The position numbers and the translations under genes are program-made. Below, one piece after another: positions 1-64,000 of a stretch of 64,000 bases of DNA (positions are counted from its first letter, which is position 1; the number at the start of each line of letters is the position of its first letter). The stretch spans positions 682,001 through 746,000 of the forward strand of contig NZ_CP059472.1 of assembly GCF_014041915.1 (NCBI RefSeq), given 5' to 3'. The notes under the pieces are model-generated. The model was not told the origin of the DNA. It did no database searches and saw nothing but the letters and a program-made list of their open reading frames with translations. This DNA is from Marnyiella aurantia. GTDB taxonomy: Bacteria; Bacteroidota; Bacteroidia; Flavobacteriales; Weeksellaceae.

Positions 1-784
1 CTGACGGATGGTTAACACGGCTCCATGAAAGGTCAGTGATGTGGATAAGTCCATCAACACCACCAAGGTCCACAAACACACCGTAAGAAGTGATGTTCTT
101 AACAGTTCCTTCCAGAACCTGACCTTTTTCAAGCTGAGCGATAATTTCTTTTTTCTGACCTTCAAGATCCGCTTCAATAAGCGCTTTGTGAGATACAACA
201 ACGTTCTTGAACTCCGGGTTAATCTTAACCACTTTGAATTCCATTGTTTTACCTACGAACTGATCGTAATCCTTAATAGGCTTAACATCAATCTGAGATC
301 CTGGTAAGAAGGCTTCGATACCGTGAATATCCACGATCATACCACCTTTTGTTCTTGATTTTACGTAACCGTTTACGATTTCGCCGGTTTCGTGAAGCTC
401 GTTCACTCTGTCCCAAGCCTTAAGTGTTCTGGCTTTTTTGTGAGATAACTGAAGCTGTCCGCTTTTGTCCTCTCTTCTGTCTACCATTACTTCAACTTCG
501 TCACCTACTTTCAGGCCGCTGTTGTAACGGAATTCGTTAAGCGAAATCACCCCTTCTGACTTAAAGTTGATGTCAACGATCGCCTCTTTGTCAGTCAGTC
601 TAACTACTTTACCTGTCAATACATCATTGTCTGCAAGGCTGGTAAGAGATCCGTTGTAGATTTCTTCAAGATCGCTCTTTTCCTTTCTTGCATCTGCATC
701 AAGTCCGGACTCGAAAGAATCCCAGTCAAACTGCTCAGGTGTTACGTTTTGGTTCATAAGAACCGCGTCTTTATTTTCAGACAT
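1..784 (-). CDS. rpsA: 30S ribosomal protein S1, 5' part
   Basis: Binds mRNA on the 30S subunit and helps load it. The reading frame begins with ATG at 784 (MSENKDAVLMNQNVTPEQFD) and stays open to the window edge, so about 261 N-terminal residues are visible and the rest is missing. Three S1 OB-fold repeats can be read: around residues 50-115, 130-200 and 215-260, the last with GVFVDLGGVDGLIHITDLSW, a classic S1 signature. Upstream on the same strand is a textbook flavobacterial promoter (903-932). Gene identity is from family knowledge and is safe; only the C-terminal length is unknown. Confidence 0.95.
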   Translation of the reverse strand, partial: MSENKDAVLMNQNVTPEQFDWDSFESGLDADARKEKSDLEEIYNGSLTSLADNDVLTGKVVRLTDKEAIVDINFKSEGVISLNEFRYNSGLKVGDEVEVMVDRREDKSGQLQLSHKKARTLKAWDRVNELHETGEIVNGYVKSRTKGGMIVDIHGIEAFLPGSQIDVKPIKDYDQFVGKTMEFKVVKINPEFKNVVVSHKALIEADLEGQKKEIIAQLEKGQVLEGTVKNITSYGVFVDLGGVDGLIHITDLSWSRVNHPS

Positions 785-902
785 AATAAAAAATTTGTAT
801 CCCTTCTCTTTCAACCATTGGCTTAATGTGCATGATGAAAAATACGGAAGATGTTAGTTGTTACTGTTTTAACTTTGCCAAAAGTCCGCACAAAAAGTTT
901 TG

Positions 903-932
903 CAAAAGTACAAAAATAAGCAGGATCTGCAA
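903..932 (-). promoter_or_regulatory. Bacteroidota-type promoter of rpsA
   Basis: Read on the minus strand: TTG (930-932), 19-base spacer, TACTTTTG (903-910). This matches the known TTTG / TAnnTTTG consensus of the flavobacterial primary sigma factor and leaves a leader of about 110 bases before the rpsA ATG. Confidence 0.7.
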
Positions 933-1028
933 TAACTTATTCTTTAATATGCGCTAAAATAAACGGTACACAAAAAGGAGTGTCTACAGGTGTACAGTTT
1001 ACCGAAAGGATTGGATTATCTTTGCGAC

Positions 1029-2336
1029 ATGGATTTACAACCTATTTATACAAAACTCCAGATTTCTGACATGAACCAGATGCAGAAATCAACCTATACT
1101 GCGACCGAAAACGGCAACGACGTCATCCTGTTATCGCCCACCGGTTCCGGGAAAACCCTGGCTTTTCTTTTACCAATTTTAAGAGACCTGAACCCTTCCA
1201 AATCCGGCATTCAGGCGCTGATATTGGTTCCGGCCCGCGAACTTGCCCTGCAGATTGAGCAGGTGTTCAAATCCATAGGAAGCGATCATAAAGTCACCGT
1301 TTGCTATGGCGGACACGACAAAAAGATCGAAGTAAACAATCTTACCCAGGCACCGGCTGTCCTAATCGGGACCCCCGGCAGGATAACTTATCATATCCGA
1401 AATAACAATTTTGATCCTTCAACAATAAAAACAGTTGTACTGGACGAGTTCGACAAGTCTCTGGAACTCGGCTTCCAGGAAGATATGGAATACATTGTTC
1501 AGTCTATGTCTAATCTGTCACAACGAATACTGACTTCCGCCACAGCTATGGAGCAGATACCGTCTTTCACAGGTCTCAGTAAACCTAAGCAGATTAATTT
1601 CCTGAAGGTACACGAATCCAAACCTAATGTTCAGCTCCGAAAGGTGATGACCACCTCCGAGGAAAAACTGGATACCTTATTCCAGCTGATCTGTAAAATC
1701 GGAAATAAAAGAACCCTGATTTTCTGTAACCACCGGGATGCAGTAGACAGGATCTCGGAGCTTCTGCGTGAAAAAGGAATTTCGCGCGAGACCTTTCATG
1801 GCGGAATGGAACAGGACGAGCGTGAACGTGCGCTTCTGAAATTCCGTAATGACTCGGCCAGAATTCTGATTACGACTGACCTGGCTGCACGCGGCCTGGA
1901 TATTCCGGAGGTTGAATCTATTGTGCATTATCAGTTACCTCCCAAAGAAGACGCTTTTGTACACCGTAACGGCCGTACCGCACGGATGAATGCCAAGGGT
2001 TTCTCCTACCTTATCATGACCGAAGATGAAAATTTTCCTTTTATAAAAAGTAACACACCCGAAGAAAATGTTTCCGAAAGCAACCGGGTACCCTCACCTA
2101 CACCCTTTCAAACCATTTATATAAGTGCCGGAAAGAAGGACAAAGTAAATAAAGTGGATGTTGTGGGCTATCTGATTAAGAAAGGCGGTCTCGAAATGTC
2201 GGATATAGGAATCATTGAAGTAAAGGACACAACTTCGTATGTGGCAGTAGACAGGAAAAAGGTGAACGCGGTACTGAAGAAACTGCAGGATGAGAAGTTA
2301 AAAGGCAAAAAGGTCAAAATGGAAGTAGCATATTGA
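1029..2336 (+). CDS. DEAD-box RNA helicase, DbpA-like
   Basis: ATP-dependent RNA helicase. Motifs in order: SPTGSGKT (Walker A), PARELALQ (Ia), VLDEFD (motif II), TSATA (III), TTDLAARGLD (V) and HRNGRTAR (VI). The last ~75 residues (FQTIYISAGKKDKVNKVDV onward) look like the DbpA C-terminal RNA-binding domain, which in the family targets 23S rRNA during 50S assembly. Motif II reads DEFD instead of DEAD. The ATG at 1029 is chosen; an in-frame GTG at 990 with AGGAG upstream would add 13 residues, but Shine-Dalgarno sites are rarely used in this phylum. A TATCTTTG box at 1017-1024 sits just ahead of the ATG and may be chance. Confidence 0.88.
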   Translation: MDLQPIYTKLQISDMNQMQKSTYTATENGNDVILLSPTGSGKTLAFLLPILRDLNPSKSGIQALILVPARELALQIEQVFKSIGSDHKVTVCYGGHDKKIEVNNLTQAPAVLIGTPGRITYHIRNNNFDPSTIKTVVLDEFDKSLELGFQEDMEYIVQSMSNLSQRILTSATAMEQIPSFTGLSKPKQINFLKVHESKPNVQLRKVMTTSEEKLDTLFQLICKIGNKRTLIFCNHRDAVDRISELLREKGISRETFHGGMEQDERERALLKFRNDSARILITTDLAARGLDIPEVESIVHYQLPPKEDAFVHRNGRTARMNAKGFSYLIMTEDENFPFIKSNTPEENVSESNRVPSPTPFQTIYISAGKKDKVNKVDVVGYLIKKGGLEMSDIGIIEVKDTTSYVAVDRKKVNAVLKKLQDEKLKGKKVKMEVAY

Positions 2337-2361
2337 TTTTAGCTGAATTTATTTATCTTTG
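2333..2361 (+). promoter_or_regulatory. Promoter of the MerR-family gene
   Basis: TTG at 2333-2335, 18-base spacer, TATCTTTG at 2354-2361, 19 bases before the ATG at 2381. Fits the flavobacterial consensus closely. Confidence 0.65.
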
Positions 2362-2380
2362 AAAAAGACACATTTCTGTT

Positions 2381-2725
2381 ATGAAGATTAACCTGCCGGA
2401 CAAACTCTATTATTCCATTGGTGAGGTTGCACGTGCTTTTGATGTGAACACGTCCCTAATCCGTTATTGGGAACAGGAGTTTCCCATCCTCAGGCCAAAG
2501 AAAAACAAAAAAGGTAACCGTTATTTCACTCCGGAAGATCTCACAAATCTTAAGATCATCTATCATCTGGTTAAGGAGAAAGGCTATACTCTGGACGGCG
2601 CGCGTGTGGCACTGACCACTAACAGCAAGATTTCCGAAACAATATCGATCATTGACCGTCTTGAATTTGTGAAAGCTGAACTTCAAAAACTTAAAGAATC
2701 CCTATCCGATAAACCCGAGCAGTAA
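2381..2725 (+). CDS. MerR-family transcriptional regulator
   Basis: A 114-residue DNA-binding protein with an N-terminal MerR winged helix-turn-helix (YYSIGEVARAFDVNTSLIRY, then WEQEFP and GNRYFTPEDL). The C-terminal part is a short helix, apparently a dimerisation coil (FVKAELQKLKESL), with no cysteines or ligand-binding domain, so it belongs to the small CarA/MlrA-like group and not to the metal sensors. It has its own promoter directly upstream. The target genes cannot be told from context. Confidence 0.9.
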   Translation: MKINLPDKLYYSIGEVARAFDVNTSLIRYWEQEFPILRPKKNKKGNRYFTPEDLTNLKIIYHLVKEKGYTLDGARVALTTNSKISETISIIDRLEFVKAELQKLKESLSDKPEQ

Positions 2726-2810
2726 AAAGGTGTTTTTCCCGTAAAAAATAAGGTGTTTTCCCCTTGAAAATCAATTTAGAGCGCTGCTAATTTTACATAA
2801 AATTAGACAG

Positions 2811-4190
2811 ATGAACTCTACCCTACAATTCACAATAGCCAGGAAGCACTTTATAATTATCTGCATTCTTGTATTGGCGGTTGTCGCAGCTTTAGCGGCA
2901 TACCGAGGCAGTATACCTGCCGAAACAGAACGTCACGGCGTTCCTGAATTTGCAGAGGTTGAATCCGGTAAAAGCATTGTGCTTTCGGAATTCGACCCGA
3001 ATGAGCTTGATGCAGGTCAGTGGATGGCGCTTGGTTTTTCGGAAAAGCAGGCTGCCACTATTCTTAAGTACAGACAGGTGGTTGGCGGCACCTTTACATC
3101 AAAGGAACAGTTTAAAAAATGCTACGCCGTTTCCGATAGCAGGTACGAAGAACTGGAACCTTATCTTTTGCTGCCGGAAAAAGGGACATCGGCCGTGAGA
3201 AATGCAGGCTTCTCTTATAAACCCGGGCGTTCCAACTTTTCATCCAAAAAGACGATTACAATACCAGGGAAATTTAATCCGGACACCTATAGCCAGCAGG
3301 ACTGGGAAAAGCTTGGTTTCAGCGGAAAACAGGCTTCTGCAATTCTTAAATACCGCTCCTATCTGGGTGGAAGTTTCATAAGCAAAGAGAAGTTTAAAGA
3401 ATGCTTTATTATAAGCGAAGAAAACTACGCCAGACTTGAACCTTATCTGATACTGCCGGAAAAGGGAACGGCTACAAATGCGGCTTCCGGAGGTCGAAAC
3501 GGTTTCTCCCGTTCTGAAGCACGAAATACAGTGGCAACTAAAATATCGGAGTTCGATCCTAACCTGCTGGATATGCAGGGCTGGATAGGCTTGGGATTTT
3601 CCGAGAAACAGGCAAATGTAATCATGAACTACCGTCAACGGATACTGAAAGGCAGTTTTAAAACCAAGGAGGACATCCGAAACTGCTTTGTGATTTCGGA
3701 ACAGAAATTTGCAGAACTGGAGCCTTTCATCCACCTTAATCCAGAAAATATAGGCAAACGGAACGGTTCTGCAGGCAACCAAGGTCAGATTTCAGGGCCT
3801 GCAACAGATTTCAGCAAAGTTGACATTAACGAAATAACCGCTGACCAGCTCATTGAGTTTGGTTTTGATGAAAGAGCCGCGCGAAACTACGTTTCCTTCC
3901 GTAAAAAGCTTGGAGGCTTTGCGGCGAAAAATCAGGTTTTTGAAAGTTATGACATCGACCGTGAACTTGCACAAAAATTAATTGATATATCACCACTGAA
4001 CCTTTCAAAAGTGGAAAGGTACACTTTGGCCGAAGCGCCTGAAAGCTGGCTGAAGACACATCCCTATTTCAGATATTCAGCAGATAAAATCATTTATTAC
4101 AGACTCAGCAATTCAGATGAAAAGAAAATCTGGAAACTGGTCAATGCGAAACCGGAATATTTGGCAAAAATGAAGCTGTACCTCAAATGA
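2811..4190 (+). CDS. Helix-hairpin-helix repeat protein, membrane anchored
   Basis: A 459-residue protein with one N-terminal membrane segment (residues ~14-31) followed by four related helix-hairpin-helix (ComEA/T2SK-like) units. Three are near copies of each other, starting near residues 61, 155 and 243, each running FDPN..., W..LGFSEKQA, an I-x-x-YR stretch, a GGSF-like turn and LEPYL; the fourth (VDINEITADQLIEFGFDERA) is more diverged. Such repeats bind DNA non-specifically in competence proteins; a role at the cell surface or periplasm is inferred from the single membrane helix. A weak promoter (TTG at 2764, TAATTTTA at 2788) precedes it. Confidence 0.85.
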   Translation: MNSTLQFTIARKHFIIICILVLAVVAALAAYRGSIPAETERHGVPEFAEVESGKSIVLSEFDPNELDAGQWMALGFSEKQAATILKYRQVVGGTFTSKEQFKKCYAVSDSRYEELEPYLLLPEKGTSAVRNAGFSYKPGRSNFSSKKTITIPGKFNPDTYSQQDWEKLGFSGKQASAILKYRSYLGGSFISKEKFKECFIISEENYARLEPYLILPEKGTATNAASGGRNGFSRSEARNTVATKISEFDPNLLDMQGWIGLGFSEKQANVIMNYRQRILKGSFKTKEDIRNCFVISEQKFAELEPFIHLNPENIGKRNGSAGNQGQISGPATDFSKVDINEITADQLIEFGFDERAARNYVSFRKKLGGFAAKNQVFESYDIDRELAQKLIDISPLNLSKVERYTLAEAPESWLKTHPYFRYSADKIIYYRLSNSDEKKIWKLVNAKPEYLAKMKLYLK

Positions 4191-4210
4191 GCCACGGTGT
4201 AGAAGGAAGA

Positions 4211-4933
4211 TTAGTCTATAGTTTTTGGCGAATCACTAAGAAGAGAGTTAAGTTCGGACAGCTCCGCTTCTGTGAGGTCCCTCCATTTTCCTACCGGCAG
4301 GTCCAGTTTGATGTTCATGATACGAATCCTTTTCAGTTTCTTTACTTCATATCCCAAATACTCGCACATACGGCGTATCTGCCTGTTGAGCCCCTGTGTA
4401 AGGACTATGCGGAAAGAGAGCGTATCAATCTGCTCCACTTCACATTTGTTTGTGACTGTGCCCAGGATGGGAATCCCGTTGCGCATTTTGTGCAGGAACT
4501 GCGGAGTTATAGGCTTGTCCACCCTTACTATATATTCTTTTCCGTGGTTATTACGTGCACGCAGGATTTTATTTACGATGTCACCGTCGGAAGTAAGCAG
4601 AATAAGACCTTCACTGGGTTTGTCCAGACGACCGATTGGGAAAATCCTTTTCGGATGGTTCAGAAAGTCAATGATATTGTCTTTCTCCCTTTTTGTATCG
4701 GTAGTACAAACAATTCCTACAGGTTTGTTTAAAGCAATATAAACATGATCTTCTTCAGTTTTGCGGATGGAAACTCCGTCAACAAGAATTTCGTCCTGGT
4801 CCGAGACTTTTGTTCCCATTTCCGGAACAGTGCCATTTACAGTGATTCGGCCCTGCTCAAGCATGCGGTCGGCCTCCCGACGCGAGCAGAAGCCAACTTC
4901 CGAAAGATATTTGTTGATGCGGGTCTTTTCCAT
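4211..4933 (-). CDS. rluF: 23S rRNA pseudouridine synthase, RluF type
   Basis: Converts uridine to pseudouridine in 23S rRNA (RluF modifies U2604 in E. coli). The 240 residues hold an N-terminal S4 RNA-binding domain ([20 protein letters not shown]) and an RsuA-family catalytic domain with [18 protein letters not shown], where Asp104 is the expected nucleophile. It ends 20 bases from the converging helix-hairpin-helix gene and lies 29 bases downstream of truB, so it is probably the last gene of the uppP-truB transcript. The family assignment is firm; the choice of RluF over RluB/RluE rests on overall resemblance. Confidence 0.85.
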
Positions 4934-4962
4934 GTTTGAGAAATCAGGAATTAATACTATAA

Positions 4963-5664
4963 TTATGTATTTTCAGAAAAGCGGAAGTCGTTCTCCAGCA
5001 TTTTTTCAGAGGCGTCCTTAACCGAATAATCCCCGATCTTCGTGCGGCGGAGGTTGGTAAGGTACGCCCCCACTCCAAGTTCCTGACCGATATCGTGCGC
5101 CAGGCTGCGGATGTAGGTTCCTTTTGAGCATCCAACTGTGAAGCGGACAAACGGCAGGTCTATCTCAATTCCGTTCAGATAATGAATGGTCGTTTTCCTT
5201 GCTTTCATTTCCACTTCCTGCCCCTTCCTTGCAAGATCGTAGGCGCGCTGACCCTCAATCTTTATGGCCGAAAAAACGGGTGGTTTCTGCTCAATCTCGC
5301 CTACAAATTTACCTAAAGTTTCGTTGATAATTTCTTCTGAGATATGTGAAAAGTCCTGAGGCAGTATTTCCGGCTTTTCGGTGTCGTAAGATTCGGTTTG
5401 AACGCCAATTTTGATCTCGGTGAGATATTCTTTAGGTGCATCCTGAATTTCCTGGATGTTCTTGGTGAATTTTCCTGTGCATACAATCAGCAGACCTGTG
5501 GCGCGCGGATCCAAAGTGCCGGCATGACCGATCTTGAACTTCTTCGGGAGTTTGAATTCGTTCTTAAGTTTGTACTTGAGTTTATTCACCGCCTGAAAAC
5601 TCGTCCAGTCCAGCGGTTTGTCGAGTAAAATAACCTGTCCGGCAAGTAAATCTTCTGTGTTCAT
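4963..5664 (-). CDS. truB: tRNA pseudouridine(55) synthase
   Basis: Makes pseudouridine 55 in the T-loop of tRNAs. The 233-residue protein has the TruB core [20 protein letters not shown] with catalytic Asp52 and the downstream motifs [17 protein letters not shown] and [14 protein letters not shown]. The PUA-like C-terminal domain of some TruBs is missing, as is normal for the short flavobacterial form. Its ATG overlaps the stop of the upstream membrane protein gene (ATGA), pointing to translational coupling. Confidence 0.95.
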
Positions 5665-6065
5665 TTGTTTGCTCCTATCTCATTAATTTCGTCTGCTATA
5701 CGATGATTATACCTCAACTTGTTTACAAAATAAAGATAAACAATCATACCTAACACTGACCATAAGACCTCAGGATGATATATATAGTGAGTCTCGTAAA
5801 TGCTAATGCTATCCCATAGGGAAACAGGAATAAGCAAGCATATAAACAGATTTATCATACGAATCGTGTTCTTCTCCTTATGAAACACCATTACAGCAAT
5901 CACAATGGATAAAACCATTAGTATAGCAAATGATATTATGGAATAATCCGTTCCATCCCGTAGTTTAGAAATAACACTTACTATAGAGAGAAATCCATAA
6001 AGTGTGAAGAATACAGCAGATATCCAATACACTATTTTGCTTCGAAAAAGCTTTCTGCTGATCAC
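5661..6065 (-). CDS. Small integral membrane protein, unknown
   Basis: 134 residues with four predicted membrane helices (about residues 12-28, 42-60, 67-83 and 92-115). No recognised family. It begins with GTG at 6065, which overlaps the uppP stop (GTGA), and its own stop overlaps the truB start (ATGA). The gene is thus packed between uppP and truB with coupling on both sides, which supports real translation although the product is unknown. Its codons look more AT-rich than those of its neighbours, so it may be a later insertion into the cluster. Confidence 0.75.
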   Translation of the reverse strand: MISRKLFRSKIVYWISAVFFTLYGFLSIVSVISKLRDGTDYSIISFAILMVLSIVIAVMVFHKEKNTIRMINLFICLLIPVSLWDSISIYETHYIYHPEVLWSVLGMIVYLYFVNKLRYNHRIADEINEIGANK

Positions 6066-6877
6066 TGAAACTGTGTAAAATAAATCAGCAATACAATTCC
6101 CACAATGATGCGGTACCAGCCCCAGGGCTTGAAACCGTACTTCGTAAGGACACCAATAAAGAACTTAATGGCAATCACAGCCACTACAAAGGCAACTACA
6201 TTCCCAACAAAAAAGCTCATCGTGTTTTCCGAACTCGCGAAAATCATTTCGTATCCTTTCTGGTCCACACCGTGGTGGTTCCACTTCTTAAGGAAAATAG
6301 AATAGGTGGTCACTGCCAGCATGGTGGGAACGGCCAGGAAGAATGAAAATTCGGCGGCTGCAACCCGGGTAAGTTTTTGCTGCATCCCTCCTATGATGGA
6401 AGCGGCACTGCGGCTTACACCCGGCATCATGGCCAAACACTGCCACAGACCAATGGTAAAGGCCTTCTTGTAAGTGATTTCCTTTTCGTCATGCACCGTA
6501 TGGGTAGTAAAGAATTTATCAACGAAGAGAAGTACAATACCGCCCAGAATAAGCACGACCGCAATAGGTACTGGATCGCCCAGAACCGATTCAATCATAT
6601 CATCAAAAAGATAACCTAAGACCAAAGCGGGAATTACGGCTACAGCAAGCTTCAGATAAAATTTTATGTTAGAGAAGTCAAGAAATTTCTTCCAGTAAAG
6701 AAACACGACCGCCAGAATAGCCCCAAACTGTATTGAAACCTGAAACATCTTTACAAACTCGTCTTCCTGAATACCGAAAAGTGAACTTGTAAAGATCATG
6801 TGAGCGGTAGATGATACAGGCAGGTACTCGGTAAGTCCTTCCACAATTGCAATTACAATTGCTCTGATTAAATCCAT
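6062..6877 (-). CDS. uppP: Undecaprenyl-diphosphatase
   Basis: Dephosphorylates undecaprenyl pyrophosphate to recycle the lipid carrier of cell wall synthesis and gives bacitracin tolerance. 271 residues, multiple membrane helices, and both BacA/UppP signatures: EGLTEYLPVSSTAHM near residue 13 (catalytic Glu and Ser) and PGVSRSAASIIGG near residue 150 (catalytic Arg). It stands in the usual flavobacterial order after ftsX and the DUF3098 gene. Confidence 0.96.
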   Translation of the reverse strand: MDLIRAIVIAIVEGLTEYLPVSSTAHMIFTSSLFGIQEDEFVKMFQVSIQFGAILAVVFLYWKKFLDFSNIKFYLKLAVAVIPALVLGYLFDDMIESVLGDPVPIAVVLILGGIVLLFVDKFFTTHTVHDEKEITYKKAFTIGLWQCLAMMPGVSRSAASIIGGMQQKLTRVAAAEFSFFLAVPTMLAVTTYSIFLKKWNHHGVDQKGYEMIFASSENTMSFFVGNVVAFVVAVIAIKFFIGVLTKYGFKPWGWYRIIVGIVLLIYFTQFQ

Positions 6878-6907
6878 ATAAAAATTGATTTTAGAAATTT
6901 GCAGGCA

Positions 6908-7204
6908 TTACCTGTTCCGCTTCAGGATAGCGTATACCTGAACGGCAAATCCGGCAACCACCAGAAACGGCGCCAGACGAATCCTGCGGAAGGAAAAAAT
7001 ATCTTCATTCCAGCTGTTGGGATCAAATTTTCCGTCTACAGTATTGGCATCGGCACCCATCATCAGCAGAAATCCCAGGATTGTAAGTCCCAGACCTATG
7101 AACATCCATCTGTAGTTTTCCTTACCAAAGTAAAATGGACTTTGGGGTTTGTTTTCGGTCGTACCGAAAGAGTCAGCGGAGAATTTTGCTGTTTTCTTTG
7201 CCAT
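6908..7204 (-). CDS. DUF3098 family membrane protein
   Basis: 98 residues with two membrane helices (about 34-50 and 76-92) and the family hallmarks FYFGKENYRWM and LGLTILGFLLMMG, followed by a DPNSWNEDIFSFRRI stretch in the loop. DUF3098 proteins are unknown in function but in Bacteroidota regularly sit between ftsX and uppP, as here, which suggests a link to cell envelope growth. Two bases separate it from ftsX. Confidence 0.9.
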   Translation of the reverse strand: MAKKTAKFSADSFGTTENKPQSPFYFGKENYRWMFIGLGLTILGFLLMMGADANTVDGKFDPNSWNEDIFSFRRIRLAPFLVVAGFAVQVYAILKRNR

Positions 7205-7205
7205 T

Positions 7206-8102
7206 TTAAGTATAGTATAAATCGTCGATATTAGACCTCAGGAATCTCCAGGTTGCGAATATTGTGCTCAGTACAGTGATGAATATTCCGATAAGTGCAA
7301 TTAATCCTACAAGCAGCACAAATTGGTTGGTATCCTGAACAAATGGTGTCTGGATTGTTGATGTAAAATAGTACCATACTCCGAACAGAGCCATGATTCC
7401 GAGGACAGCCCCTAAAACACCAAGTAATATAGCTTCCTTCACGAAAGGCATCAGGATAAACCTTCTTTTAGCGCCTACAAGCTGCATGGTCTTGATGATA
7501 AATCTCTTTGAAAATATTTTCAGCCTGATGGAATTATTGATCAGTACTATTGCAAGAATCAGAAAGAGAATGGAGAAAGCAAGAATCCATTTCAGAATTT
7601 TGTTCAGGTTTTCGTAAATCTGCTGTGATTCCGAATTGTTCTTCACATCCACGATACCAGGTACTGTGGAAATTTGCTTTATGGCGTCATTTACTTTAGC
7701 TGGATCCACATATTCCGGTTTTAACGCAATCTCTACAGAAGACGGAAAGATATGCGCATCAAAAAGTTTTTCGGTATCGATACCCAGACTGACCCTCGCT
7801 TCCCTGCTGGCTTGCATACGGCTGATGTAAGTTGCTTTCTTTACAGGTGCAAGTGCCTTAATCTTCTCCACAGCTTCCAGCTCCTGACTTGCGAGCTTCA
7901 GGGAATCCTTTGCGTCATAATCCTGGTCGAAATAAGCATTAACCACCAACTGCTCCTTGAGATAATCGGAGTATTTTTGAGCGTTTATCAGAATCAGACC
8001 GGAAAGTCCGACCAGAAAAAGCACCAGCGCAATACTTACAACCACAGTGATGTTACTAGACCTAAGCCTTCTTTTGTTAAAATCCTCCACTGTTCTCGCC
8101 AT
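7206..8102 (-). CDS. ftsX: Cell division ABC transporter permease FtsX
   Basis: FtsX works with the ATPase FtsE to activate periplasmic wall hydrolases at the division site. The 298 residues show one N-terminal membrane helix (~20-42), a periplasmic domain of ~125 residues, then three helices (about 165-190, 216-240, 262-285) in the FtsX/MacB arrangement. No ftsE lies in this window, as usual in flavobacteria where ftsE is elsewhere. It is the first gene of the leftward cluster and divergent from rsmA. Confidence 0.92.
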   Translation of the reverse strand: MARTVEDFNKRRLRSSNITVVVSIALVLFLVGLSGLILINAQKYSDYLKEQLVVNAYFDQDYDAKDSLKLASQELEAVEKIKALAPVKKATYISRMQASREARVSLGIDTEKLFDAHIFPSSVEIALKPEYVDPAKVNDAIKQISTVPGIVDVKNNSESQQIYENLNKILKWILAFSILFLILAIVLINNSIRLKIFSKRFIIKTMQLVGAKRRFILMPFVKEAILLGVLGAVLGIMALFGVWYYFTSTIQTPFVQDTNQFVLLVGLIALIGIFITVLSTIFATWRFLRSNIDDLYYT

Positions 8103-8264
8103 TCATCAAAATTTTTGGCTAAAATAGAAAAAAACTTCCGAAATTTGTCCGGCGATGCTGAAAAATGAGTGTTAAGAAAACACAAAATCAGCGAAGTAAG
8201 CATCCATTCATTAAAGTACAGCAGCCGCTTTAAGGTGCATACTTCCCAATAAAAATAAAACTAC

Positions 8265-9035
8265 ATGAGCGTACGGGCAAAAAAACACCTCGGACAACAC
8301 TTCCTTACGGACGAAAACATTGCAAAAGACATAGTGAACGGTCTTACCGGTTCCGGTTATGAAACCATCGTGGAGGTAGGTCCAGGTATGGGTGTACTGA
8401 CCAAGTACCTGCTGGAAACAGACCGCAAAATATTTCTTGCAGAAATTGACGAAGAATCCATCACTTACCTGAAGAAAAATTACGGCACTGTTGAAGACCA
8501 AACCTTCATAGGGGATTTCCTGAAAACCGATTTTGAGTTTTCGGGTCAACAGCAAACCGCCGTTATCGGCAATTTCCCGTATAACATATCATCTCAAATC
8601 CTGTTTAAGATCATAGACCATCATATGATCATTCCGGAAATGGTGGGAATGTTTCAGAAGGAAGTGGCGGAAAGGACGGCAGCTGTACCGAGGACCAAAA
8701 GCTACGGAATACTGTCGGTCCTTGTTCAGGCTTATTATGATGTTGAATATCTTTTCACCGTTCACGAGAACGTCTTCAACCCACCGCCGAAGGTGAAATC
8801 AGGCGTAATCCGACTCACACGCAATCTAAAGCCAGGTCTGGAGGGCAACGAACATCTCTTCAAACAGATCGTTAAAGCCGGCTTCAACCAAAGACGGAAA
8901 AAGCTGTCCAACTCGCTGAAAATACTGGAAATTCCGGAAGTTCTTCAGGATCATGAGTTCATGGATAAACGAGCTGAAGAACTTTCTATTGAAGACTTTA
9001 TTTCGTTCGCAAGTCTTTGGAAAAGCCAGAAATAA
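8265..9035 (+). CDS. rsmA: 16S rRNA (adenine1518/1519-dimethyl)transferase
   Basis: Dimethylates two adjacent adenines in the 3' hairpin of 16S rRNA late in 30S assembly. The 256-residue protein starts with KKHLGQHFLTDENIAKDIV, has the SAM-binding loop VEVGPGMGVLT and the catalytic IGNFPYNISSQI (NFPY replacing the more usual NLPY). Length is normal for KsgA. It is transcribed divergently from ftsX. Confidence 0.96.
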   Translation: MSVRAKKHLGQHFLTDENIAKDIVNGLTGSGYETIVEVGPGMGVLTKYLLETDRKIFLAEIDEESITYLKKNYGTVEDQTFIGDFLKTDFEFSGQQQTAVIGNFPYNISSQILFKIIDHHMIIPEMVGMFQKEVAERTAAVPRTKSYGILSVLVQAYYDVEYLFTVHENVFNPPPKVKSGVIRLTRNLKPGLEGNEHLFKQIVKAGFNQRRKKLSNSLKILEIPEVLQDHEFMDKRAEELSIEDFISFASLWKSQK

Positions 9036-9144
9036 ATTATCCCGGTATATACTATTTTGAATTTAACGAGCTAAGGTATTAGGTAATAAATAAGTGCGGG
9101 ACCCGGCGGCCTTCCCTTCCCGTCTTCTTTAACAAAAATAAAAA

Positions 9145-9176
9145 AAGGCTGTCTTCACTCATTGTGAGACAGCCTT
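9145..9176 (-). terminator. Rho-independent terminator of the T9SS substrate gene
   Basis: Perfect 10-base stem (9145-9154 with 9167-9176) and 12-base loop; on the minus strand it is followed by a U-rich run (A-run at 9135-9146 on the plus strand). It lies 20 bases after the stop of the leftward gene and may also stop rsmA transcripts. Confidence 0.85.
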
Positions 9177-9195
9177 CATTATAAAGTGATTTGAT

Positions 9196-11826
9196 TTATT
9201 CCCTGTTTTTCAACATGATCCAGCCAGTTTTGTTAATTGGATTCTTGTTTGCAGGATCCTCATACTTAACCTGATACCAATAAGTAGAAGTTGGCAATGT
9301 CTTACTTTGGAATCTTCCTGTCCAGATAGCTGCATCTTTAGTCGCTCTCCAGATTTCTTTTCCGTAACGGTCGTATACTGAAGCTCCGAAGTCTTTGTAG
9401 CGGCTGATTCCGCTAAGATCCAGTACGTCATTCACACCATCTCCGTTTGGCGTAATCACATTTTGTATGTGAAGCGTAAAGAAAGGCAGTTCCCCTACGC
9501 AACTTGTATGTTTCACACGAACCTGAAGGTTAAGGGTAATGTTTGCAGCCACGTTAGTGAATACATTGGAATCCTGCCACGTAAATCCGTTGTCAATAGA
9601 ATATTCAAGCGGTCCGTTACTAGGATTACTGGCCGTAAGGGTAAGTGTATTGGTCTGGAAATCTGCATTGATCACCTGTGGAATCTGTGCCTGCACCACC
9701 TGTGTTGAGAAGGTTGCTGTACATTCTCCATTACCGATAGTTACCGTATAGATCCCCATTTCATCTACTGTTACGGTTTGCGAATTTCCGATAACTATAT
9801 CATCTTCATCCTTCCACTCGTAAGTATATGCCGGGCCTGCACCTGCATCCAGGATGATGCTGTCGCCCACACAAATCTGACCAGCTACAGGCTGCAGTGT
9901 TGTGGTTATAGCAGGAATTACTTCGATAGTTATTGTTGCAGGATTGGTAGACTGACATCCGTTTGCACCAACTGAATAAACCGTATAAGTTGTAGTCTGT
10001 GTGGGAGCCACGGTAATCACATTTAACGGTGAAGCATTGGTGTTCCATACGTAGGTGGCACCCCCCGTGGCAGTAAGCACTACAGGATAGCCTGCGCACA
10101 CTTTCATGTCACTTGCCGATACAGTAACCGTAGGTGGGGTAAAGTTCTCCTGAACCGTTACCGTTCCTGTTGCAGAACATACAACATCTCCTGGCTGGTA
10201 AGCTTTTGTAATGGTCAATGTGTAATTTCCACCTGCAGCCACCACCGGTGTAAGTGTATTGGCGCCGGAGAAAATATATCCACCATTTGTTGCAACCCAA
10301 CTGAATACGGAGCCTGCCGGATAGGTAGAACTGGTCGCAAGCAAGGTTACCTGCGGATTCGTACAGTTAATGGCTGGTGGCGGAGCGATATCCACGGTAA
10401 TCTGTGGAGCCTTCACCAACTGAATTTCAGCTATTTTAGGACAGAATCCTGATTTCACCAAAGCATAAACTGTTACGTTACCAGGACTTGAAAAGGCTCC
10501 CGGATTTGCAATAACGTTCGCATTCTGAGCTTGAGCATCTGCCAGATCCTCATAAAAGGCGTACGTAACTCCAGGCGTACTGCTTATAGCGGTCGTAGTA
10601 AGATTCAGGTTGAAATTTACATTACCCGGTGCATAACACTGGGTAAAGGTAATATTGTTGACCACCGGAGAAGTTCCACCAAGGATAGTCACTGAAGCCT
10701 CGCCAGGACACTGATTTCCGGGAACAAAAACCTGGATCGAATAGACACCCGGTGCAGTTGCCACATATGTAGGATTGGTAGCCCCGGAAATGATATTACC
10801 GTTCAAAGACCACTGATATGTAGCTCCCGGTACCTGTACTGAAGCAGTAAGGGACTGGGGCGTGTTATCACACATTTCCACCTCTGCCGGTAAGGCAACG
10901 CCATTTGGGTTAAGAATCTGAACACCAATATCAAATGAGCCGGCCTCCAGGAATACAGCTGAATCATAGCCACTGTCCCTGGCATCGGCAATTACCATCT
11001 TAATATGGTAGGACTGACCCGGAATAACTGTTGCTGTTGCTTCCAGCGGTATGGTACGGCCGTAATAATTGGTTTGGTTAGGAGGCAGCGAGCCGAAGTA
11101 CTGCGCATTAATCGGTCCGCATGAAAAGCTTGCAGGAACGATATTAGTGGCTGTTACCGGGCCGGCTCCTCCGGGAAGTACTGCAATATTTGTATAGGTT
11201 GCCCCCGGTGTATTTGGTTTCAGAAGTAAAGCAAATGCATCATCATAACCCAGACAGGGGAACCCGCCATCATATTCTTCTGAGGCAAAAATGTAGTTAA
11301 ACTTCATTTGTGTGCTGGCTGGTACGAAATCAAATTCCAGAACTACAGCATTATGAAGTGCTGCTGATGGATTGGTTGCGGCTACCAAGTCCGGATCACT
11401 GTTTGTTCCTGTAACATCGCCAAGTGTGAAAGTTTCGGCAAGATTCCCGGCTTTACGTGCAAATCCTGTTGTCAGTACGATCCCTTCATCAAATGGAAAC
11501 TGCGACGTTCCTTTATTGAAATAGCCCCAAAAACGATTATTATCCGTTACCGGCTGATTCGGCGAAATAGTCACGTTCGAAATATTGGGAGTCCCGCACG
11601 TAGGCGACGCGCCCACTAATACATCTGTTACGAGTTGAGCGGGGGTAAAGTTGGACTCTGGATAAGGGGCCACATTCACATCAATGAAATCCCCGGCTTT
11701 GGCTAATGGATTTATTTCTTTCATTGCCGGTGGCCGCGTTTTCTGACCAAACACTGAGGTAGTGGTCAGCAGGCTCAGCGCAATAAAAGAAATACTAAAG
11801 TAGTTTTTTAATCGATAATTAAGCAT
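9196..11826 (-). CDS. Secreted choice-of-anchor L protein with T9SS type B C-terminus
   Basis: A large exported surface or secreted protein (876 residues from the ATG at 11826; an upstream ATG at 11907 would add 27 residues ahead of the signal peptide and is unlikely). Signal peptide FSISFIALSLLTTTSVFGQ. Residues ~60-300 form a choice-of-anchor L domain (FDEGIVLTTG, FNYIFASEEY, YDDAFALLL, DSAVFLEAGSFD). The middle holds Ig/PKD-like domains with repeats of the type YQWSLNG and YVWNTN. The C-terminus (ITPNGDGVNDVLDLSGI, VYDRYGKEIW) is the gliding-motility type B sorting domain recognised by the type IX secretion system. Substrate or adhesin target is unknown. Confidence 0.9.
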   Translation of the reverse strand: MLNYRLKNYFSISFIALSLLTTTSVFGQKTRPPAMKEINPLAKAGDFIDVNVAPYPESNFTPAQLVTDVLVGASPTCGTPNISNVTISPNQPVTDNNRFWGYFNKGTSQFPFDEGIVLTTGFARKAGNLAETFTLGDVTGTNSDPDLVAATNPSAALHNAVVLEFDFVPASTQMKFNYIFASEEYDGGFPCLGYDDAFALLLKPNTPGATYTNIAVLPGGAGPVTATNIVPASFSCGPINAQYFGSLPPNQTNYYGRTIPLEATATVIPGQSYHIKMVIADARDSGYDSAVFLEAGSFDIGVQILNPNGVALPAEVEMCDNTPQSLTASVQVPGATYQWSLNGNIISGATNPTYVATAPGVYSIQVFVPGNQCPGEASVTILGGTSPVVNNITFTQCYAPGNVNFNLNLTTTAISSTPGVTYAFYEDLADAQAQNANVIANPGAFSSPGNVTVYALVKSGFCPKIAEIQLVKAPQITVDIAPPPAINCTNPQVTLLATSSTYPAGSVFSWVATNGGYIFSGANTLTPVVAAGGNYTLTITKAYQPGDVVCSATGTVTVQENFTPPTVTVSASDMKVCAGYPVVLTATGGATYVWNTNASPLNVITVAPTQTTTYTVYSVGANGCQSTNPATITIEVIPAITTTLQPVAGQICVGDSIILDAGAGPAYTYEWKDEDDIVIGNSQTVTVDEMGIYTVTIGNGECTATFSTQVVQAQIPQVINADFQTNTLTLTASNPSNGPLEYSIDNGFTWQDSNVFTNVAANITLNLQVRVKHTSCVGELPFFTLHIQNVITPNGDGVNDVLDLSGISRYKDFGASVYDRYGKEIWRATKDAAIWTGRFQSKTLPTSTYWYQVKYEDPANKNPINKTGWIMLKNRE

Positions 11827-11842
11827 TTTGACAAGTTTTAAA

Positions 11843-11850
11843 CAAATATA
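11843..11850 (-). promoter_or_regulatory. Possible -7 box of the T9SS substrate gene
   Basis: TATATTTG on the minus strand, about 17 bases before the ATG at 11826. No matching TTG element is seen at the right distance, so support is limited. Confidence 0.4.
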
Positions 11851-11960
11851 GTATATATTTTGATTATCGCCTGTCACAGCACCGTAAATTTTACAAAAAG
11901 CCGGCAATGCAGCTGATATGATACGGACAACATATTTATTATGCCCTGAATAAGGCTGTA

Positions 11961-12500
11961 TTACTCGGTTTTAAGATTCTCAATCTGGTCTTCCAATTCT
12001 TTAATTTTGTCACGCAATGTTTTGATAGCTGTTTTATTTGTGGTTACATGGCTTTTCAGCATCACATTTTTAGCACGTTCAATGGGAGCTTCCTCATCTT
12101 CATCTTCCGCGATATCCTCAATGTCCTCCTGAATATCCTCAATATCATCACTGATCTCCTCGATGTCTTCGGAAATCTCTTCTATATCTTCCTGTATATC
12201 TTCAATATCTTCCTGAATCTCCATAACGTCATCCCTCAGCACTTCAATATGTTCGGAACTGCGGTTCACAGACATCTGGATGAAGATGGCAAGATAAATG
12301 GCTTCCAGTGAAAGTACAGTAGTCAGTACCAGCAGCATCTTATCGAAATCTACCAGATTAAAAATGGGGAGCATAAAAGCGGTAAGAAACAAAAGGGTAT
12401 GAACGATAAGAGATGGTATGGACCCAATCCACCACATCACTGCGTTTGCGATTCCTTCCAATACAGTTATCTTCTCAGCGGCTCGTTCTGTTACTTTCAT
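11961..12500 (-). CDS. DUF1003-like membrane protein with acidic coiled coil
   Basis: About 179 residues. Two membrane helices (near residues 26-45 and 53-73) end in LSLEAIYLAIFIQMSVNR, the DUF1003 hallmark. After it comes a striking acidic helix made of seven-residue repeats (variants of EDIEEIS / EDIEDIQ), then a shorter coil near the C-terminus. The ATG at 12500 is chosen; a GTG at 12527 would overlap the upstream TIGR02757 gene. Function unknown; the cytoplasmic coiled coil suggests oligomerisation. Confidence 0.8.
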   Translation of the reverse strand: MKVTERAAEKITVLEGIANAVMWWIGSIPSLIVHTLLFLTAFMLPIFNLVDFDKMLLVLTTVLSLEAIYLAIFIQMSVNRSSEHIEVLRDDVMEIQEDIEDIQEDIEEISEDIEEISDDIEDIQEDIEDIAEDEDEEAPIERAKNVMLKSHVTTNKTAIKTLRDKIKELEDQIENLKTE

Positions 12501-12516
12501 TGTTAAATTCCTTTTG

Positions 12517-13281
12517 TTAAAATTCACCGTTTACGCCCATCCCGAAAAGTGCAAAATCATAGCGGGCAGGATCGGCACTGTCCATTTTCCTCAACATTAC
12601 ATCCATTTCGGCTACGGTTTTCCAGTCATTCTGCTTACGGGAAATCAGTTTAAGCTGCCTGCCCATATTACCTGTGTGAACATCAAGCGGTATTGATAAA
12701 AACGCGGGTTTCAGGCGTGTCCACAGTCCAAAATCCACCTGCCGGCTGTCCTGCCTGACCATCCAGCGAAGGTACATCATAAGTCTCTTCGCCGAAGAAT
12801 TTTTGTATGTAGAACTGACATGCTTGGCCGAGCGGTGACTGGTTATTCCAAGAAAATCGGTTCTGAAACGTTCCAGGCTGTGGTAAAAGTCAGTCTCGCC
12901 CTCCTGTAGCAGGAACAGGTCTTCCAACGTATCAGTTTGCTGGTAAATCCGCCCCAGGTTCCGGATAAAGTGACTAAGGTCTTCGCCGTTGAAAGTGCGG
13001 TGTATGCTTTTTTCCGTCAGCGGCAGCAGGTCTGCCTCTTTAAAATTCTTAACGAAATCATAGGGAGAACCATCCATAAAATCCAGAATCTTACCTGCCG
13101 ACTTCAGTATAGATTTACGGTTGCCCCAGGAAATGGTAGCGGTTAGAAATCCAGAGATTTCTATATCCTGTTTTAAGGAGAAACGGTGCGGAATCTGAAT
13201 AGGATCGTTTTCAATAAAATCCGGGTGATTATAAAGATCGGCCTTAAGGTCCAGGAAATCCTTCAGTTCAGTAAAATTCAT
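12517..13281 (-). CDS. TIGR02757 family protein
   Basis: 254 residues matching the Bacteroidota/spirochaete family TIGR02757: features such as HRFSLKQDIEISGFLTATIS, WGNRKSI and RLMMYLRWMVRQDSRQVDFG, ending with LALDVHTGN-like and KLISRKQNDWKTVAEMD. The helical arrangement recalls HhH-GPD DNA glycosylases, though this is a structural guess. It stands just upstream of the DUF1003-like gene on the same strand. Confidence 0.85.
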   Translation of the reverse strand: MNFTELKDFLDLKADLYNHPDFIENDPIQIPHRFSLKQDIEISGFLTATISWGNRKSILKSAGKILDFMDGSPYDFVKNFKEADLLPLTEKSIHRTFNGEDLSHFIRNLGRIYQQTDTLEDLFLLQEGETDFYHSLERFRTDFLGITSHRSAKHVSSTYKNSSAKRLMMYLRWMVRQDSRQVDFGLWTRLKPAFLSIPLDVHTGNMGRQLKLISRKQNDWKTVAEMDVMLRKMDSADPARYDFALFGMGVNGEF

Positions 13282-13350
13282 ACTTTGTTTACAGCGGACA
13301 AATAATCACCGCTTATCCTATATACAGATGAACTGCGCAAGTACTTGCTG

Positions 13351-14916
13351 TTAATCTATTGACTTTACTTCGTAAGCACTTTCGTTACCCAAACGGTCCA
13401 CTGCACGGACTGTTACAGCCTGCAGCTTTTTACCTGCCTTATTTAGTGCCAAACTGCGGGACCGGTCTGCCAGGTCAAGAATCTCAGTTTCCCACTGGTC
13501 ACCGTATCGGGTGTACAGTACCCAGCGTTTCACTTTCTGCATATCTTTTGCGGACCACTCGACCAGGGCTGTTGAGCCGCCGTTTGAATATTTAAGCAAC
13601 GGTTTGTCCAGAATAGTTGTTTTAAGCCAGGGTGTACGCGGAACTAATGCCTTATCGTGGTAAGGACCATTTTTCAGAGCATTAACCATCTCTGGATTCT
13701 GCAGCAATCCGGCAACACTGTAATGGATTTCACCATCACTTTCCTTTAAAATATTCCTTGAAGTTTTAATCTGACCTACAATTTCCGCAGATTTATCAGA
13801 CACCCCTTTTATTCCTACAGTATTAAGTCCGGGCCAGAGATGACGCTTACGGAGATTCTCGGAATCCCACCATTTAAGAAGCGAACTGAAACGCTGCGGT
13901 CCCTCTTCCTTCCAGTAAAGCTGTGGCGAAAAATAATCCACCCAACCTTCATTCAGCCAAAGTTTGGCATCAGCAAAAAGCTCATCATATTGGGAGGATC
14001 CGGTAATATCTGCAGGGAAACCCGGCTTCCAAATCCCGAATGGTGATATACCAAACTTCACATGGTTTTTTTCAACCTTAATTTCATCATAAATGCGTTT
14101 GATAAACTTGTTCACATTCCCGCGGCGCCAGTCGGCACGTGAGAGTGTTCCGCCTGAAGCCAGATAGGTATTCCAGGACTTATCATCCGGAAAATCTTTG
14201 CCACCGTTATATTCGCGGTAGGGGTAGAAATAGTCGTCAAAGTGAAGTCCGTCTATGTCATATCGTTTTACAATATCTTTTACCACATTGGAAACATGAT
14301 CCTGTGTTTTGGGATTTGCCGGATCGAACCAATAGGTTCCGTTCCTAAGCTTAACAATTTCTGACGGCATTCTTTTCACCATTGATTCTGCGGTCACTGC
14401 ACCACCTGTAGTATGAAAAGCACGGTAGGGATTAAGCCAGACGTGCAGCTCCATACCTCTTTTATGAGATTCGGTGATCCAGAATTCCAGCGGATCATAA
14501 CCAGGTCCTTTACCGGTCTGTCCCGTAAGGAAGTAGGACCAGGGTTCGTAGGAACTATTGTAAAGCGCATCGGCAGACGGGCGCGCCTGAAAGATAACCG
14601 CATTAAAATTGAGGTCCTGCAAAAGATCCAGCAAGCGGATGGCCTCAGCCTTCTGCTGCTCAGAACTAAGGTTATTTCGTGTAGGCCAGTTGATGTTTGC
14701 TACCGTGGCAATCCACGCACCGCGAAACTCACGCTTAACTTCCGGTAAAACCACCGGCACAGGTACCGGCGCAGTAACTGTTTTTACAGGTGCATTTTTA
14801 ACCGCACCGTTGGATCCAGCCCCTGATGTTGAACTTATATCAGTTTGCTGTGTGGCGCAGGAAACAACAGTTGCGACTGTAAGAAAAAGAGATAGTTTAA
14901 GATGGCGGACGTTCAT
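13351..14916 (-). CDS. Glycoside hydrolase-like (GHL10 / DUF187) lipoprotein
   Basis: 521 residues. The N-terminus (LSLFLTVATVVSCATQQ) is a lipoprotein signal with the acylated Cys at ~20. The main domain begins KREFRGAWIATVANINWPTR and contains FNAVIFQARPSADALY, GMELHVWLNPYRA, DGLHFDDYFYPYR and FGISPFGIWKPG, the TIM-barrel landmarks of GHL10 proteins (relatives of YngK), which are thought to act on peptidoglycan or glycans at the cell surface. A C-terminal Ig-like region follows (~430-521). Enzymatic substrate is unproven for the family. Confidence 0.88.
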   Translation of the reverse strand: MNVRHLKLSLFLTVATVVSCATQQTDISSTSGAGSNGAVKNAPVKTVTAPVPVPVVLPEVKREFRGAWIATVANINWPTRNNLSSEQQKAEAIRLLDLLQDLNFNAVIFQARPSADALYNSSYEPWSYFLTGQTGKGPGYDPLEFWITESHKRGMELHVWLNPYRAFHTTGGAVTAESMVKRMPSEIVKLRNGTYWFDPANPKTQDHVSNVVKDIVKRYDIDGLHFDDYFYPYREYNGGKDFPDDKSWNTYLASGGTLSRADWRRGNVNKFIKRIYDEIKVEKNHVKFGISPFGIWKPGFPADITGSSQYDELFADAKLWLNEGWVDYFSPQLYWKEEGPQRFSSLLKWWDSENLRKRHLWPGLNTVGIKGVSDKSAEIVGQIKTSRNILKESDGEIHYSVAGLLQNPEMVNALKNGPYHDKALVPRTPWLKTTILDKPLLKYSNGGSTALVEWSAKDMQKVKRWVLYTRYGDQWETEILDLADRSRSLALNKAGKKLQAVTVRAVDRLGNESAYEVKSID

Positions 14917-14991
14917 CTGACAAAAATACTATTTAAAAAACGGTTAGTACCTGGCGTGGACATGGTGCAGAAATCTGTAAACAGTACATAC

Positions 14992-15111
14992 TTACTGCAG
15001 CCGTTTATAGAGACGTACGGCAAATTTCACTAAAAAGAACAACAGAAACAGTCCAACGATGAAGAAAGCAGACTGAAAAAGGAATAAATCCCAGCTGAAA
15101 TCAGTATCCAT
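14992..15111 (-). CDS. 39-residue single-pass membrane protein
   Basis: A short frame starting with ATG at 15111 (MDTDFSWDLFLFQ) and ending at 14992. It encodes one hydrophobic helix (residues ~14-29) flanked by an acidic N-terminus and a basic C-terminus (VRLYKRLQ), the positive-inside pattern of a membrane microprotein. It lies between the GHL10 and M23 genes on the same strand. Coding support is the composition and topology only; no family is recognised. Confidence 0.5.
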   Translation of the reverse strand: MDTDFSWDLFLFQSAFFIVGLFLLFFLVKFAVRLYKRLQ

Positions 15112-15193
15112 ATTTATTTTGTTTAAGCTAATATATAAATTTTAAAATATTTGGTCCGTAACCAAAGAGTTATGATTATGATAGTCGGAATAA

Positions 15194-16300
15194 TCATTTG
15201 ATTCCGGAAGCGCTCACAAAACCCTCTGCTCCATTCTCCAACCGGATGTGAAACCATTTTCCGTTGCCTGCCAGAACCTTTGCTTCGGATAATTCGGCGG
15301 TTACAGATAAGATCTCATAATCAGTGTCTGGTCCCGACCGTATATTTGTGCCGGCTTTTACGACAGAGCCTGACGGGCGCGCTACCTCTGTTGCTTTAGG
15401 TGCGGTTCTCTGGCGGATAAAGGGAAAAGGATCTACAGCTCCTCCACTGCCGTAAATACCGAAATGCAAATGGGGCGCCCCACCTTCCGCATTGCCGGTA
15501 CTGCCTACAAGGCCGAGGGTATCGCCCGCTTTTACCTGCCGGCCGTCTGCAGTAATAATGCTGTCCAGATGAGCATAATAATATGAATAGCCAAAAATAC
15601 CGTCGCGCTGCCAGACCTGTTTGCCACCCAGGCCGGAGTTTCCTGTCCTGGTTATATATCCATCGGTTGCGGCCACAACCGGTGTTCCGCGTTTTGCGAA
15701 TATATCTACACCTTCATGACTTCGGGCGCCGCTGTCGCGGTCGGCACCCCAAAAACTCCGGGCATCTTTATTACCCTTCCCGGCCACTGGAAAACCCAGT
15801 GATGGCTGTGTGTAAATACTGACCGTGAAATCACCCTGATGCACGATTTCTGGCTGAATAATTATCCTGTAAACGCCTGTACGTTCTATAACTTTGGTAA
15901 ACTGACCGTTTTTCAGGAGTTCACTTTTCGGAGTTTCGGCCGAAGAATCCGCGCCGTACACATCAATAAAAAACTTAGTCTGGGGATTGTGACTTCTCAG
16001 CGTTATCCTTAAATCATCTCCCTGAGTTAGCGGCAGAGAATATCCATAGGCGTGCAGGTCATTATTAGCTGAAAATGCTGTAAAAGTAAAACCGTCTGAA
16101 ATTTCAAGACTGTTTCCGGCTGCCCGGGTGTATTCTCCTTTCCACTTCGTCATTAAGCTGTCCGGGCCGGAAAACTGCCTTTCGTACTTTGTACGCGCAG
16201 AGGTATCAAAAACTTTACTCATCGATTCTTTCAGACCATCGCAGGAAGTGAAAGTCATCAGAATAATCAACAGAAAAATTGCGGGTTTCAGTCTGTACAT
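15194..16300 (-). CDS. M23 family metallopeptidase lipoprotein with SH3 domain
   Basis: Probable periplasmic or surface peptidoglycan endopeptidase of 368 residues. The lipoprotein signal is FLLIILMTFTSCDG. A β-rich N-terminal domain is followed by the LytM/M23 zinc site: SHEGVDIFAKRGTPVVAATD (His and Asp ligands), later HLHFGIYG (His ligands), then a bacterial SH3 domain at the C-terminus (AGTNIRSGPDTDYEILS). All M23 ligands appear present, so it is likely active. Confidence 0.92.
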   Translation of the reverse strand: MYRLKPAIFLLIILMTFTSCDGLKESMSKVFDTSARTKYERQFSGPDSLMTKWKGEYTRAAGNSLEISDGFTFTAFSANNDLHAYGYSLPLTQGDDLRITLRSHNPQTKFFIDVYGADSSAETPKSELLKNGQFTKVIERTGVYRIIIQPEIVHQGDFTVSIYTQPSLGFPVAGKGNKDARSFWGADRDSGARSHEGVDIFAKRGTPVVAATDGYITRTGNSGLGGKQVWQRDGIFGYSYYYAHLDSIITADGRQVKAGDTLGLVGSTGNAEGGAPHLHFGIYGSGGAVDPFPFIRQRTAPKATEVARPSGSVVKAGTNIRSGPDTDYEILSVTAELSEAKVLAGNGKWFHIRLENGAEGFVSASGIK

Positions 16301-16395
16301 GCTGGCTTTAAAGCAAAAATTCAGCCGCAGAGGGAATGGATTAAGGCGGAGTGAGACGACCCGAGGCTGCCGAACGGTGCGAAGCTGAAGGTTAG

Positions 16396-16839
16396 TTATT
16401 TGCTGATGTTTAATTTTTTGATTGTAAATCCTTTAGGAGCTTTAAGTGAACCATAGTCGTACATATTAATATATATTGATACAGTGTCGTTTGAACCTTT
16501 CCAAGCTAGTCGATAATTATCTAACATCACTTGTCCAAATCCTAATGGGTCATTTTTGCTTTTAATTGGACAGCAACTTCCTGATCTAAAATACACCACT
16601 TCTTCACCGTTTGGACCCGCCAGAGCATTCAAAAATCGACGTTCATTTAATGGACCTGATTGGTTATCAACTCCACCAACTTGAATTGGGTTTTTTTCCG
16701 AATATCCATACGTAGGGTCATCAGAAATTTCAAGTAATTCAAATGTCTGATGATCTATCAAGTTAGTTTTAACTATTTGTTTCGAAGTTGAGCACGAAAA
16801 CAACACTAACAAAGATGTTAAGTAAATGTATCTATTCAT
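16396..16839 (-). CDS. Hypothetical lipoprotein
   Basis: 147 residues with the lipoprotein signal TSLLVLFSCSTSK (Cys16). The rest is a mixed globular domain with no family I recognise; a CCPIKS motif and a closing GFTIKKLNISK stretch are visible. It is more AT-rich than the M23 gene next to it and marks the left margin of the accessory island. A GGTTAGTTATTTGCTG stretch just below its stop resembles the unit borders seen further right, but no matching partner was found. Confidence 0.75.
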   Translation of the reverse strand: MNRYIYLTSLLVLFSCSTSKQIVKTNLIDHQTFELLEISDDPTYGYSEKNPIQVGGVDNQSGPLNERRFLNALAGPNGEEVVYFRSGSCCPIKSKNDPLGFGQVMLDNYRLAWKGSNDTVSIYINMYDYGSLKAPKGFTIKKLNISK

Positions 16840-16919
16840 ATGTTTTTATATTATATGCTTTATCATTGTACAGTCTGTTTAAAATTCTGACTATGTTAAA
16901 TTATGCTATTAATAATCTG

Positions 16920-17105
16920 CCAGGTGTGATTTAATATCTTTGGCGATCAAGACCAAATGTAGTGATTTGCTTCTGTATTCTTTTGGCTGTGACGATTTAT
17001 CTTTTCTAATGCAGAAACAGACGTTACGGAGGTGATTGACGGGTTCAACATAGGCGGCGGAAAGCTCCCAAAGGTGAGCCTGTACGGAGCGAAACGAAAG
17101 CTTTG
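16920..17105. repeat. Diverged repeat, copy 1 of 2
   Basis: This stretch and 21478-21790 share a long imperfect match: an ATCTTTG(G/T)C...TCA(A/G)GACCAAAT block followed by TAGTGATTTG and TTCTGTAT, and later AAAGCT(C/A)CC(A/G)AAGGTGAGCCTGT. Both copies end at GTTATTAGC directly before a gene. I see no gene in it. It probably is an eroded intercassette site. Confidence 0.55.
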
Positions 17106-17131
17106 TTATTAGCAGTTCGGTTTTTATTTAA

Positions 17132-17542
17132 TTATTTTTTCGTTTCCAATATTTCACGCATCACATTTTTGTTTTTTGGCATAAATATGAATTCAGAACC
17201 GAAATTCATTTTCGAGTTTAGTTGAACGTTAATTATTTTTCCGAGTCTACTTTGTTCCTCAATTTTGCGAATTTGTGTAACAGGAATTTCAATAATTTCA
17301 TTTCGGTATTCAACTAAAATTTTTGCGTTTGCTTTATCGAGGAAAACATTTTTCTAAGGGAATAAAAATTTTCTAACCGTATATACAATTCCATTAATTA
17401 CGAATAAAATTATTATTGCAGCAATCCATTTTTTTTCAACGATTGATGAATAAAGGAAAAATAAACCTAAAATTATTATCCAAATTGGAAGAATATATTG
17501 TCTTAAAAATGTAAATTTTGAATGTAATTGTATTTTCTCCAT
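17132..17542 (-). pseudogene. Small membrane/PH-like protein gene with in-frame stop
   Basis: From ATG at 17542 a 62-residue product ends at a TAG (17354-17356) after KFLFP. The same frame stays open for another 73 codons to a TAA at 17132-17134 and keeps sensible protein content (KNVFLDKANAKILVEYRNEI... VTQIRKIEEQSRLGKI... VMREILETKK). The whole reads as two membrane helices followed by a bacterial PH-like β-domain, so the TAG looks like a nonsense mutation. The 62-residue form alone would be only the membrane part. Confidence 0.65.
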
Positions 17543-17585
17543 TTTAGGATGTTTTTTCTTTTGGTTACTATCGCTCGAAACTGAC

Positions 17586-17719
17586 CACTAACGTTTTGCA
17601 GATTTGCGATGGGCGGCCTTTTCAGCACAAATGTTTATTCAGAGCACAAAACTTTCGGCTACCACAAAACTGTCTGCGGAGCACGAAACCTCGCCTATTG
17701 CAAATGTGCTGTTACCAGC
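17586..17719. other. attC-like site 1, type B, no module
   Basis: 134 bases from CCACTAAC to GTTACCAGC. Inner arms GCAGATTTGCGATGGGCG and CGCCTATTGCAAATGTGC pair with four mismatches, giving the two-part palindrome expected of attC. It represents the empty form (AACGTTTTGC) of sites that carry the 173-base module elsewhere. Confidence 0.7.
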
Positions 17720-17751
17720 TGCCTTTCTTTCTGTGTCGTGAAGTCTGCTCA

Positions 17752-18273
17752 TTATTTCTTTGTCGGTTTAGTTGTCGAAACAAGTTTAAGTGAGTTGATA
17801 TAGTCTGTGTCAAACTCAATTGTTCTAATGTCGCTAGTTCTTAATTTCATTTGCCCTTCCCATTTCCCTTTTGGGTTTAAGTCGTCCATTACAAGTTCTT
17901 TTTTGTCAATGGATTTTAGTTGTCCTAAATAACAAGCTGTTTCTGATTTTGTATAAACCTGAAAAACGCCAAAGTTGTCAGTTAAATATTTTAGAATTGT
18001 TTCAAGGTCGGTCAGCGGAATAATGTCTTTGTCCGTTGGTTGAAGTCCTTTTAAATTAATTACTTTTTCTCTCCATTTTTCGTCTGTGTCCCTGCGACAA
18101 CCTTCAATGTTTTTGTGTCTGAAAATAATGTAGCCGTCAATTATGTAGTCGACAGGATTGTATTTCATTAAAGTCCAGTCGTCATTGTAGTCAACAACAT
18201 AACCATAAATGGGTGTTATTCTGTCTGTGAATTTTACAGAAACTAATTGTCCGATATATTTTTTCTTCTTCAC
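17752..18273 (-). CDS. Hypothetical protein, cassette gene
   Basis: 173 residues, soluble, lysine-rich. The N-terminal half starts KKYIGQLVSVKFTDRITPIY and looks like a small β-barrel; the C-terminal half (LETILKYLTDNFGVFQVYT, CYLGQLKSIDKKELVMDDL, EFDTDYINSLKL) recalls a second β-barrel of Sm or SH3 shape. No family name recognised. The unit is bounded by GTTACCAGC (17711) and GCTGGTAAC (18303), an exact match that defines it as one cassette. Confidence 0.75.
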   Translation of the reverse strand: MKKKKYIGQLVSVKFTDRITPIYGYVVDYNDDWTLMKYNPVDYIIDGYIIFRHKNIEGCRRDTDEKWREKVINLKGLQPTDKDIIPLTDLETILKYLTDNFGVFQVYTKSETACYLGQLKSIDKKELVMDDLNPKGKWEGQMKLRTSDIRTIEFDTDYINSLKLVSTTKPTKK

Positions 18274-18302
18274 TAAGTTGTCGTTTGTCGTCCGTTAGGG
18301 TT

Positions 18303-18536
18303 GCTGGTAACGGAGCGCGGATTGGCGAAGTTTCCTCTGAAAGCTTGCTTTCGTGAGGGAATTTTGCTAATCCGCGCTCCGATGTGCAAAAGTTTTAGCG
18401 GAGCGAAGGATCTAACGGGCTTTATCAATTAATTATTATCTTTTTTAATGGAATTGATGATTGTTAATTCATTTGGCTCCGGCGAACCCTTCGATTTCGT
18501 GTCCTTCGGATAAGACGAAGCTTAGTTATTGTATGC
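18303..18536. other. attC-like site 2, with short module
   Basis: Runs from GCTGGTAAC through the 81-base short module (18312-18392), then AAGGATCTAACGGGCTTT and finally AAGCTTAGTTATTGTATGC. The last part is a second site family (type C) also seen at 19858-19925 and 21742-21806. No gene in this stretch. Confidence 0.5.
18312..18392. repeat. Short form of the site module, copy S1
   Basis: 12-base arms GGAGCGCGGATT (18312-18323) and AATCCGCGCTCC (18369-18380) around a second hairpin, then GATGTGCAAAAG. It shares its outer arms and inner hairpin with the 173-base form but lacks the central CCGCAG...CTGCGG part. Confidence 0.75.
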
Positions 18537-18543
18537 AGTTTCT

Positions 18544-19104
18544 TTAGCGGATCCTCTTCACTTCCCAAGTTATTGAATCACTCAAAGTATCTTTTGGCTT
18601 TACTTCGAAATATTTAATCGTAGTTATTTTTTTGTTTTCTATTCTTTCCACTTCCACAAGTAAGGAAGTTTCTTCGTCACTAAAATAATGTCCAATTGAA
18701 TCAATTTCACCTGTTTGTTTATTGTAAAACAACCAATCACTCACTGGACTTAAATTAGCGTTTTTATAATTATATAGAAGAGAGCCTTCACTTTCCTTTT
18801 TTCCATTTTCCGAATAATTTTTCACTCCAAAATAATTAGGTTCTTTCAAAAGTGTTGCTATTAATTTTTTCCTCAGATTTGGATAAAATTCTACAATTTT
18901 TGTAATTGTTTCTTTGTCAAATTCTGTGACGGTTAGAAGTTTATTGGTGTTTTTATCATAAACCTCCATTTTACTTTTTGAATTATTTTTGAAATATTTC
19001 TTCACATAAATTTTACCATTATTTGCAGACATTTCCTCCACTCTGTCAGTATCTTTTTTGCAGGCATAAACAGTGAAAAGAAAAATGATAATCAAATATT
19101 TCAT
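18544..19104 (-). CDS. Hypothetical lipoprotein, cassette gene
   Basis: 186 residues. The lipoprotein signal IIIFLFTVYACKKDTDR puts an acylated Cys at ~15 followed at once by Lys-Lys-Asp, like the surface-export signal of Bacteroidota lipoproteins. The mature part is β-rich and repetitive (MEVYDKNTNKLLTV, NGKKESEGSLLYNY, WLFYNKQTGEIDSIGHYF), resembling MORN/toxin-antitoxin-type 'YwqK' repeats that occur in surface proteins. Function unknown. Confidence 0.75.
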   Translation of the reverse strand: MKYLIIIFLFTVYACKKDTDRVEEMSANNGKIYVKKYFKNNSKSKMEVYDKNTNKLLTVTEFDKETITKIVEFYPNLRKKLIATLLKEPNYFGVKNYSENGKKESEGSLLYNYKNANLSPVSDWLFYNKQTGEIDSIGHYFSDEETSLLVEVERIENKKITTIKYFEVKPKDTLSDSITWEVKRIR

Positions 19105-19127
19105 TTAAGCGGGATTTTTGGAAAATT

Positions 19128-19286
19128 GCGGACAACGGTTGGGTATTTCTGTTGGCGGGAATATTACAACTGGGTTTATGTAAATATAACGAAATGAACA
19201 ACTAGCGAAAATCTTTATAATGTAACTTCCACCCACGCTTATAGAAATACCAAGTAAGCAGAAGGTGTTTTGCCCAATTGTTAGTT
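19128..19286. other. attC-like site 3, type A, no module
   Basis: GCGGACAAC, then GGTTGGGTATTTCTG with a GGCGGG arm, and on the far side a diverged CCCACGC and ATAGAAATACC arm, ending TTGTTAGTTC. It is the empty form of the type A sites at 22160, 22941, 23817 and 32210, and shows where the module is inserted in those: AAC / GGTTGGG. Confidence 0.65.
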
Positions 19287-19296
19287 CAATAATAAA

Positions 19297-19713
19297 TTAT
19301 CTTTCGAAAATTTTAATTCTGTAACCACTCCCAAAAGATGGAAAATACAACTCCAACTTTTTTTCTTTAATTATAAAATAATGAATAGGATAAATTCCTG
19401 GACATTCTATCCGAAATAATTTGTCAGGATTTCTATTTTTTTTAAAAGTGTATTTTCCTTTAGAAGCATATATTCCGCCTTCATTATATCCATTACATAA
19501 ACTTAGATTTGAAGTGAAAGTACTATCTTTATTTAGAGTCAATAACCCATCACTTACGATTTTTGTTTCTTTCAATGATGACCTATTTGCATAAGGATTT
19601 TCAGAGTTTATTTCGGCAATTAATTTCCACGTTCCAACAGCATTATTTTTAATTGAAGTACAACTACTTAAAACAAACAGGATTGCAAGTGCGCTATAAA
19701 ATTTTATAAACAT
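19297..19713 (-). CDS. Hypothetical lipoprotein, lipocalin-like
   Basis: 138 residues with signal SALAILFVLSSCTS (Cys18). The mature sequence starts NNAVGTWKLIAEI and goes on through β-strands with KDSTFTSNLSLC, GKYTFKKN and LELYFPSF, the pattern of lipocalin-like domains that bind small ligands. Ligand unknown. The gene is in the accessory island and on the same strand as the other unit genes. Confidence 0.75.
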   Translation of the reverse strand: MFIKFYSALAILFVLSSCTSIKNNAVGTWKLIAEINSENPYANRSSLKETKIVSDGLLTLNKDSTFTSNLSLCNGYNEGGIYASKGKYTFKKNRNPDKLFRIECPGIYPIHYFIIKEKKLELYFPSFGSGYRIKIFER

Positions 19714-19754
19714 GTTTCGTAAAATCTACTTTTAAGCGGAATTTTTAATACACT

Positions 19755-19925
19755 TTCTGGTAACGGAGCGCGGATTGGCGAAGTTTCCTCTGAAAGCTTG
19801 CTTTCCTGATGGAATTTTGCTAATCCGCGCTTCGATGTGCAAAAGTTGTAGCGCAGCGAAGGATCTAACGGGCTTTCATTGTGGGCTTTTCAAGCCCAAC
19901 GAAAGCTTAGTTATTAGCCGTAGTT
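19755..19925. other. attC-like site 4, with short module and type C end
   Basis: TTCTGGTAAC, short module S2, then AAGGATCTAACGGGCTTTC, a GGGCTTTTCAAGCCC hairpin, GAAAGCTTAGTTATTAGCC. The last 65 bases are nearly the same as 21742-21806. No gene here. Confidence 0.5.
19765..19845. repeat. Short form of the site module, copy S2
   Basis: Same as S1 with a few changes (right arm AATCCGCGCTTC as in the long form). Sits directly after the TGGTAAC core. Confidence 0.75.
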
Positions 19926-19926
19926 T

Positions 19927-21426
19927 TTAATCAACTTTAATTCTTAATAATCTAATATGGCCAATACCAGTTTGATTTGTTGAACGATCACCAAGAATTA
20001 TAAATTCATTATTATTTATTTCAAATGCACGGTTTGCAATAAATGGATCAGTATTATATCCAATTCCGTCACTCCATTCCCAAATAAAATTTCCATTTTC
20101 ATCAAATTTTGTTAAAGTAATTACATTGTACTGTGTGGCTATTTCATTCATTAGCGAGTATAAATTTTTTTGATTATCCGAGAAAAAATCCAAGCCTTGA
20201 TATATAAAGTATTGTTTTGCAGGTAATTTATTTTGCCAAATTATATTACCATCAAAATCTGTTTTTAAAATCCAATGTTGTTTATCAGAATAACCACTAT
20301 TGCCACCATAAAATCCATCAATGTAAAAGTGATTATTTTTAATAAAATAATTTTCAAAACCATCATCTCCACCATAATCACCATAATATTTTGACCAAAG
20401 CGTATTTGATGTTGAATTAGAAAAATCGAATTTTCTAATACAACCTTCAACTGTCCAAAGTGTATTCTGAGATGACTTATTTTGTGCGGATATTGAAACT
20501 ACAGAGCCATCGTTCATGTATTTTCCATTGCTGACTCCTTGATTATTTGGATTTTGAATAATTGTTCTTTGAGAAAGAACGTTCCCATTATTATCAATAA
20601 ATACTTCTTCAGAATTATGCCAATCTCCTGGTCCAGTAATAATCTTAATTACATTATTATGATATGAATAACCAAAGATTGTAGTACCTTGATATCCGTC
20701 AGCATCAATTAAAGGAAATTCTTTTTTCCATATTTCATCGCCGTTTATTGGATTAATTTTTGTAATTATTGTTGCTTTTTGATTTGATTTTCCTGTTATA
20801 ACTGCAATATTATTATCTGATAAAAATTGAATTTTATGACCATTATGTTTTAGACTTACGCTAGGAGAATCTGAATCTTGAATTAACTTGCTCCATAATA
20901 AATTGCCGTTTAAATCGATTTTATGTAATACTATTTTTTTTGCCTGAGTGGGATATTGTTGAATTTGTCTGGTTATAATGTAGAGATAAGATTTGCTAGG
21001 ATCTAATTCGCTATGCATTAGGTATATAAAATTTCCATTATCAGGATTTAATCCTAAATTTTTGTCAGTAGTAGTGGTAAACGTAAATTCCTTTGTATTT
21101 GATGTAATTGTGTTACTGTAACCCGAAGCATACCATCCTTTTATATAGTATTTCTTGTTAGCTATAAGATTGCTAACAGTTAAAGTTCCTTCATTACTTT
21201 GAATAGGAATTTTTACTTGATAATTTTGAATATCAAAATCTTCAGATTGACTGCAAATCAGGTATTTTTCTGAATTAATATTTTGAATATTGTAATTGAT
21301 AGATATGCTGTTATTCGTTACATTATTTACTGTTATTTCAAACTTTGGTTTTGTAGATTCAATTTCTTCGTTTCTGCAAGAGAAAAATATGAAATTAAAA
21401 AAAAAAAGAAGTATAATATGTTTCAT
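19927..21426 (-). CDS. Hypothetical lipoprotein, Fn3 plus β-propeller
   Basis: 499 residues with signal ILLFFFNFIFFSCRNEE (Cys17). Residues ~25-115 look like a fibronectin type III domain (FEITVNNVTNNSISINYNI ... YYIKGWYASGYSN). The rest has repeated blades with KIVLHKIDLNGNLLWSK, ITKINPINGDEIWKKEF, ILKTDFDGNIIWQNKL and LTKFDENGNFIWEW, i.e. a PQQ/WD-like β-propeller. Likely surface exposed given the acidic residues after Cys. It is the longest and one of the most AT-rich genes of the island. Confidence 0.8.
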   Translation of the reverse strand: MKHIILLFFFNFIFFSCRNEEIESTKPKFEITVNNVTNNSISINYNIQNINSEKYLICSQSEDFDIQNYQVKIPIQSNEGTLTVSNLIANKKYYIKGWYASGYSNTITSNTKEFTFTTTTDKNLGLNPDNGNFIYLMHSELDPSKSYLYIITRQIQQYPTQAKKIVLHKIDLNGNLLWSKLIQDSDSPSVSLKHNGHKIQFLSDNNIAVITGKSNQKATIITKINPINGDEIWKKEFPLIDADGYQGTTIFGYSYHNNVIKIITGPGDWHNSEEVFIDNNGNVLSQRTIIQNPNNQGVSNGKYMNDGSVVSISAQNKSSQNTLWTVEGCIRKFDFSNSTSNTLWSKYYGDYGGDDGFENYFIKNNHFYIDGFYGGNSGYSDKQHWILKTDFDGNIIWQNKLPAKQYFIYQGLDFFSDNQKNLYSLMNEIATQYNVITLTKFDENGNFIWEWSDGIGYNTDPFIANRAFEINNNEFIILGDRSTNQTGIGHIRLLRIKVD

Positions 21427-21429
21427 TAC

Positions 21430-21808
21430 ATAGTTTTTAATATTCTGACTTACGTTAATTTAGTATGTTGATTTATCACCAAATGCGATGTTAATATCTT
21501 TGTCAGTCAGACCAAATTTAGTGATTTGTTTCTGTATCATTTTCACTGCGGCCATTTTTCTTTTTTCCTTTCCCAAACACAGATATTATGGCAGCGGAGA
21601 TAAGCGGGTCATTTAAATTGACACAAAAGCAGTCCTTCTAAAAACTGCTTTGTATATCTAAATTCTTAAAACGAAAACTCTATAGACTGCTGAAATCCCG
21701 CTGAAAAGCTACCGAAGGTGAGCCTGTCCAGAGCGCAGAGAAGGATCTAACGGGCTTTCATTGCTGGCTTTTCAAGCCCAACGAAAGCTTAGTTATTAGC
21801 TGTAGTGC
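21430..21808. other. attC-like region 5, degenerate
   Basis: No gene. 21478-21735 is the second copy of the diverged repeat seen at 16920-17105; 21742-21808 is a type C end (ATCTAACGGGCTTTC ... GAAAGCTTAGTTATTAGC). The following unit starts TTAGCTGTAGTGC and its far border is GCATTACAGCTAAC (22160-22173), a match with one mismatch. Confidence 0.45.
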
Positions 21809-21811
21809 TTT

Positions 21812-22039
21812 TTAAAATATTTTCTTCAAAAAACTACCGATAATTTCTAATGAGCTTATTAGCATATTTTCGCTCCCGTAATTTCTAAGTGCTTTGATTT
21901 CATCTTTTTTATCAGCTGCTTTTTTGCGTTTGATTTTTCGACCTAATTTTAGACCGTCAAAAATTGTCCAACTAATTAGAAGTATGGAAGAAAGAATAAT
22001 TAAAATTATTTGTACATTTTCATTCATAAATAAGTTCAA
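21812..22039 (-). CDS. Small membrane protein, cassette gene
   Basis: 75 residues: one membrane helix (~8-26, IILIILSSILLISWTIF) followed by a very basic helix (LGRKIKRKKAADKKDEIKAL) and an amphipathic tail. ATG at 22039 or 22027 are both possible. No family recognised. Membrane anchor plus basic patch is common in phage-defence and toxin-type microproteins, but nothing here proves that. Confidence 0.6.
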   Translation of the reverse strand: MNLFMNENVQIILIILSSILLISWTIFDGLKLGRKIKRKKAADKKDEIKALRNYGSENMLISSLEIIGSFLKKIF

Positions 22040-22159
22040 GTATTTTGAGTTTTTAATGCTAACACATCGTTAGGAACGTTTTAAAATTTTTAATTCATTC
22101 CTAATTTTTTCAGAGAATAATAAAATTTCAATTACATGTTACTTGACGAGATTTTTGTT

Positions 22160-22472
22160 GCATTACAGCTAACGAAGCGCGGATTGGCGAAGTTTCCTCT
22201 AAAAGCTTGCTTTCCTGAGGGAATTTTGCCAATCCGCAGATGTGTTGAAGGTTTTTGCGACAGCGAAAACGCTTTGACACAGCTGCGGATGTAATCCGCG
22301 CTTCGATGTGCAAAAGTTGGAGCGGAGCGGAAACTTTTGCACATCGGCCGGGTATTTCTGTTGGCGGGGATTATTATAACTGGTTTTTGTAAATATAACA
22401 AAAAGAACAACTAGCAAAAACCTTGATGATATAAACTTCAACCCCGCTAATAGAAATAGCATGTTAGCCGTC
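22160..22472. other. attC-like site 6, type A with module
   Basis: GCATTACAGCTAAC, module L1, then the type A hairpin GGTATTTCTGTTGGCGGGG / CCCCGCTAATAGAAATAGC (arms differ mostly at wobble positions), closing with GTTAGCCGTC. 313 bases without a gene. Confidence 0.7.
22174..22346. repeat. 173-base site module, copy L1
   Basis: Outer arms GAAGCGCGGATT / AATCCGCGCTTC; inner arms GGATTGGC / GCCAATCC and CCGCAG / CTGCGG; then a separate hairpin with 15-base arms CGATGTGCAAAAGTT / AACTTTTGCACATCG. One base differs in the small inner hairpin. Confidence 0.9.
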
Positions 22473-22480
22473 GTTTTATA

Positions 22481-22906
22481 TCAGTATAATTTTGTAATTC
22501 TATAACCGATAATTTTAATTATCCCGTTTTCTTTAATCATTGAAAAAGTTTCTTGCGTTGGTTCCTTTTCTCTTCTTACATCGTAGGTCAGAAGATATTC
22601 GCTTTTAGGATTGCTGCCTTTAACTATTAACGTTTCCCAATTTTTAAGATTATATTCAGTAATTTTTCCAAAATCATTTTCAGAACTTGAAATCATTTCA
22701 TTCAATTTATCTCTGTTTGTTACTGCAAAAAATTTTTCACTGAAAAGGTTTAGAGCGTCATTTTTGTTTCCATAAGTTTGGGAATAATAAAATTTGTGTG
22801 TGATTTTTTCAGCATCAATTTTATCATTTTCACGATTTTGATAAGTACTATTAAAATTACAACTTGATAAAATAAAAAGCGTCAAAAGAGTAATTAATGT
22901 TTTCAT
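22481..22906 (-). CDS. Hypothetical lipoprotein, cassette gene
   Basis: 141 residues, lipoprotein signal LLTLFILSSCNFNS (Cys16). Mature part resembles the small DUF4019/DUF3887 type cystatin-like fold: AEKITHKFYYSQTYGNKNDA, LFSEKFFAVTNRDKLNEMIS, then β-strands ending IIKIIGYRITKLY. These domains often have no known ligand. Unit borders GTTAGCCGTC (22463-22472) and GACGGCTAAC (22941-22950) match over ten bases. Confidence 0.78.
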   Translation of the reverse strand: MKTLITLLTLFILSSCNFNSTYQNRENDKIDAEKITHKFYYSQTYGNKNDALNLFSEKFFAVTNRDKLNEMISSSENDFGKITEYNLKNWETLIVKGSNPKSEYLLTYDVRREKEPTQETFSMIKENGIIKIIGYRITKLY

Positions 22907-22940
22907 GTATTTCTATTTAGGAACGTGCTTTTTTTTAAAT

Positions 22941-23246
22941 GACGGCTAACGAAGCGCGGATTGGCGAAGTTTCCTCTGAAAGCTTGCTTTCCTGAGGGAA
23001 TTTTGCCAATCCGCAGATGTGTTGAAGATTTTTGCGACAGCGAAAACGCTTTGACACAGCTGCGGATGTAATCCGCGCTTCGATGTGCAAAAGTTGGAGC
23101 GGAGCGGAAACTTTTGCACATCGGTTGGGTATTTCTGCAGGCGGGCTAAAAATACGAAAACCTTCTACTTTCTAAAAATTGAATTAATCGCGATAATCTT
23201 CGATGAAAACTTCATACCCGCTTGTAGAAATACCGTGTTACCAGCA
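22941..23246. other. attC-like site 7, type A with module
   Basis: GACGGCTAAC, module L2, type A arms GGTATTTCTGCAGGCGGG / CCCGCTTGTAGAAATACC, closing GTTACCAGCA. 306 bases, no gene. Confidence 0.72.
22951..23123. repeat. 173-base site module, copy L2
   Basis: Full-length copy with one base change in the central loop (GAAGATTTTTGC in place of GAAGGTTTTTGC). Confidence 0.9.
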
Positions 23247-23250
23247 GTTT

Positions 23251-23799
23251 TTATGTTATCCACAAGGGTTCTTCGCCAATTATTTTCCAGACTTCATTTT
23301 GCTTTTTCAACAAATATGCTCTGCCCGAACTAAATCCATATTCATAATATCCAACTTCAATATACGCGAAATTATCCTCAAAATATATTGGATTGGAAAA
23401 GGATAAAAATATTTTTTCTTTAGAACTCTTATTCCAGATTTTAATATTCGGATTTATTGATTTATCAAGAACTATTTTCTTTAACGGATAATTATTTTGG
23501 CTTAATAATTTTAAAGAATCATTTTTTGTATAATTTTTCTTAAAGTCTAGTAAACGCAAAATACTAGTTGTTTTGCCAGGTGGAGGTGGGGGAATTCTTT
23601 GTTCTATTTCATCTTTAGTAGGAATGTAAATTACAAGTTGCTTTAGTGAATCTTTAATGAAGATGTTAGAATCGTTAAAAGGTTTAGCGTCTAATGTTAC
23701 TGCTTTTACTATTTGGTTTAATTCGCTATTTTCTTCTTTTGCCGAATTTTTACAACCGTTCAAGAATATTAATAATAAAGATGAAATTATATATTTCAT
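23251..23799 (-). CDS. Hypothetical lipoprotein, cassette gene
   Basis: 182 residues from ATG 23799 with signal SSLLLIFLNGCKNSAKEE (Cys16, then acidic residues). A PPPPPGK stretch occurs near residue 74. The C-terminal half (LSFSNPIYFEDNFAYIEVGY, GRAYLLKKQNEVWKIIGEE) looks like a β-sheet domain. The frame is open upstream into the site module, but that extension is repeat sequence shared by unrelated genes, so it is left out. Borders GTTACCAGCA (23237) and TGCTGGTAAC (23817) match perfectly. Confidence 0.78.
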   Translation of the reverse strand: MKYIISSLLLIFLNGCKNSAKEENSELNQIVKAVTLDAKPFNDSNIFIKDSLKQLVIYIPTKDEIEQRIPPPPPGKTTSILRLLDFKKNYTKNDSLKLLSQNNYPLKKIVLDKSINPNIKIWNKSSKEKIFLSFSNPIYFEDNFAYIEVGYYEYGFSSGRAYLLKKQNEVWKIIGEEPLWIT

Positions 23800-23816
23800 A
23801 CCGGTCTTTGTAAAAT

Positions 23817-24123
23817 TGCTGGTAACGAAGCGCGGATTGGCGAAGTTTCGTCTGAAAGCTTGCTTTCCTGAGGGAATTTTGCCAATCCGCAGATGTGTTG
23901 AAGGTTTTTGCGACAGCGAAAACGCTTTGACACAGCTGCGGATGTAATCCGCGCTTCGATGTGCAAAAGTTGGAGCGGAGCGGAAACTTTTGCACATCGG
24001 TTGGGTATTTCTGTTGGCGGGGATTTTTATAACAGGTCTTTGTAAATATATCAAAAAACAATTAGCAAAACTCTTCAAAATGTAAACTTCAACCCCGCTA
24101 ATAGAAATGCCTTGTTATCTGCA
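23817..24123. other. attC-like site 8, type A with module
   Basis: TGCTGGTAAC, module L3, GGTATTTCTGTTGGCGGGG / CCCCGCTAATAGAAATGCC, then GTTATCTGCA. 307 bases, no gene. Confidence 0.72.
23827..23999. repeat. 173-base site module, copy L3
   Basis: Full-length copy with TTTCGTCTG where others have TTTCCTCTG. Confidence 0.9.
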
Positions 24124-24130
24124 GGCGTTT

Positions 24131-24574
24131 CTATTTATCACCCCAATCCATAAAGTTTTTTAAATAAATTGGACTGTGAATTTTGTCGTATCCAGTTTTC
24201 CTCCAAAAGATAAAAGTAATTTTCATTGGCTTGATTTCGGGATTTTTGTTTACAAATTTATATCTGACAAATTTTCTTTTTGTTCCGAAAATAATAGTGT
24301 CCTGTATTTTAACTTCATTAAGGGGTGTTATTTGAGATTTGATTTTTGGATAGTTTTTTTTCAACTGGTAAAATTGCATTGACATCATACCATAATATTC
24401 ACTTCCGTAAGTAAATAGTTCAACGGATTCGTTGAAGTGGTTGTGATCAAGACATTCCCAATATTCAGCAACAGTTTTTCTAATCTGTCTTTCAGGAGAG
24501 TATAAAACAAAAAAATAAAAGAGTACTGCTAAAAATAAAGCAATTGACGAGGTAAGAAGATATTTATTTTTCAA
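24131..24574 (-). CDS. Hypothetical membrane-anchored protein, cassette gene
   Basis: 147 residues. One N-terminal membrane helix (SIALFLAVLFYFFVLY) is followed by a soluble domain with IRKTVAEYWECLDHNHFNES near the start, typical of cystatin-like DUF4878/NTF2-type folds, then VRYKFVNKNPEIKPMKITF and a C-terminal YLKNFMDWGDK. Not a named family as far as I can tell. Borders GTTATCTGCA (24114) and TGCAGATAAC (24604) match over ten bases. Confidence 0.76.
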   Translation of the reverse strand: MKNKYLLTSSIALFLAVLFYFFVLYSPERQIRKTVAEYWECLDHNHFNESVELFTYGSEYYGMMSMQFYQLKKNYPKIKSQITPLNEVKIQDTIIFGTKRKFVRYKFVNKNPEIKPMKITFIFWRKTGYDKIHSPIYLKNFMDWGDK

Positions 24575-24603
24575 AATCTCAATGTTGGCGGTTTGTTATG
24601 GCT

Positions 24604-24910
24604 TGCAGATAACGAAGCGCGGATTGGCGAAGTTTCCTCTGAAAGCTTGCTTTCCTGAGGGAATTTTGCCAATCCGCAGATGTGTTGAAGGTTTTTGCGA
24701 CAGCGAAAACGCTTTGACACAGCTGCGGATGTAATCCGCGCTTCGATGTGCAAAAGTTGGAGCGGAGCGGAAACTTTTGCACATCGTTTTGGTGTTTGCT
24801 TAGTGGCGGATAAATCCGCAGGATTTGTCCGCTGGGAATAAAGATAGTAAAAAGCGCAACACTAAGGTCGACTTTGTCGACCGCCATTAAGCAAACATTT
24901 TGTTGCCGGC
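24604..24910. other. attC-like site 9, type B with module
   Basis: TGCAGATAAC, module L4, then arms TTTTGGTGTTTGCTTAGTGGCGG / CGCCATTAAGCAAACATTTTG (given here as two short arms) and GTTGCCGGC. A second small hairpin, GGATAAATCCGCAGGATTTGTCC, lies in its loop together with GGTCGACTTTGTCGACC. No gene. Confidence 0.7.
24614..24786. repeat. 173-base site module, copy L4
   Basis: Full-length copy of the common form. Confidence 0.9.
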
Positions 24911-25024
24911 TGGCCATTTCGTCCACTGTGACGTAATGGTCAGTCCATATTTGTATTTCCCTTCGTTATTGTCGCGGAGATAAGTCTGTGTCGATGTACA
25001 CAAAATTGTCTGCGTAGTTGTTAA

Positions 25025-25288
25025 TTATGTTTGTTCAATTGTTTCTCTTGTCTTGGAATAGTTTCGAATGACTTTGAAAGTTGTCCACGTAGACATAATC
25101 ATCATGGCATAAATAATTATATATTTCTTATTGAAAAAACTCTCTGTAAATAGGTCTGTCGTTGAAAGAATTAATAAACTATTTCCCACAAACCACATTG
25201 TCACGATAATCAAAAGGTTTCTCTTTGTCGGATGAGTCACCCAATTTCTCTTTTGTTCATTTTGCTTGTCAATAGTGTCCGTTTTCAT
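25025..25288 (-). CDS. Small two-helix membrane protein, cassette gene
   Basis: 87 residues from ATG 25288. Charged N-terminus (KTDTIDKQNEQKRNWVTHP), two membrane helices (~25-43 and 55-71) and a basic tail (VIRNYSKTRETIEQT). No family recognised. The long upstream extension of this frame is module sequence and is rejected. Borders GTTGCCGGC (24902) and GCCGGCAAC (25328). Confidence 0.68.
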   Translation of the reverse strand: MKTDTIDKQNEQKRNWVTHPTKRNLLIIVTMWFVGNSLLILSTTDLFTESFFNKKYIIIYAMMIMSTWTTFKVIRNYSKTRETIEQT

Positions 25289-25327
25289 TATTAAATCATT
25301 TTTGTTTCTGTCCTGTCCCGATGGCTT

Positions 25328-25634
25328 GCCGGCAACGAAGCGCGGATTGGCGAAGTTTCCTCTGAAAGCTTGCTTTCCTGAGGGAATTTTGCCAATCCGC
25401 AGATGTGTTGAAGGTTTTTGCGACAGCGAAAACGCTTTGACACAGCTGCGGATGTAATCCGCGCTTCGATGTGCAAAAGTTGGAGCGGAGCGGAAACTTT
25501 TGCACATCGTTTGACAATATGGCCAGTAAGGGTTTGCGGGCGATTTCCAGTCAAGTTACACGAAAAGTTGAAGCGGGCTACAAACCTTCGCATACCTCTG
25601 AAACCCTTATTGGCTATATTGTATGTTGGCCACA
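25328..25634. other. attC-like site 10, type B with module
   Basis: GCCGGCAAC, module L5, then ACAATATGGCCAGTAAGGG... and its far arm CCCTTATTGGCTATATTGT, closing GTTGGCCACA. 307 bases, no gene. Confidence 0.7.
25337..25509. repeat. 173-base site module, copy L5
   Basis: Full-length copy of the common form. Confidence 0.9.
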
Positions 25635-25639
25635 GTTAT

Positions 25640-26352
25640 TTATTTGTCTATCATTGTTTTAATCTTGTTGAATGTCTTTTCTGTTTCAATTTTATCTTTG
25701 AAATTGATGATAATTTTGTCCCCATTATTTTTGGTCATTATCAAATATGGAAATAAATCAGAATGAATTAACAATCTACTTTTGCCAAATTTATCAAGCT
25801 TGAAAAACCCTTTTTTGATATTACCGAAACTAAATCCATTAGTCCGCATTTTAATTGTCGGTAATTCATTAGAAAGCTCAACATTATCAATTTCGCCAAT
25901 ACTTATATCAAATCCGTACATTCCTGAAAATCGAATCGTATCATTATCGTAAATTGTCTTTGAAGGGATAAATCCATAAGTTATTACCCCAATCACGAAT
26001 AAAAATACCAATCCAAGAATAAAATATGTCAGTTTAGATTTCTTAGTCTTGTTTTTGTCAAATTTCTGAGCATTTATAACCAAATTGTTACCCCGACTAA
26101 AGTCACTATCAAAATCATTGAATTGGCAATCATTGTAAAACCAATCCATTTGAATAAATAATATCCGATTATAATTGACAATCCTATAATGATTAATCCA
26201 TTGCGCATAAAAGTCGATAAACCTTCAATGTCAACATTTTTCTTTTTGTCTTTGGGCATAGTGTTATATCCCGCAATCAATTCGGGTGCGGATTTAACTA
26301 AAAATCCAATCCCAATCATGAATAATCCAACTATCAAATTAAGTATATCCAT
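25640..26352 (-). pseudogene. DUF3784 plus PH-like membrane protein, frameshifted
   Basis: The first frame (ATG 26352, 92 residues) has two to three membrane helices and the DUF3784 core LIAGYNTMPKDKK...IEGLSTFMRNG; it stops at 26074. The next frame takes over without a gap (LVINAQKFDKNKTKKSKLTY onward), with another membrane segment and a β-domain (IRFSGMYGFDISIGEIDNVE, RTNGFSFGNIKKGFFKL, IIINFKDKIE) ending at 25640. In relatives I recall, both parts belong to one protein, so a one-base deletion near 26075-26090 is the simplest reading. Alternatively a TTG at 26083 starts a separate overlapping gene. Borders GTTGGCCACA and TGTGGCCAAC span both parts as one cassette. Confidence 0.6.
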
Positions 26353-26373
26353 TGTCTGTCAGTTTTTTATAAT

Positions 26374-26674
26374 TGTGGCCAACGAAGCGCGGATTGGCGA
26401 AGTTTCCTCTGAAAGCTTGCTTTCCTGAGGGAATTTTGCCAATCCGCAGATGTGTTGAAGGTTTTTGCGACAGCGAAAACGCTTTGACACAGCTGCGGAT
26501 GTAATCCGCGCTTCGATGTGCAAAAGTTTCCGCTCCGCTCCAACTTTTGCACATCGTTTTGGCGCTTGGCGCAGTGGCGGATTTCGGAGCACAAAACTGT
26601 CAATACACCACAAAAGTTGATGCGAGGTAGAATGTTCACGGCACCCGCCATTGAGCCAAACGCCTGTTATGCAC
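26374..26674. other. attC-like site 11, type B with module (inverted tip)
   Basis: TGTGGCCAAC, module L6, arms GGCGCTTGGCGCAGTGGCGG / CCGCCATTGAGCCAAACGCC, closing GTTATGCAC. 301 bases, no gene. Confidence 0.72.
26384..26556. repeat. 173-base site module, copy L6, loop inverted
   Basis: Same as the others except that the 13-base loop between the 15-base arms reads TCCGCTCCGCTCC on the plus strand where the other eight copies read GGAGCGGAGCGGA: an exact inversion between the arms. Confidence 0.9.
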
Positions 26675-26684
26675 TGGGCTTTTT

Positions 26685-27641
26685 TCAGCCCTTGTCATTT
26701 CTACGGTTTTCATAGAAGTTGTCGGTGTAAGAATAGTGAATGTTTTGACCTGCAATTCCGTCATTAAGTTCTCTTATTTTTTGCTTTATATGTTCTTCGG
26801 TTTTTGTCTCGAAATCGAAGTCATTAAGAATAATCAATTTGTTATATTGTTCTTTCAGCCACTTAAATTTTTCAAAAACTTCCGGTTTCTCAAAACTTGA
26901 GTCAAGTCCGTTTATAATAACTTTACGCACTTTGCTTAGTGATTCAGTTAATAATTCAGGTGTCATTTCAGTCCAAATTTCTATTACTTGATAGTATATT
27001 AATTGGTGAAAACCAACACAACCGTCATCGTACCTGTCTAAATATTGGTGATACGGATAGCTATTTCTTTTTGTTTCTATAGGGTAGTTTAATTCATTCA
27101 GTAACTTGTCCGAAAGAACAATTCTTGGATATTTGGCACTTCGAGTCTCAAGCATAAATGCGTCAATTAATCCTTGACCGAAAACAGTACCATTGTCTAC
27201 GTGAATAATATTTCCAATTGTCAGTCCGCCACGAAATAGAATTCCTTTTTCTAAAAGCACAGTTCCGATATATGCTAGGTTAACTATTAACGTTGATGCC
27301 ATTTCATTGACATTATCGTCAACCTTAACAGAAACAACAATACTGTCGGAAAATGTAGTTGTATTTGTTTTTCCACGTAGGTCAAAATTATTCACACCTT
27401 TATATTGTGCGCTTTCTTCAATTTCAACGAACTTCAAGTCCCATTTTTCTGTCTTTTCCCAATCCTTTAAGTATTCAAGAACCGAATAGATTAATTCAAT
27501 TTTTGAAGTGTCGGTCTCGGATTGCTTTACAATGTCTTTAAAACCGAGTATGTCGATAAAAGCAATTAGTCTGCGTTCGTATTTCAATTCTTTTTTTGTC
27601 AAGCTTTCTATATTTGTTTGAGGTTTCTTAGCCTTGTGCAT
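26685..27641 (-). CDS. Nucleotidyl cyclase-like protein, cassette gene
   Basis: 318 residues from ATG 27641. The order of motifs recalls a class III cyclase core: LIAFIDILGFKDIV (first metal-binding Asp), FSDSIVVSV (second Asp), RGGLTIGNIIH and VFGQGLIDAFMLE (the helix that follows in cyclases), AKYPRIVLSD. Bacterial cyclases of this type make cCMP/cUMP in Pycsar phage defence, but no effector gene is next to it, so that role is only a possibility. The ATG lies inside the border core (GTTATGCAC read on the gene strand), with module L7 directly upstream. The long upstream extension is module sequence. Confidence 0.6.
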   Translation of the reverse strand: MHKAKKPQTNIESLTKKELKYERRLIAFIDILGFKDIVKQSETDTSKIELIYSVLEYLKDWEKTEKWDLKFVEIEESAQYKGVNNFDLRGKTNTTTFSDSIVVSVKVDDNVNEMASTLIVNLAYIGTVLLEKGILFRGGLTIGNIIHVDNGTVFGQGLIDAFMLETRSAKYPRIVLSDKLLNELNYPIETKRNSYPYHQYLDRYDDGCVGFHQLIYYQVIEIWTEMTPELLTESLSKVRKVIINGLDSSFEKPEVFEKFKWLKEQYNKLIILNDFDFETKTEEHIKQKIRELNDGIAGQNIHYSYTDNFYENRRNDKG

Positions 27642-27943
27642 AACGAAGCGCGGATTGGCGAAGTTTCCTCTGGAAGCTTGCTTTCCTGAGGGAATTTTGC
27701 CAATCCGCAGATGTGTTGAAGGTTTTTGCGACAGCGAAAACGCTTTGACACAGCTGCGGATGTAATCCGCGCTTCGATGTGCAAAAGTTGGAGCGGAGCG
27801 GAAACTTTTGCACATCGTTTTGCAGCTACAAGAAGTTGGCGATTTCGGAGACGAAAACTGTCTGCCACCACTGCACTTGATACGAAGCACAAAGCTTCAT
27901 TTAAGCACAGAACCGCCAATTTCTTGTAGGTGCTGTTAGCGGT
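27636..27943. other. attC-like site 12, type B with module
   Basis: GTGCATAAC, module L7, arms GCTACAAGAAGTTGGCG / CGCCAATTTCTTGTAGG, closing GTTAGCGGT. 308 bases. The left core contains the start codon of the cyclase-like gene. Confidence 0.72.
27645..27817. repeat. 173-base site module, copy L7
   Basis: Full-length copy; TCTGGAAGC in the inner hairpin where most have TCTGAAAGC (shared with L8). Confidence 0.9.
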
Positions 27944-27948
27944 TCGTG

Positions 27949-28569
27949 CTATTTTTCGTTTGGTTTCCATCTGTCTATATACCATGCTTCTAAATAGTTG
28001 TTGTGGCGAATAATTTTATGTGTCAACGGTGGCGTAGAATATGTTTGCTCTAAAGTCAAAGGAATAATTGCATAGTCAAACTGCCAAAGTTTTTCTTTGT
28101 TGATATTACGAAATCCGTCAAAGTCCTGTCCGTCCTGTGCCTCATCTGTGAAGTAAATTCCTGTCTGCTTAAATTCTTTGTGCATTTCCAAAGTCAGGGC
28201 TTTAACAAAGTCGTAGGTCGTTTTGTGATAGTTACCAGTTTCAAAACTCCGCAACTTTTCCGCTTCAATTAAAAGGTCGCACGCAATCCAATTGTCTGTA
28301 TTTGTTTTGTCTATCACTGGAGTGTAAACCATTACAAGCGGTCTAACTAAAATGTCAGAGAACTTTGTTTTGAAATGTCCGAGTTGAGTAATTGAAGAGT
28401 AAACAAAACCGTCATCTTCAACTTTCCATACAAATTCGTCAAACGCTTGCTTGACTTCATCATTCCATAAGTCAAGCCGTTGCAAAACAGATTTGAACCT
28501 ATCGAGTATCAACTGATAGTCCGCACCGTTTAGCTTTTCATATGTCTGTATGTTACTTAATTCAGGCAT
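27949..28569 (-). CDS. Hypothetical soluble protein, cassette gene
   Basis: 206 residues, no signal or membrane segment. Features: helical N-terminus (YQLILDRFKSVLQRLDLWND), then mixed α/β with FVWKVEDDGFVYSSITQLGH, YDFVKALTLEMHKEF and FDYAIIPLTLE, and a C-terminal LEAWYIDRWKP. No family recognised. Borders GTTAGCGGT (27935) and ACCGCTAAC (28627) match over nine bases. Confidence 0.75.
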   Translation of the reverse strand: MPELSNIQTYEKLNGADYQLILDRFKSVLQRLDLWNDEVKQAFDEFVWKVEDDGFVYSSITQLGHFKTKFSDILVRPLVMVYTPVIDKTNTDNWIACDLLIEAEKLRSFETGNYHKTTYDFVKALTLEMHKEFKQTGIYFTDEAQDGQDFDGFRNINKEKLWQFDYAIIPLTLEQTYSTPPLTHKIIRHNNYLEAWYIDRWKPNEK

Positions 28570-28626
28570 TGTTTGGTTTGTTCATTTCTCGCACTATTGT
28601 TCGGTTTTCACTGTCGTCAAAGCATG

Positions 28627-28768
28627 ACCGCTAACGTTTCGGGGCTTTGCGATGGTGGGGCAATCGAAGCACAAATCTTCAATTTTGCACAAAAGTTGAA
28701 CCGAAGAACTGCCGTTGAACTTTGCAGTTTCGCCCCACTATTGCAAAACCCTTGTGCCTGTTGCACAA
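28627..28768. other. attC-like site 13, type B, no module
   Basis: ACCGCTAAC, arms GGGGCTTTGCGATGGTGGGGC / GCCCCACTATTGCAAAACCC (shown as the two halves), closing GTTGCACAA. 142 bases, module-free, so another empty form: AACGTTTCGG. Confidence 0.7.
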
Positions 28769-28879
28769 CTTCAATCAAATATACTTAAAAAGGGTGGACT
28801 GCAGCTTAAACCGCATTTATATTGTTATAAATAGTTGAAAAACAGTTGTATATGCAGAATATTTTTTCTAATTTTAATT

Positions 28880-30480
28880 ATGCAGGGAAAGAAAAAATTC
28901 ACACCGAAGATCTTCTATCAGCTGAGTCTGGACGCCTTGGTGCCGGAAGATAATTTCTACAGGAAAATCCAGTCTGAACTCGGTTTGGATTTTCTCTACA
29001 AAGCCACCAGAAACTATTACGGGAAAGAAGGTCAGGCCAGCATTGATCCCGTGGTTTTCTTTAAGATCCTGCTGGTAGGCTATCTCAACAACATCAACAG
29101 CGACCGGGCTTTACTGCGGTATTGCAGCAACAGCCTGGATGTGCGCCTCTTTCTGGGGTATGACCTGGACGAGGAACTTCCCTGGCATTCCACGCTGAGC
29201 CGTACACGGCAGCTTTTTGGTGAGGAACTTTTTCTGGAACTCTTCAGGAAAGTCCTTTCGCTTTGTGTGGAGAAAGGAATGGTCCGGGGCAAACGGCAGG
29301 CCGTGGACTCGGCCTTCATCAAAGCCAATGCAAGTATGGACTCTTTGGTGGAAAAAGAAGTTCTGGAGGATGCTTCGGCGTTCGTGGATGAGCTGGAAGA
29401 AAACAGCGCATTTAAAACCACATCCACCCAAAGAAACTGGTGGAGCAGCACCACGCCTGGAAAGAAGAAGCCTACAAAGGCATGCCCGGCAACAATAGAA
29501 GCGAAAGAAAAGACGAGGACGGCAATACCATCCGCCCCAAATACCTGAGCAACCACACCCATTACAGCCCAACCGATCCCGATGCGAAAATCTCGGTAAA
29601 ACCCGGTAAAGCACGCCAGTTAAATTATTCCGGACAGCTGGCTGTGGACGATGCGCATCATGTAATTACCGGCGCCTGCGCGAGTACTTCGGGCAGCAAA
29701 GACAGCGTGATCTTCCCGGAGATTATGAACCAGACGCTTGAAAATCTTTCCCTTAACCAAATGCAGACCGAAGAAGTCCTAGCCGATGCCGGCTACAGCA
29801 GCGGCGAGTCTTTAAAGTACTGCAAAGAAAGAGGCATCAATGCCTACATCCCAAACTTCGGGCAATACAAGCCCGAGCGGGAAGGGTTTGAATTTGTAAA
29901 AGGAGAAAGTGAAGAAGAAGATTATTACCACTGCACCCAAAAAGGCGGAAACCATGCCGTTTTGCCCTTCAAAAGAATCCTGACCGACAGCAAGGGTTAC
30001 CGAAAGAAGAGTTACCGCAGCAGCGAGCGCGCCTGTAGTGACTGCCCGCTGAGAGCGGAGTGTTGCGGCAAGGTCACGAAGTTCAAGAAGATAGAAGACA
30101 GCATCCACAAACCCCTGTACGATGAAACGCACGAAAAACTGCGGCGCGATCCCAATTACACACGTTTCCTTACCAAGCGGCGGAGTTCGCGCGTAGAGCC
30201 GGTGCTGGGAACCCTCATCAACCATCACAACATGAAACGGATTAATTCCCGCGGCATGAGTCAAGCCAACAAACACGTCCTGATGGCTGCGCTGACCTAC
30301 AACCTGAAAAAATACCTGAAGTTTATTACCCGCAAAATTCACCGCAACATTCAAATCATGAACCTTCCAAAAGGGAAGTTTGGGTTTGGCGGTACCTCCT
30401 CGCCACGGCTTCACCTGTTCAAATTTAAGCCACCGGAAAATCCGAAAACTTTTACCGCTGAAAACAAAAACCTCCTTTAA
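28880..30480 (+). pseudogene. IS1182-family transposase, frameshifted
   Basis: Starts MQGKKKFTPKIFYQLSLD with the typical IS1182 N-terminus (SIDPVVFFKILLVGYLNNI, ELPWHSTLSRTRQLFGEE, RQAVDSAFIKANASMDSL). Around 29430-29436 the frame shifts: CAAAGAAACTGG needs one more A to read on as KKLVEQHHAWKEEAYKG. The rest (from ~29437 to 30480) has the DDE continuation (HVITGACASTSGSKDS, EEVLADAGYSSGESLKYC) and the C-terminal RRSSRVEPVLGTLINHHN. One missing base in a short A-rich run explains the break; no programmed slip is known to me for this family. Confidence 0.8.
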
Positions 30481-30498
30481 ATCGCTTTAAAAGAGGTT
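30469..30498 (+). terminator. Terminator of the IS transposase
   Basis: 13-base arms AACCTCCTTTAAA / TTTAAAAGAGGTT with one mismatch, four-base loop, followed by GTTTTTTATT. It overlaps the end of the transposase frame. Confidence 0.75.
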
Positions 30499-30540
30499 GT
30501 TTTTTATTGAACTGTCCGACCGTGACGCTTAAATCTTAGG

Positions 30541-30569
30541 TTGCGCAACGGTTACCGATGTTGGCAGTA
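30541..30569. other. attC-like site 14, reduced to its cores
   Basis: TTGCGCAAC, ten bases, then GTTGGCAGTA. The whole palindromic middle (about 110 bases) is missing, so only the two cores remain next to the IS element. Confidence 0.5.
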
Positions 30570-30570
30570 G

Positions 30571-31071
30571 TTATTTTTTTCTAAGTTCTTGGTCAATTTT
30601 TTCAAGTATTGGTTTTATTCTATTAAAGTCTCCAATTGTTCTTGAAGGCGCATTAAAATTTCTTGTTACACCTTTCAAATAAGTATGTGCCGCTAAATTT
30701 CTACTATCTTTAATATTCCCAAGATGTCCTTTCAATGCTGTTATTTGCCCAGTTTTTTCAAGTTCCTTTTCTAATTTTTCAACTTCTATAAGTCCAATTA
30801 AACTAATTAACATTGGACGAATGTTTCTTTTGTATTCAAAACCATAATTAGGTTTAACTATTGACTCTTTACAATATGTTTTATTGTCCGTTTCTTTTAA
30901 ATGTCTTTTAGAATGTCGTAGAACAATATCGTCAACTGTTTCTTCTATCCAACCACAAAGTTCGATGAGTGCTAATTTTGAAAAATAAATTGCTTTTTTT
31001 TGACTAGAAGAAGTATTGTATAATTTATCTAACTCCTTTAAGGTGTTATCTATGTAAGAAACTGCAATCAT
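30571..31071 (-). CDS. HEPN-domain protein (probable nuclease partner)
   Basis: 166 residues, all helical, with RNLAAH near residue 123-128, i.e. the R-x4-H motif that makes up the RNase centre of HEPN domains; the overall form resembles the MAE_28990 group. HEPN proteins are RNA-cutting toxins in many defence systems. It begins 3 bases after the DUF262 gene on the same strand, and both sit in a single cassette (borders GTTGGCAGTA / TACTGCCAAC). A two-gene DUF262 + HEPN unit is a predicted phage-defence pair in the literature on HEPN proteins. Confidence 0.7.
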   Translation of the reverse strand: MIAVSYIDNTLKELDKLYNTSSSQKKAIYFSKLALIELCGWIEETVDDIVLRHSKRHLKETDNKTYCKESIVKPNYGFEYKRNIRPMLISLIGLIEVEKLEKELEKTGQITALKGHLGNIKDSRNLAAHTYLKGVTRNFNAPSRTIGDFNRIKPILEKIDQELRKK

Positions 31072-31074
31072 AAA

Positions 31075-32178
31075 TTATCCAAATATTTCAATAGATTTAT
31101 TAAAACGGGTTATGACTTTATCTTTTTGAGCTAAGCCTTCTTTTAAACTATTGACAGAGAACAATTCATTTTCTCTTAAAGATGTATATCTCTCTTTTAA
31201 TTTATCAGATGTTTCACTCTCAAGGTTTTCAAGGTTTTTAGCAACACCAACAAATAACGCCTCTGTTGTGGCTTTGCTAAGTGTTGGTAACGGTTTTGAG
31301 CCTAAAATTTTTGTATAAATCAAATCTATTGTTCGTTGAAAAAGTTCTCTGAATTTTTCAATGTTTTCTGGTGATGTTTTACGATATGAATCCATAAAAT
31401 CATTGAGAAATTTTGAAAGTTGTCCTTTATACTTTTCAAGATTGTATGTGAAAGAAAGAAATCTCAAAACGAGTTCTTCATTAGCAAAACGGTCTTTCTT
31501 TTCACTATCAACACTGAATAATTTTAAGTAGTTTTCATATTCAACAGCTTCTTTTAAGAACGCATTAAATGTTCCGTTGTATATACAATTTCTAATTTCT
31601 TGATTTGTCAGTTTTGCTCCACCAGTATTAAGGCGATGAAAAATCGTAAAAAGATATTCCATATGACTTTTCTTTGAGTAATTACAACGAAGCACTGTTA
31701 TTGGGATAACTGTGTTTTCTACCTTGTTGAACAAGTCAGGATATTTACTTTTTATGGTAAGATTGCTTTTTCCGGAAATTCTGTCGTCAATGTCTTCCAA
31801 TTTTGCAAGTTTCCATTCTTTGGTTGGTTCTGTGTCAAGAAATTTAACTGTGCTTGCAATTCGTTGAAGTCCGTCTATAACAAATCGTTCTTGTGTTTTG
31901 TAATCAAGACTAATACACAAACTCGGTATAGGAAGCTGCTTCACAAGTGAATCAATTAGCCTTGTTTGCATAGTGGGAGACCAAATGATTTCGCGTTGAA
32001 AGTCTGGTTGAATGTCTAATTGACCTTCTTTGTGCATACGCAACAAGTCGGCACAAGAACGCAATTCATTAAACGCAACAATATCGTCTGGTGGTACTTC
32101 ATTATTGTCGTCCGTGTCTAATTGCTCAGATTCTAACTTTTCAAGTTGTTCGTCTAATTCTAAAAGTTTATTTGCCAT
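31075..32178 (-). CDS. DUF262 (GmrSD/ParB-like) protein, cassette gene
   Basis: 367 residues. Start ELLRMHKEG..., then IQPDFQREIIWSPTMQTRLI and FVIDGLQRIASTVKFL, the DUF262 signature (DGLQR in place of the commoner DGQQR), and FHRLNTGGAKLTNQEIRNC. DUF262 is a ParB/Srx-like NTP-using nuclease domain found in type IV restriction enzymes and many defence genes; the C-terminal DUF1524 HNH domain of GmrSD is missing, and the HEPN protein next door may supply the cutting activity. This last point is inference. Confidence 0.82.
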   Translation of the reverse strand: MANKLLELDEQLEKLESEQLDTDDNNEVPPDDIVAFNELRSCADLLRMHKEGQLDIQPDFQREIIWSPTMQTRLIDSLVKQLPIPSLCISLDYKTQERFVIDGLQRIASTVKFLDTEPTKEWKLAKLEDIDDRISGKSNLTIKSKYPDLFNKVENTVIPITVLRCNYSKKSHMEYLFTIFHRLNTGGAKLTNQEIRNCIYNGTFNAFLKEAVEYENYLKLFSVDSEKKDRFANEELVLRFLSFTYNLEKYKGQLSKFLNDFMDSYRKTSPENIEKFRELFQRTIDLIYTKILGSKPLPTLSKATTEALFVGVAKNLENLESETSDKLKERYTSLRENELFSVNSLKEGLAQKDKVITRFNKSIEIFG

Positions 32179-32209
32179 ATTTCGTCTTGATGTTTTGTCG
32201 TTTTATAAT

Positions 32210-32517
32210 TACTGCCAACGAAGCGCGGATTGGCGAAGTTTCCTCTGGAAGCTTGCTTTCCTGAGGGAATTTTGCCAATCCGCAGATGTGTTGAAGGTTT
32301 TTGCGACAGCGAAAACGCTTTGACACAGCTGCGGATGTAATCCGCGCTTCGATGTGCAAAAGTTGGAGCGGAGCGGAAACTTTTGCACATCGGTTGGGTA
32401 TTTCTGTTGGCGGGGACTTTTTATAACAAGTCTTGGTAAATATAAAAAATTGAACAATTAGCAAAAATCTTGATGATAGAAACTTCCGCCCCGCTAATAG
32501 AAATGCCTTGTTATCTG
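32210..32517. other. attC-like site 15, type A with module
   Basis: TACTGCCAAC, module L8, GGTATTTCTGTTGGCGGGG / CCCCGCTAATAGAAATGCC, closing GTTATCTG. 308 bases, no gene. Confidence 0.72.
32220..32392. repeat. 173-base site module, copy L8
   Basis: Full-length copy, shares the TCTGGAAGC variant with L7. Confidence 0.9.
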
Positions 32518-32527
32518 ATGTACCTGG

Positions 32528-33439
32528 CTAAAGGCATTTATATCCAGATTTAACTTTTCTATAATAATCTTTTAATGGTTCAAAACCAATCTTTACTCTT
32601 TCCGCTTCAGCATTTTTGCAATCGCAAATATTAGCATTTAAATAAGTTCCATATAAAAAACAAGTTTCAATATAGTTTTTATTTTTGACGAAGTTTTCGG
32701 CGACCTTACTAAGGTTATTTCCAATTGTATAATCTATAACTCTTGCATACTGATATGGATACATTTCTCCGTTCAGCACCGCTTCAAGCATATAACTTTG
32801 AAGTTGTTCAGTCTGTTCTCTATCAAAATGTAGAGAGATTAACACAATGTTATCAGTTACATCATATTTCCCTTTTGGGCTAATTTCTCCAATCATAGAG
32901 AAGCCCGGCCATTTATTATCATTTAATCTAATAATTTCTTTGAGTTTTTGAAAATTTTGGAGATCTATAATTTTCATTTTTTTATTGGTTCCAAAAATAG
33001 GATTTCTTACTTTTTGATCATTTTTAATCATTTCCTCAATTTCTTTTCTTAAGGTAATATTTAGGGTCTGCAAATGTTTTTCATGTAAACTCATATATCT
33101 GTTTTTTAGAACTTTCCAATACACAGATTTCTTAAAAGAGGATAATTTGGGCGTAATCCTACTAAGAGTTAATCCATTCTGAATTCCTATGCTTAAATAG
33201 CGAAAAGTTTTTTCATCTTCATTTAGCCTTTCGGAATTAATCGCAGCAAAAAGATAGTCTTCTTTAAAAGGCTTTTTAACCAACTGAAATGCCTTTTGAT
33301 ACAGAATGTCTGCCTTCTCAAAATTTCTGTCCAAACTTGATATCTCCGCATCATTTATTATTCGATAATATTGTAAATATTCTTGTCCTTTATATTTATT
33401 AATAATTAAGAAAAGTAAAAAACCTAATATTATTTTCAT
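32528..33439 (-). CDS. Hypothetical exported protein, cassette gene
   Basis: 303 residues from ATG 33439. The N-terminus (KIILGFLLFLIINKYKG) is a likely signal peptide. Residues ~40-130 are helical in TPR style (EISSLDRNFEKADILYQKAF, YLFAAINSERLNEDEKTFRY); the middle (VRNPIFGTNKKMKIIDLQNF, KLKEIIRLNDNKWPGFSMIG) matches a Bacteroidota family of hypotheticals I know only as DUF6624-like. Function unknown. Borders GTTATCTG (32510) and CAGATAAC (33462). Confidence 0.75.
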   Translation of the reverse strand: MKIILGFLLFLIINKYKGQEYLQYYRIINDAEISSLDRNFEKADILYQKAFQLVKKPFKEDYLFAAINSERLNEDEKTFRYLSIGIQNGLTLSRITPKLSSFKKSVYWKVLKNRYMSLHEKHLQTLNITLRKEIEEMIKNDQKVRNPIFGTNKKMKIIDLQNFQKLKEIIRLNDNKWPGFSMIGEISPKGKYDVTDNIVLISLHFDREQTEQLQSYMLEAVLNGEMYPYQYARVIDYTIGNNLSKVAENFVKNKNYIETCFLYGTYLNANICDCKNAEAERVKIGFEPLKDYYRKVKSGYKCL

Positions 33440-33461
33440 ATTTGCGCTTTGAATTGTATAG

Positions 33462-33668
33462 CAGATAACGAAGCGCGGATTGGCGAAGTTTCCTCTGAAA
33501 GCTTGCTTTCCTGAGGGAATTTTGCCAATCCGCAGATGTGTTGAAGGTTTTTGCGACAGCGAAAACGCTTTGACACAGCTGCGGATGTAATCCGCGCTTC
33601 GATGTGCAAAAGTTGGAGCGGAGCGGAAACTTTTGCACATCACGTAAATATATGTATATTATCTGATG
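33462..33668. other. attC-like site 16, truncated, right end of array
   Basis: CAGATAAC, module L9, then only 15 bases before ATTATCTGATG (33658-33668), nearly the same as the core at 32510-32520. The hairpin of a normal site is missing and the G of the GTT core is changed to A, so the array seems to end here in a damaged site. Confidence 0.6.
33470..33642. repeat. 173-base site module, copy L9
   Basis: Full-length copy of the common form with the last base of the terminal arm changed (CACATCA). Confidence 0.88.
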
Positions 33669-34193
33669 CAATGCACCCCTTATACAAAAAACTTATGCAG
33701 TCCAAATAACTTCCTGAATATTAAAGCCTTATGCCTATATTCGAAGTGCGCATTTTATATTGTTCAAATAGAATTTCCACATTTATTTGCAAATATTAAC
33801 ATACCCAAAATGCGCATAGGGTATTTGGACTTTTCAGAAAAAGATATCGCTTTACAGCGCAAGTCATTCGCTGTAGTATTATAAAGCCTCGGGACATCCG
33901 GTAAGTTTTTCAGCTAAATAAAATCGCTAAGTTTTCTAATACCTTTCTTTAAAACTTACTGTTCAGCAAACCTGTGCCTGATGACAGGCCGGTTAGCAAT
34001 CATAAGCGTATTTGTGAACATTGTGCTTTATTACAATTCATGCGTATTCTGAATAATTGAAGTACTACTTCAAAACACAAAATTGCTTACAGAAACACTC
34101 CAAAAAACCACTTCGTTTTTCTCAGGAAGACACGTCACGAAGACATTCATGCTGCTGTTAAATAACAGGTCTCGCTGCTAAACAACAAAAAAA
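33669..34193. other. Gene-free stretch with nested inverted repeats
   Basis: AGTCCAAATA (33699-33708) pairs with TATTTGGACT (33822-33831), and inside it TGCGCATTTT (33747-33756) with AAAATGCGCA (33807-33816). A further hairpin TACAGCG / CGCTGTA is at 33853-33875. No convincing coding frame on either strand. It may be a remnant of another intercassette site or a small palindromic mobile unit. Confidence 0.5.
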
Positions 34194-34213
34194 TGCCCCG
34201 GTAAACCGGGGCA
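34194..34213 (-). terminator. Rho-independent terminator of typA
   Basis: 8-base perfect stem TGCCCCGG / CCGGGGCA with TAAA loop; seven U follow on the minus strand. 22 bases after the typA stop. Confidence 0.92.
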
Positions 34214-34235
34214 CAAATGATATATACGGAAGGAA

Positions 34236-36041
34236 TTATCCTTTCGCGTTTCTTTCAATTCTCTTTCTTTCTTCTTCAGAAAGGACTTTCTTACGCATAC
34301 GGATGAAGTTTGGAGTTACCTCAATGGCCTCATCAGCCTGGATGTATTCCATACATTCTTCCAGTGAGAACAGGGTTTTTGGAGCGATGTTTCCGTCTTT
34401 ATCCTTTCCTGAAGCACGCATGTTGTTAAGCTGCTTGGCTTCTACAATGTTTACAACAAGGTCGCCCGGCTTGTTTTGCTCGCCGATAATCATACCGCCG
34501 TAGATTTCCTCACCCGGATCAACAAAGAATTTACCTCTGTCCTGCAGTTTTGCAATGGAATATTCGGTAGCCGGACCCTGAGTCTTGCTAACCAATACGC
34601 CTACAAGCCTTCCTGGAATAGCACCTTTATAAGGCTTATATTCTGTAAAACGGTGCGCCATAATAGCTTCACCGGCTGTAGCCGTAAGCATCTGCGATCT
34701 CAGACCGATCAATCCTCTGGAAGGAATCTCGATTTCCAGGTGCTGCATCTCCCCTTTGGTTTCCATAATATGAAGATCCCCTTTTCTTTGCGTCGCAAGG
34801 TCGATCACACGTGAAGCGTACTCTTCCGGAACGTCTACTACCAAAGATTCATAAGGCTCACATTTCACACCGTCAATTTCCTTAAGGATCACCTGAGGCT
34901 GACCGATGGTCATTTCATAACCCTCTCTTCTCATCGTTTCGATAAGAACGGAAAGGTGAAGGATACCACGTCCGAATACCAGGAATGTGTTGGCATCTTC
35001 AGTTAATTCCACACGAAGTGCCAGGTTTTTCTCCAGCTCCTTCATCAGCCTTTCTTTAAGGTGATTGGAAGTTACATACTTTCCGTCTTTCCCGAAGAAC
35101 GGTGAGTTGTTGATGGAGAATGTCATGTTAAGGGTAGGCTCATCAATCGCTGTACGTGGCAACGGATCCGGATTCTCAAGGTCTACAAATGAATCACTGA
35201 TCTGGAATTTGTCAAATCCAACAATTGCACAGATATCACCTGCTTTCACTTCCTGAACTTTCTTCTTGCCCAGACCTTCGAAAACATAAAGTTCCTTTAC
35301 TTTTCCTTTGATGATGGTACCGTCTTCCTGCGCCAGACCTATCCATTCGGATTCCTTTACAGAACCCTGAGTGATCTTACCAATGGCAATCCTACCAAGG
35401 AATGAAGAGAAATCCAGGGAAGTGATCTGCATTCTAAGGGGGCCTTCTTTAGCTTCCGGTGCCGGAACATATTGCAGGATTCCGTCTAGAAGCGGGAAAA
35501 TATTGTCGGTTTGCTCCAGGGAAGTGTTGAACCATCCCTGCTTGGAAGAACCGTAGAAAGTTGGGAAATCCAGCTGCTCCTCTGTGGCGTCCAGGTTGAA
35601 GAACAGGTCGAACACCTGGTCATGAACCTCGTCCGGACGGCAGTTTGGTTTATCTACTTTATTGATTACTACAACCGGTCTAAGACCCAGTTCCAGTGCT
35701 TTCTGTAATACGAAACGCGTCTGTGGCATTGGTCCTTCAAAGGCATCTACCAAAAGCAAAACACCGTCGGCCATTTTCAGGACTCTTTCTACCTCACCAC
35801 CAAAGTCGGCGTGACCAGGGGTATCAATTACGTTAATTTTGGTGTCTTTATAAGCCACCGATATGTTTTTGGATAAAATGGTAATACCACGCTCTCTTTC
35901 AAGATCGTTATTATCCATAATTAAATCGCCTGATTCCTGATTTTCCCTGAAAATGCTGGTTGCGTGAATAATTTTGTCAACCAAAGTGGTCTTACCGTGG
36001 TCAACGTGCGCAATGATTGCGATATTTCTAATGTTTTGCAT
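34236..36041 (-). CDS. typA: Ribosome-associated translational GTPase TypA/BipA
   Basis: GTPase that helps 50S assembly and stress/cold adaptation. 601 residues from ATG 36041 ([20 protein letters not shown], with the P-loop HVDHGKTT). Further G motifs: [25 protein letters not shown] and SSKQGW. EF-G-like domains III and V follow and the BipA-specific C-terminal domain ends [21 protein letters not shown] further ATG 21 bases upstream is less likely as it extends past the conserved N-terminus. The gene borders the cassette island on its right. Confidence 0.97.
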
Positions 36042-36059
36042 AAATATTTTTTGACGGTG

Positions 36060-36067
36060 CAAAAGTA
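36060..36067 (-). promoter_or_regulatory. Probable -7 box of typA
   Basis: TACTTTTG on the minus strand, 19 bases from the ATG at 36041; no clear TTG partner upstream. Confidence 0.45.
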
Positions 36068-36273
36068 GTTTTTTTATTTGAGAGTGGAAAGTATATGGTT
36101 AAAAGATTTAAAGTGAGTTAATACATTGATAATGAAATGATTTCAGGAGAAAGAAAAATGAACGGACAATGTGAAACAGGGCTCTTTGCTCTTAAAACAG
36201 AAGTATTGATTCTCTAACAAATATCGGGAAAGATTAGGTAAAAAAAAATGTACATTTGGTAAAAACAAGTTAT

Positions 36274-37416
36274 ATGACAATTGAGCGGAAGCACAGTGGT
36301 AAAGACATCAGCATATTTTCGGAAATGACGGCCCTGGCGCAGCAATACGGCGCCGTAAACCTGTCGCAGGGCTTCCCGGACTTTGAAATCGACCCAAAAC
36401 TTAAAGAACTACTGGGTAAGGCAACTTCGGATAATCATAATCAGTATGCACCGCTTACCGGCGTTCCGCTTCTTACGGAAAATCTGGTGACTTTTAATGC
36501 GCGCAGAAAGAAACCTCTGGACCTACATTCTTCCGAAATCATCATCACACCCGGTGCCACCTATGGTATTTACTGTGCGCTGGCAACAATACTGAAACCC
36601 GGCGACGATGTGATTGTTCTGGAACCCAGCTATGACAGTTATGTGCCGGCCATAGAGGTTAATGGAGGTAAACCGGTGTTTGTTAGCCTGGATAAAGATT
36701 TCAGACCTGACTTTGAAATGATAAAAAATGCGGTTACGCTGCAAACCCGGGCGATCATTATAAATTCGCCGCACAATCCCTCAGGAAATATCTGGACAGA
36801 AAAGGATTGGGAAGCATTGTGGCAAATTGTAAAGGATACGGAGATCATCGTAATTTCGGATGAAGTTTACGACCTTCTGTGCTATGACGAAAATGTATTC
36901 ACGAGCGTGATGCATCATCCGCATCTCCGCAACCGGAGTTATGCTGTGTTTTCATTTGGCAAAATGTTCCATGCAACAGGCTGGAAAGTTGGATATGTAC
37001 TGGCAAGTGAAGAACTGAACTATGCCTTCCTCAGAGTGCACCAATATTTAAGTTTTTGTGTAAATGTTCCTGCTCAATACGCACTGGCCGGATATCTGGA
37101 AGTTTTTGACGCAGCTGCGAACAGCCGGATGATGCAGAATAAAAGGGATTATCTGATCTCAGCCTTCAGCGGTTTGCCTTTCACGATTACCGGGAAAGCA
37201 GAGGGTGGATATTTCCAGACCATGGAGTACCATAATCTGTCAGATTTGGGTGACAGAGATTTTGCTGTTTGGCTTACGAAGGAGAAAAAAGTGTGTACCG
37301 TGCCTGTTTCGGCGTTTTTTCATAACGGGCAGAATACCGGTAAGGTGAGATTCTGCTTTGCTAAAAAAGAGGAGACCATAGATAACGCCGCCGAATTCCT
37401 TAGAAACCTTTTATAA
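36274..37416 (+). CDS. Methionine aminotransferase (class I/II PLP enzyme)
   Basis: 380 residues, fold type I aminotransferase close to YbdL/KAT: AVNLSQGFPDFEIDPKL, NQYAPLTGVPLL, ITPGATYGIYCAL, NSPHNPSGNIW and the PLP lysine in SFGKMFHATGWKVGY. YbdL-type enzymes transaminate methionine and aromatic amino acids. Start ATG 36274 is preferred; TTG 36256 is possible. TACATTTG at 36251-36258 may be its -7 box. Stands alone between typA (divergent) and the lysine pair. Confidence 0.88.
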   Translation: MTIERKHSGKDISIFSEMTALAQQYGAVNLSQGFPDFEIDPKLKELLGKATSDNHNQYAPLTGVPLLTENLVTFNARRKKPLDLHSSEIIITPGATYGIYCALATILKPGDDVIVLEPSYDSYVPAIEVNGGKPVFVSLDKDFRPDFEMIKNAVTLQTRAIIINSPHNPSGNIWTEKDWEALWQIVKDTEIIVISDEVYDLLCYDENVFTSVMHHPHLRNRSYAVFSFGKMFHATGWKVGYVLASEELNYAFLRVHQYLSFCVNVPAQYALAGYLEVFDAAANSRMMQNKRDYLISAFSGLPFTITGKAEGGYFQTMEYHNLSDLGDRDFAVWLTKEKKVCTVPVSAFFHNGQNTGKVRFCFAKKEETIDNAAEFLRNLL

Positions 37417-37420
37417 AAAA

Positions 37421-37442
37421 AGCCGGAAAAAAATTTCCGGCT
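37421..37442. terminator. Bidirectional terminator between aminotransferase genes
   Basis: 9-base perfect stem AGCCGGAAA / TTTCCGGCT, AAAA loop, with seven A before it on the plus strand (U-run for the leftward lysine 6-transaminase gene). Confidence 0.85.
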
Positions 37443-37449
37443 TCGTATA

Positions 37450-38787
37450 TTACGCTATTTGACTGATTACATCTTCAATTTTATCCAGCGCCAGCTGAAT
37501 TTCCTCTTTGGTTACGTTCAGATGCGGGCGGAAACGAAGTGACTGGTCTCCGCAACCCAGAATAATCAGGTTCTGGCGGTACAGTTCGTCGCGTACTGCA
37601 TCGCGCTGCGCACCATCCGTAAGGTCAACGGCACACATAAGCCCTCTGCCTCTGGCATTTGAAAGTTGCTGCGGATATTTTGCCACCAGATCCTGCAATC
37701 CTGTCAGCAGGTAATCACCTACTACCCTGGCGTTTTCACAAAGGTTTTCTTTTTCAATTACTTCCAGTACCAGCTTGAAACGCATCATATCGATGAAGTT
37801 TCCACCGAACGTAGAGTTAATACGGGAGCTTTCGCGGAATACATTGTCGGGAATCTCATCAAACTTCTCCTTATTGGCAAGAACCCCGCACACCTGCGCT
37901 TTCTTTCCAAAGGAAATAATATCCGGCTTAGATGTAAAATGCTGGAACGCCCACATCTTACCCGTGATTCCAATTCCGGTTTGCACTTCATCAAAAATCA
38001 AAAGTACCTCGTTTTCGTCACACAGTTTTCTTAAACCTGTAAAGAACTCATCGCGGAAATGGTTGTCGCCACCTTCTGCCTGAATGGGTTCGATGATGAT
38101 GCAGGCTACCCTGTTTGGATTTGCCAAAATAGCTTCTTCAATATTCAAAAGCGCCAGGTGCTCATTCTTGATTGTTGTCTCCAGATTTTCCTCCGTTACC
38201 GGGAAAGTTAAATAAGGATTGATGATTCTGGGCCAGTCAAACTTCGGGAAGTACATATGTTTCCTTGGGTCTGAGGTATTGGTCAGACTGAGCGTATAAC
38301 CGCTGCGTCCATGGAATGACTGACGGAAGTGGATACAGATATCACCTTCAACAGTCAGCTCTTTTTCAAAATTCTTACGCGTTTTCCAGTCGAAGCAGGC
38401 CTTCATGGCATTCTCTACCGCCAAAGTTCCTCCCTCAATAAAGAAACAGTACTGTAACTCCTGCGGAATGGCTACTCTTTCGAAAACCTCCATAAATTCC
38501 GCGTATTCTTCGGAATACACATCTGCAAGTGTTGGTTTGTTAATGGCCATCCTGCCCAGCCAGTCGGAATGCTGTACGAGATATGGGTGATTATAGCCGA
38601 TAGATGCTGAGGCGAACATAGAAAACATATCCAGGAATTCCGTCCCGCTTCGTTTGTCGGCGATATAGGAACCATGAGATTTTTCAATATCCATAACGAA
38701 ATCGAAGCCGTCGGCAAGGATGTGTCTGGCAAGTGTGTTTTTTACTTTATTGGTAGTCTCCGGTTGTTGAGCGATTGTGTTGTTCAT
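37450..38787 (-). CDS. lat: L-lysine 6-transaminase
   Basis: Moves the ε-amino group of lysine to 2-oxoglutarate, giving 2-aminoadipate 6-semialdehyde, which closes to piperideine-6-carboxylate. 445 residues, class III PLP fold: FFIEGGTLAVENAMKACFDW, FRQSFHGRSGYTLSLTNT, LIFDEVQTGIGITGKMWAF and the PLP lysine in SFGKKAQVCGVL. The KFDWPR and NSTFGGN segments are typical of LAT enzymes of Flavobacterium and Mycobacterium. Paired with the aldehyde dehydrogenase upstream. Confidence 0.92.
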   Translation of the reverse strand: MNNTIAQQPETTNKVKNTLARHILADGFDFVMDIEKSHGSYIADKRSGTEFLDMFSMFASASIGYNHPYLVQHSDWLGRMAINKPTLADVYSEEYAEFMEVFERVAIPQELQYCFFIEGGTLAVENAMKACFDWKTRKNFEKELTVEGDICIHFRQSFHGRSGYTLSLTNTSDPRKHMYFPKFDWPRIINPYLTFPVTEENLETTIKNEHLALLNIEEAILANPNRVACIIIEPIQAEGGDNHFRDEFFTGLRKLCDENEVLLIFDEVQTGIGITGKMWAFQHFTSKPDIISFGKKAQVCGVLANKEKFDEIPDNVFRESSRINSTFGGNFIDMMRFKLVLEVIEKENLCENARVVGDYLLTGLQDLVAKYPQQLSNARGRGLMCAVDLTDGAQRDAVRDELYRQNLIILGCGDQSLRFRPHLNVTKEEIQLALDKIEDVISQIA

Positions 38788-38858
38788 TTTTTACTGATTG
38801 TTTTGATAGCTGCGATAGCTAAGTGAAATAATATTTTGTGATTTGATGGCTGCTTTTT

Positions 38859-40409
38859 TTAGATATCGAATTTAATACCCTGAGCCAGCGGCAAAGTCGT
38901 ACTGTAATTGATGGTGTTGGTCTGCCTTCTCATATAATACTTCCAGACATCAGATCCCGATTCGCGTCCGCCGCCTGTTTCTTTTTCACCACCGAATGCA
39001 CCACCGATCTCAGCACCGGAAGTACCGATGTTTACATTGGCAATACCGCAGTCTGATCCGGAATGCGAAAGGAAAAGTTCGGCTTCGCAAAGATTCTGTG
39101 TCATAATTGCTGAGCTAAGTCCCTGCGGAACATCATTCTGCATTTCAATAGCTTCGTCCAGATCATCATATTTCATGATATAAAGGATAGGTGCAAAGGT
39201 TTCGTGCTGTACGATTTCAAAACTGTTTTCAACCTCAGCAATACATGGCTTTACGTAGCAGCCGGACTCATAGTTACCGCCTTCCAGCACACCGCCTTCC
39301 ACGATGAACTTTCCGCCTTCCTGCTTACACTTTTCAATAGATTCCATGTACTGTGAAACCGCATCGGTGTCAATAAGCGGTCCTACATGGTTATTTTCAT
39401 CCAGTGGATTCCCGATTTTAAGCTGTCCGTAAGCCTTAACGAGACGGTTTTTAACCTCGTCATAAACCGAAGAATGAATGATCAGTCTTCTTGTAGAAGT
39501 ACATCTCTGCCCGGCAGTTCCTACAGCTCCGAATACAGCTCCGATGATGGACATATCCAGATCCGCATGTTCGGAGATAATGATGGCATTGTTTCCGCCA
39601 AGTTCCAGGATGGATTTTCCGAAACGCTCAGCCACCTTGGTTCCTACCATTCGTCCGACACGGGTAGAGCCGGTAAAGGATACAAGCGCTGTTCTTTTAT
39701 CAGCAACCAGTTTCTCACCGATCGTATGATCGCCAACGATCATTCCTGAAATCCCTTCAGGCATATCATTTTCTTTCAGAACCTCAGCAATGATGTTCTG
39801 GCAGGCTAAAGCGCAAAGGCCAACTTTCTCAGACGGTTTCCAAACAGTTACATTACCGCAGATCCAGCTAAGGGCTGTATTCCAGCTCCACACAGCTACC
39901 GGGAAGTTAAAGGCTGAGATCACCCCAACAACTCCAAGCGGATGATACTGTTCATACATACGGTGCAAAGGTCTTTCGGAGTGCATCGTAAAGCCATGCA
40001 GCTGACGGGAAAGACCTACCGCGAAGTCGCAGATATCAATCATTTCCTGAACCTCGCCTAAACCTTCCTGAAGGGATTTGCCCATTTCATAGGAAACGAG
40101 TTTGCCCAAATCGTCTTTTTTCTCTCTTAATTTATTACCGAACTGTCTTACAAGTTCTCCTCTTTTCGGTGCCGGCATTAACCGGAACTCCGGAAAAGCA
40201 GCTTTGGCGGCAGCCATTACAGTTTCATAATCTTCTACCGATCCGGATTTAATTTTGGCGATAAGCTGGCCATCCGTTGGCGAATAACTTTCAATGACAT
40301 CTCCGTTTGCAAAGGTTTGCGTTCCTGTGGAAACGCCTATATTTTCACTTGAAATTCCTAAATTCTTCAGGGACTGCCCAATACCGTAGTCCTTATGTGT
40401 TTTACTCAT
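38859..40409 (-). CDS. Aldehyde dehydrogenase, piperideine-6-carboxylate type
   Basis: Likely oxidises the semialdehyde made by lysine 6-transaminase to 2-aminoadipate (Pcd/AmaB, ALDH7-like). 516 residues from ATG 40409 (an ATG 15 bases upstream is also possible). Catalytic Cys in [13 protein letters not shown], general base Glu in [13 protein letters not shown] site [12 protein letters not shown], and the ALDH7-like end [20 protein letters not shown]. 71 bases upstream of lat on the same strand, so they likely form a lysine breakdown operon. Confidence 0.9.
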
Positions 40410-40696
40410 ATTATCTGTTTTCATATGCGCTTAAAGATACGCAGATTTGGTGGAACGGCAAAAAAATGCTTTACGCGATTTGGCGAAACAAGGGTCTACA
40501 CCGCACATTTCAGACTTAATCTTTAGTTTATATTCAGTATCATAACCAATGGATTATGAATCACGTAAACCGGCAGGACACAGACAAATATTAATGAGAC
40601 GAAATCAGCCCACAATTTTTTAAATATTTGTAACCTTTAAGGGCTGCATAACGTATATGTAATTAGAGCCCGACGTTAAACGGGTGTTTATTGTAC

Positions 40697-41563
40697 ATGA
40701 GACAGTTAAAAATTACCAAGCAGGTTACCAACAGGGAAACCGCGTCACTGGACAAGTATCTTCAGGAAATCGGAAAAGTAGAACTGATTACCGCCGACGA
40801 AGAGGTTGATTTAGCACAAAAGATCCGCGCCGGCGACCGTGCCGCACTGGAAAAACTTATTAAGGCCAACCTTCGTTTCGTGGTTTCCGTATCCAAGCAG
40901 TACCAAAACCAGGGACTCTCCCTTCCCGACCTTATCAATGAGGGAAACCTGGGATTGATGAAAGCCGCCAAAAGGTACGATGAAACCAGAGGTTTTAAAT
41001 TTATTTCGTACGCAGTTTGGTGGATCAGACAGTCTATCCTTCAGGCACTGGCAGAGCAGTCCAGGATTGTGAGGCTTCCTCTAAACAAGATTGGTTCCAT
41101 CAACAAAATCAACAAGGCTTACGCTCACCTGGAGCAGGAGAACGAAAGACCACCATCCCCGGAAGAACTGGCAGAAGTGCTGGATATGAGCGAAGAGGAC
41201 ATTAAGGAATCCATGAAAAACAGCGGAAGACACCTTTCTATGGATGCACCGCTTGTAGAAGGAGAAGATTCCAACCTTTATGATGTATTGAGATCCGGTG
41301 AATCGCCAAGTCCGGACAAAGACCTGATGCTGGAATCCCTGCAGATTGAGATTGAAAGAGCTTTACAGACGCTTACTCCAAGAGAGGCAGATCTTGTACG
41401 TCTTTATTTCGGTCTGAACGGAAAACATCCGATGACTTTGGAAGAAATCGGCGAAACTTTCGACCTTACAAGAGAGAGAGTCCGTCAGATAAAAGAAAAA
41501 GCGATCAAGAGACTTAAGCACAATACCAGAAGTAAGATCCTGAAATCTTATTTGGGTAAATAA
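40697..41563 (+). CDS. rpoD: Primary sigma factor (RpoD/SigA), Bacteroidota form
   Basis: Directs RNA polymerase to housekeeping promoters. 288 residues, without region 1.1 as is normal in this phylum: region 1.2 at [20 protein letters not shown], region 2 with [21 protein letters not shown] and [15 protein letters not shown], region 3, then region 4 with [14 protein letters not shown] and [18 protein letters not shown]. Start ATG 40697; the frame opens six bases earlier with TTG. This is the factor that reads the TTG/TAnnTTTG promoters noted in this window. Confidence 0.96.
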
Positions 41564-41582
41564 CCAAACCGATTACAACTTC

Positions 41583-41606
41583 AAAGGAACCTCAAAAGGT
41601 TCCTTT
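41583..41606 (+). terminator. Terminator of rpoD
   Basis: 10-base perfect stem AAAGGAACCT / AGGTTCCTTT with four-base loop and a T-run right after. The stop of the converging Crp/Fnr gene lies two bases beyond. Confidence 0.9.
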
Positions 41607-41607
41607 T

Positions 41608-42195
41608 TTATTTATCAGCACTCTTTTTCACCAAATCCTTCCTCACCCTGCTCAGACTTTCAGGTGTAATACCAAGGTAAGATGCCACCATCCATTGCGG
41701 TACGCGCTGCATAAGGTCCGGATACATCTTGATGAAATCCAGATAGCGCTCCTGCGCCGTATCAGAAAGCAAAGAGTTCACGCGGTTCTGAAGGTTACGG
41801 ATGTGTTTCTGTAACAGAAGGTCATTATTCGCAATGGTGCCGGGGAACTGAAGGTTGAGGTTTTGAAAAAAATCAGGCGTCAGCAGCAGCACTTTCGAAT
41901 TTTCAACAGCCTCAATATAATAATTGGACTTTTCATTGAAATAGAGTGAACTCCGGTCGGACATCAGCCACTTCTCCGGTGCGAACTGAATGATGTGTTC
42001 CTTACCGTTCTGATCTGTGGAAAACATCCGCAGCAAACCTTCCTCTACAAAATAAGTGGACCTGCAAACCTCACCCGCACTTAAGAGCAAATCCCCCTTT
42101 TGGAAATTACGCACCGTATAGTGCGATCCACACATGGAAACATCAGCTACCGGAATCTCCAGTACTTCCGAAAGATAATGTTCAATATTGTCCAT
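41608..42195 (-). CDS. Crp/Fnr-family transcriptional regulator
   Basis: 195 residues: an N-terminal cyclic nucleotide-binding-like β-roll (FQKGDLLLSAGEVCRSTYFV, EEGLLRMFS, KVLLLTPDFF) and a C-terminal helix-turn-helix (VASYLGITPESLSRVRKDLV). No cysteines arranged for an iron-sulfur cluster, so not an oxygen sensor of the Fnr type. It follows the efflux operon with a 27-base gap and may be its last gene. Confidence 0.88.
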   Translation of the reverse strand: MDNIEHYLSEVLEIPVADVSMCGSHYTVRNFQKGDLLLSAGEVCRSTYFVEEGLLRMFSTDQNGKEHIIQFAPEKWLMSDRSSLYFNEKSNYYIEAVENSKVLLLTPDFFQNLNLQFPGTIANNDLLLQKHIRNLQNRVNSLLSDTAQERYLDFIKMYPDLMQRVPQWMVASYLGITPESLSRVRKDLVKKSADK

Positions 42196-42222
42196 GATGT
42201 AATTTTAACCAAATATAAGGAA

Positions 42223-43638
42223 TTATCTCCATCCGCCGCCCAGTGCCTGATACAGTTCCACCGCCGACCTCAGCTTTGTATACTGTGCATTGGAAATGTT
42301 CAGTTCTGCATTAAGTGCATTCACACTGGAGTTCAGCACTTCCAGATAATTGGCCATTCCGTAATTTACAAGTTCCTGAGAATAATTAACCGAGTTGCGG
42401 TAAGCGGCAACTTCCTTTTGCTTCAGGGCGATAAACTGATCCTGGGTTTCATAGACTTTCAGTGCGTCCGAAACTTCCTTGCCGGCGTTCAGCAGCGATT
42501 TTCTGAAATTCAGATAGGCAATCTGTCTGTTGTAAAGACTGACCTCATAATTTGTCCGGATCTGCCTCTGGTTGAGGACAGGCTGCACCAGACTTCCAAC
42601 TACTGTAGCAAAAATAGAGTTGATACTGAAAAATTTATCAAGTTCAATACTCTGCAACCCTGTGCTTCCAGATATCCGCAAACTCGGATAAAACTCTGCA
42701 CGAGCAGCATCTGTAAGTTCGTAAGCCTGGATCAGGCGCGCTTCGGCCTGCATGACGTCTCCCCTGTTGGACAGCAGGCTGGCCGAGTACCCCAGAGGGA
42801 AACTGGCGGGCATTTGCTGTTGTCTGATGGAGGAGCGGGCAATACTTTGGGACGGCTCACCCATAAGAAGGCTTATCGTATTCTCGAGGATTGAAATCTG
42901 CACATCGATATCAAGCAGGAGTGCCTGGGCATTAAACACCAGCGCTTCACTTTGCTGAACAGCAACCTCTGTAAGGATTCCAGACTCCTTAAGAGCTCTG
43001 GTAGTTTCCAGGTTTTTATTTCGCAATGCTATCGTTTCGTTAATAATCCTCTTTTGCTCATCAAAAGTAAGCAACTGGTAGTATGCGGATGCGATAGCCG
43101 CCACCAAATCGGTCTTAACTTCGCGGTGTGCGGCAACATTTCCCAGATAAGCCGCCAGCTGTGCCTTTTGCTCGGCTTTAAGCCTTCCCCACAAATCCGC
43201 ATCCCAGGAAACATCACCAGCCAGTCCTAATACGTTAATATAGCGCCTTGTTCCGCCGGCAATCTGTCCCATCTGAGTATTCAGGGACTGGGTTTGGAAG
43301 GTGTAGCTGGGCCCTACAGACAACGTAGGCTGATAAGCAGCCTTGCGCTGTTTCAGATAAGATTCGGCAATTGAAATATTTTGAAGAGCGATCCTGATGT
43401 CCAGGTTATTATCCAAACCTTTCTGTATGTGATTCTGAAGCAAAGGATCTGTAAAGATTTCCCGCCAGGACACGGTAGCAATACTGGAACTGTCGACAGC
43501 AATGCGGTCTGTACGGAAAACGTTCTCGTTCACACCCAGAACTTCCCTGTCATAAGGTTGTTTTGCAACGCATGAGGTCAGTACCAAAGCCGCTGAAAGG
43601 GATACTACTGTATATTTAATTTTTAAAATATTTGTCAT
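42223..43638 (-). CDS. RND efflux outer-membrane channel (TolC/OprM family)
   Basis: 471 residues, lipoprotein signal LSAALVLTSCVAKQPYD (Cys23). Two OEP domains with long coiled helices (residues ~60-250 and 265-465); motifs LDNNLDIRIALQNI, AGDVSWDADLWGR, MQAEARLIQAY and LEVLNSSVNALNAEL are those of NodT/OprM-type channels. It forms the outer exit duct for the pump encoded upstream in the same operon. Confidence 0.95.
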   Translation of the reverse strand: MTNILKIKYTVVSLSAALVLTSCVAKQPYDREVLGVNENVFRTDRIAVDSSSIATVSWREIFTDPLLQNHIQKGLDNNLDIRIALQNISIAESYLKQRKAAYQPTLSVGPSYTFQTQSLNTQMGQIAGGTRRYINVLGLAGDVSWDADLWGRLKAEQKAQLAAYLGNVAAHREVKTDLVAAIASAYYQLLTFDEQKRIINETIALRNKNLETTRALKESGILTEVAVQQSEALVFNAQALLLDIDVQISILENTISLLMGEPSQSIARSSIRQQQMPASFPLGYSASLLSNRGDVMQAEARLIQAYELTDAARAEFYPSLRISGSTGLQSIELDKFFSINSIFATVVGSLVQPVLNQRQIRTNYEVSLYNRQIAYLNFRKSLLNAGKEVSDALKVYETQDQFIALKQKEVAAYRNSVNYSQELVNYGMANYLEVLNSSVNALNAELNISNAQYTKLRSAVELYQALGGGWR

Positions 43639-43678
43639 CAGTTATAATTTAACTCTGTTAAGGCTAAAACCGTAAATA

Positions 43679-46600
43679 CTATTCGCTTAAGTTGACTTTA
43701 TCCTCTTTTATAGGAACTATTCTTTCATGCAGCGCCTGGAAGATTACAAAAAGCACGGGAATGGCCAGAAGTCCGAAGAAGGTCCCAATCAGAAGACCCA
43801 TGGCCGCACCGGTTCCGATGGACCTGTTACCCACCGATCCGATACCGCTTGCAAATACCAGCGGCAGCATCCCAAAAATAAAGGCGAATGAAGTCATCAG
43901 GATAGGTCTTAACCTGGCTTTCGCTGCATTAATGGCAGACATGGCAAGAGTTTCACCATGATGACGGCGCTGCAGGGCAAATTCAACAATAAGAATTGCA
44001 TTTTTGGCCAGAAGACCGATAAGCATGATGATGGCAATCTGGAAATAAATATTGTTTTCCAGACCGAAAACCCGCTGTCCAAAGTAGGCTCCAATTACCC
44101 CCAGCGGTAATGAGATGATCACCGCAAACGGAAGGATATAACTTTCATACTGCGCTGCCAGGATGAAATAGACAAAAATGAAGCTAAGCAGAAAGATGAT
44201 ATAGGTTTGAGACCCGGCACTCATTTCCTCCTTGGTAAGGCCGGTAAATTCCACATCATAATCACCGGGAAGGTTGCCAGCTGTTTCCTGTACAGCCTTA
44301 ATGGCATCTCCCGTGGAAAATCCTGGATTGGTAGATCCGCTGATACTTACAGAGGTAAAAAGGTTATAGCGCTCAATAGACTGCGGACCGAAAGAACGTT
44401 GCAGTGTAAGGAACTGCGATATAGGTGCCATAGCTCCACTATTGGTCTTTACATACAGTCCGTTCAGGTTGTTCGGAGATTTCCTGTTGTCCGGAAGCGC
44501 CTGTATCATTACCCGGAACTGCTTACCGTATTTGGTAAAGTCAGAAGAATAAATCCCACCGATATAACCCTGCATGGTACTCAGGATATTATTTACTGAT
44601 ACACCACTTTCCTTGGCACGCGGCACGTTGATCACCATTTCGTATTGTGGATAATTCGTATTAAAACTTGTAGAGGCAAACTGAATTTCCGGTCTCTGCA
44701 TAAGTGAACCTATGAATTCCTGAGTCACCGCATTAAGCTCTGTTAATTCTCCACCTGATTTATCCAGCAGCACTGCCGAGAAACCGTCGCTTTGACCGAA
44801 GCCGGGAACACTTGGTGGTGAGAAAAATACGATTTTAGCATCCGGATAATTTCCAGCCAAACCAAAAAGTTTTTTGGTAATAGTTTCTACATCCTGACCG
44901 TCTTCTTTACCTCTTTCGTCAAAAGGTTTAAGTCTTATAAAAGCCTGCCCTACATTGGAACCCTGTCCTGACATAAATCCACGGCTGGCTGTAAAAGTTA
45001 CATTCTGAACACCGGGAATTTTCCGCGCTTCTTCCTGCAGATCCTTCAGCACATTGTAGGTACGCTCCATGGAGGAACCCGGAGGCAACTGGATATCGGT
45101 AAAGATAATCCCACGGTCTTCCTTCGGAATAAACCCTGTAGGCATTGTGGAATTGGCCCACCAGAATGTCAGGGCACCGGCGGCAAATATAAGCAGGGTA
45201 ATCCACTTATGGCGCAGCAGGTATACGAAGGACCGGCCATACTTATTTGTCACCGCGCGGAAACCAATATTGAATTTCGCGAAGAACTTCTGCCCGAAAT
45301 TCATGTCAGAGTAAGCTTTATGATGATGTGCCGACGGCTTAAGGAAAAGGGAACATAAAACCGGACTTAACGTTAAAGCGTTTACTGCAGAAATCAGGAT
45401 TGCAATGATAAGCGTGATACCGAACTGCTGATAGAAAACCCCTGTGGGTCCCTGCAGGAATGTAACCGGAATAAATACCGCCGCCATAACCAGCGTGATG
45501 GAAATAATAGCACCGGTAATCTCGTCCATGGCCGAAACAGTTGCCTTCTTCGCATCGGTATATCCCTGTTCCAGTTTCGCGTGAACGGCTTCCACTACCA
45601 CAATGGCATCATCCACCACAATACCGATAGCGAGAACGAGTGCAAAGAGCGTAAGCAGGTTCAGCGAATAGCCCAGTAAATTCAGGAAAAATAAAGTTCC
45701 GATAATGGACACAGGTACCGCAATGGCCGGAATCAAGGTTGAACGGAAATCCTGCAAAAAAAGAAATACTACCAGAAATACCAGAATAAAGGCTTCAATA
45801 AGCGTTGTGATTACTTTACTGATGGAGGCCTCCAGGAAGTCATTGGTATCAAAGTTAATGCTGTAGCCAATGCCTTCGGGAAGTGTTTTTTCGGTTTCCT
45901 CGAGTAAGATTTTAATGTCCTTAATGATATTCTGAGCATTGGAGCCCGGAGTCTGGAAAATACCCATACTTACCGAACGTCGGCCGTTATTTTCGCCAAT
46001 ACCGCCGTAGGAAAGCGCATCCAGTTTAATATCGGCTACATCTTTCAGCCTAAGATATTCACCGTTGCCCAGAGCACGTACCACAATGTTTTCATACTCT
46101 TCCACCTCGTCATGTTTTCCTTTGTAGGTAATTACGTACTGGAAGGAGCTCCCGCTGTTTTCGCCCAACTGTCCGGCAGCTGCCTCACGTGACTGCTCAC
46201 TGATGACTTCTGAAACTTCTGAGGGCTCCAATCCATAGGCCGCCATTTTAGCAGGATCCAGCCAGATTCTCATGGAATAGGTTTTTCCGCCAAAAGCCGA
46301 AGCATCACCAACACCATTGACCCTTTTTATGGCCGGAATAATGTTGATGTTCATATAATTCTGCAGCCATACCTCATCCAGATCGGGATTGGAGGTATAA
46401 AAGGAAAGGAACATCAGCGCACTGGTCTGTTGTTTGTTCACCTGCACACCCGAACGTGTAACCTCGGAAGGCAGCAAAGGCAAAGCCCGCTGCACCTGAT
46501 TCTGCACGTTAACCGCGGCAATATCCGGGTCGATGCCCTGTTTAAAAAATACCTGAATAGAAGCCGAACCGTTGTTTCCGGCCGAAGAGGAAATATAATC

Positions 46601-46825
46601 CATTCCTTCTACCCCGTTCACCTGCTCTTCTATCGGAATGATTACACTGTTCATCACGGTTTGCGCATTGGCACCCGTATAATTGGCCGAGATCCGGACC
46701 GTTGGCGGCGCGATATCCGGATACTGTGTCACCGGCAGGGCCACAAGACCCAGGATACCGAGGATGACAATCAGGATGGATATAACCGTGGAAAGTACCG
46801 GTCTGTTTATAAATTTTTTAATCAT
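43679..46825 (-). CDS. RND multidrug efflux permease (HAE1/AcrB family)
   Basis: Inner membrane drug/proton antiporter of 1048 residues. N-terminal FINRPVLSTVISILIVILGI (TM1), PVTQYPDIAPPTVRISANYT, the TM4 proton-relay pair in LALVLAIGIVVDDAIVVVEA, and the second half with QAIALLAKNA-like LLAKNAILIVEFALQ. Twelve membrane helices and two large periplasmic loops are evident; length is normal for AcrB. Lies 10 bases after the adaptor gene and 40 before the channel gene. Confidence 0.97.
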   Translation of the reverse strand: MIKKFINRPVLSTVISILIVILGILGLVALPVTQYPDIAPPTVRISANYTGANAQTVMNSVIIPIEEQVNGVEGMDYISSSAGNNGSASIQVFFKQGIDPDIAAVNVQNQVQRALPLLPSEVTRSGVQVNKQQTSALMFLSFYTSNPDLDEVWLQNYMNINIIPAIKRVNGVGDASAFGGKTYSMRIWLDPAKMAAYGLEPSEVSEVISEQSREAAAGQLGENSGSSFQYVITYKGKHDEVEEYENIVVRALGNGEYLRLKDVADIKLDALSYGGIGENNGRRSVSMGIFQTPGSNAQNIIKDIKILLEETEKTLPEGIGYSINFDTNDFLEASISKVITTLIEAFILVFLVVFLFLQDFRSTLIPAIAVPVSIIGTLFFLNLLGYSLNLLTLFALVLAIGIVVDDAIVVVEAVHAKLEQGYTDAKKATVSAMDEITGAIISITLVMAAVFIPVTFLQGPTGVFYQQFGITLIIAILISAVNALTLSPVLCSLFLKPSAHHHKAYSDMNFGQKFFAKFNIGFRAVTNKYGRSFVYLLRHKWITLLIFAAGALTFWWANSTMPTGFIPKEDRGIIFTDIQLPPGSSMERTYNVLKDLQEEARKIPGVQNVTFTASRGFMSGQGSNVGQAFIRLKPFDERGKEDGQDVETITKKLFGLAGNYPDAKIVFFSPPSVPGFGQSDGFSAVLLDKSGGELTELNAVTQEFIGSLMQRPEIQFASTSFNTNYPQYEMVINVPRAKESGVSVNNILSTMQGYIGGIYSSDFTKYGKQFRVMIQALPDNRKSPNNLNGLYVKTNSGAMAPISQFLTLQRSFGPQSIERYNLFTSVSISGSTNPGFSTGDAIKAVQETAGNLPGDYDVEFTGLTKEEMSAGSQTYIIFLLSFIFVYFILAAQYESYILPFAVIISLPLGVIGAYFGQRVFGLENNIYFQIAIIMLIGLLAKNAILIVEFALQRRHHGETLAMSAINAAKARLRPILMTSFAFIFGMLPLVFASGIGSVGNRSIGTGAAMGLLIGTFFGLLAIPVLFVIFQALHERIVPIKEDKVNLSE

Positions 46826-46834
46826 ACCAGTTAC

Positions 46835-48064
46835 TTAGAATATTGGCTTTATCGAATTCACAATGTCGTCAAACTTAACCGGTGTTGGTTTTACAGGAGT
46901 TCCCGATTTCAGTCCACCTGTTCCCTCAGCTACTACAGTTTCACCTTTTCTGGCACCACTTTTAATGATGACCATATTTCCGGCGCGGTCTGTAACATCG
47001 ATAACAGCGGATTTAGCAGTATCCTTCTCTACCTTATACACATAAACAAGGCCCTGCTGCTCGTAGGTGGCACTCTCCGGAACTACCAAAACACCGTCGT
47101 AAAGACGCGGAACGCGGATGGTTCCACTGTTGCCATTGCTCAGCAGTTTATCAGGATTAGGAAGCGACACACGGAACTGAATACTTCCGGTAGCAGGGTC
47201 AATAGCCCCTGTCACCGCTTCTATCCTGCCTTTTTCCTTGTAGACTTCGCCATTGGCAAGAACAAGTTCCACCAGCGGCATATTTTTAAGCTTTTCTGCC
47301 ATTGACGAACCATATGAGTTTTTCAGAAAGTCAAGATATTCTCTTTCGTTCATGGAGAAATAAGCGTAGAGACCGCTTGTGTCCGAAACTGTGGAAATCG
47401 GCATCGGGTCAGACGGTCCTACAAGACTTCCGTTTCTCATGTTAATTTTGCCCAGCACACCCGAAATCGGAGATCGGATTACAGAATAGTTAATGTTTTC
47501 GCGCACACCCTGATAGGTAGCCTGCGCCTGAGAAACACCGGCACCGGCCTGCTGCTTGGCGGCGATGGCCTGCTGAAGCTGGGCCTGAGCCCTGGCCAGG
47601 TTGGCCTGTGCGGTTTGCAGCTGTACGGAACTGATAATATTTTTCTCGACCAGCGGACGAAGTTTGTCCACTTCAACCTTTGCGGCGTTTACCCCGGCCT
47701 GGGCAGCAGTCACACTGGCTTGTGCGGCAGAAACATTGGAGCGCGCCGCACCGATTCCGGCATTAGCAGCGGCTGCGGTCTGACTCAATGAATTGGTTTC
47801 GAGACGGAAAAGCGGCTGCCCTTTGGTTACATACTGACCTTCATCTACCAGAACTTGCGTTATATAACCCTGAATCTTCGCTCTCACCTCATTGTTCACA
47901 CGACCCTGAATGGAGGCCGGATATTCTGAATAGGCGGTCACATTACGCGTTTCTACCTGTACTGTAGAAACTGCTTTCGGACCCTGTGGCGGTTTGTCGT
48001 CGGTTTTCTTGCACGCAGTCACAGCCAGGGCTGCAAGACTGAAAAGTATTATTTTGTTCTGCAT
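46835..48064 (-). CDS. RND efflux periplasmic adaptor (AcrA/MFP)
   Basis: Links the permease with the outer-membrane channel. 409 residues with lipoprotein signal LFSLAALAVTACKKTDD (Cys18). Barrel-sandwich domain near EVRAKIQGYITQVLVDEGQY, a long alanine/glutamine-rich coiled coil (~100-185), then YSVIRSPISGVLGKINMRNG and a β-barrel (GSIQFRVSLPNPD). Directly after the regulator gene (one base apart). Confidence 0.95.
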   Translation of the reverse strand: MQNKIILFSLAALAVTACKKTDDKPPQGPKAVSTVQVETRNVTAYSEYPASIQGRVNNEVRAKIQGYITQVLVDEGQYVTKGQPLFRLETNSLSQTAAAANAGIGAARSNVSAAQASVTAAQAGVNAAKVEVDKLRPLVEKNIISSVQLQTAQANLARAQAQLQQAIAAKQQAGAGVSQAQATYQGVRENINYSVIRSPISGVLGKINMRNGSLVGPSDPMPISTVSDTSGLYAYFSMNEREYLDFLKNSYGSSMAEKLKNMPLVELVLANGEVYKEKGRIEAVTGAIDPATGSIQFRVSLPNPDKLLSNGNSGTIRVPRLYDGVLVVPESATYEQQGLVYVYKVEKDTAKSAVIDVTDRAGNMVIIKSGARKGETVVAEGTGGLKSGTPVKPTPVKFDDIVNSIKPIF

Positions 48065-48065
48065 T

Positions 48066-48509
48066 TTATAGTTTGCTTAATGAATTCTTGATATTGTTGA
48101 TGTTGGTGGTCATAAGCTCTTTGTACACCATATACTTATCATCACTTTGCCCGCGGAATTCCTGAATACTGTCCAGAATTTCAATTTCCTTGCTCAGGCG
48201 CTCAATGATTTGGGTATAGCGCAACTTCAGGAAGTTATCGTTGACCACAAAATAGCGCTTCCTTTCGTTGATTTTATTGAAATCCTGAATGAGCTGCATT
48301 GTAAACAGAATGCTGATATTGGACGAAACCGAACTTTTGCTGGCACAGAAAATCTCAACGAACTCATCAAAACTGATTCCCTTCTTCTCGAAGTCGAAGA
48401 GCAGGTAGGCATAAATCTTGGCCGCAAGTGGCGGCAGGTTAAAAGTTTCGCTGTAAAAGGTGACCAGATTCTGGAAAATCTGCTGGTCAATCTTCAGGGT
48501 TTTGGGCAT
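48066..48509 (-). CDS. GbsR/MarR-type regulator of the efflux operon
   Basis: 147 residues from ATG 48509 (MPKTLKIDQQIFQNLVTFYS), a winged-helix DNA-binding protein: PPLAAKIYAYLLFDFEKKGI, FDEFVEIFCASKSSVSSNIS (recognition helix) and the KRYFVVNDNF wing. Frames reading from 48563 or 48596 would put coding sequence over the promoter and operator, so the shorter start is chosen. First gene of the operon with adaptor, permease, channel; likely represses its own promoter. Confidence 0.85.
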   Translation of the reverse strand: MPKTLKIDQQIFQNLVTFYSETFNLPPLAAKIYAYLLFDFEKKGISFDEFVEIFCASKSSVSSNISILFTMQLIQDFNKINERKRYFVVNDNFLKLRYTQIIERLSKEIEILDSIQEFRGQSDDKYMVYKELMTTNINNIKNSLSKL

Positions 48510-48527
48510 TAAATCGGGCTTATTCCA

Positions 48528-48563
48528 CAAAAGTAATAAATGGTTCGGGAAAAACCGAACCAT
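48528..48563 (-). promoter_or_regulatory. Promoter and operator of the efflux operon
   Basis: TACTTTTG (minus strand, 48528-48535) is a consensus -7 box 19 bases before the regulator ATG. Upstream, ATGGTTCGG (48540-48548) and CCGAACCAT (48555-48563) make a perfect 9-base inverted repeat over the spacer and -33 region, where a bound repressor would block RNA polymerase. Confidence 0.7.
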
Positions 48564-48876
48564 ATTGTAGTAATAGATGAAATCAGTTAGCGTCAATTTT
48601 GAATTGTGGATGTTGGATTATGAATTTTGAATATTTGAGTAATTGAGTATTTGAGTATTTGAGTATTTGGCTACTGGCGACATGGTTACGGGGTAATTTA
48701 ATTATCTGTCGCGAGGAAAAGTAAAACACTCCTCCACTCCAAACCACCATTGACCAACCACTAACTACCAGTCACCAGGCACCACCTCAACCGACAAAAA
48801 ATTTTTTACAGAAATATTTTGCAGGTTTTGGGAAGAAGTCTATATTTGCACCACTGAAAACAGCAGACCAAAACCT

Positions 48877-48961
48877 GGAGAAATGGCAGAGTGGTCGATT
48901 GCGGCAGTCTTGAAAACTGTTGACTGTAACAGGTCCGGGGGTTCGAATCCCTCTTTCTCCG
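48877..48961 (+). tRNA. tRNA-Ser (anticodon UGA)
   Basis: Acceptor stem GGAGAAA / TTTCTCC, discriminator G, D-arm GCAGAGTGGTCGATTGCGGC, anticodon loop CTTGAAA with TGA at 48911-48913, a long variable arm (TGACTGTAACAGGTCC region) typical of serine tRNA, and T-loop GGGGGTTCGAATCCCTC. The CCA end is not encoded. Confidence 0.96.
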
Positions 48962-48967
48962 CAAAGA

Positions 48968-48993
48968 AAAACCGAAACTCACGTTTCGGTTTT
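48968..48993 (+). terminator. Terminator of the tRNA-Ser gene
   Basis: 11-base perfect stem AAAACCGAAAC / GTTTCGGTTTT, TCAC loop, T-run after. Starts seven bases past the tRNA. Confidence 0.92.
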
Positions 48994-49181
48994 TTTTATT
49001 TCGCTGGCGTCAAAAGTTCAGCTTTTGAAAGTGGGCAGAAATAAAAAAAAAGCGTTTCGGGCGCATTGGCTTTCTTTGCACATTCCCGAATAGGATCGCC
49101 CCAAGCTAAGCTTTCCATTTCCGCAAAGTAGATCCCATTAACGCCTTGTTTCGGGAAAAACTGAAATTAATATGTTTTAAT

Positions 49182-49694
49182 ATGTCTAAAAGAAATTTGA
49201 TTAAGAGGTTAAAATGGTATTATCCAATGGAAATGATGCACGCGCTTATCACCTTTCCATTAATCGCGGTCTGGCTGATTTTTAACAAACCGTTTTCCGA
49301 TATACTGTTTCTGCTGTATGGTCTGGTACTTTGTATTTCCATTTTGTATCAGGGGCAACATTACTGGAAGCTGAAACTTTATACGCTCACAGGACGGACT
49401 TTTGACCGGAATAAAAATTTAAACTTCTTCAGAAACTCAAAAAGGAGTAATCTTGTGATGATTGCTTTGATACCATTGGTATTGGTGATCCAACTTTATC
49501 TTAATAACTGGACGCTGAACGGTAATTTAATGTTGTGGGCCATTATTGCGAATGTATTCGGAATTTTGGAGCACATCAATTATTATAACAGGCAGCTTAT
49601 GGTAGACAATGCGTCAGACCTAAAATACATTTTAAATAACAAAAAATTAAAGACTGCCAGTTTAGCCAAGGATTTACTGGAGAATAAATTTTAA
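49182..49694 (+). CDS. Hypothetical membrane protein
   Basis: 170 residues from ATG 49182 with four membrane segments (about 18-38, 44-60, 88-106 and 112-132), a KRLKWYYPMEMMHALITFPL start and a cytoplasmic C-terminal tail. No family recognised. An upstream TTG at 49146 could add 12 residues. It lies downstream of tRNA-Ser and upstream of the DUF2007 gene; no clear role from context. Confidence 0.75.
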   Translation: MSKRNLIKRLKWYYPMEMMHALITFPLIAVWLIFNKPFSDILFLLYGLVLCISILYQGQHYWKLKLYTLTGRTFDRNKNLNFFRNSKRSNLVMIALIPLVLVIQLYLNNWTLNGNLMLWAIIANVFGILEHINYYNRQLMVDNASDLKYILNNKKLKTASLAKDLLENKF

Positions 49695-49763
49695 AGCAAG
49701 TTCACAAAGCCTACTATTCAGCATTAGAAATTTTCGCTAAATTAGTCCTCAAAAATTCAATCT

Positions 49764-49979
49764 ATGAAAAATCCGGTGCCCGTTTTTGAAAGTGAATCAG
49801 AAAAGGAAATCAGCATAATAAAGGCGTTGCTGGAAGATGCAAAAATAGCCGTCACAGATTCCGGAGCAGATCATCCCAAGGAAGATAATGGTCTGGCTAC
49901 CCTTTTTGTAGATCTTCCTGACGAAGCGAAGGCTTTTGAAATCATCGACGCCTGGCTTCAGGAAAACCAAAGCGAATAG
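49764..49979 (+). CDS. DUF2007 domain protein
   Basis: 71 residues: FESESEKEISIIKALLEDAK, IAVTDSGADHPK and LFVDLPDEAKAFEIIDAWLQ match the DUF2007 ferredoxin-like (ACT/PII-like) fold of small signal-transducing proteins found in many Bacteroidota. No ligand is known. Single gene with a 69-base gap from the membrane protein gene. Confidence 0.82.
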   Translation: MKNPVPVFESESEKEISIIKALLEDAKIAVTDSGADHPKEDNGLATLFVDLPDEAKAFEIIDAWLQENQSE

Positions 49980-50045
49980 ATAGTCACCATCGCCTCTTTT
50001 CTCTTTCCTCTTTTTACTTGTTTCTTTTTACTTTTTACTTTTATA

Positions 50046-50558
50046 TTGTCTCTTACTCCCACCCTCCGAAAAGCAAATCCAGACGATGCTCCAATAATCT
50101 GGGACATCCTGAGCGGCGCCATACAACTGCGAAAAGAACAGGGCTCCGCGCAGTGGCAGGACGGCTACCCTAACCTGCAAACCGTAGAAAACGATATTGC
50201 GCAGGACCAGGGTTATGTTTATGATTCCGGCGACGAACTCATTGGATATGTAGCCATTATTCTAAACACTGAACCGGCCTACGATGAAATTGAGGGCCAG
50301 TGGCATAGCGATGGTGATTTCTATGTAGTTCACCGCCTGGCGGTAGCCCGTGAGACGGCCGGAACCGGCGTGGCAACTTCCATTCTGAAAGAGGTTGAGC
50401 ATCTTGCGCTTAAAAACAAAATTTTCAGCATCCGCGCCGATACCAATTATGATAACGCAGCCATGCTGAAAATCTTTAATAATCTGGATTACGTGTACTG
50501 TGGCGAAGTGTACTTCCGCGGCAGCGCACGCAAAGCTTTTGAGAAATTATTGCGATAA
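50046..50558 (+). CDS. GNAT family N-acetyltransferase
   Basis: 170 residues. The fold is clear: TLRKANPDDAPIIWDILSGA (β1-α1), DELIGYVAIIL, YVVHRLAVARETAGTGVATS (acetyl-CoA site, RLAV...GTGVA) and DTNYDNAAMLKIFNNLDYVY. The only good start is TTG 50046 (SLTPTLRKA); no in-frame ATG precedes the conserved region. Substrate unknown. Its stop touches the end of the converging DUF2911 gene. Confidence 0.88.
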   Translation: MSLTPTLRKANPDDAPIIWDILSGAIQLRKEQGSAQWQDGYPNLQTVENDIAQDQGYVYDSGDELIGYVAIILNTEPAYDEIEGQWHSDGDFYVVHRLAVARETAGTGVATSILKEVEHLALKNKIFSIRADTNYDNAAMLKIFNNLDYVYCGEVYFRGSARKAFEKLLR

Positions 50559-51146
50559 CTATTTCTCACGCTCAATCGTATTGATTTCGCGCAGTTTTTC
50601 CACTATCCGTGAAACCGCCTCAGGCTTGGCCACCTTCACCGGAACCGTCACCCTGGTCATGTCCCATTTAATCACCATATCCAGGGCATGATCATCAACA
50701 GGGTTAAGTTCAATCTCAAACCATTCCTGCTTTTCAGTCATTTTCTGAACCGGCACGGATACCTCCGATACATTCAGTTTTTCATCGTATTCATAAGCGC
50801 CCCACTGTTGGGCATCTTTATTTAAAATGATTTTCCATTCCTTGTCGGTTGGGTTTATAAACAGACCATAGGTTCCGGCGGGTACTGTTTTACCGCCAAA
50901 ATTTACAGCCTGTGCGAAAGTTACTTTGGTAGCACCGTTGGCACCGGCTCGCCACACCTTTCCGTAAGGCACAAGTTCGCCTAAAACTTTACGTCCTCTA
51001 ACGCCGGGCCTGCCATAATCCACTGTAATTTTTGATGTTGAAAACTGCTGCTCAACCGTCTGTCTCGGGCTCTTTGCGGGCAGGCTGTACTGCGCGTACG
51101 CCGAAAAGGAGGCTACAATAAATGCGCTTACTAATAGTTTCTTCAT
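50559..51146 (-). CDS. DUF2911 domain exported protein
   Basis: 195 residues from ATG 51146 with signal peptide LLVSAFIVASFSAYAQ, then SPRQTVEQQFSTSKITVDYG, RPGVRGRKVLG, LVPYGKVWRAGANGATKVTF and VPAGTYGLFINPTDKEWKI, the landmarks of DUF2911, a periplasmic Bacteroidota family of unknown role. The upstream ATG at 51197 would precede the signal peptide by 17 residues and is not used. Confidence 0.88.
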   Translation of the reverse strand: MKKLLVSAFIVASFSAYAQYSLPAKSPRQTVEQQFSTSKITVDYGRPGVRGRKVLGELVPYGKVWRAGANGATKVTFAQAVNFGGKTVPAGTYGLFINPTDKEWKIILNKDAQQWGAYEYDEKLNVSEVSVPVQKMTEKQEWFEIELNPVDDHALDMVIKWDMTRVTVPVKVAKPEAVSRIVEKLREINTIEREK

Positions 51147-51224
51147 GATATATTTTTTTTTAAAGATAGAAAATTTCGCAGGAAAGGAGAACCACATTCA
51201 GTCGGAGTTTTTTTACTGGCTTAA

Positions 51225-51257
51225 AACTTTGCCAAAGTTTCGAACTTTGGCAAAGTT
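51225..51257. repeat. REP palindrome 1
   Basis: AACTTTGCCAAAGTT, TCG, AACTTTGGCAAAGTT. Each 15-base arm is also a 7-base palindrome around its middle base. It overlaps the RAYT stop codon. Confidence 0.92.
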
Positions 51258-51858
51258 ATATTTCGTAATCATTTTCGCAACGATGTAGATATTTAAAATT
51301 GTCGACTGTTCCAAATACTGTCAGGACTTCATCTGCCTGCACTGCTGTTTTTGATTCTGAGATGATTCTCCTAAAGGACGAAAATCGATACTCCTCCATG
51401 TTTTCGCCTATATTTATAGGGTTTCTATGAATATATACTATAGCTTTTCGAAGGTAATCCTCCGAAGTAATACGCTTTCTTTTGAAAGGCCTTTCGAATA
51501 TACTTCCGTGCCGATTGTGGTCCTTGTTAAAAGCTTGCGTGTAACTACTGATCAGCTTAGCAAGCTGTTTACTTGCTATTGACTTCTCTGCATGGAGACC
51601 CTGCTCAACTTTGCCAAAGTTTGGAACTTTGGCAAAGTTGTTTTCAGTCCACTCCTTTATTCTTATCACGAAATGAAAATGGTTAGGCATCAGACAGTAG
51701 GCATATATCTCAGCAACGGGTAAAAGATATAATGAAACTTTCTGGAGAAAGAAAAGCCTGTTATCATCATTTAAAAATACCTCCCCACCATTAATGCCGC
51801 GATTGAATATATGATAAAAGAATCCAGGTTCCAGGTTGTCTAATCTAATGTCCATCAC
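51256..51858 (-). CDS. REP-associated tyrosine transposase (RAYT)
   Basis: 200-residue IS200/IS605-like single-strand transposase of the RAYT group, which acts on REP palindromes. YHIFNRGINGGEVFLNDDNR at the start, the HUH motif in CLMPNHFHFVIRI, RHGSIFERPFKRKRI and the Tyr helix YLRKAIVYIHRNPIN (Tyr nucleophile), then YRFSSFRRII. Three REP copies are within 30 bases of or inside the gene; the one inside (51607-51639) encodes AKVPNFGKVEQ, between the HUH motif and the Tyr helix. A start one codon later is equally possible. Confidence 0.92.
   Translation of the reverse strand: MMDIRLDNLEPGFFYHIFNRGINGGEVFLNDDNRLFFLQKVSLYLLPVAEIYAYCLMPNHFHFVIRIKEWTENNFAKVPNFGKVEQGLHAEKSIASKQLAKLISSYTQAFNKDHNRHGSIFERPFKRKRITSEDYLRKAIVYIHRNPINIGENMEEYRFSSFRRIISESKTAVQADEVLTVFGTVDNFKYLHRCENDYEI
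51607..51639. repeat. REP palindrome 2, inside the RAYT gene
   Basis: AACTTTGCCAAAGTT, TGG, AACTTTGGCAAAGTT, in frame with the transposase and without a stop on its coding strand. Confidence 0.92.
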
Positions 51859-51877
51859 TTTCTTTCAATTAGAGTTC

Positions 51878-51910
51878 AACTTTGCCAAAGTTTGGAACTT
51901 TGGCAAAGTT
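51878..51910. repeat. REP palindrome 3
   Basis: Same as copy 2 (loop TGG), 19 bases upstream of the RAYT start codon. Confidence 0.92.
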
Positions 51911-52187
51911 ATTCTCGTTAATAATCTTGGTATCTGATATTGTGGTCAGACTACCTTGAACTTAACATTTACCCGGTAATTTATATTAAATGCATTGACT
52001 TATGATTTTCAGCTAATGTTTCAAATATAAATTTGGTAACAAAAAGTTACGATAAATATTTAACCAATCTACAAATTTGGGAAACGTCAGGCCAACACCT
52101 CAGTTTTAATTATACAAAACAAGTATCATACGGGAATTTAATTAATTCCCTTTCGTGAATTATTTCGCCAACATTCCAACCAAAAAA
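51911..52187. other. Gene-free stretch between RAYT and carB
   Basis: AT-rich, no coding frame, no repeat recognised apart from the palindromes to its left; a TTATCTT-like promoter for RAYT cannot be placed with confidence. Confidence 0.5.
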
Positions 52188-52207
52188 ACGCGCCCTGTGG
52201 GGCGCGT
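52188..52207 (-). terminator. Terminator of carB
   Basis: 8-base perfect stem ACGCGCCC / GGGCGCGT with TGTG loop; on the minus strand it runs into a U-tract (A-run 52182-52188). Confidence 0.9.
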
Positions 52208-52231
52208 CCTGATTTATATATCTCATTAGAT

Positions 52232-55200
52232 TTACATCTTCTCCATCTTAAAGCTCATGCTTTCAATCACCTTCAGAATGGCTTCTACAGTATCCATGGA
52301 CGTAAGACACGGCACACCGTTCTCCACCGAAGTTCTCCGGATCTGGAAACCGTCTCTTTCGGATTGTTTTCCTTTGGTCATCGTGTTTACGATGTACTGA
52401 ACCTTGCCGGTCTGGATCAGGTCGATGAGATTGATCTCCGGGTTTTCCTCAATCTTGTAACCGATCTTAGTGCGCACACCACGTTCTTCAAAGTAGTTGG
52501 CCGTTCCCTCGGTGGCCCAGATCTTAAAGCCAATTTCCTGAAAACGTCTGGCGATTTCACAAGCGTCTTCCTTGTCCTTATCGGCCACGGTAAACAGGAT
52601 TGCGCCGTGCAGCGGCATCTTGCGGCCGGAACCGATAAGGCCTTTGTACAGTGCTTTCTCCAGCGTGGTGTCTTTACCCATTACTTCACCTGTAGACTTC
52701 ATCTCCGGTCCCAGGGAGATGTCCACTTTGGTCAGTTTCGAGAAGGAGAATACCGGAACTTTTACATAAACTCCTTCCTTTACAGGTGCTAAACCGGATT
52801 CAAATCCTAAATCTTTCAGTTTCTGACCCAGAATAACCTTCGTAGCCAGATTGGCCATAGGTATTTCAGTGATCTTTGAAAGGAAAGGTACTGTCCGGCT
52901 AGACCTTGGGTTTACCTCAATCACATACACTTCGCCATCGGCCAGAACAAACTGGATGTTCATAAGGCCAATTACATTGAGGCCCAGCGCAAGTCTTTCG
53001 GTGTAATCAACAAGAGTATCAATCTGCTGCTGGGTGATGTTCTGAGGCGGATAAACAGCGATGGAGTCACCGGAGTGAACACCGGCTCTCTCAATATGTT
53101 CCATAATCCCCGGAATAACGACGGTTTCACCATCGGAAATGGCATCTACCTCCACCTCTTTACCGGTAAGGTAACGGTCGATAAGAATCGGGTGCTCCGA
53201 ATTTTCCTTTACGGCGTTGGTCATGTAGTAATCCAGTTCTTTCTCGTCGTAAACGATTTCCATCGCACGGCCGCCCAGTACATAACTTGGTCTTACCAAT
53301 ACCGGGAAGCCGATTTCATTGGCAATCACTAGCGCTTCTTCTTTTGTGAAGCAGGTTTTACCCAACGGTTGCGGAATACCCATTTCCTGCAGGGCCGCTT
53401 CAAACTTGTTACGGTTTTCGGCGCGGTCCAGGTCTTCCAGTGAAGTCCCGAGGATCTGAACACCGTGAGCAGCTAACTTATCAGCCAGGTTAATTGCTGT
53501 TTGTCCGCCAAACTGCACTACTACACCTTTAGGTTTTTCAAGTTCTATGATGTTCATTACATCTTCCTCGGTAAGCGGCTCAAAGTAAAGTTTATCCGAG
53601 ATAGAGAAATCTGTGGAAACAGTTTCGGGATTATTGTTGATGATGATAGCCTCGTAACCCATCTCCTTTATTGCCCATACGGAGTGAACTGTCGCGTAGT
53701 CGAACTCCACACCCTGACCGATACGGATTGGTCCGGAGCCAAGAACGATAACCTTCTCGCGGTCAGAAGGGATGCTTTCGTTCTCTTCCTCATACGTTCC
53801 GTAAAAGTACGGTGTAGCACTTTCGAACTCAGCGGCACAGGTATCGACCATTTTATACACCGGCATAACACCGTTGTTCTTTCTGAAATCGAATATAGCC
53901 TTCTGGTCAGATTCCCAAAGATGGGCGATATGTAAGTCGGCGAAGCCTAATTTCTTGGCCTCAAGAAGTATTTCGGTATTGAATTTATTATCGGTTATTG
54001 TTTTTTCGAAGTCGATCAGTTTCTTGATCTTCCAGATAAAAAACTTGTCGATTTTACTCCACTCCACAATCTTTTCCCAATCGTAGCCTCTTCTTAAAGC
54101 ATCGCCGATGATGAAAAGACGTTCATCATCACAAACGCGGATCCGTCTTTCAATTTCTTCTTCGGTCAACGCTTCTGCCTGTTTTGTTTTCAGACCGATA
54201 TGTCTGAGGCCTGCTTCCAGTGAGCGGATGGCCTTTTGCAAAGACTCTTCAAAGTTACGGCCGATGGCCATTACCTCTCCCGTAGCTTTCATTTGAGTTG
54301 AAAGTCGGCGGTCGGCAGTTTCGAATTTATCAAAAGGAAACCTTGGGAATTTGGTTACCACATAATCAAGAGCAGGCTCGAAACATGCGTAAGTCTTTCC
54401 TGTTACCGGATTCATGATCTCGTCCAGGGTAAGTCCTACCGCAATTTTAGCTGCGATCTTGGCAATCGGATAACCGGTGGCCTTACTGGCCAATGCCGAT
54501 GAACGGGAAACTCTTGGGTTTACTTCAATGATATAATAGTCGAATGAGTGCGGATCCAGAGCCAGCTGCACGTTACAGCCACCTTCAATTCCCAAAGCAC
54601 GGATAATTTTAAGTGAAGAATTCCGCAGCATCTGATATTCACGGTCGGAAAGTGTTTGCGAAGGCGCCACAACGATCGAATCTCCGGTATGGACACCCAC
54701 GGGGTCGATATTTTCCATATTGCAGACCACGATGGCGTTATCGTTTTTATCGCGCATCACCTCATATTCTATCTCCTTGAAACCAGCAATTGATTTTTCG
54801 ATCAGACACTGGGTTACAGGCGAATATTTCAGTCCGAAACTAGCGATTTCCTTAAGTTCATCGTCATTATGGGCAATTCCGCCGCCGGTTCCACCCATGG
54901 TGAAGGCAGGACGTACGATTACGGGATAACCGATATTATGTGCAAATTCAAGAGCGCCCCGAACGGTATTTACAATGTCTGAGTCCGGCACAGGCTCGTT
55001 AAGTTCGCGCATAAGCTCGCGGAAAAGGTCACGGTCTTCAGCCTGATTGATGGCTGATAGTTTGGTACCTAATACTTCCACTTTGCACTCCTCCAGGATT
55101 CCGGATTTCTCCAATTCCACAGCCATGTTCAGGCCGGTCTGTCCGCCCAGTGTGGGCAGCAGCGCGTCGGGACGCTCCTTACGGATGATATGGCTCACGA

Positions 55201-55414
55201 AGGGGAGTGAGATAGGCTCAATATACACTTTATCGGCAATTTCAACGTCCGTCATAATAGTGGCGGGGTTGGAATTGATAAGGATTACCTTATAGCCTTC
55301 TTCCCTAAGGGCCAAACAGGCCTGGGTTCCGGCATAATCAAATTCTGCCGCCTGCCCAATAATAATTGGACCGGAGCCGATAACAAGTATAGTTTTTATG
55401 TCGTTTCTTTTCAT
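52232..55414 (-). CDS. carB: Carbamoyl-phosphate synthase large subunit
   Basis: Makes carbamoyl phosphate from bicarbonate, ATP and ammonia delivered by CarA. 1060 residues: two ATP-grasp halves ([20 protein letters not shown] and [35 protein letters not shown] and [15 protein letters not shown]) and a C-terminal MGS-like regulatory domain (residues ~940-1060, [20 protein letters not shown]). Length normal. Separated from carA by the inserted four-helix bundle gene. Confidence 0.98.
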
Positions 55415-55426
55415 TTTTATTTAAGA

Positions 55427-55452
55427 TTCAAGAGCCAAGAACCAAGATTCAA
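55427..55452. repeat. Left inverted repeat of the four-helix bundle unit
   Basis: AAGAGCCAAGAACCAAGATT and following bases, the approximate inverse of 55811-55845 on the other side of the gene. Confidence 0.6.
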
Positions 55453-55808
55453 GACTTTAATTGAAGGTTATTTTTAAAGGAGTATATCATTCTTTGAATT
55501 TCGGACACCTCATTTAATAGTTCATTGGCTGTCTCTGCGTTCAGTAATTCAAGTTCTTTGGCCAAGATCAGTTGCGTCTGGATCTCAAAGGCAGAACCAA
55601 GTGAAATTGCCAGAAAATGGTTGAACTCCCTGTCGCTGTTTCTACCCGAGCCCTCCGCTATATTTGAAGGAATTGAGACTACAGCGCGTTTCATTTGAGA
55701 GATTAAACCAAATTTTTCGTCAGAAGCAATATTCTGCGAGGTCAGATAAATCTTTTTTGCAAAGCCAATAGACTTTTGCCAGAAAACCAATCTCTCAAAA
55801 TTATGCAT
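55449..55808 (-). CDS. Four-helix bundle (S23-like) protein
   Basis: 119 residues from ATG 55808 (MHNFERLVFWQKSIGFAKKI). It has the family hallmarks QMKRAVVSIPSNIAEGSGR, FNHFLAISLGSAFEIQTQL and a closing MIYSFKNNL. The family includes proteins coded in 23S rRNA intervening sequences and accessory proteins of diversity-generating retroelements; its function is not settled. It interrupts the carA-carB order and is flanked by inverted repeats of AAGAGCC/GGCTCTT type, so it looks like a mobile insert. Confidence 0.88.
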   Translation of the reverse strand: MHNFERLVFWQKSIGFAKKIYLTSQNIASDEKFGLISQMKRAVVSIPSNIAEGSGRNSDREFNHFLAISLGSAFEIQTQLILAKELELLNAETANELLNEVSEIQRMIYSFKNNLQLKS

Positions 55809-56907
55809 ATTCTTGATTCTTGGCTCTTGGCTCTTGGCTCTTAAAGCCATGCATTAATTCCAGGAATTCATCAAACAGATAATTGGCATCCTCCGGGCCG
55901 GGGCTGGCTTCGGGGTGGTACTGTACGGAGAAGCAGGGGTGGATTTTATGTTTCAGTCCTTCATTGGTTCTGTCGTTCAGTGCGATGTGGGTTTCCTCCA
56001 GGTCAGTGTTCTTCAATGATTCCTGATCTACGGCATAACCGTGGTTCTGCGAGGTGATGGCCACTTTATTTTTCTGAAGGTCCAACACCGGATGGTTGCC
56101 ACCACGGTGACCGAACTTCAGTTTGAAAGTTTTCGCTCCACATGCCAGTGCGATAAGCTGGTGGCCCAGGCAGATTCCGAAAATCGGAACTTTACCAAGC
56201 AAACCGTTGATGAGTTCTGAAGCACCTTTTACATCTTCCGGGTCACCGGGACCATTGGACAGCATCACACCGTCCGGGTTCATAAGCAGGATTTCTTCAG
56301 CGGTTACATCCTGCGAGACAACAGTAACATCGCAGTCACGCTGGGTAAGCTCGCGAAGAATCCCCAGTTTGGAGCCGAAATCTACAAGCACCACTTTCAG
56401 CCCTCTTCCCGGACTTGCATAAGCAGTTTTTGTAGAAACGCTGGCAACCTGATCAGTTGGGAAAGTGGTATTCTTCAGGCTCTCAATTACTGTACTGTCA
56501 TCTGCATCACTGCTCACTATCTTTCCTTTGAGCACACCTTTGCTTCTTAGGATGCGGGTAAGTCTTCTTGTATCGATCCCACTGATACCTGACAGGTTCT
56601 TCTTGGCAAAAAACTCGTCCAGGGTAAGCTGGTTACGGAAGTTGGAGGGCAGGTCGCATAGCTCCTTTACAATCAGTCCTTTGATCGCTGGTTCAATGCT
56701 TTCGTAATCGTCACGGTTAATACCATAATTTCCGATGAGCGGATAGGTCATGCAAACTATCTGTCCGCAATAGGACGGATCCGAAATAAGCTCCTGATAG
56801 CCAGTCATACCGGTGTTGAACACCACCTCGCCATCGGTTTCCAGGTTGGCCCCAAAACCGGTACCGTGAAACACCTCCCCTGATTCTAATATTAATTTCT
56901 TTTTCAT
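55801..56907 (-). CDS. carA: Carbamoyl-phosphate synthase small subunit
   Basis: Glutamine amidotransferase subunit feeding CarB. 368 residues: LILESGEVFHGTGFGA, FNTGMTGYQEL, ISGIDTRRLTRILR, class I GATase with FGICLGHQLIALACG (nucleophile Cys) and SVQYHPEASPGPEDANYL (His, Glu). The last ~12 residues (SQEPRAKNQEYA) after MHGF are encoded by the repeat that flanks the four-helix bundle gene, so the insertion has rewritten the C-terminus; the two genes overlap by eight bases. Confidence 0.97.
   Translation of the reverse strand: MKKKLILESGEVFHGTGFGANLETDGEVVFNTGMTGYQELISDPSYCGQIVCMTYPLIGNYGINRDDYESIEPAIKGLIVKELCDLPSNFRNQLTLDEFFAKKNLSGISGIDTRRLTRILRSKGVLKGKIVSSDADDSTVIESLKNTTFPTDQVASVSTKTAYASPGRGLKVVLVDFGSKLGILRELTQRDCDVTVVSQDVTAEEILLMNPDGVMLSNGPGDPEDVKGASELINGLLGKVPIFGICLGHQLIALACGAKTFKLKFGHRGGNHPVLDLQKNKVAITSQNHGYAVDQESLKNTDLEETHIALNDRTNEGLKHKIHPCFSVQYHPEASPGPEDANYLFDEFLELMHGFKSQEPRAKNQEYA
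55811..55845. repeat. Right inverted repeat of the four-helix bundle unit
   Basis: Tandem TTGGCTC units (CTTGGCTCTTGGCTCTTGG) that pair with the left repeat and code for the altered CarA tail on the minus strand. Confidence 0.65.
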
Positions 56908-56917
56908 TCTTTTTTAG

Positions 56918-57028
56918 ATGTGAGATTTCAGACTTCAGATTTCAGACTGAAAAACTCTTATTCCTGCTTATTATAAACCCTGATATCAGACTGCTGACAT
57001 CCGACATCTGATATCTGATATCTAATTT
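56918..57028. repeat. Imperfect inverted repeats between pyrB and carA
   Basis: GAGATTTCAGACTTCAGATT (56921-) on one side and ATCTGATATCTGATATCTAA (57007-) on the other are roughly inverse and tandem in 10-11-base units. No gene inside. The form recalls the repeats round the four-helix bundle gene 1.1 kb away, but here empty. Confidence 0.5.
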
Positions 57029-57919
57029 CTATTTAAACTTAAACCCTTTCTCTTCCAGCGCTTCTTTCAAGATTGCCATACGTGCATATACACCATTTTC
57101 CATTTGCTTAAAGATACGTGAGCGGACACTTTCCACAAGTTCATCTGCGATTTCAACGCCTCTGTTAATGGGTGCCGGATGCATAATAATTGCTTCTTTC
57201 TTCATTGCTTTCTCGCGGTCCAGGGTGAGACCGAACTTTTTATGATATGACTCCAGTGAAATTTTCATTTTTTCACCGTGTCTTTCATGCTGGATGCGAA
57301 GCAGCATCAAAACATCCACTTCCTTTACAAGGTCGTCTATGGGCAGATAGGTACCATTGATAATCGTGCCCTCGTCAAACCACTTTTCCGGACCGGAAAA
57401 ATAGACTTTTGCACCCATCTTCCTTAAGGCTTCAGCGTTTGAATTGGCTACACGGCTGTGTTTCACATCGCCCACGATGCCCACTTTCAGGCCTTTAAAT
57501 TTTCCGAATTCCTGATGAATGGTCATCAGGTCCAGAATAGTTTGTGTAGGATGGTTTCCACTGCCATCGCCACCGTTGATAAGCGCTAACTTGACATCTT
57601 TAAGTTCCTCATAGTACTTGTCCTTTCCGTGGCGTATTACTGCCAGATTAATGCCCAGACTTTCCAGGGTGCGTACGGTGTCGTAAAGAGATTCACCTTT
57701 GTTTACAGAGCTGGAGGTTACATCAAACGGAACTACGTTAAGTCCCAACCGGCGCTGTGCGATATCAAAACTTGTTTTTGTACGTGTGCTGTCTTCAAAG
57801 AACAGGTTGGAGACGTAAATTTCGTCAGCAGCCTTCAGCGTGTTGCCCTGAGCAAATTCTTCCGCGGTTTTCAGTAAAGAGTTGATCTTTTCTACCGTTA
57901 AGTCTGTGGTTGTTAGCAT
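57029..57919 (-). CDS. pyrB: Aspartate carbamoyltransferase catalytic subunit
   Basis: Condenses carbamoyl phosphate and aspartate in pyrimidine synthesis. 296 residues from ATG 57919 with the carbamoyl-phosphate loop [55 protein letters not shown] and the aspartate-binding [13 protein letters not shown]. No pyrI regulatory chain follows. The frame is open upstream to an ATG at 57997, but that part spans a terminator hairpin and is better seen as a leader peptide. Confidence 0.95.
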
Positions 57920-57997
57920 AGTTCTGTAAGTTAAGGTCAAAAAAAAACGAAGCCAAAGGACTTCGTTAAATAAAATAAATATGGTAGTTACCGGCAT
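57920..57997 (-). promoter_or_regulatory. Possible pyrB leader peptide frame
   Basis: ATG 57997, 26 codons, contiguous and in frame with pyrB, crossing the attenuator stem. Rich in Phe, Leu and Thr. Whether it is translated separately is inference. Confidence 0.4.
57946..57967 (-). terminator. Probable attenuator in the pyrB leader
   Basis: On the minus strand AACGAAG / CTTCGTT (plus two more pairs across a bulge) is followed by nine U, then pyrB starts 19 bases later. A terminator in front of a gene with an open leader frame (57997, [19 protein letters not shown]) reading through it matches the pyrBI attenuator layout of enterobacteria. The transcript just before the stem is U-rich (ATATTTATTTTATTT). 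Confidence 0.65.
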
Positions 57998-58046
57998 CGC
58001 TGCCTTTGTGTAAATCGTCTAATGGAAATGTTCTTTTCATTAGCTG

Positions 58047-58054
58047 CAAAGATA
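58047..58054 (-). promoter_or_regulatory. Probable -7 box of the pyrB transcript
   Basis: TATCTTTG on the minus strand, 50 bases before the leader ATG. A hairpin CTAATG... / ...CATTAG (58019-58043) lies between it and the attenuator and could act as a pause site. Confidence 0.5.
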
Positions 58055-58174
58055 TAATTTATATCGGAAAATAAAAACAGTATTGGGCTAAAATAGAGTC
58101 CATAGTAAACCAACGTGACAAAAAACATACATCATTATGCTAATTTGATATATATTTGCTAAAAAGATATAGTT

Positions 58175-58591
58175 ATGAGCAACATCTGTCCTAAGTGTCT
58201 GCAGGAAAATGTGGTTAAAAGCGGTATCGTAAAGGAAAGACAAAGGTTCCTTTGCCGCAACTGCAATTACTATTTCACAGTAAAAAAGCTGGGGAAACAG
58301 ATTGATGACTATTACGTTACCAAGGCGTTACAACTCTATTTGGAAGGACTCTCCTACCGCGAGATTGAGCGAATCCTGGGTGTTTCGCATGTTACAATAA
58401 GTTCCTGGATTAAGAAATACAACATTAAGAGGCCGCCACATTCGGAGTTTCATACCACGTACAAAGTCTTTAAGCAGAGTGAGCTGCTGGATTTCATGAA
58501 ACTGGAAGATAACCTTAAAGGTTCCGGACTGATTATTACTGAATTTGGCGATAAATACATGATGATCAAGTGGGAACGTTTCAAAAAGTAA
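58175..58591 (+). CDS. Zinc-ribbon helix-turn-helix DNA-binding protein (IS1-like)
   Basis: 138 residues: an N-terminal zinc ribbon with two Cys pairs (CPKCLQENVVKSGI and FLCRNCNYYF), then a helix-turn-helix (YLEGLSYREIERILGVSHVT, ISSWIKKY), the layout of InsA from IS1-type elements, followed by a short C-terminal domain without a transposase catalytic triad. It may be a domesticated regulator, probably for the porin/transport genes downstream. TATATTTG at 58151-58158 is a likely -7 box. Confidence 0.78.
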   Translation: MSNICPKCLQENVVKSGIVKERQRFLCRNCNYYFTVKKLGKQIDDYYVTKALQLYLEGLSYREIERILGVSHVTISSWIKKYNIKRPPHSEFHTTYKVFKQSELLDFMKLEDNLKGSGLIITEFGDKYMMIKWERFKK

Positions 58592-58744
58592 GATACAAAC
58601 ACATAAAATCCCCTCAGGTTAACAGGATCAATACTCCAACATTTCGAACTATACCTTTAGCATAAATATATATTGAATTTCTTCAAATAGATTTTTAGTT
58701 TCACTTTCGTTCTGTCAAAGAAACACACTAAAAATTATTTCCCA

Positions 58745-60064
58745 ATGAAGAAATCCACCGTTTTATTAGGAATCCTTCCAGTTTTACTACTGAATATTCC
58801 GCTGAAAGCACAGGACACGGGTTCCACTTCAGACCTTTTAAAAAGAATTGAAGCTCTGGAGGCTGAAGCCAAGAAACCTAAAGAGTGGGACGTCTCCGTT
58901 TACGGTTGGGTTAGAACAGAATACAGTTTCGACAGCCGACAATCTGCTTATTCCAGAGAATATAACCTTAATCTGTATCCTTTGGATGAAAAGCTGGATG
59001 CCAACGGAAAGGACATTAATGATACCGGTGCAAGCAATTTTCTGGCAATTACTTCACGTGTTGGCGTCAGATTCAGAGGTCAGGATGTGTGGGGAGCAAA
59101 AGCCACCGGAAATATTGAGGCCGACTTTTTCGGAAATACTGAACTCAATAAAACCTCAGCAGGCTCCGGAAGTTCGGGATTGCTTCGTTTGCGGCATGCT
59201 TCCGCGACCCTTACCTGGCCAAAAACAGCCGTCACTTTCGGGCAGACCTGGTATCCCACATTTGTTCCCGAAGTTTTTCCAGGGGTTGCTAATTTCAATA
59301 CCGGAATTATGTTCAATCCTTTTGGTTGGGCTGGACAGGTAAAGGTTACTCAGAAAATCACACCGGAATTATCCTTCAGTCTTGTAGCTTATAAGGACCG
59401 TGAATTTCAAACGGCAAATGCGCTGGGTGCTTCCACGAACTCCGCTACCTTCAATTCCGCAATCCCAACAGTTCATGGACAACTGCAATACAAAGGCAAA
59501 ACCGTTACAGCCGGTGCCGGTGCGGAATATCAATCCTTAAAGCCTGTTATAGAGTCTGGTGGCTTAGCCTCAGATGAGCATGTAAATTCAGAAATGTTTT
59601 TCGGCTATTTTAAGTATGCCAACGATAAGATTATTGCCAAAGCCTACGGCATCACTGGTGGAAACCTGCATCACTTAGTAATGATTGGAGGTTTTGCAGG
59701 CTATGACAACCCTAATAATCCCGAATCTTACAAACCCACTAAAACTTCCGCTTTTTGGTTCGACGTTGCAAGTGCACATCCTAAAATAGCACCCGGTGCG
59801 TTTTTCGGTTACACCAAAAATTCCGGAGTTGATGCCGGCTACAAAAATCTTTATGTGAGAGGCATGTCCGGCAGCAGAATTCTGGATGATGTTTGGCGCG
59901 CCTCTGCTCGTGTGGACTTCAAGCAGAACAAATTCAACATTACCCCGGAAGTGGAATATACCGCAGCGAATTGGGGTGATACAAGCCGCACAGCTACTGC
60001 AGAAAACAACATGAAAGCTGTTGGAAATCTGCGCGGTACACTTAGAGTTATGTACTCTTTCTAG
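58745..60064 (+). CDS. DcaP-like trimeric outer-membrane porin
   Basis: 439 residues. Signal peptide LLGILPVLLLNIPLKAQ, a short coiled coil (LLKRIEALEAEAKKP) that in DcaP proteins precedes the barrel, then alternating β-strands (WDVSVYGWVRTEYSF, VTFGQTWYPTFVPEVF, ELSFSLVAYKDREF) ending in LRGTLRVMYSF with a C-terminal Phe, a usual outer-membrane insertion signal. DcaP porins pass negatively charged organic acids. Followed by a carboxylate-type transporter gene. Confidence 0.85.
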   Translation: MKKSTVLLGILPVLLLNIPLKAQDTGSTSDLLKRIEALEAEAKKPKEWDVSVYGWVRTEYSFDSRQSAYSREYNLNLYPLDEKLDANGKDINDTGASNFLAITSRVGVRFRGQDVWGAKATGNIEADFFGNTELNKTSAGSGSSGLLRLRHASATLTWPKTAVTFGQTWYPTFVPEVFPGVANFNTGIMFNPFGWAGQVKVTQKITPELSFSLVAYKDREFQTANALGASTNSATFNSAIPTVHGQLQYKGKTVTAGAGAEYQSLKPVIESGGLASDEHVNSEMFFGYFKYANDKIIAKAYGITGGNLHHLVMIGGFAGYDNPNNPESYKPTKTSAFWFDVASAHPKIAPGAFFGYTKNSGVDAGYKNLYVRGMSGSRILDDVWRASARVDFKQNKFNITPEVEYTAANWGDTSRTATAENNMKAVGNLRGTLRVMYSF

Positions 60065-60152
60065 GTTATAGAGTATCCGCACAAAAAATCTTAAGAAAAA
60101 CCTTACCCGCTTGATCGAAGAGAAATTTCAATAAAAAAAACCAAATACAGTC

Positions 60153-61751
60153 ATGAGCAAAAAATTTAAAACCCAGCACGAGCATGATGCTTACGTCGCA
60201 GAGAAAAAAAAGAACAAAACGATTTGGGGCGTTATTATGGCCTCATCTTTAGGAACTCTTATTGAATGGTATGACTTCTATATTTTCGGAAGTTTAGCAG
60301 TGGTATTGGCCACAAAATTCTTCCCGGCAGATAACCCCACTGCGGCATTTCTCTCTACCCTGGCCACCTTTGCAGCAGGTTTCGTAGTAAGACCTTTCGG
60401 TGCACTGTTTTTTGGCAGACTGGGAGATATCATCGGCAGAAAATACACCTTTCTTGTTACCCTACTCATTATGGGTTTCTCCACATTCCTGATCGGTTGT
60501 GTACCCAGCTTTGAAACCATTGGTTATGCGGCTCCCGTACTGGTTTTAATCCTCAGACTTTTACAGGGACTTGCCCTGGGTGGCGAATATGGTGGCGCTG
60601 CAACCTATGTTGCCGAGTACTCCCAGCCTCACCGACGAGGCTACTGGACGTCCTGGATTCAGACTACCGCAACCGCCGGACTGTTCATTTCACTGATTGT
60701 AATTCTGGTAACTAAAACATCTTTAACTCCTGAAGAATTTGACGGATGGGGCTGGAGAATTCCGTTCTGGATTTCAATCCTGATGGTGGGTGTATCCTAT
60801 GTGATCCGCAGAAACATGAAGGAATCACCACTGTTCGCAAAGGCTAAAAAAGAGGGAAAAACCTCAACCAATCCGCTGAAAGAAAGTTTTGGTAACAAAC
60901 TCAACTTTAAATTTGTATTGCTAGCTTTATTCGGAGCCGTAATGGGTCAGGGTGTCATTTGGTACACCGGTCAGTTTTACGCCATGAGTTTCATGCAGAA
61001 AGTAATGAATCTCGAATCGGCGCAGGTAGATTCTATGATGGCTCTGGCGCTCTTCCTGGGAACTCCGCTCTTTATTCTCTTCGGGTGGCTGTCCGATAAG
61101 GTAGGACGAAAACCCATTATGATGATTGGTATGTTGATCGCCATCATCGCCTACAGACCCATCTACAAAACAATGTACAATTCCGTAAACATAGAAGAAA
61201 AGGTGCTGGGACCCAAAGGTCTTGTAGAGAAAAGAACCGCCATTGCACATGAAAAAATTGCCGGCGACAGCCTTATCAGTTTTCATACCGAAAAAACCTT
61301 TACCGACGGCACCTTACTGAAACGCGACAGTATAGTACATTGGGCTGCCACCGGACCGGTAATAACCAACGGAAAAGCGGAAGCGCCTTTAGTAAAAGAA
61401 AGCATCACGGTGAATCCGGATACCCGATGGTTACTCATATTCCTGGTGTTTGTACAGGTGGTCTTTGTAACAATGGTTTACGGTCCTATAGCAGCATTTT
61501 TGGTGGAGATGTTCCCCATCCGCATCCGCTACACCTCCATGTCGCTGCCTTATCATATCGGTAACGGAATCTTCGGCGGACTGCTGCCGGCCGTGGCAAC
61601 TTACCTGGTGACCTCGGGCAAAGATGCAGGGCATCCGGAATGGTATCTCCAGGGACTTTGGTATCCGATTATTGTAGCCGCCGTCTGTTTGGTCATTGGT
61701 ACGCTATACCTGAAAACCAAGAACAAAAGTCTGGAAGAAGACCAGCATTAA
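60153..61751 (+). CDS. MFS transporter, MHS family (organic acid/solute:proton symporter)
   Basis: 532 residues, 12 membrane helices. The metabolite:H+ symporter hallmarks are present: WGVIMASSLGTLIEWYDFYI (TM1), FVVRPFGALFFGRLGDIIGR, LRLLQGLALGGEYGGAATYV and FLGTPLFILFGWLSDKVGRK. Between helices 9 and 10 (residues ~340-425) lies an extra hydrophilic stretch (EEKVLGPKGLVEKRTAIAHE to ESITVNPDTRW) longer than the usual loop. Substrate is likely a small carboxylate or betaine, unproven. 88 bases after the porin gene. Confidence 0.9.
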   Translation: MSKKFKTQHEHDAYVAEKKKNKTIWGVIMASSLGTLIEWYDFYIFGSLAVVLATKFFPADNPTAAFLSTLATFAAGFVVRPFGALFFGRLGDIIGRKYTFLVTLLIMGFSTFLIGCVPSFETIGYAAPVLVLILRLLQGLALGGEYGGAATYVAEYSQPHRRGYWTSWIQTTATAGLFISLIVILVTKTSLTPEEFDGWGWRIPFWISILMVGVSYVIRRNMKESPLFAKAKKEGKTSTNPLKESFGNKLNFKFVLLALFGAVMGQGVIWYTGQFYAMSFMQKVMNLESAQVDSMMALALFLGTPLFILFGWLSDKVGRKPIMMIGMLIAIIAYRPIYKTMYNSVNIEEKVLGPKGLVEKRTAIAHEKIAGDSLISFHTEKTFTDGTLLKRDSIVHWAATGPVITNGKAEAPLVKESITVNPDTRWLLIFLVFVQVVFVTMVYGPIAAFLVEMFPIRIRYTSMSLPYHIGNGIFGGLLPAVATYLVTSGKDAGHPEWYLQGLWYPIIVAAVCLVIGTLYLKTKNKSLEEDQH

Positions 61752-61837
61752 ACAGAATAAGACAGCTTCCGGAGATCCCTTCAAGCTAAACCAGCCTCAC
61801 GGTTTCCGGAATTTCATTAACTTTAAAAAACAATAAA

Positions 61838-62065
61838 ATGGATTCAGTAAAAAAAATATTAGGAATTGTATGGCTGCTGCTCGCAGTGGTGGTAGCATAC
61901 TATGGTTTAACAGTCTTCGGACTTCCGAAAATAATGTCGGACAAGCAGGAAGACAACGTTTTTGGATGGATTATCCTGGTCATTCTGGTGCCTATCATCG
62001 TGGGCGGACTGGCCGTTTTTGGCTGGTACTCATTCAAAGGGGAATATTCTGAGGATAAGATCTAA
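61838..62065 (+). CDS. DUF6814 small membrane protein
   Basis: 75 residues with two membrane helices (about 6-26 and 43-63), start MDSVKKILGIVWLLLAVVVA and loop GLPKIMSDKQEDNVFGWIIL; it fits a small Bacteroidota family that regularly follows MHS-type transporters. Probably an accessory subunit of the transporter, by context only. Confidence 0.8.
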   Translation: MDSVKKILGIVWLLLAVVVAYYGLTVFGLPKIMSDKQEDNVFGWIILVILVPIIVGGLAVFGWYSFKGEYSEDKI

Positions 62066-62125
62066 AGCGGCCCATGCCAAGATGAATGGCCATTAAATCA
62101 TATACTGATCTTTCCAAATTTCCAA

Positions 62126-62320
62126 ATGAAAAACAGACACAAACAAAAACTGGTTATTTTGAGCATCACATTATTTGTGATGCTCAATGCACCGGTTTTA
62201 CTTCTGTTCAACGGCACAAAGTCTTTCATGGGCCTGCCAGCTATTTATGCCTACCTTTTTGCGGTATGGTTTGCCTCCAGCTTACTGTCATTTTTAATAT
62301 TCCGGAAGTATAATGAGTAG
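62126..62320 (+). CDS. Small membrane protein beside the symporter-kinase gene
   Basis: 64 residues, two membrane helices (about 9-27 and 39-57), basic N-terminus (MKNRHKQKLVILSIT). Small proteins of this shape (DUF3311/DUF4212-like) usually sit directly before a sodium/solute symporter gene and act as its small subunit. Its stop overlaps the start of the next gene by eight bases, pointing to coupling. Confidence 0.75.
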   Translation: MKNRHKQKLVILSITLFVMLNAPVLLLFNGTKSFMGLPAIYAYLFAVWFASSLLSFLIFRKYNE

Positions 62321-64000
62321 TCCGATTTTATTTTTGCTCGTCATCCTGTCTTTGGGGCTGCTTTTCTTTATCGCTTTCTGGGCGGAAAAAAGGAAGAGCA
62401 ATTTCTGGGTAAACAATCCTTACATCTACTCCCTTTCATTAGCGGTGTACTGTTCGGCGTGGACATATTACGGCAGTATAGGCGTGGCTTCCAACCAGGG
62501 TTTGGAGTATCTGGCAGTTTACTTAGGTCCGGTAATCATCATTCCTTCCTGGATTTATATTAATACCAAAATTATCAGGATATCGCGGGTTCATAAAATA
62601 AGCAGTATTGCCGATTTCATTTCTCTGCGCTATGGTAACAGCCGGTTTCTGGGAGCACTGGTCGCAATTGTATGTATGCTGGCGGTAATTCCATACATCG
62701 GACTTCAGATTAAAGCGATCTCCGATACCTTTCATTTAATGACAGCTACGGCAAATTCGGATAATATTTTTCTTGATACCGCAACCTATGTCGTGGTGAT
62801 TATCGCCATATTTTCCGCCTATTACGGAACTAAATATGTGGATGCTTCCGAAAAAAGACTGGGGATTATTTCTGCAGTAGCGTTTGAAAGCTTCCTGAAA
62901 CTGATCTTCTTTATTGTACTGGGGATTTTTGTGGTGTACGGCGTATTTAACGGTTTTAATGATATCTACGAACAAGCTTCCAAACTTCCTGATTTTGCTC
63001 AGAAAAATACCATCAACGGTTTAGAAGGCGGCTTTAATTTTTTTCTGATGAGCATGCTTTCCATGACGGCGATTTTCATGCTTCCAAGGCAGTTTCACAC
63101 AACCATCGTGGAAAACAGAACAGAAAAGCACCTAAAAACAGCGATTTGGTTATTCCCGCTTTATTTATTGCTGATGAATATCTTCGTGTTTCCGATCGCT
63201 TGGGGTGGCAAGATCCTATTTTTAGGCGAAAATGTTAATCCGGAGTTTTATTCGATCCTTATTCCGCAGAAATTCGGGAATATACTAATTGCCGGAATGG
63301 TATTTCTGGGCGGCTTGAGTGCCTGTATTTCCATGATTATTATTTCGAGTATTTCACTGTCTATAATGCTGTCCAATAACATTATTATTCCCTACGGCTG
63401 GCTAAACAGTTTGAAAACCGAGACCGAATATTCCAACAACAGAACGATCGTCAATATCCGCAAATTCAGTATTTTCTCATTGATTATCGTTGGATTCCTG
63501 TTCTACAAATTCCTCATTAGCAGTGCATCCTTATTTTCTGTGGGACTTATTGCTTTTGTGATGATTGCACAGCTGGCACCTTCATTTTTTGGTGCGATTT
63601 TCTGGCGGCGGGGGAGCTTCTCCGGCGCGGTAAGTGGCCTAATTGTGGGTATGTTGATCTGTTATTTCAATCTTATTTTGCCCCATTATTTCGAAACTAC
63701 TTATCAGAATTCAGCAGTATTTAATTTTTTTAAACTGAACTATCTTTCGCCGGTTGCCAATGTTTTTTTCTGGAGTTTGCTTATAAACAGTGGACTTTTT
63801 ATGATCGTTTCGTCCCTCACCGCGGGTAATTACAGAGAAAGAAACTTTGCGGAACTTTATGTTGACATTAACGATTATATTCAGAATCATGAAAACGCCT
63901 ATATCTGGAAAGGCACCGCCAACATTTCCGATATCCGCAAAATTCTGACCCGCTTTTTAGGTGAGAAAAAAACCCGACAGGCGCTGAAGATCTTTAATCT
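62313..64000 (+). CDS. Sodium/solute symporter-type sensor histidine kinase, 5' part
   Basis: Starts ATG 62313 and runs open for 562 codons to the window edge. About 13 membrane helices in the SSS (PutP-like) order: LSLAVYCSAWTYYGSIGVAS, YLAVYLGPVIIIPSWIYINT, SSIADFISLRYGNSRFLGAL, FMLPRQFHTTIVENRTEKHL, and QLAPSFFGAIFWRRGSFSGA, then a soluble part from residue ~505. Proteins of this kind (CbrA-like) continue into PAS and histidine kinase domains; the cut-off end is inferred to do so. It probably senses or transports the substrate handled by the porin and MHS transporter. Confidence 0.85.
   Translation, partial: MSSPILFLLVILSLGLLFFIAFWAEKRKSNFWVNNPYIYSLSLAVYCSAWTYYGSIGVASNQGLEYLAVYLGPVIIIPSWIYINTKIIRISRVHKISSIADFISLRYGNSRFLGALVAIVCMLAVIPYIGLQIKAISDTFHLMTATANSDNIFLDTATYVVVIIAIFSAYYGTKYVDASEKRLGIISAVAFESFLKLIFFIVLGIFVVYGVFNGFNDIYEQASKLPDFAQKNTINGLEGGFNFFLMSMLSMTAIFMLPRQFHTTIVENRTEKHLKTAIWLFPLYLLLMNIFVFPIAWGGKILFLGENVNPEFYSILIPQKFGNILIAGMVFLGGLSACISMIIISSISLSIMLSNNIIIPYGWLNSLKTETEYSNNRTIVNIRKFSIFSLIIVGFLFYKFLISSASLFSVGLIAFVMIAQLAPSFFGAIFWRRGSFSGAVSGLIVGMLICYFNLILPHYFETTYQNSAVFNFFKLNYLSPVANVFFWSLLINSGLFMIVSSLTAGNYRERNFAELYVDINDYIQNHENAYIWKGTANISDIRKILTRFLGEKKTRQALKIFN

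Follow-up and report, generated by a model that had tools for sequence, protein, structure and literature searches.

A REP inside a RAYT gene is an already known phenomenon: in the sections of their study that bear on it, Quentin et al. (2018; PMC6006769) describe REPs that lie in frame within tnpAREP genes, in the interval between the HuH motif and the tyrosine (Y), a peripheral variable region. In-frame internal REPs are called there unique to subclass 2.4, which is equivalent to Bertels group 4 (PMC6006769). A further subclass, 2.6 (Bertels group 5), belongs to Bacteroidetes and has atypical flanking secondary structures (PMC6006769). The RAYT locus that we report here lies in a window of 64,000 nucleotides from Marnyiella aurantia, this being the whole stretch of DNA that was analyzed; all positions are those of the window. 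It resembles subclass 2.4, as characterized in those sections, in that a cognate palindrome likewise sits in frame between HuH and Y. It differs in two respects: the REPs of subclass 2.4 have a GT[AG]G foot, whereas the palindrome ends examined here lack it (12 of 426 ends, or 2.8%, against a background of 1.8%), and subclass 2.4 lacks the SS motif after the tyrosine (PMC6006769), whereas RAYTs of the window type have a near-invariant S159 and S160. The features shared with subclass 2.6, again as listed in those sections, are the phylum, the SS motif, the absence of GT[AG]G, the YIHxNP sequence and the flanking palindromes; the HuH-Tyr distance is 83 in the window RAYT against a median of 82 in subclass 2.6, for which internal copies go unreported in the same sections (PMC6006769). 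By these listed features, rather than by the published HMMs, the window RAYT looks like a member of subclass 2.6.

REPINs, as Bertels and Rainey reportedly described them in 2011, are doublets of inverted short palindromes linked to a single RAYT gene. The locus resembles them in its doublet and its single RAYT gene; it differs in that a high-copy dispersed population is absent, there being three short 33-bp copies here and 0-29 in relatives. In-gene REPs and Rickettsia palindromic elements offer a second likeness, in that a palindromic insert is translated in frame; these, however, sit in unrelated genes, whereas here the insert is in the gene of its own enzyme (PMC3733652).

The positional conservation of the internal copy and its change in step with the flanks are unmentioned for subclass 2.4 in the sections of PMC6006769 cited above. 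Likewise, the internal copies of this branch, their repeated occurrence in a single loop and in three frames, the freezing of their synonymous sites and their parallel change with the flanks were not found in the literature searched, as far as its available text extends. Part of this apparent novelty may already be known; within the text that was covered, the repeated origin of the internal copy and its joint evolution with the flanks look new. The locus bears on the question of how RAYTs serve the cell or themselves: synonymous sites held by the probable recognition sequence of the gene's own product are a natural readout of RAYT specificity, as are internal and flanking copies that change together across lineages, and synonymous recoding of the gene would be a clean test for an action of RAYTs on the gene that encodes them.

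The RAYT gene and its three palindromes

The gene encodes a RAYT/TnpAREP-like Y1 HUH endonuclease, a small enzyme of a type that probably mobilizes short repeats able to form hairpins, and occupies positions 51256..51858 on the minus strand, with 200 codons counted from a GTG at 51858; an ATG at 51855 is the more likely start codon. Its product has an HUH motif, NHFH (residues 58-61 by the alignments; 51673..51684, minus strand), and a single tyrosine followed by NP, namely Tyr141 of YIHRNP (residues 141-146). This tyrosine (51433..51435, minus strand) is near-invariant in alignment A1 and invariant in A3, and is presumed to be catalytic, a role taken from the known family. The NCBIfam model REP_Tyr_transpos (NF047646) matches with E 8e-11 at 42 bits, against a curated cutoff of 80, and the Pfam model Y1_Tnp (PF01797) matches weakly, at 14.3 bits against a cutoff of 23; neither cutoff, a database criterion and not a biological one, is reached. 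Judged by its motifs and sequence matches, the window gene is a diverged member of the RAYT family, the below-cutoff scores notwithstanding.

The top PDB match of the AF2 model is 4ER8 (E 5e-7), a structure of E. coli TnpAREP in complex with a REP hairpin. The same structure is also the best match by profile (E 2.7e-6) with a broader profile; a profile built from the close clade alone yielded no PDB relative. Compared with 4ER8, the span from HUH to beta-4 has about 20 additional residues, and in the window RAYT this extra length looks to sit before alpha-C. This is the single RAYT in the 2.6-Mb single-contig genome; a candidate second RAYT was rejected, the weak match covering the upstream palindrome.

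A preliminary description of this DNA had seen a gene of the RAYT type whose coding sequence contains the palindrome of its own enzyme, and three 33-base palindromes, at the stop codon, in mid-gene and 19 bases before the start. Both observations are borne out: the window holds three exact 33-bp copies of AACTTTGCCAAAGTT-N3-AACTTTGGCAAAGTT (15-3-15), for which the chance expectation is 0. The downstream copy (51225..51257) shares two bases with the stop codon; the in-gene copy (51607..51639) is in frame and encodes NFAKVPNFGKV, residues 73-83 counted from the ATG; the upstream copy (51878..51910) ends 19 bases before the GTG and 22 before the ATG. No strand is assigned to the palindromes. The middle copy does lie between the HUH motif and Tyr141, as had been described, and its frame was recognized correctly, the translation AKVPNFGKVEQ being in error. 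The genome-wide count that had been suggested finds, at three or fewer mismatches, only the three 33-bp copies at the RAYT gene and no others in the 2.6 Mb, and the 15-base half-site, at one mismatch or fewer, occurs genome-wide at the six arms and in one other place. In genome G000, away from the RAYT locus, we observe two copies of a related CCTTGTCAAGGTT-type palindrome and no second RAYT; these are perhaps relics of another family.

In the AF2 model (mean pLDDT 92, 41 sequences), the insert occupies the lowest-confidence stretch of the core, with block means of 65-79. It forms a loop between the HUH strand (residues 59-66) and helix C, the first long helix past the insert loop (residues 93-112 by AF2 secondary structure; 51520..51579, minus strand). 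The three roles floated in the preliminary description fare differently: an 'insertion tolerated in a loop' holds as far as its location goes, a trap by which the gene would be cut by its own product has nothing in its favour, the gene being intact and the copy old, and self-regulation by the internal palindrome is possible.

Recurrence in a single loop

Relatives are present in 153 of the 296 genomes of the same family. Those examined have, in most clades, flanking palindromes with the same 33-bp geometry; the palindrome sequence is clade-specific (AACCCTTTCAGAGTT, AGCGCTGTTAGAGCT, AAACCTCATAGGTTT and others), some clades have shorter arms, and 162 of the 213 palindromes have a stem of exactly 15 pairs. 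A contig scan added 80 loci, nearly all from Bacteroidota; 169 genes were sampled in all. In Bacteroidota at large, 33-bp palindromes are common on the flanks of such RAYTs, their sequence varying by lineage.

A palindrome lies within the HUH-to-helix C loop in about 38 of the 169 genes; the palindrome of L182, which is further downstream, would raise this count to 39. The centres of the internal copies fall 18 to 37 codons past HUH, a span of about one tenth of the gene, and all three reading frames are used (25, 13 and 1 genes). Several independent insertions best account for this use of all three frames in one loop. A tree computed without the loop columns, by a fast method that leaves many weak branches, requires 22 changes between presence and absence of the internal copy, and well-supported branches force 7 of these. 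Palindromes of at least 14 of 15 pairs are seen in 34 of the 169 real genes and in none of 507 codon-shuffled genes.

In the clade of the window gene the third, internal copy sits at one codon position: the insertion is at HUH+20 or +21, in phase 1, L127 being the exception in position. With a single insertion position, one old insertion followed by losses is the simplest history. The internal copy is AACTTTGCC in G004, G048 and G173, AACTCTGCC with one arm partly eroded in G092, and AACCTTGTC or AGCCTTGTC in further genera; we infer that the groups g26 and g20 are Kaistella and Chryseobacterium, respectively. A clean pre-insertion (empty) site was sought in G035, of the same genus, and the candidate was rejected: the neighbour genes are there, with other genes between them. 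Downstream of the RAYT gene in G004 (L116/L123), at the place where the window has one palindrome, two palindromes are separated by 138 bp. This segment is found only in G004 among the eight genomes searched, and the difference can be read as an insertion at the palindromes or as a deletion between them.

The internal copy can also be lost. Of the 25 genes in the sister clade, 11 have an internal copy that is intact (at least 14 pairs) and 21 have an intact flank, and hence the internal copy is under weaker constraint than the flanking ones; moreover, some lineages without it keep the enzyme and the flanks, which makes it facultative. In L036, as compared with L031, the in-frame deletion of exactly one 18-bp unit has left the internal copy with a single arm. 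Deletions of this kind are a likely route of its loss.

Parallel change of the internal arms and the flanks

In nearly all genes that have a flank, the internal copy agrees with that flank at no fewer than 24 of the 30 arm positions, and typically at 26-30 of them. The internal arms fit the flanks of other families far less well (0 of 20000 permutations as good), in a test that spans 8 palindrome families, single-linkage clustering having lumped 26 loci. The spacers within a locus, by contrast, match no more than by chance (6 against 4.5 expected, p 0.28). In the Chryseobacterium-type loci (g20), the internal copies have AGCC...GGCT and the flanks mostly ATCC...GGAT, that is, a consistent paired substitution at the second pair (G-C vs T-A). 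The internal sequence has thus changed in parallel with the flanks. Recent copying between palindromes was considered as the source of their likeness and is not supported, given the spacer mismatch and the paired difference in g20; these suggest instead separate inheritance under shared recognition. A palindrome design that is neutral to frame was also considered and rejected, the flanking copies having 3.18 open frames against 3.02 in arm-shuffled ones, hardly more.

The best explanation, which we regard as probable, is that the locus is a REPtron, in which a RAYT (TnpAREP) gene present once is accompanied on either side by its cognate REP doublets, with 15-base arms and a 3-base spacer; the internal copy would be a third recognition hairpin held as DNA and likely a cis-acting TnpA site. 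Long ago, this third copy would have inserted in frame (33 bp being 11 codons) into the flexible loop that separates the HUH strand from helix C, and would then have been inherited. The one loop would tolerate 11 extra residues; the arms would be kept as a hairpin of the flank type, most simply since one enzyme binds all three, with the encoded residues as a by-product. The most likely function would be that of an extra cis-acting site for TnpA binding or nicking within its own gene, which may damp expression or activity, or keep the enzyme in cis. Binding, cleavage and a regulatory consequence are predicted here by analogy with the family (4ER8). Against this explanation weigh the weaker constraint on the internal copy than on the flanks and the want of an association between an intact internal copy and the number of dispersed palindromes. 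It is more doubtful, though possible, that the internal palindrome serves the RAYT as a functional self-address in its own gene, where binding or nicking would control the enzyme or link its activity to its own locus; if so, the recurrent acquisition in one loop and three frames would amount to convergent evolution of a self-regulating mobile enzyme.

A serious rival, and on balance an unlikely one, holds the palindrome to be a neutral passenger that hopped locally into the single tolerant loop of its own gene and stays perfect, devoid of function, by a mutation bias of template switching. The dispensability of the internal copy in many lineages and the low confidence of the loop in the AF2 model are in keeping with this, as is the want of a link with palindrome copy number: dispersed palindromes of the related type number 0-29 per genome in relatives, and across genomes an intact internal copy is not associated with their number (Mann-Whitney p 0.26). 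Intrastrand template switching during replication, which repairs quasi-palindromes, can indeed keep a palindrome perfect without selection; however, it keeps the arms complementary and does not keep an internal copy alike to its flanks, and recent copying is not seen, the arms matching the flanks with the spacers at chance. In keeping with the REPtron reading, among the dispersed copies sampled away from RAYT genes (one or two per genome, without annotation), none sits convincingly inside a gene: where a long open frame covers a copy, the copy lies upstream of the probable start.

DNA-level constraint, and fusions with HemF

Outside the palindrome, the window gene and that of G048 are 62% identical in DNA and 41% (0.41) at synonymous third positions; inside it, the arms are identical at 30 of 30 positions and the third positions at 10 of 10. 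For nine g20 genes, chosen for being intact, 41 arm-site changes are expected along the tree over the 30 sites and 0 are seen; when eroding copies are included, 63 are expected and 7 sites are variable. All three spacer sites vary in both g20 sets. Frozen synonymous arm sites together with a drifting spacer codon indicate a constraint on the DNA and not on the protein. Between clades, five stem pairs have changed on both sides and 94% of cells are paired, pairing figures that are inflated in A2, where the internal copies were picked as palindromes; G-U pairs are rare among the stem changes (3 of 210 cells).

The last figure bears on a reading at the level of the mRNA, in which a hairpin in the coding region, along with the one before the start, limits translation of the transposase or the stability of its transcript. 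The hairpin folds at -18.5 kcal/mol (z -6.8) and one palindrome copy is placed 19 bases before the start, as such a role might have it; an RNA hairpin, however, needs no sequence match to flanking or dispersed copies, and the few G-U pairs count against it too, so that we hold this reading improbable. Scarcely credible, and already contradicted, is a protein constraint, in which the enzyme requires the peptide NFAKVPNFGKV and the palindrome is a coincidence or a consequence: the loop does come directly after the HUH strand, but the palindromes of other RAYTs encode unrelated peptides in other frames, the spacer residue is free, the paired DNA change from GCC/GGC to GTC/GAC forces two dissimilar swaps at once, A to V and G to D, coupled because the hairpin strands pair, and the homologues do not keep the residues without the palindromic DNA, the outcome that the preliminary description had named as a sign of such a constraint, the encoded residues being gone as well where the palindrome is eroded (L023, L030, L055).

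In Flavobacteriaceae, we also observe in-frame fusions of a RAYT with an entire coproporphyrinogen III oxidase (HemF), in L155, L164, L168, L184, L189 and L202; our literature search found no paper on such a fusion. In L164, PF01218 is matched with E 1e-134 after Y1_Tnp, and the other five fusions were judged by visual inspection of the sequence. In L164, L168 and L184, the palindrome that belongs to the RAYT is translated in frame within the linker (SGFENLTGL), and the RAYT-HemF linker of L202 (nt 535-616 of the gene) contains two consecutive palindromes.
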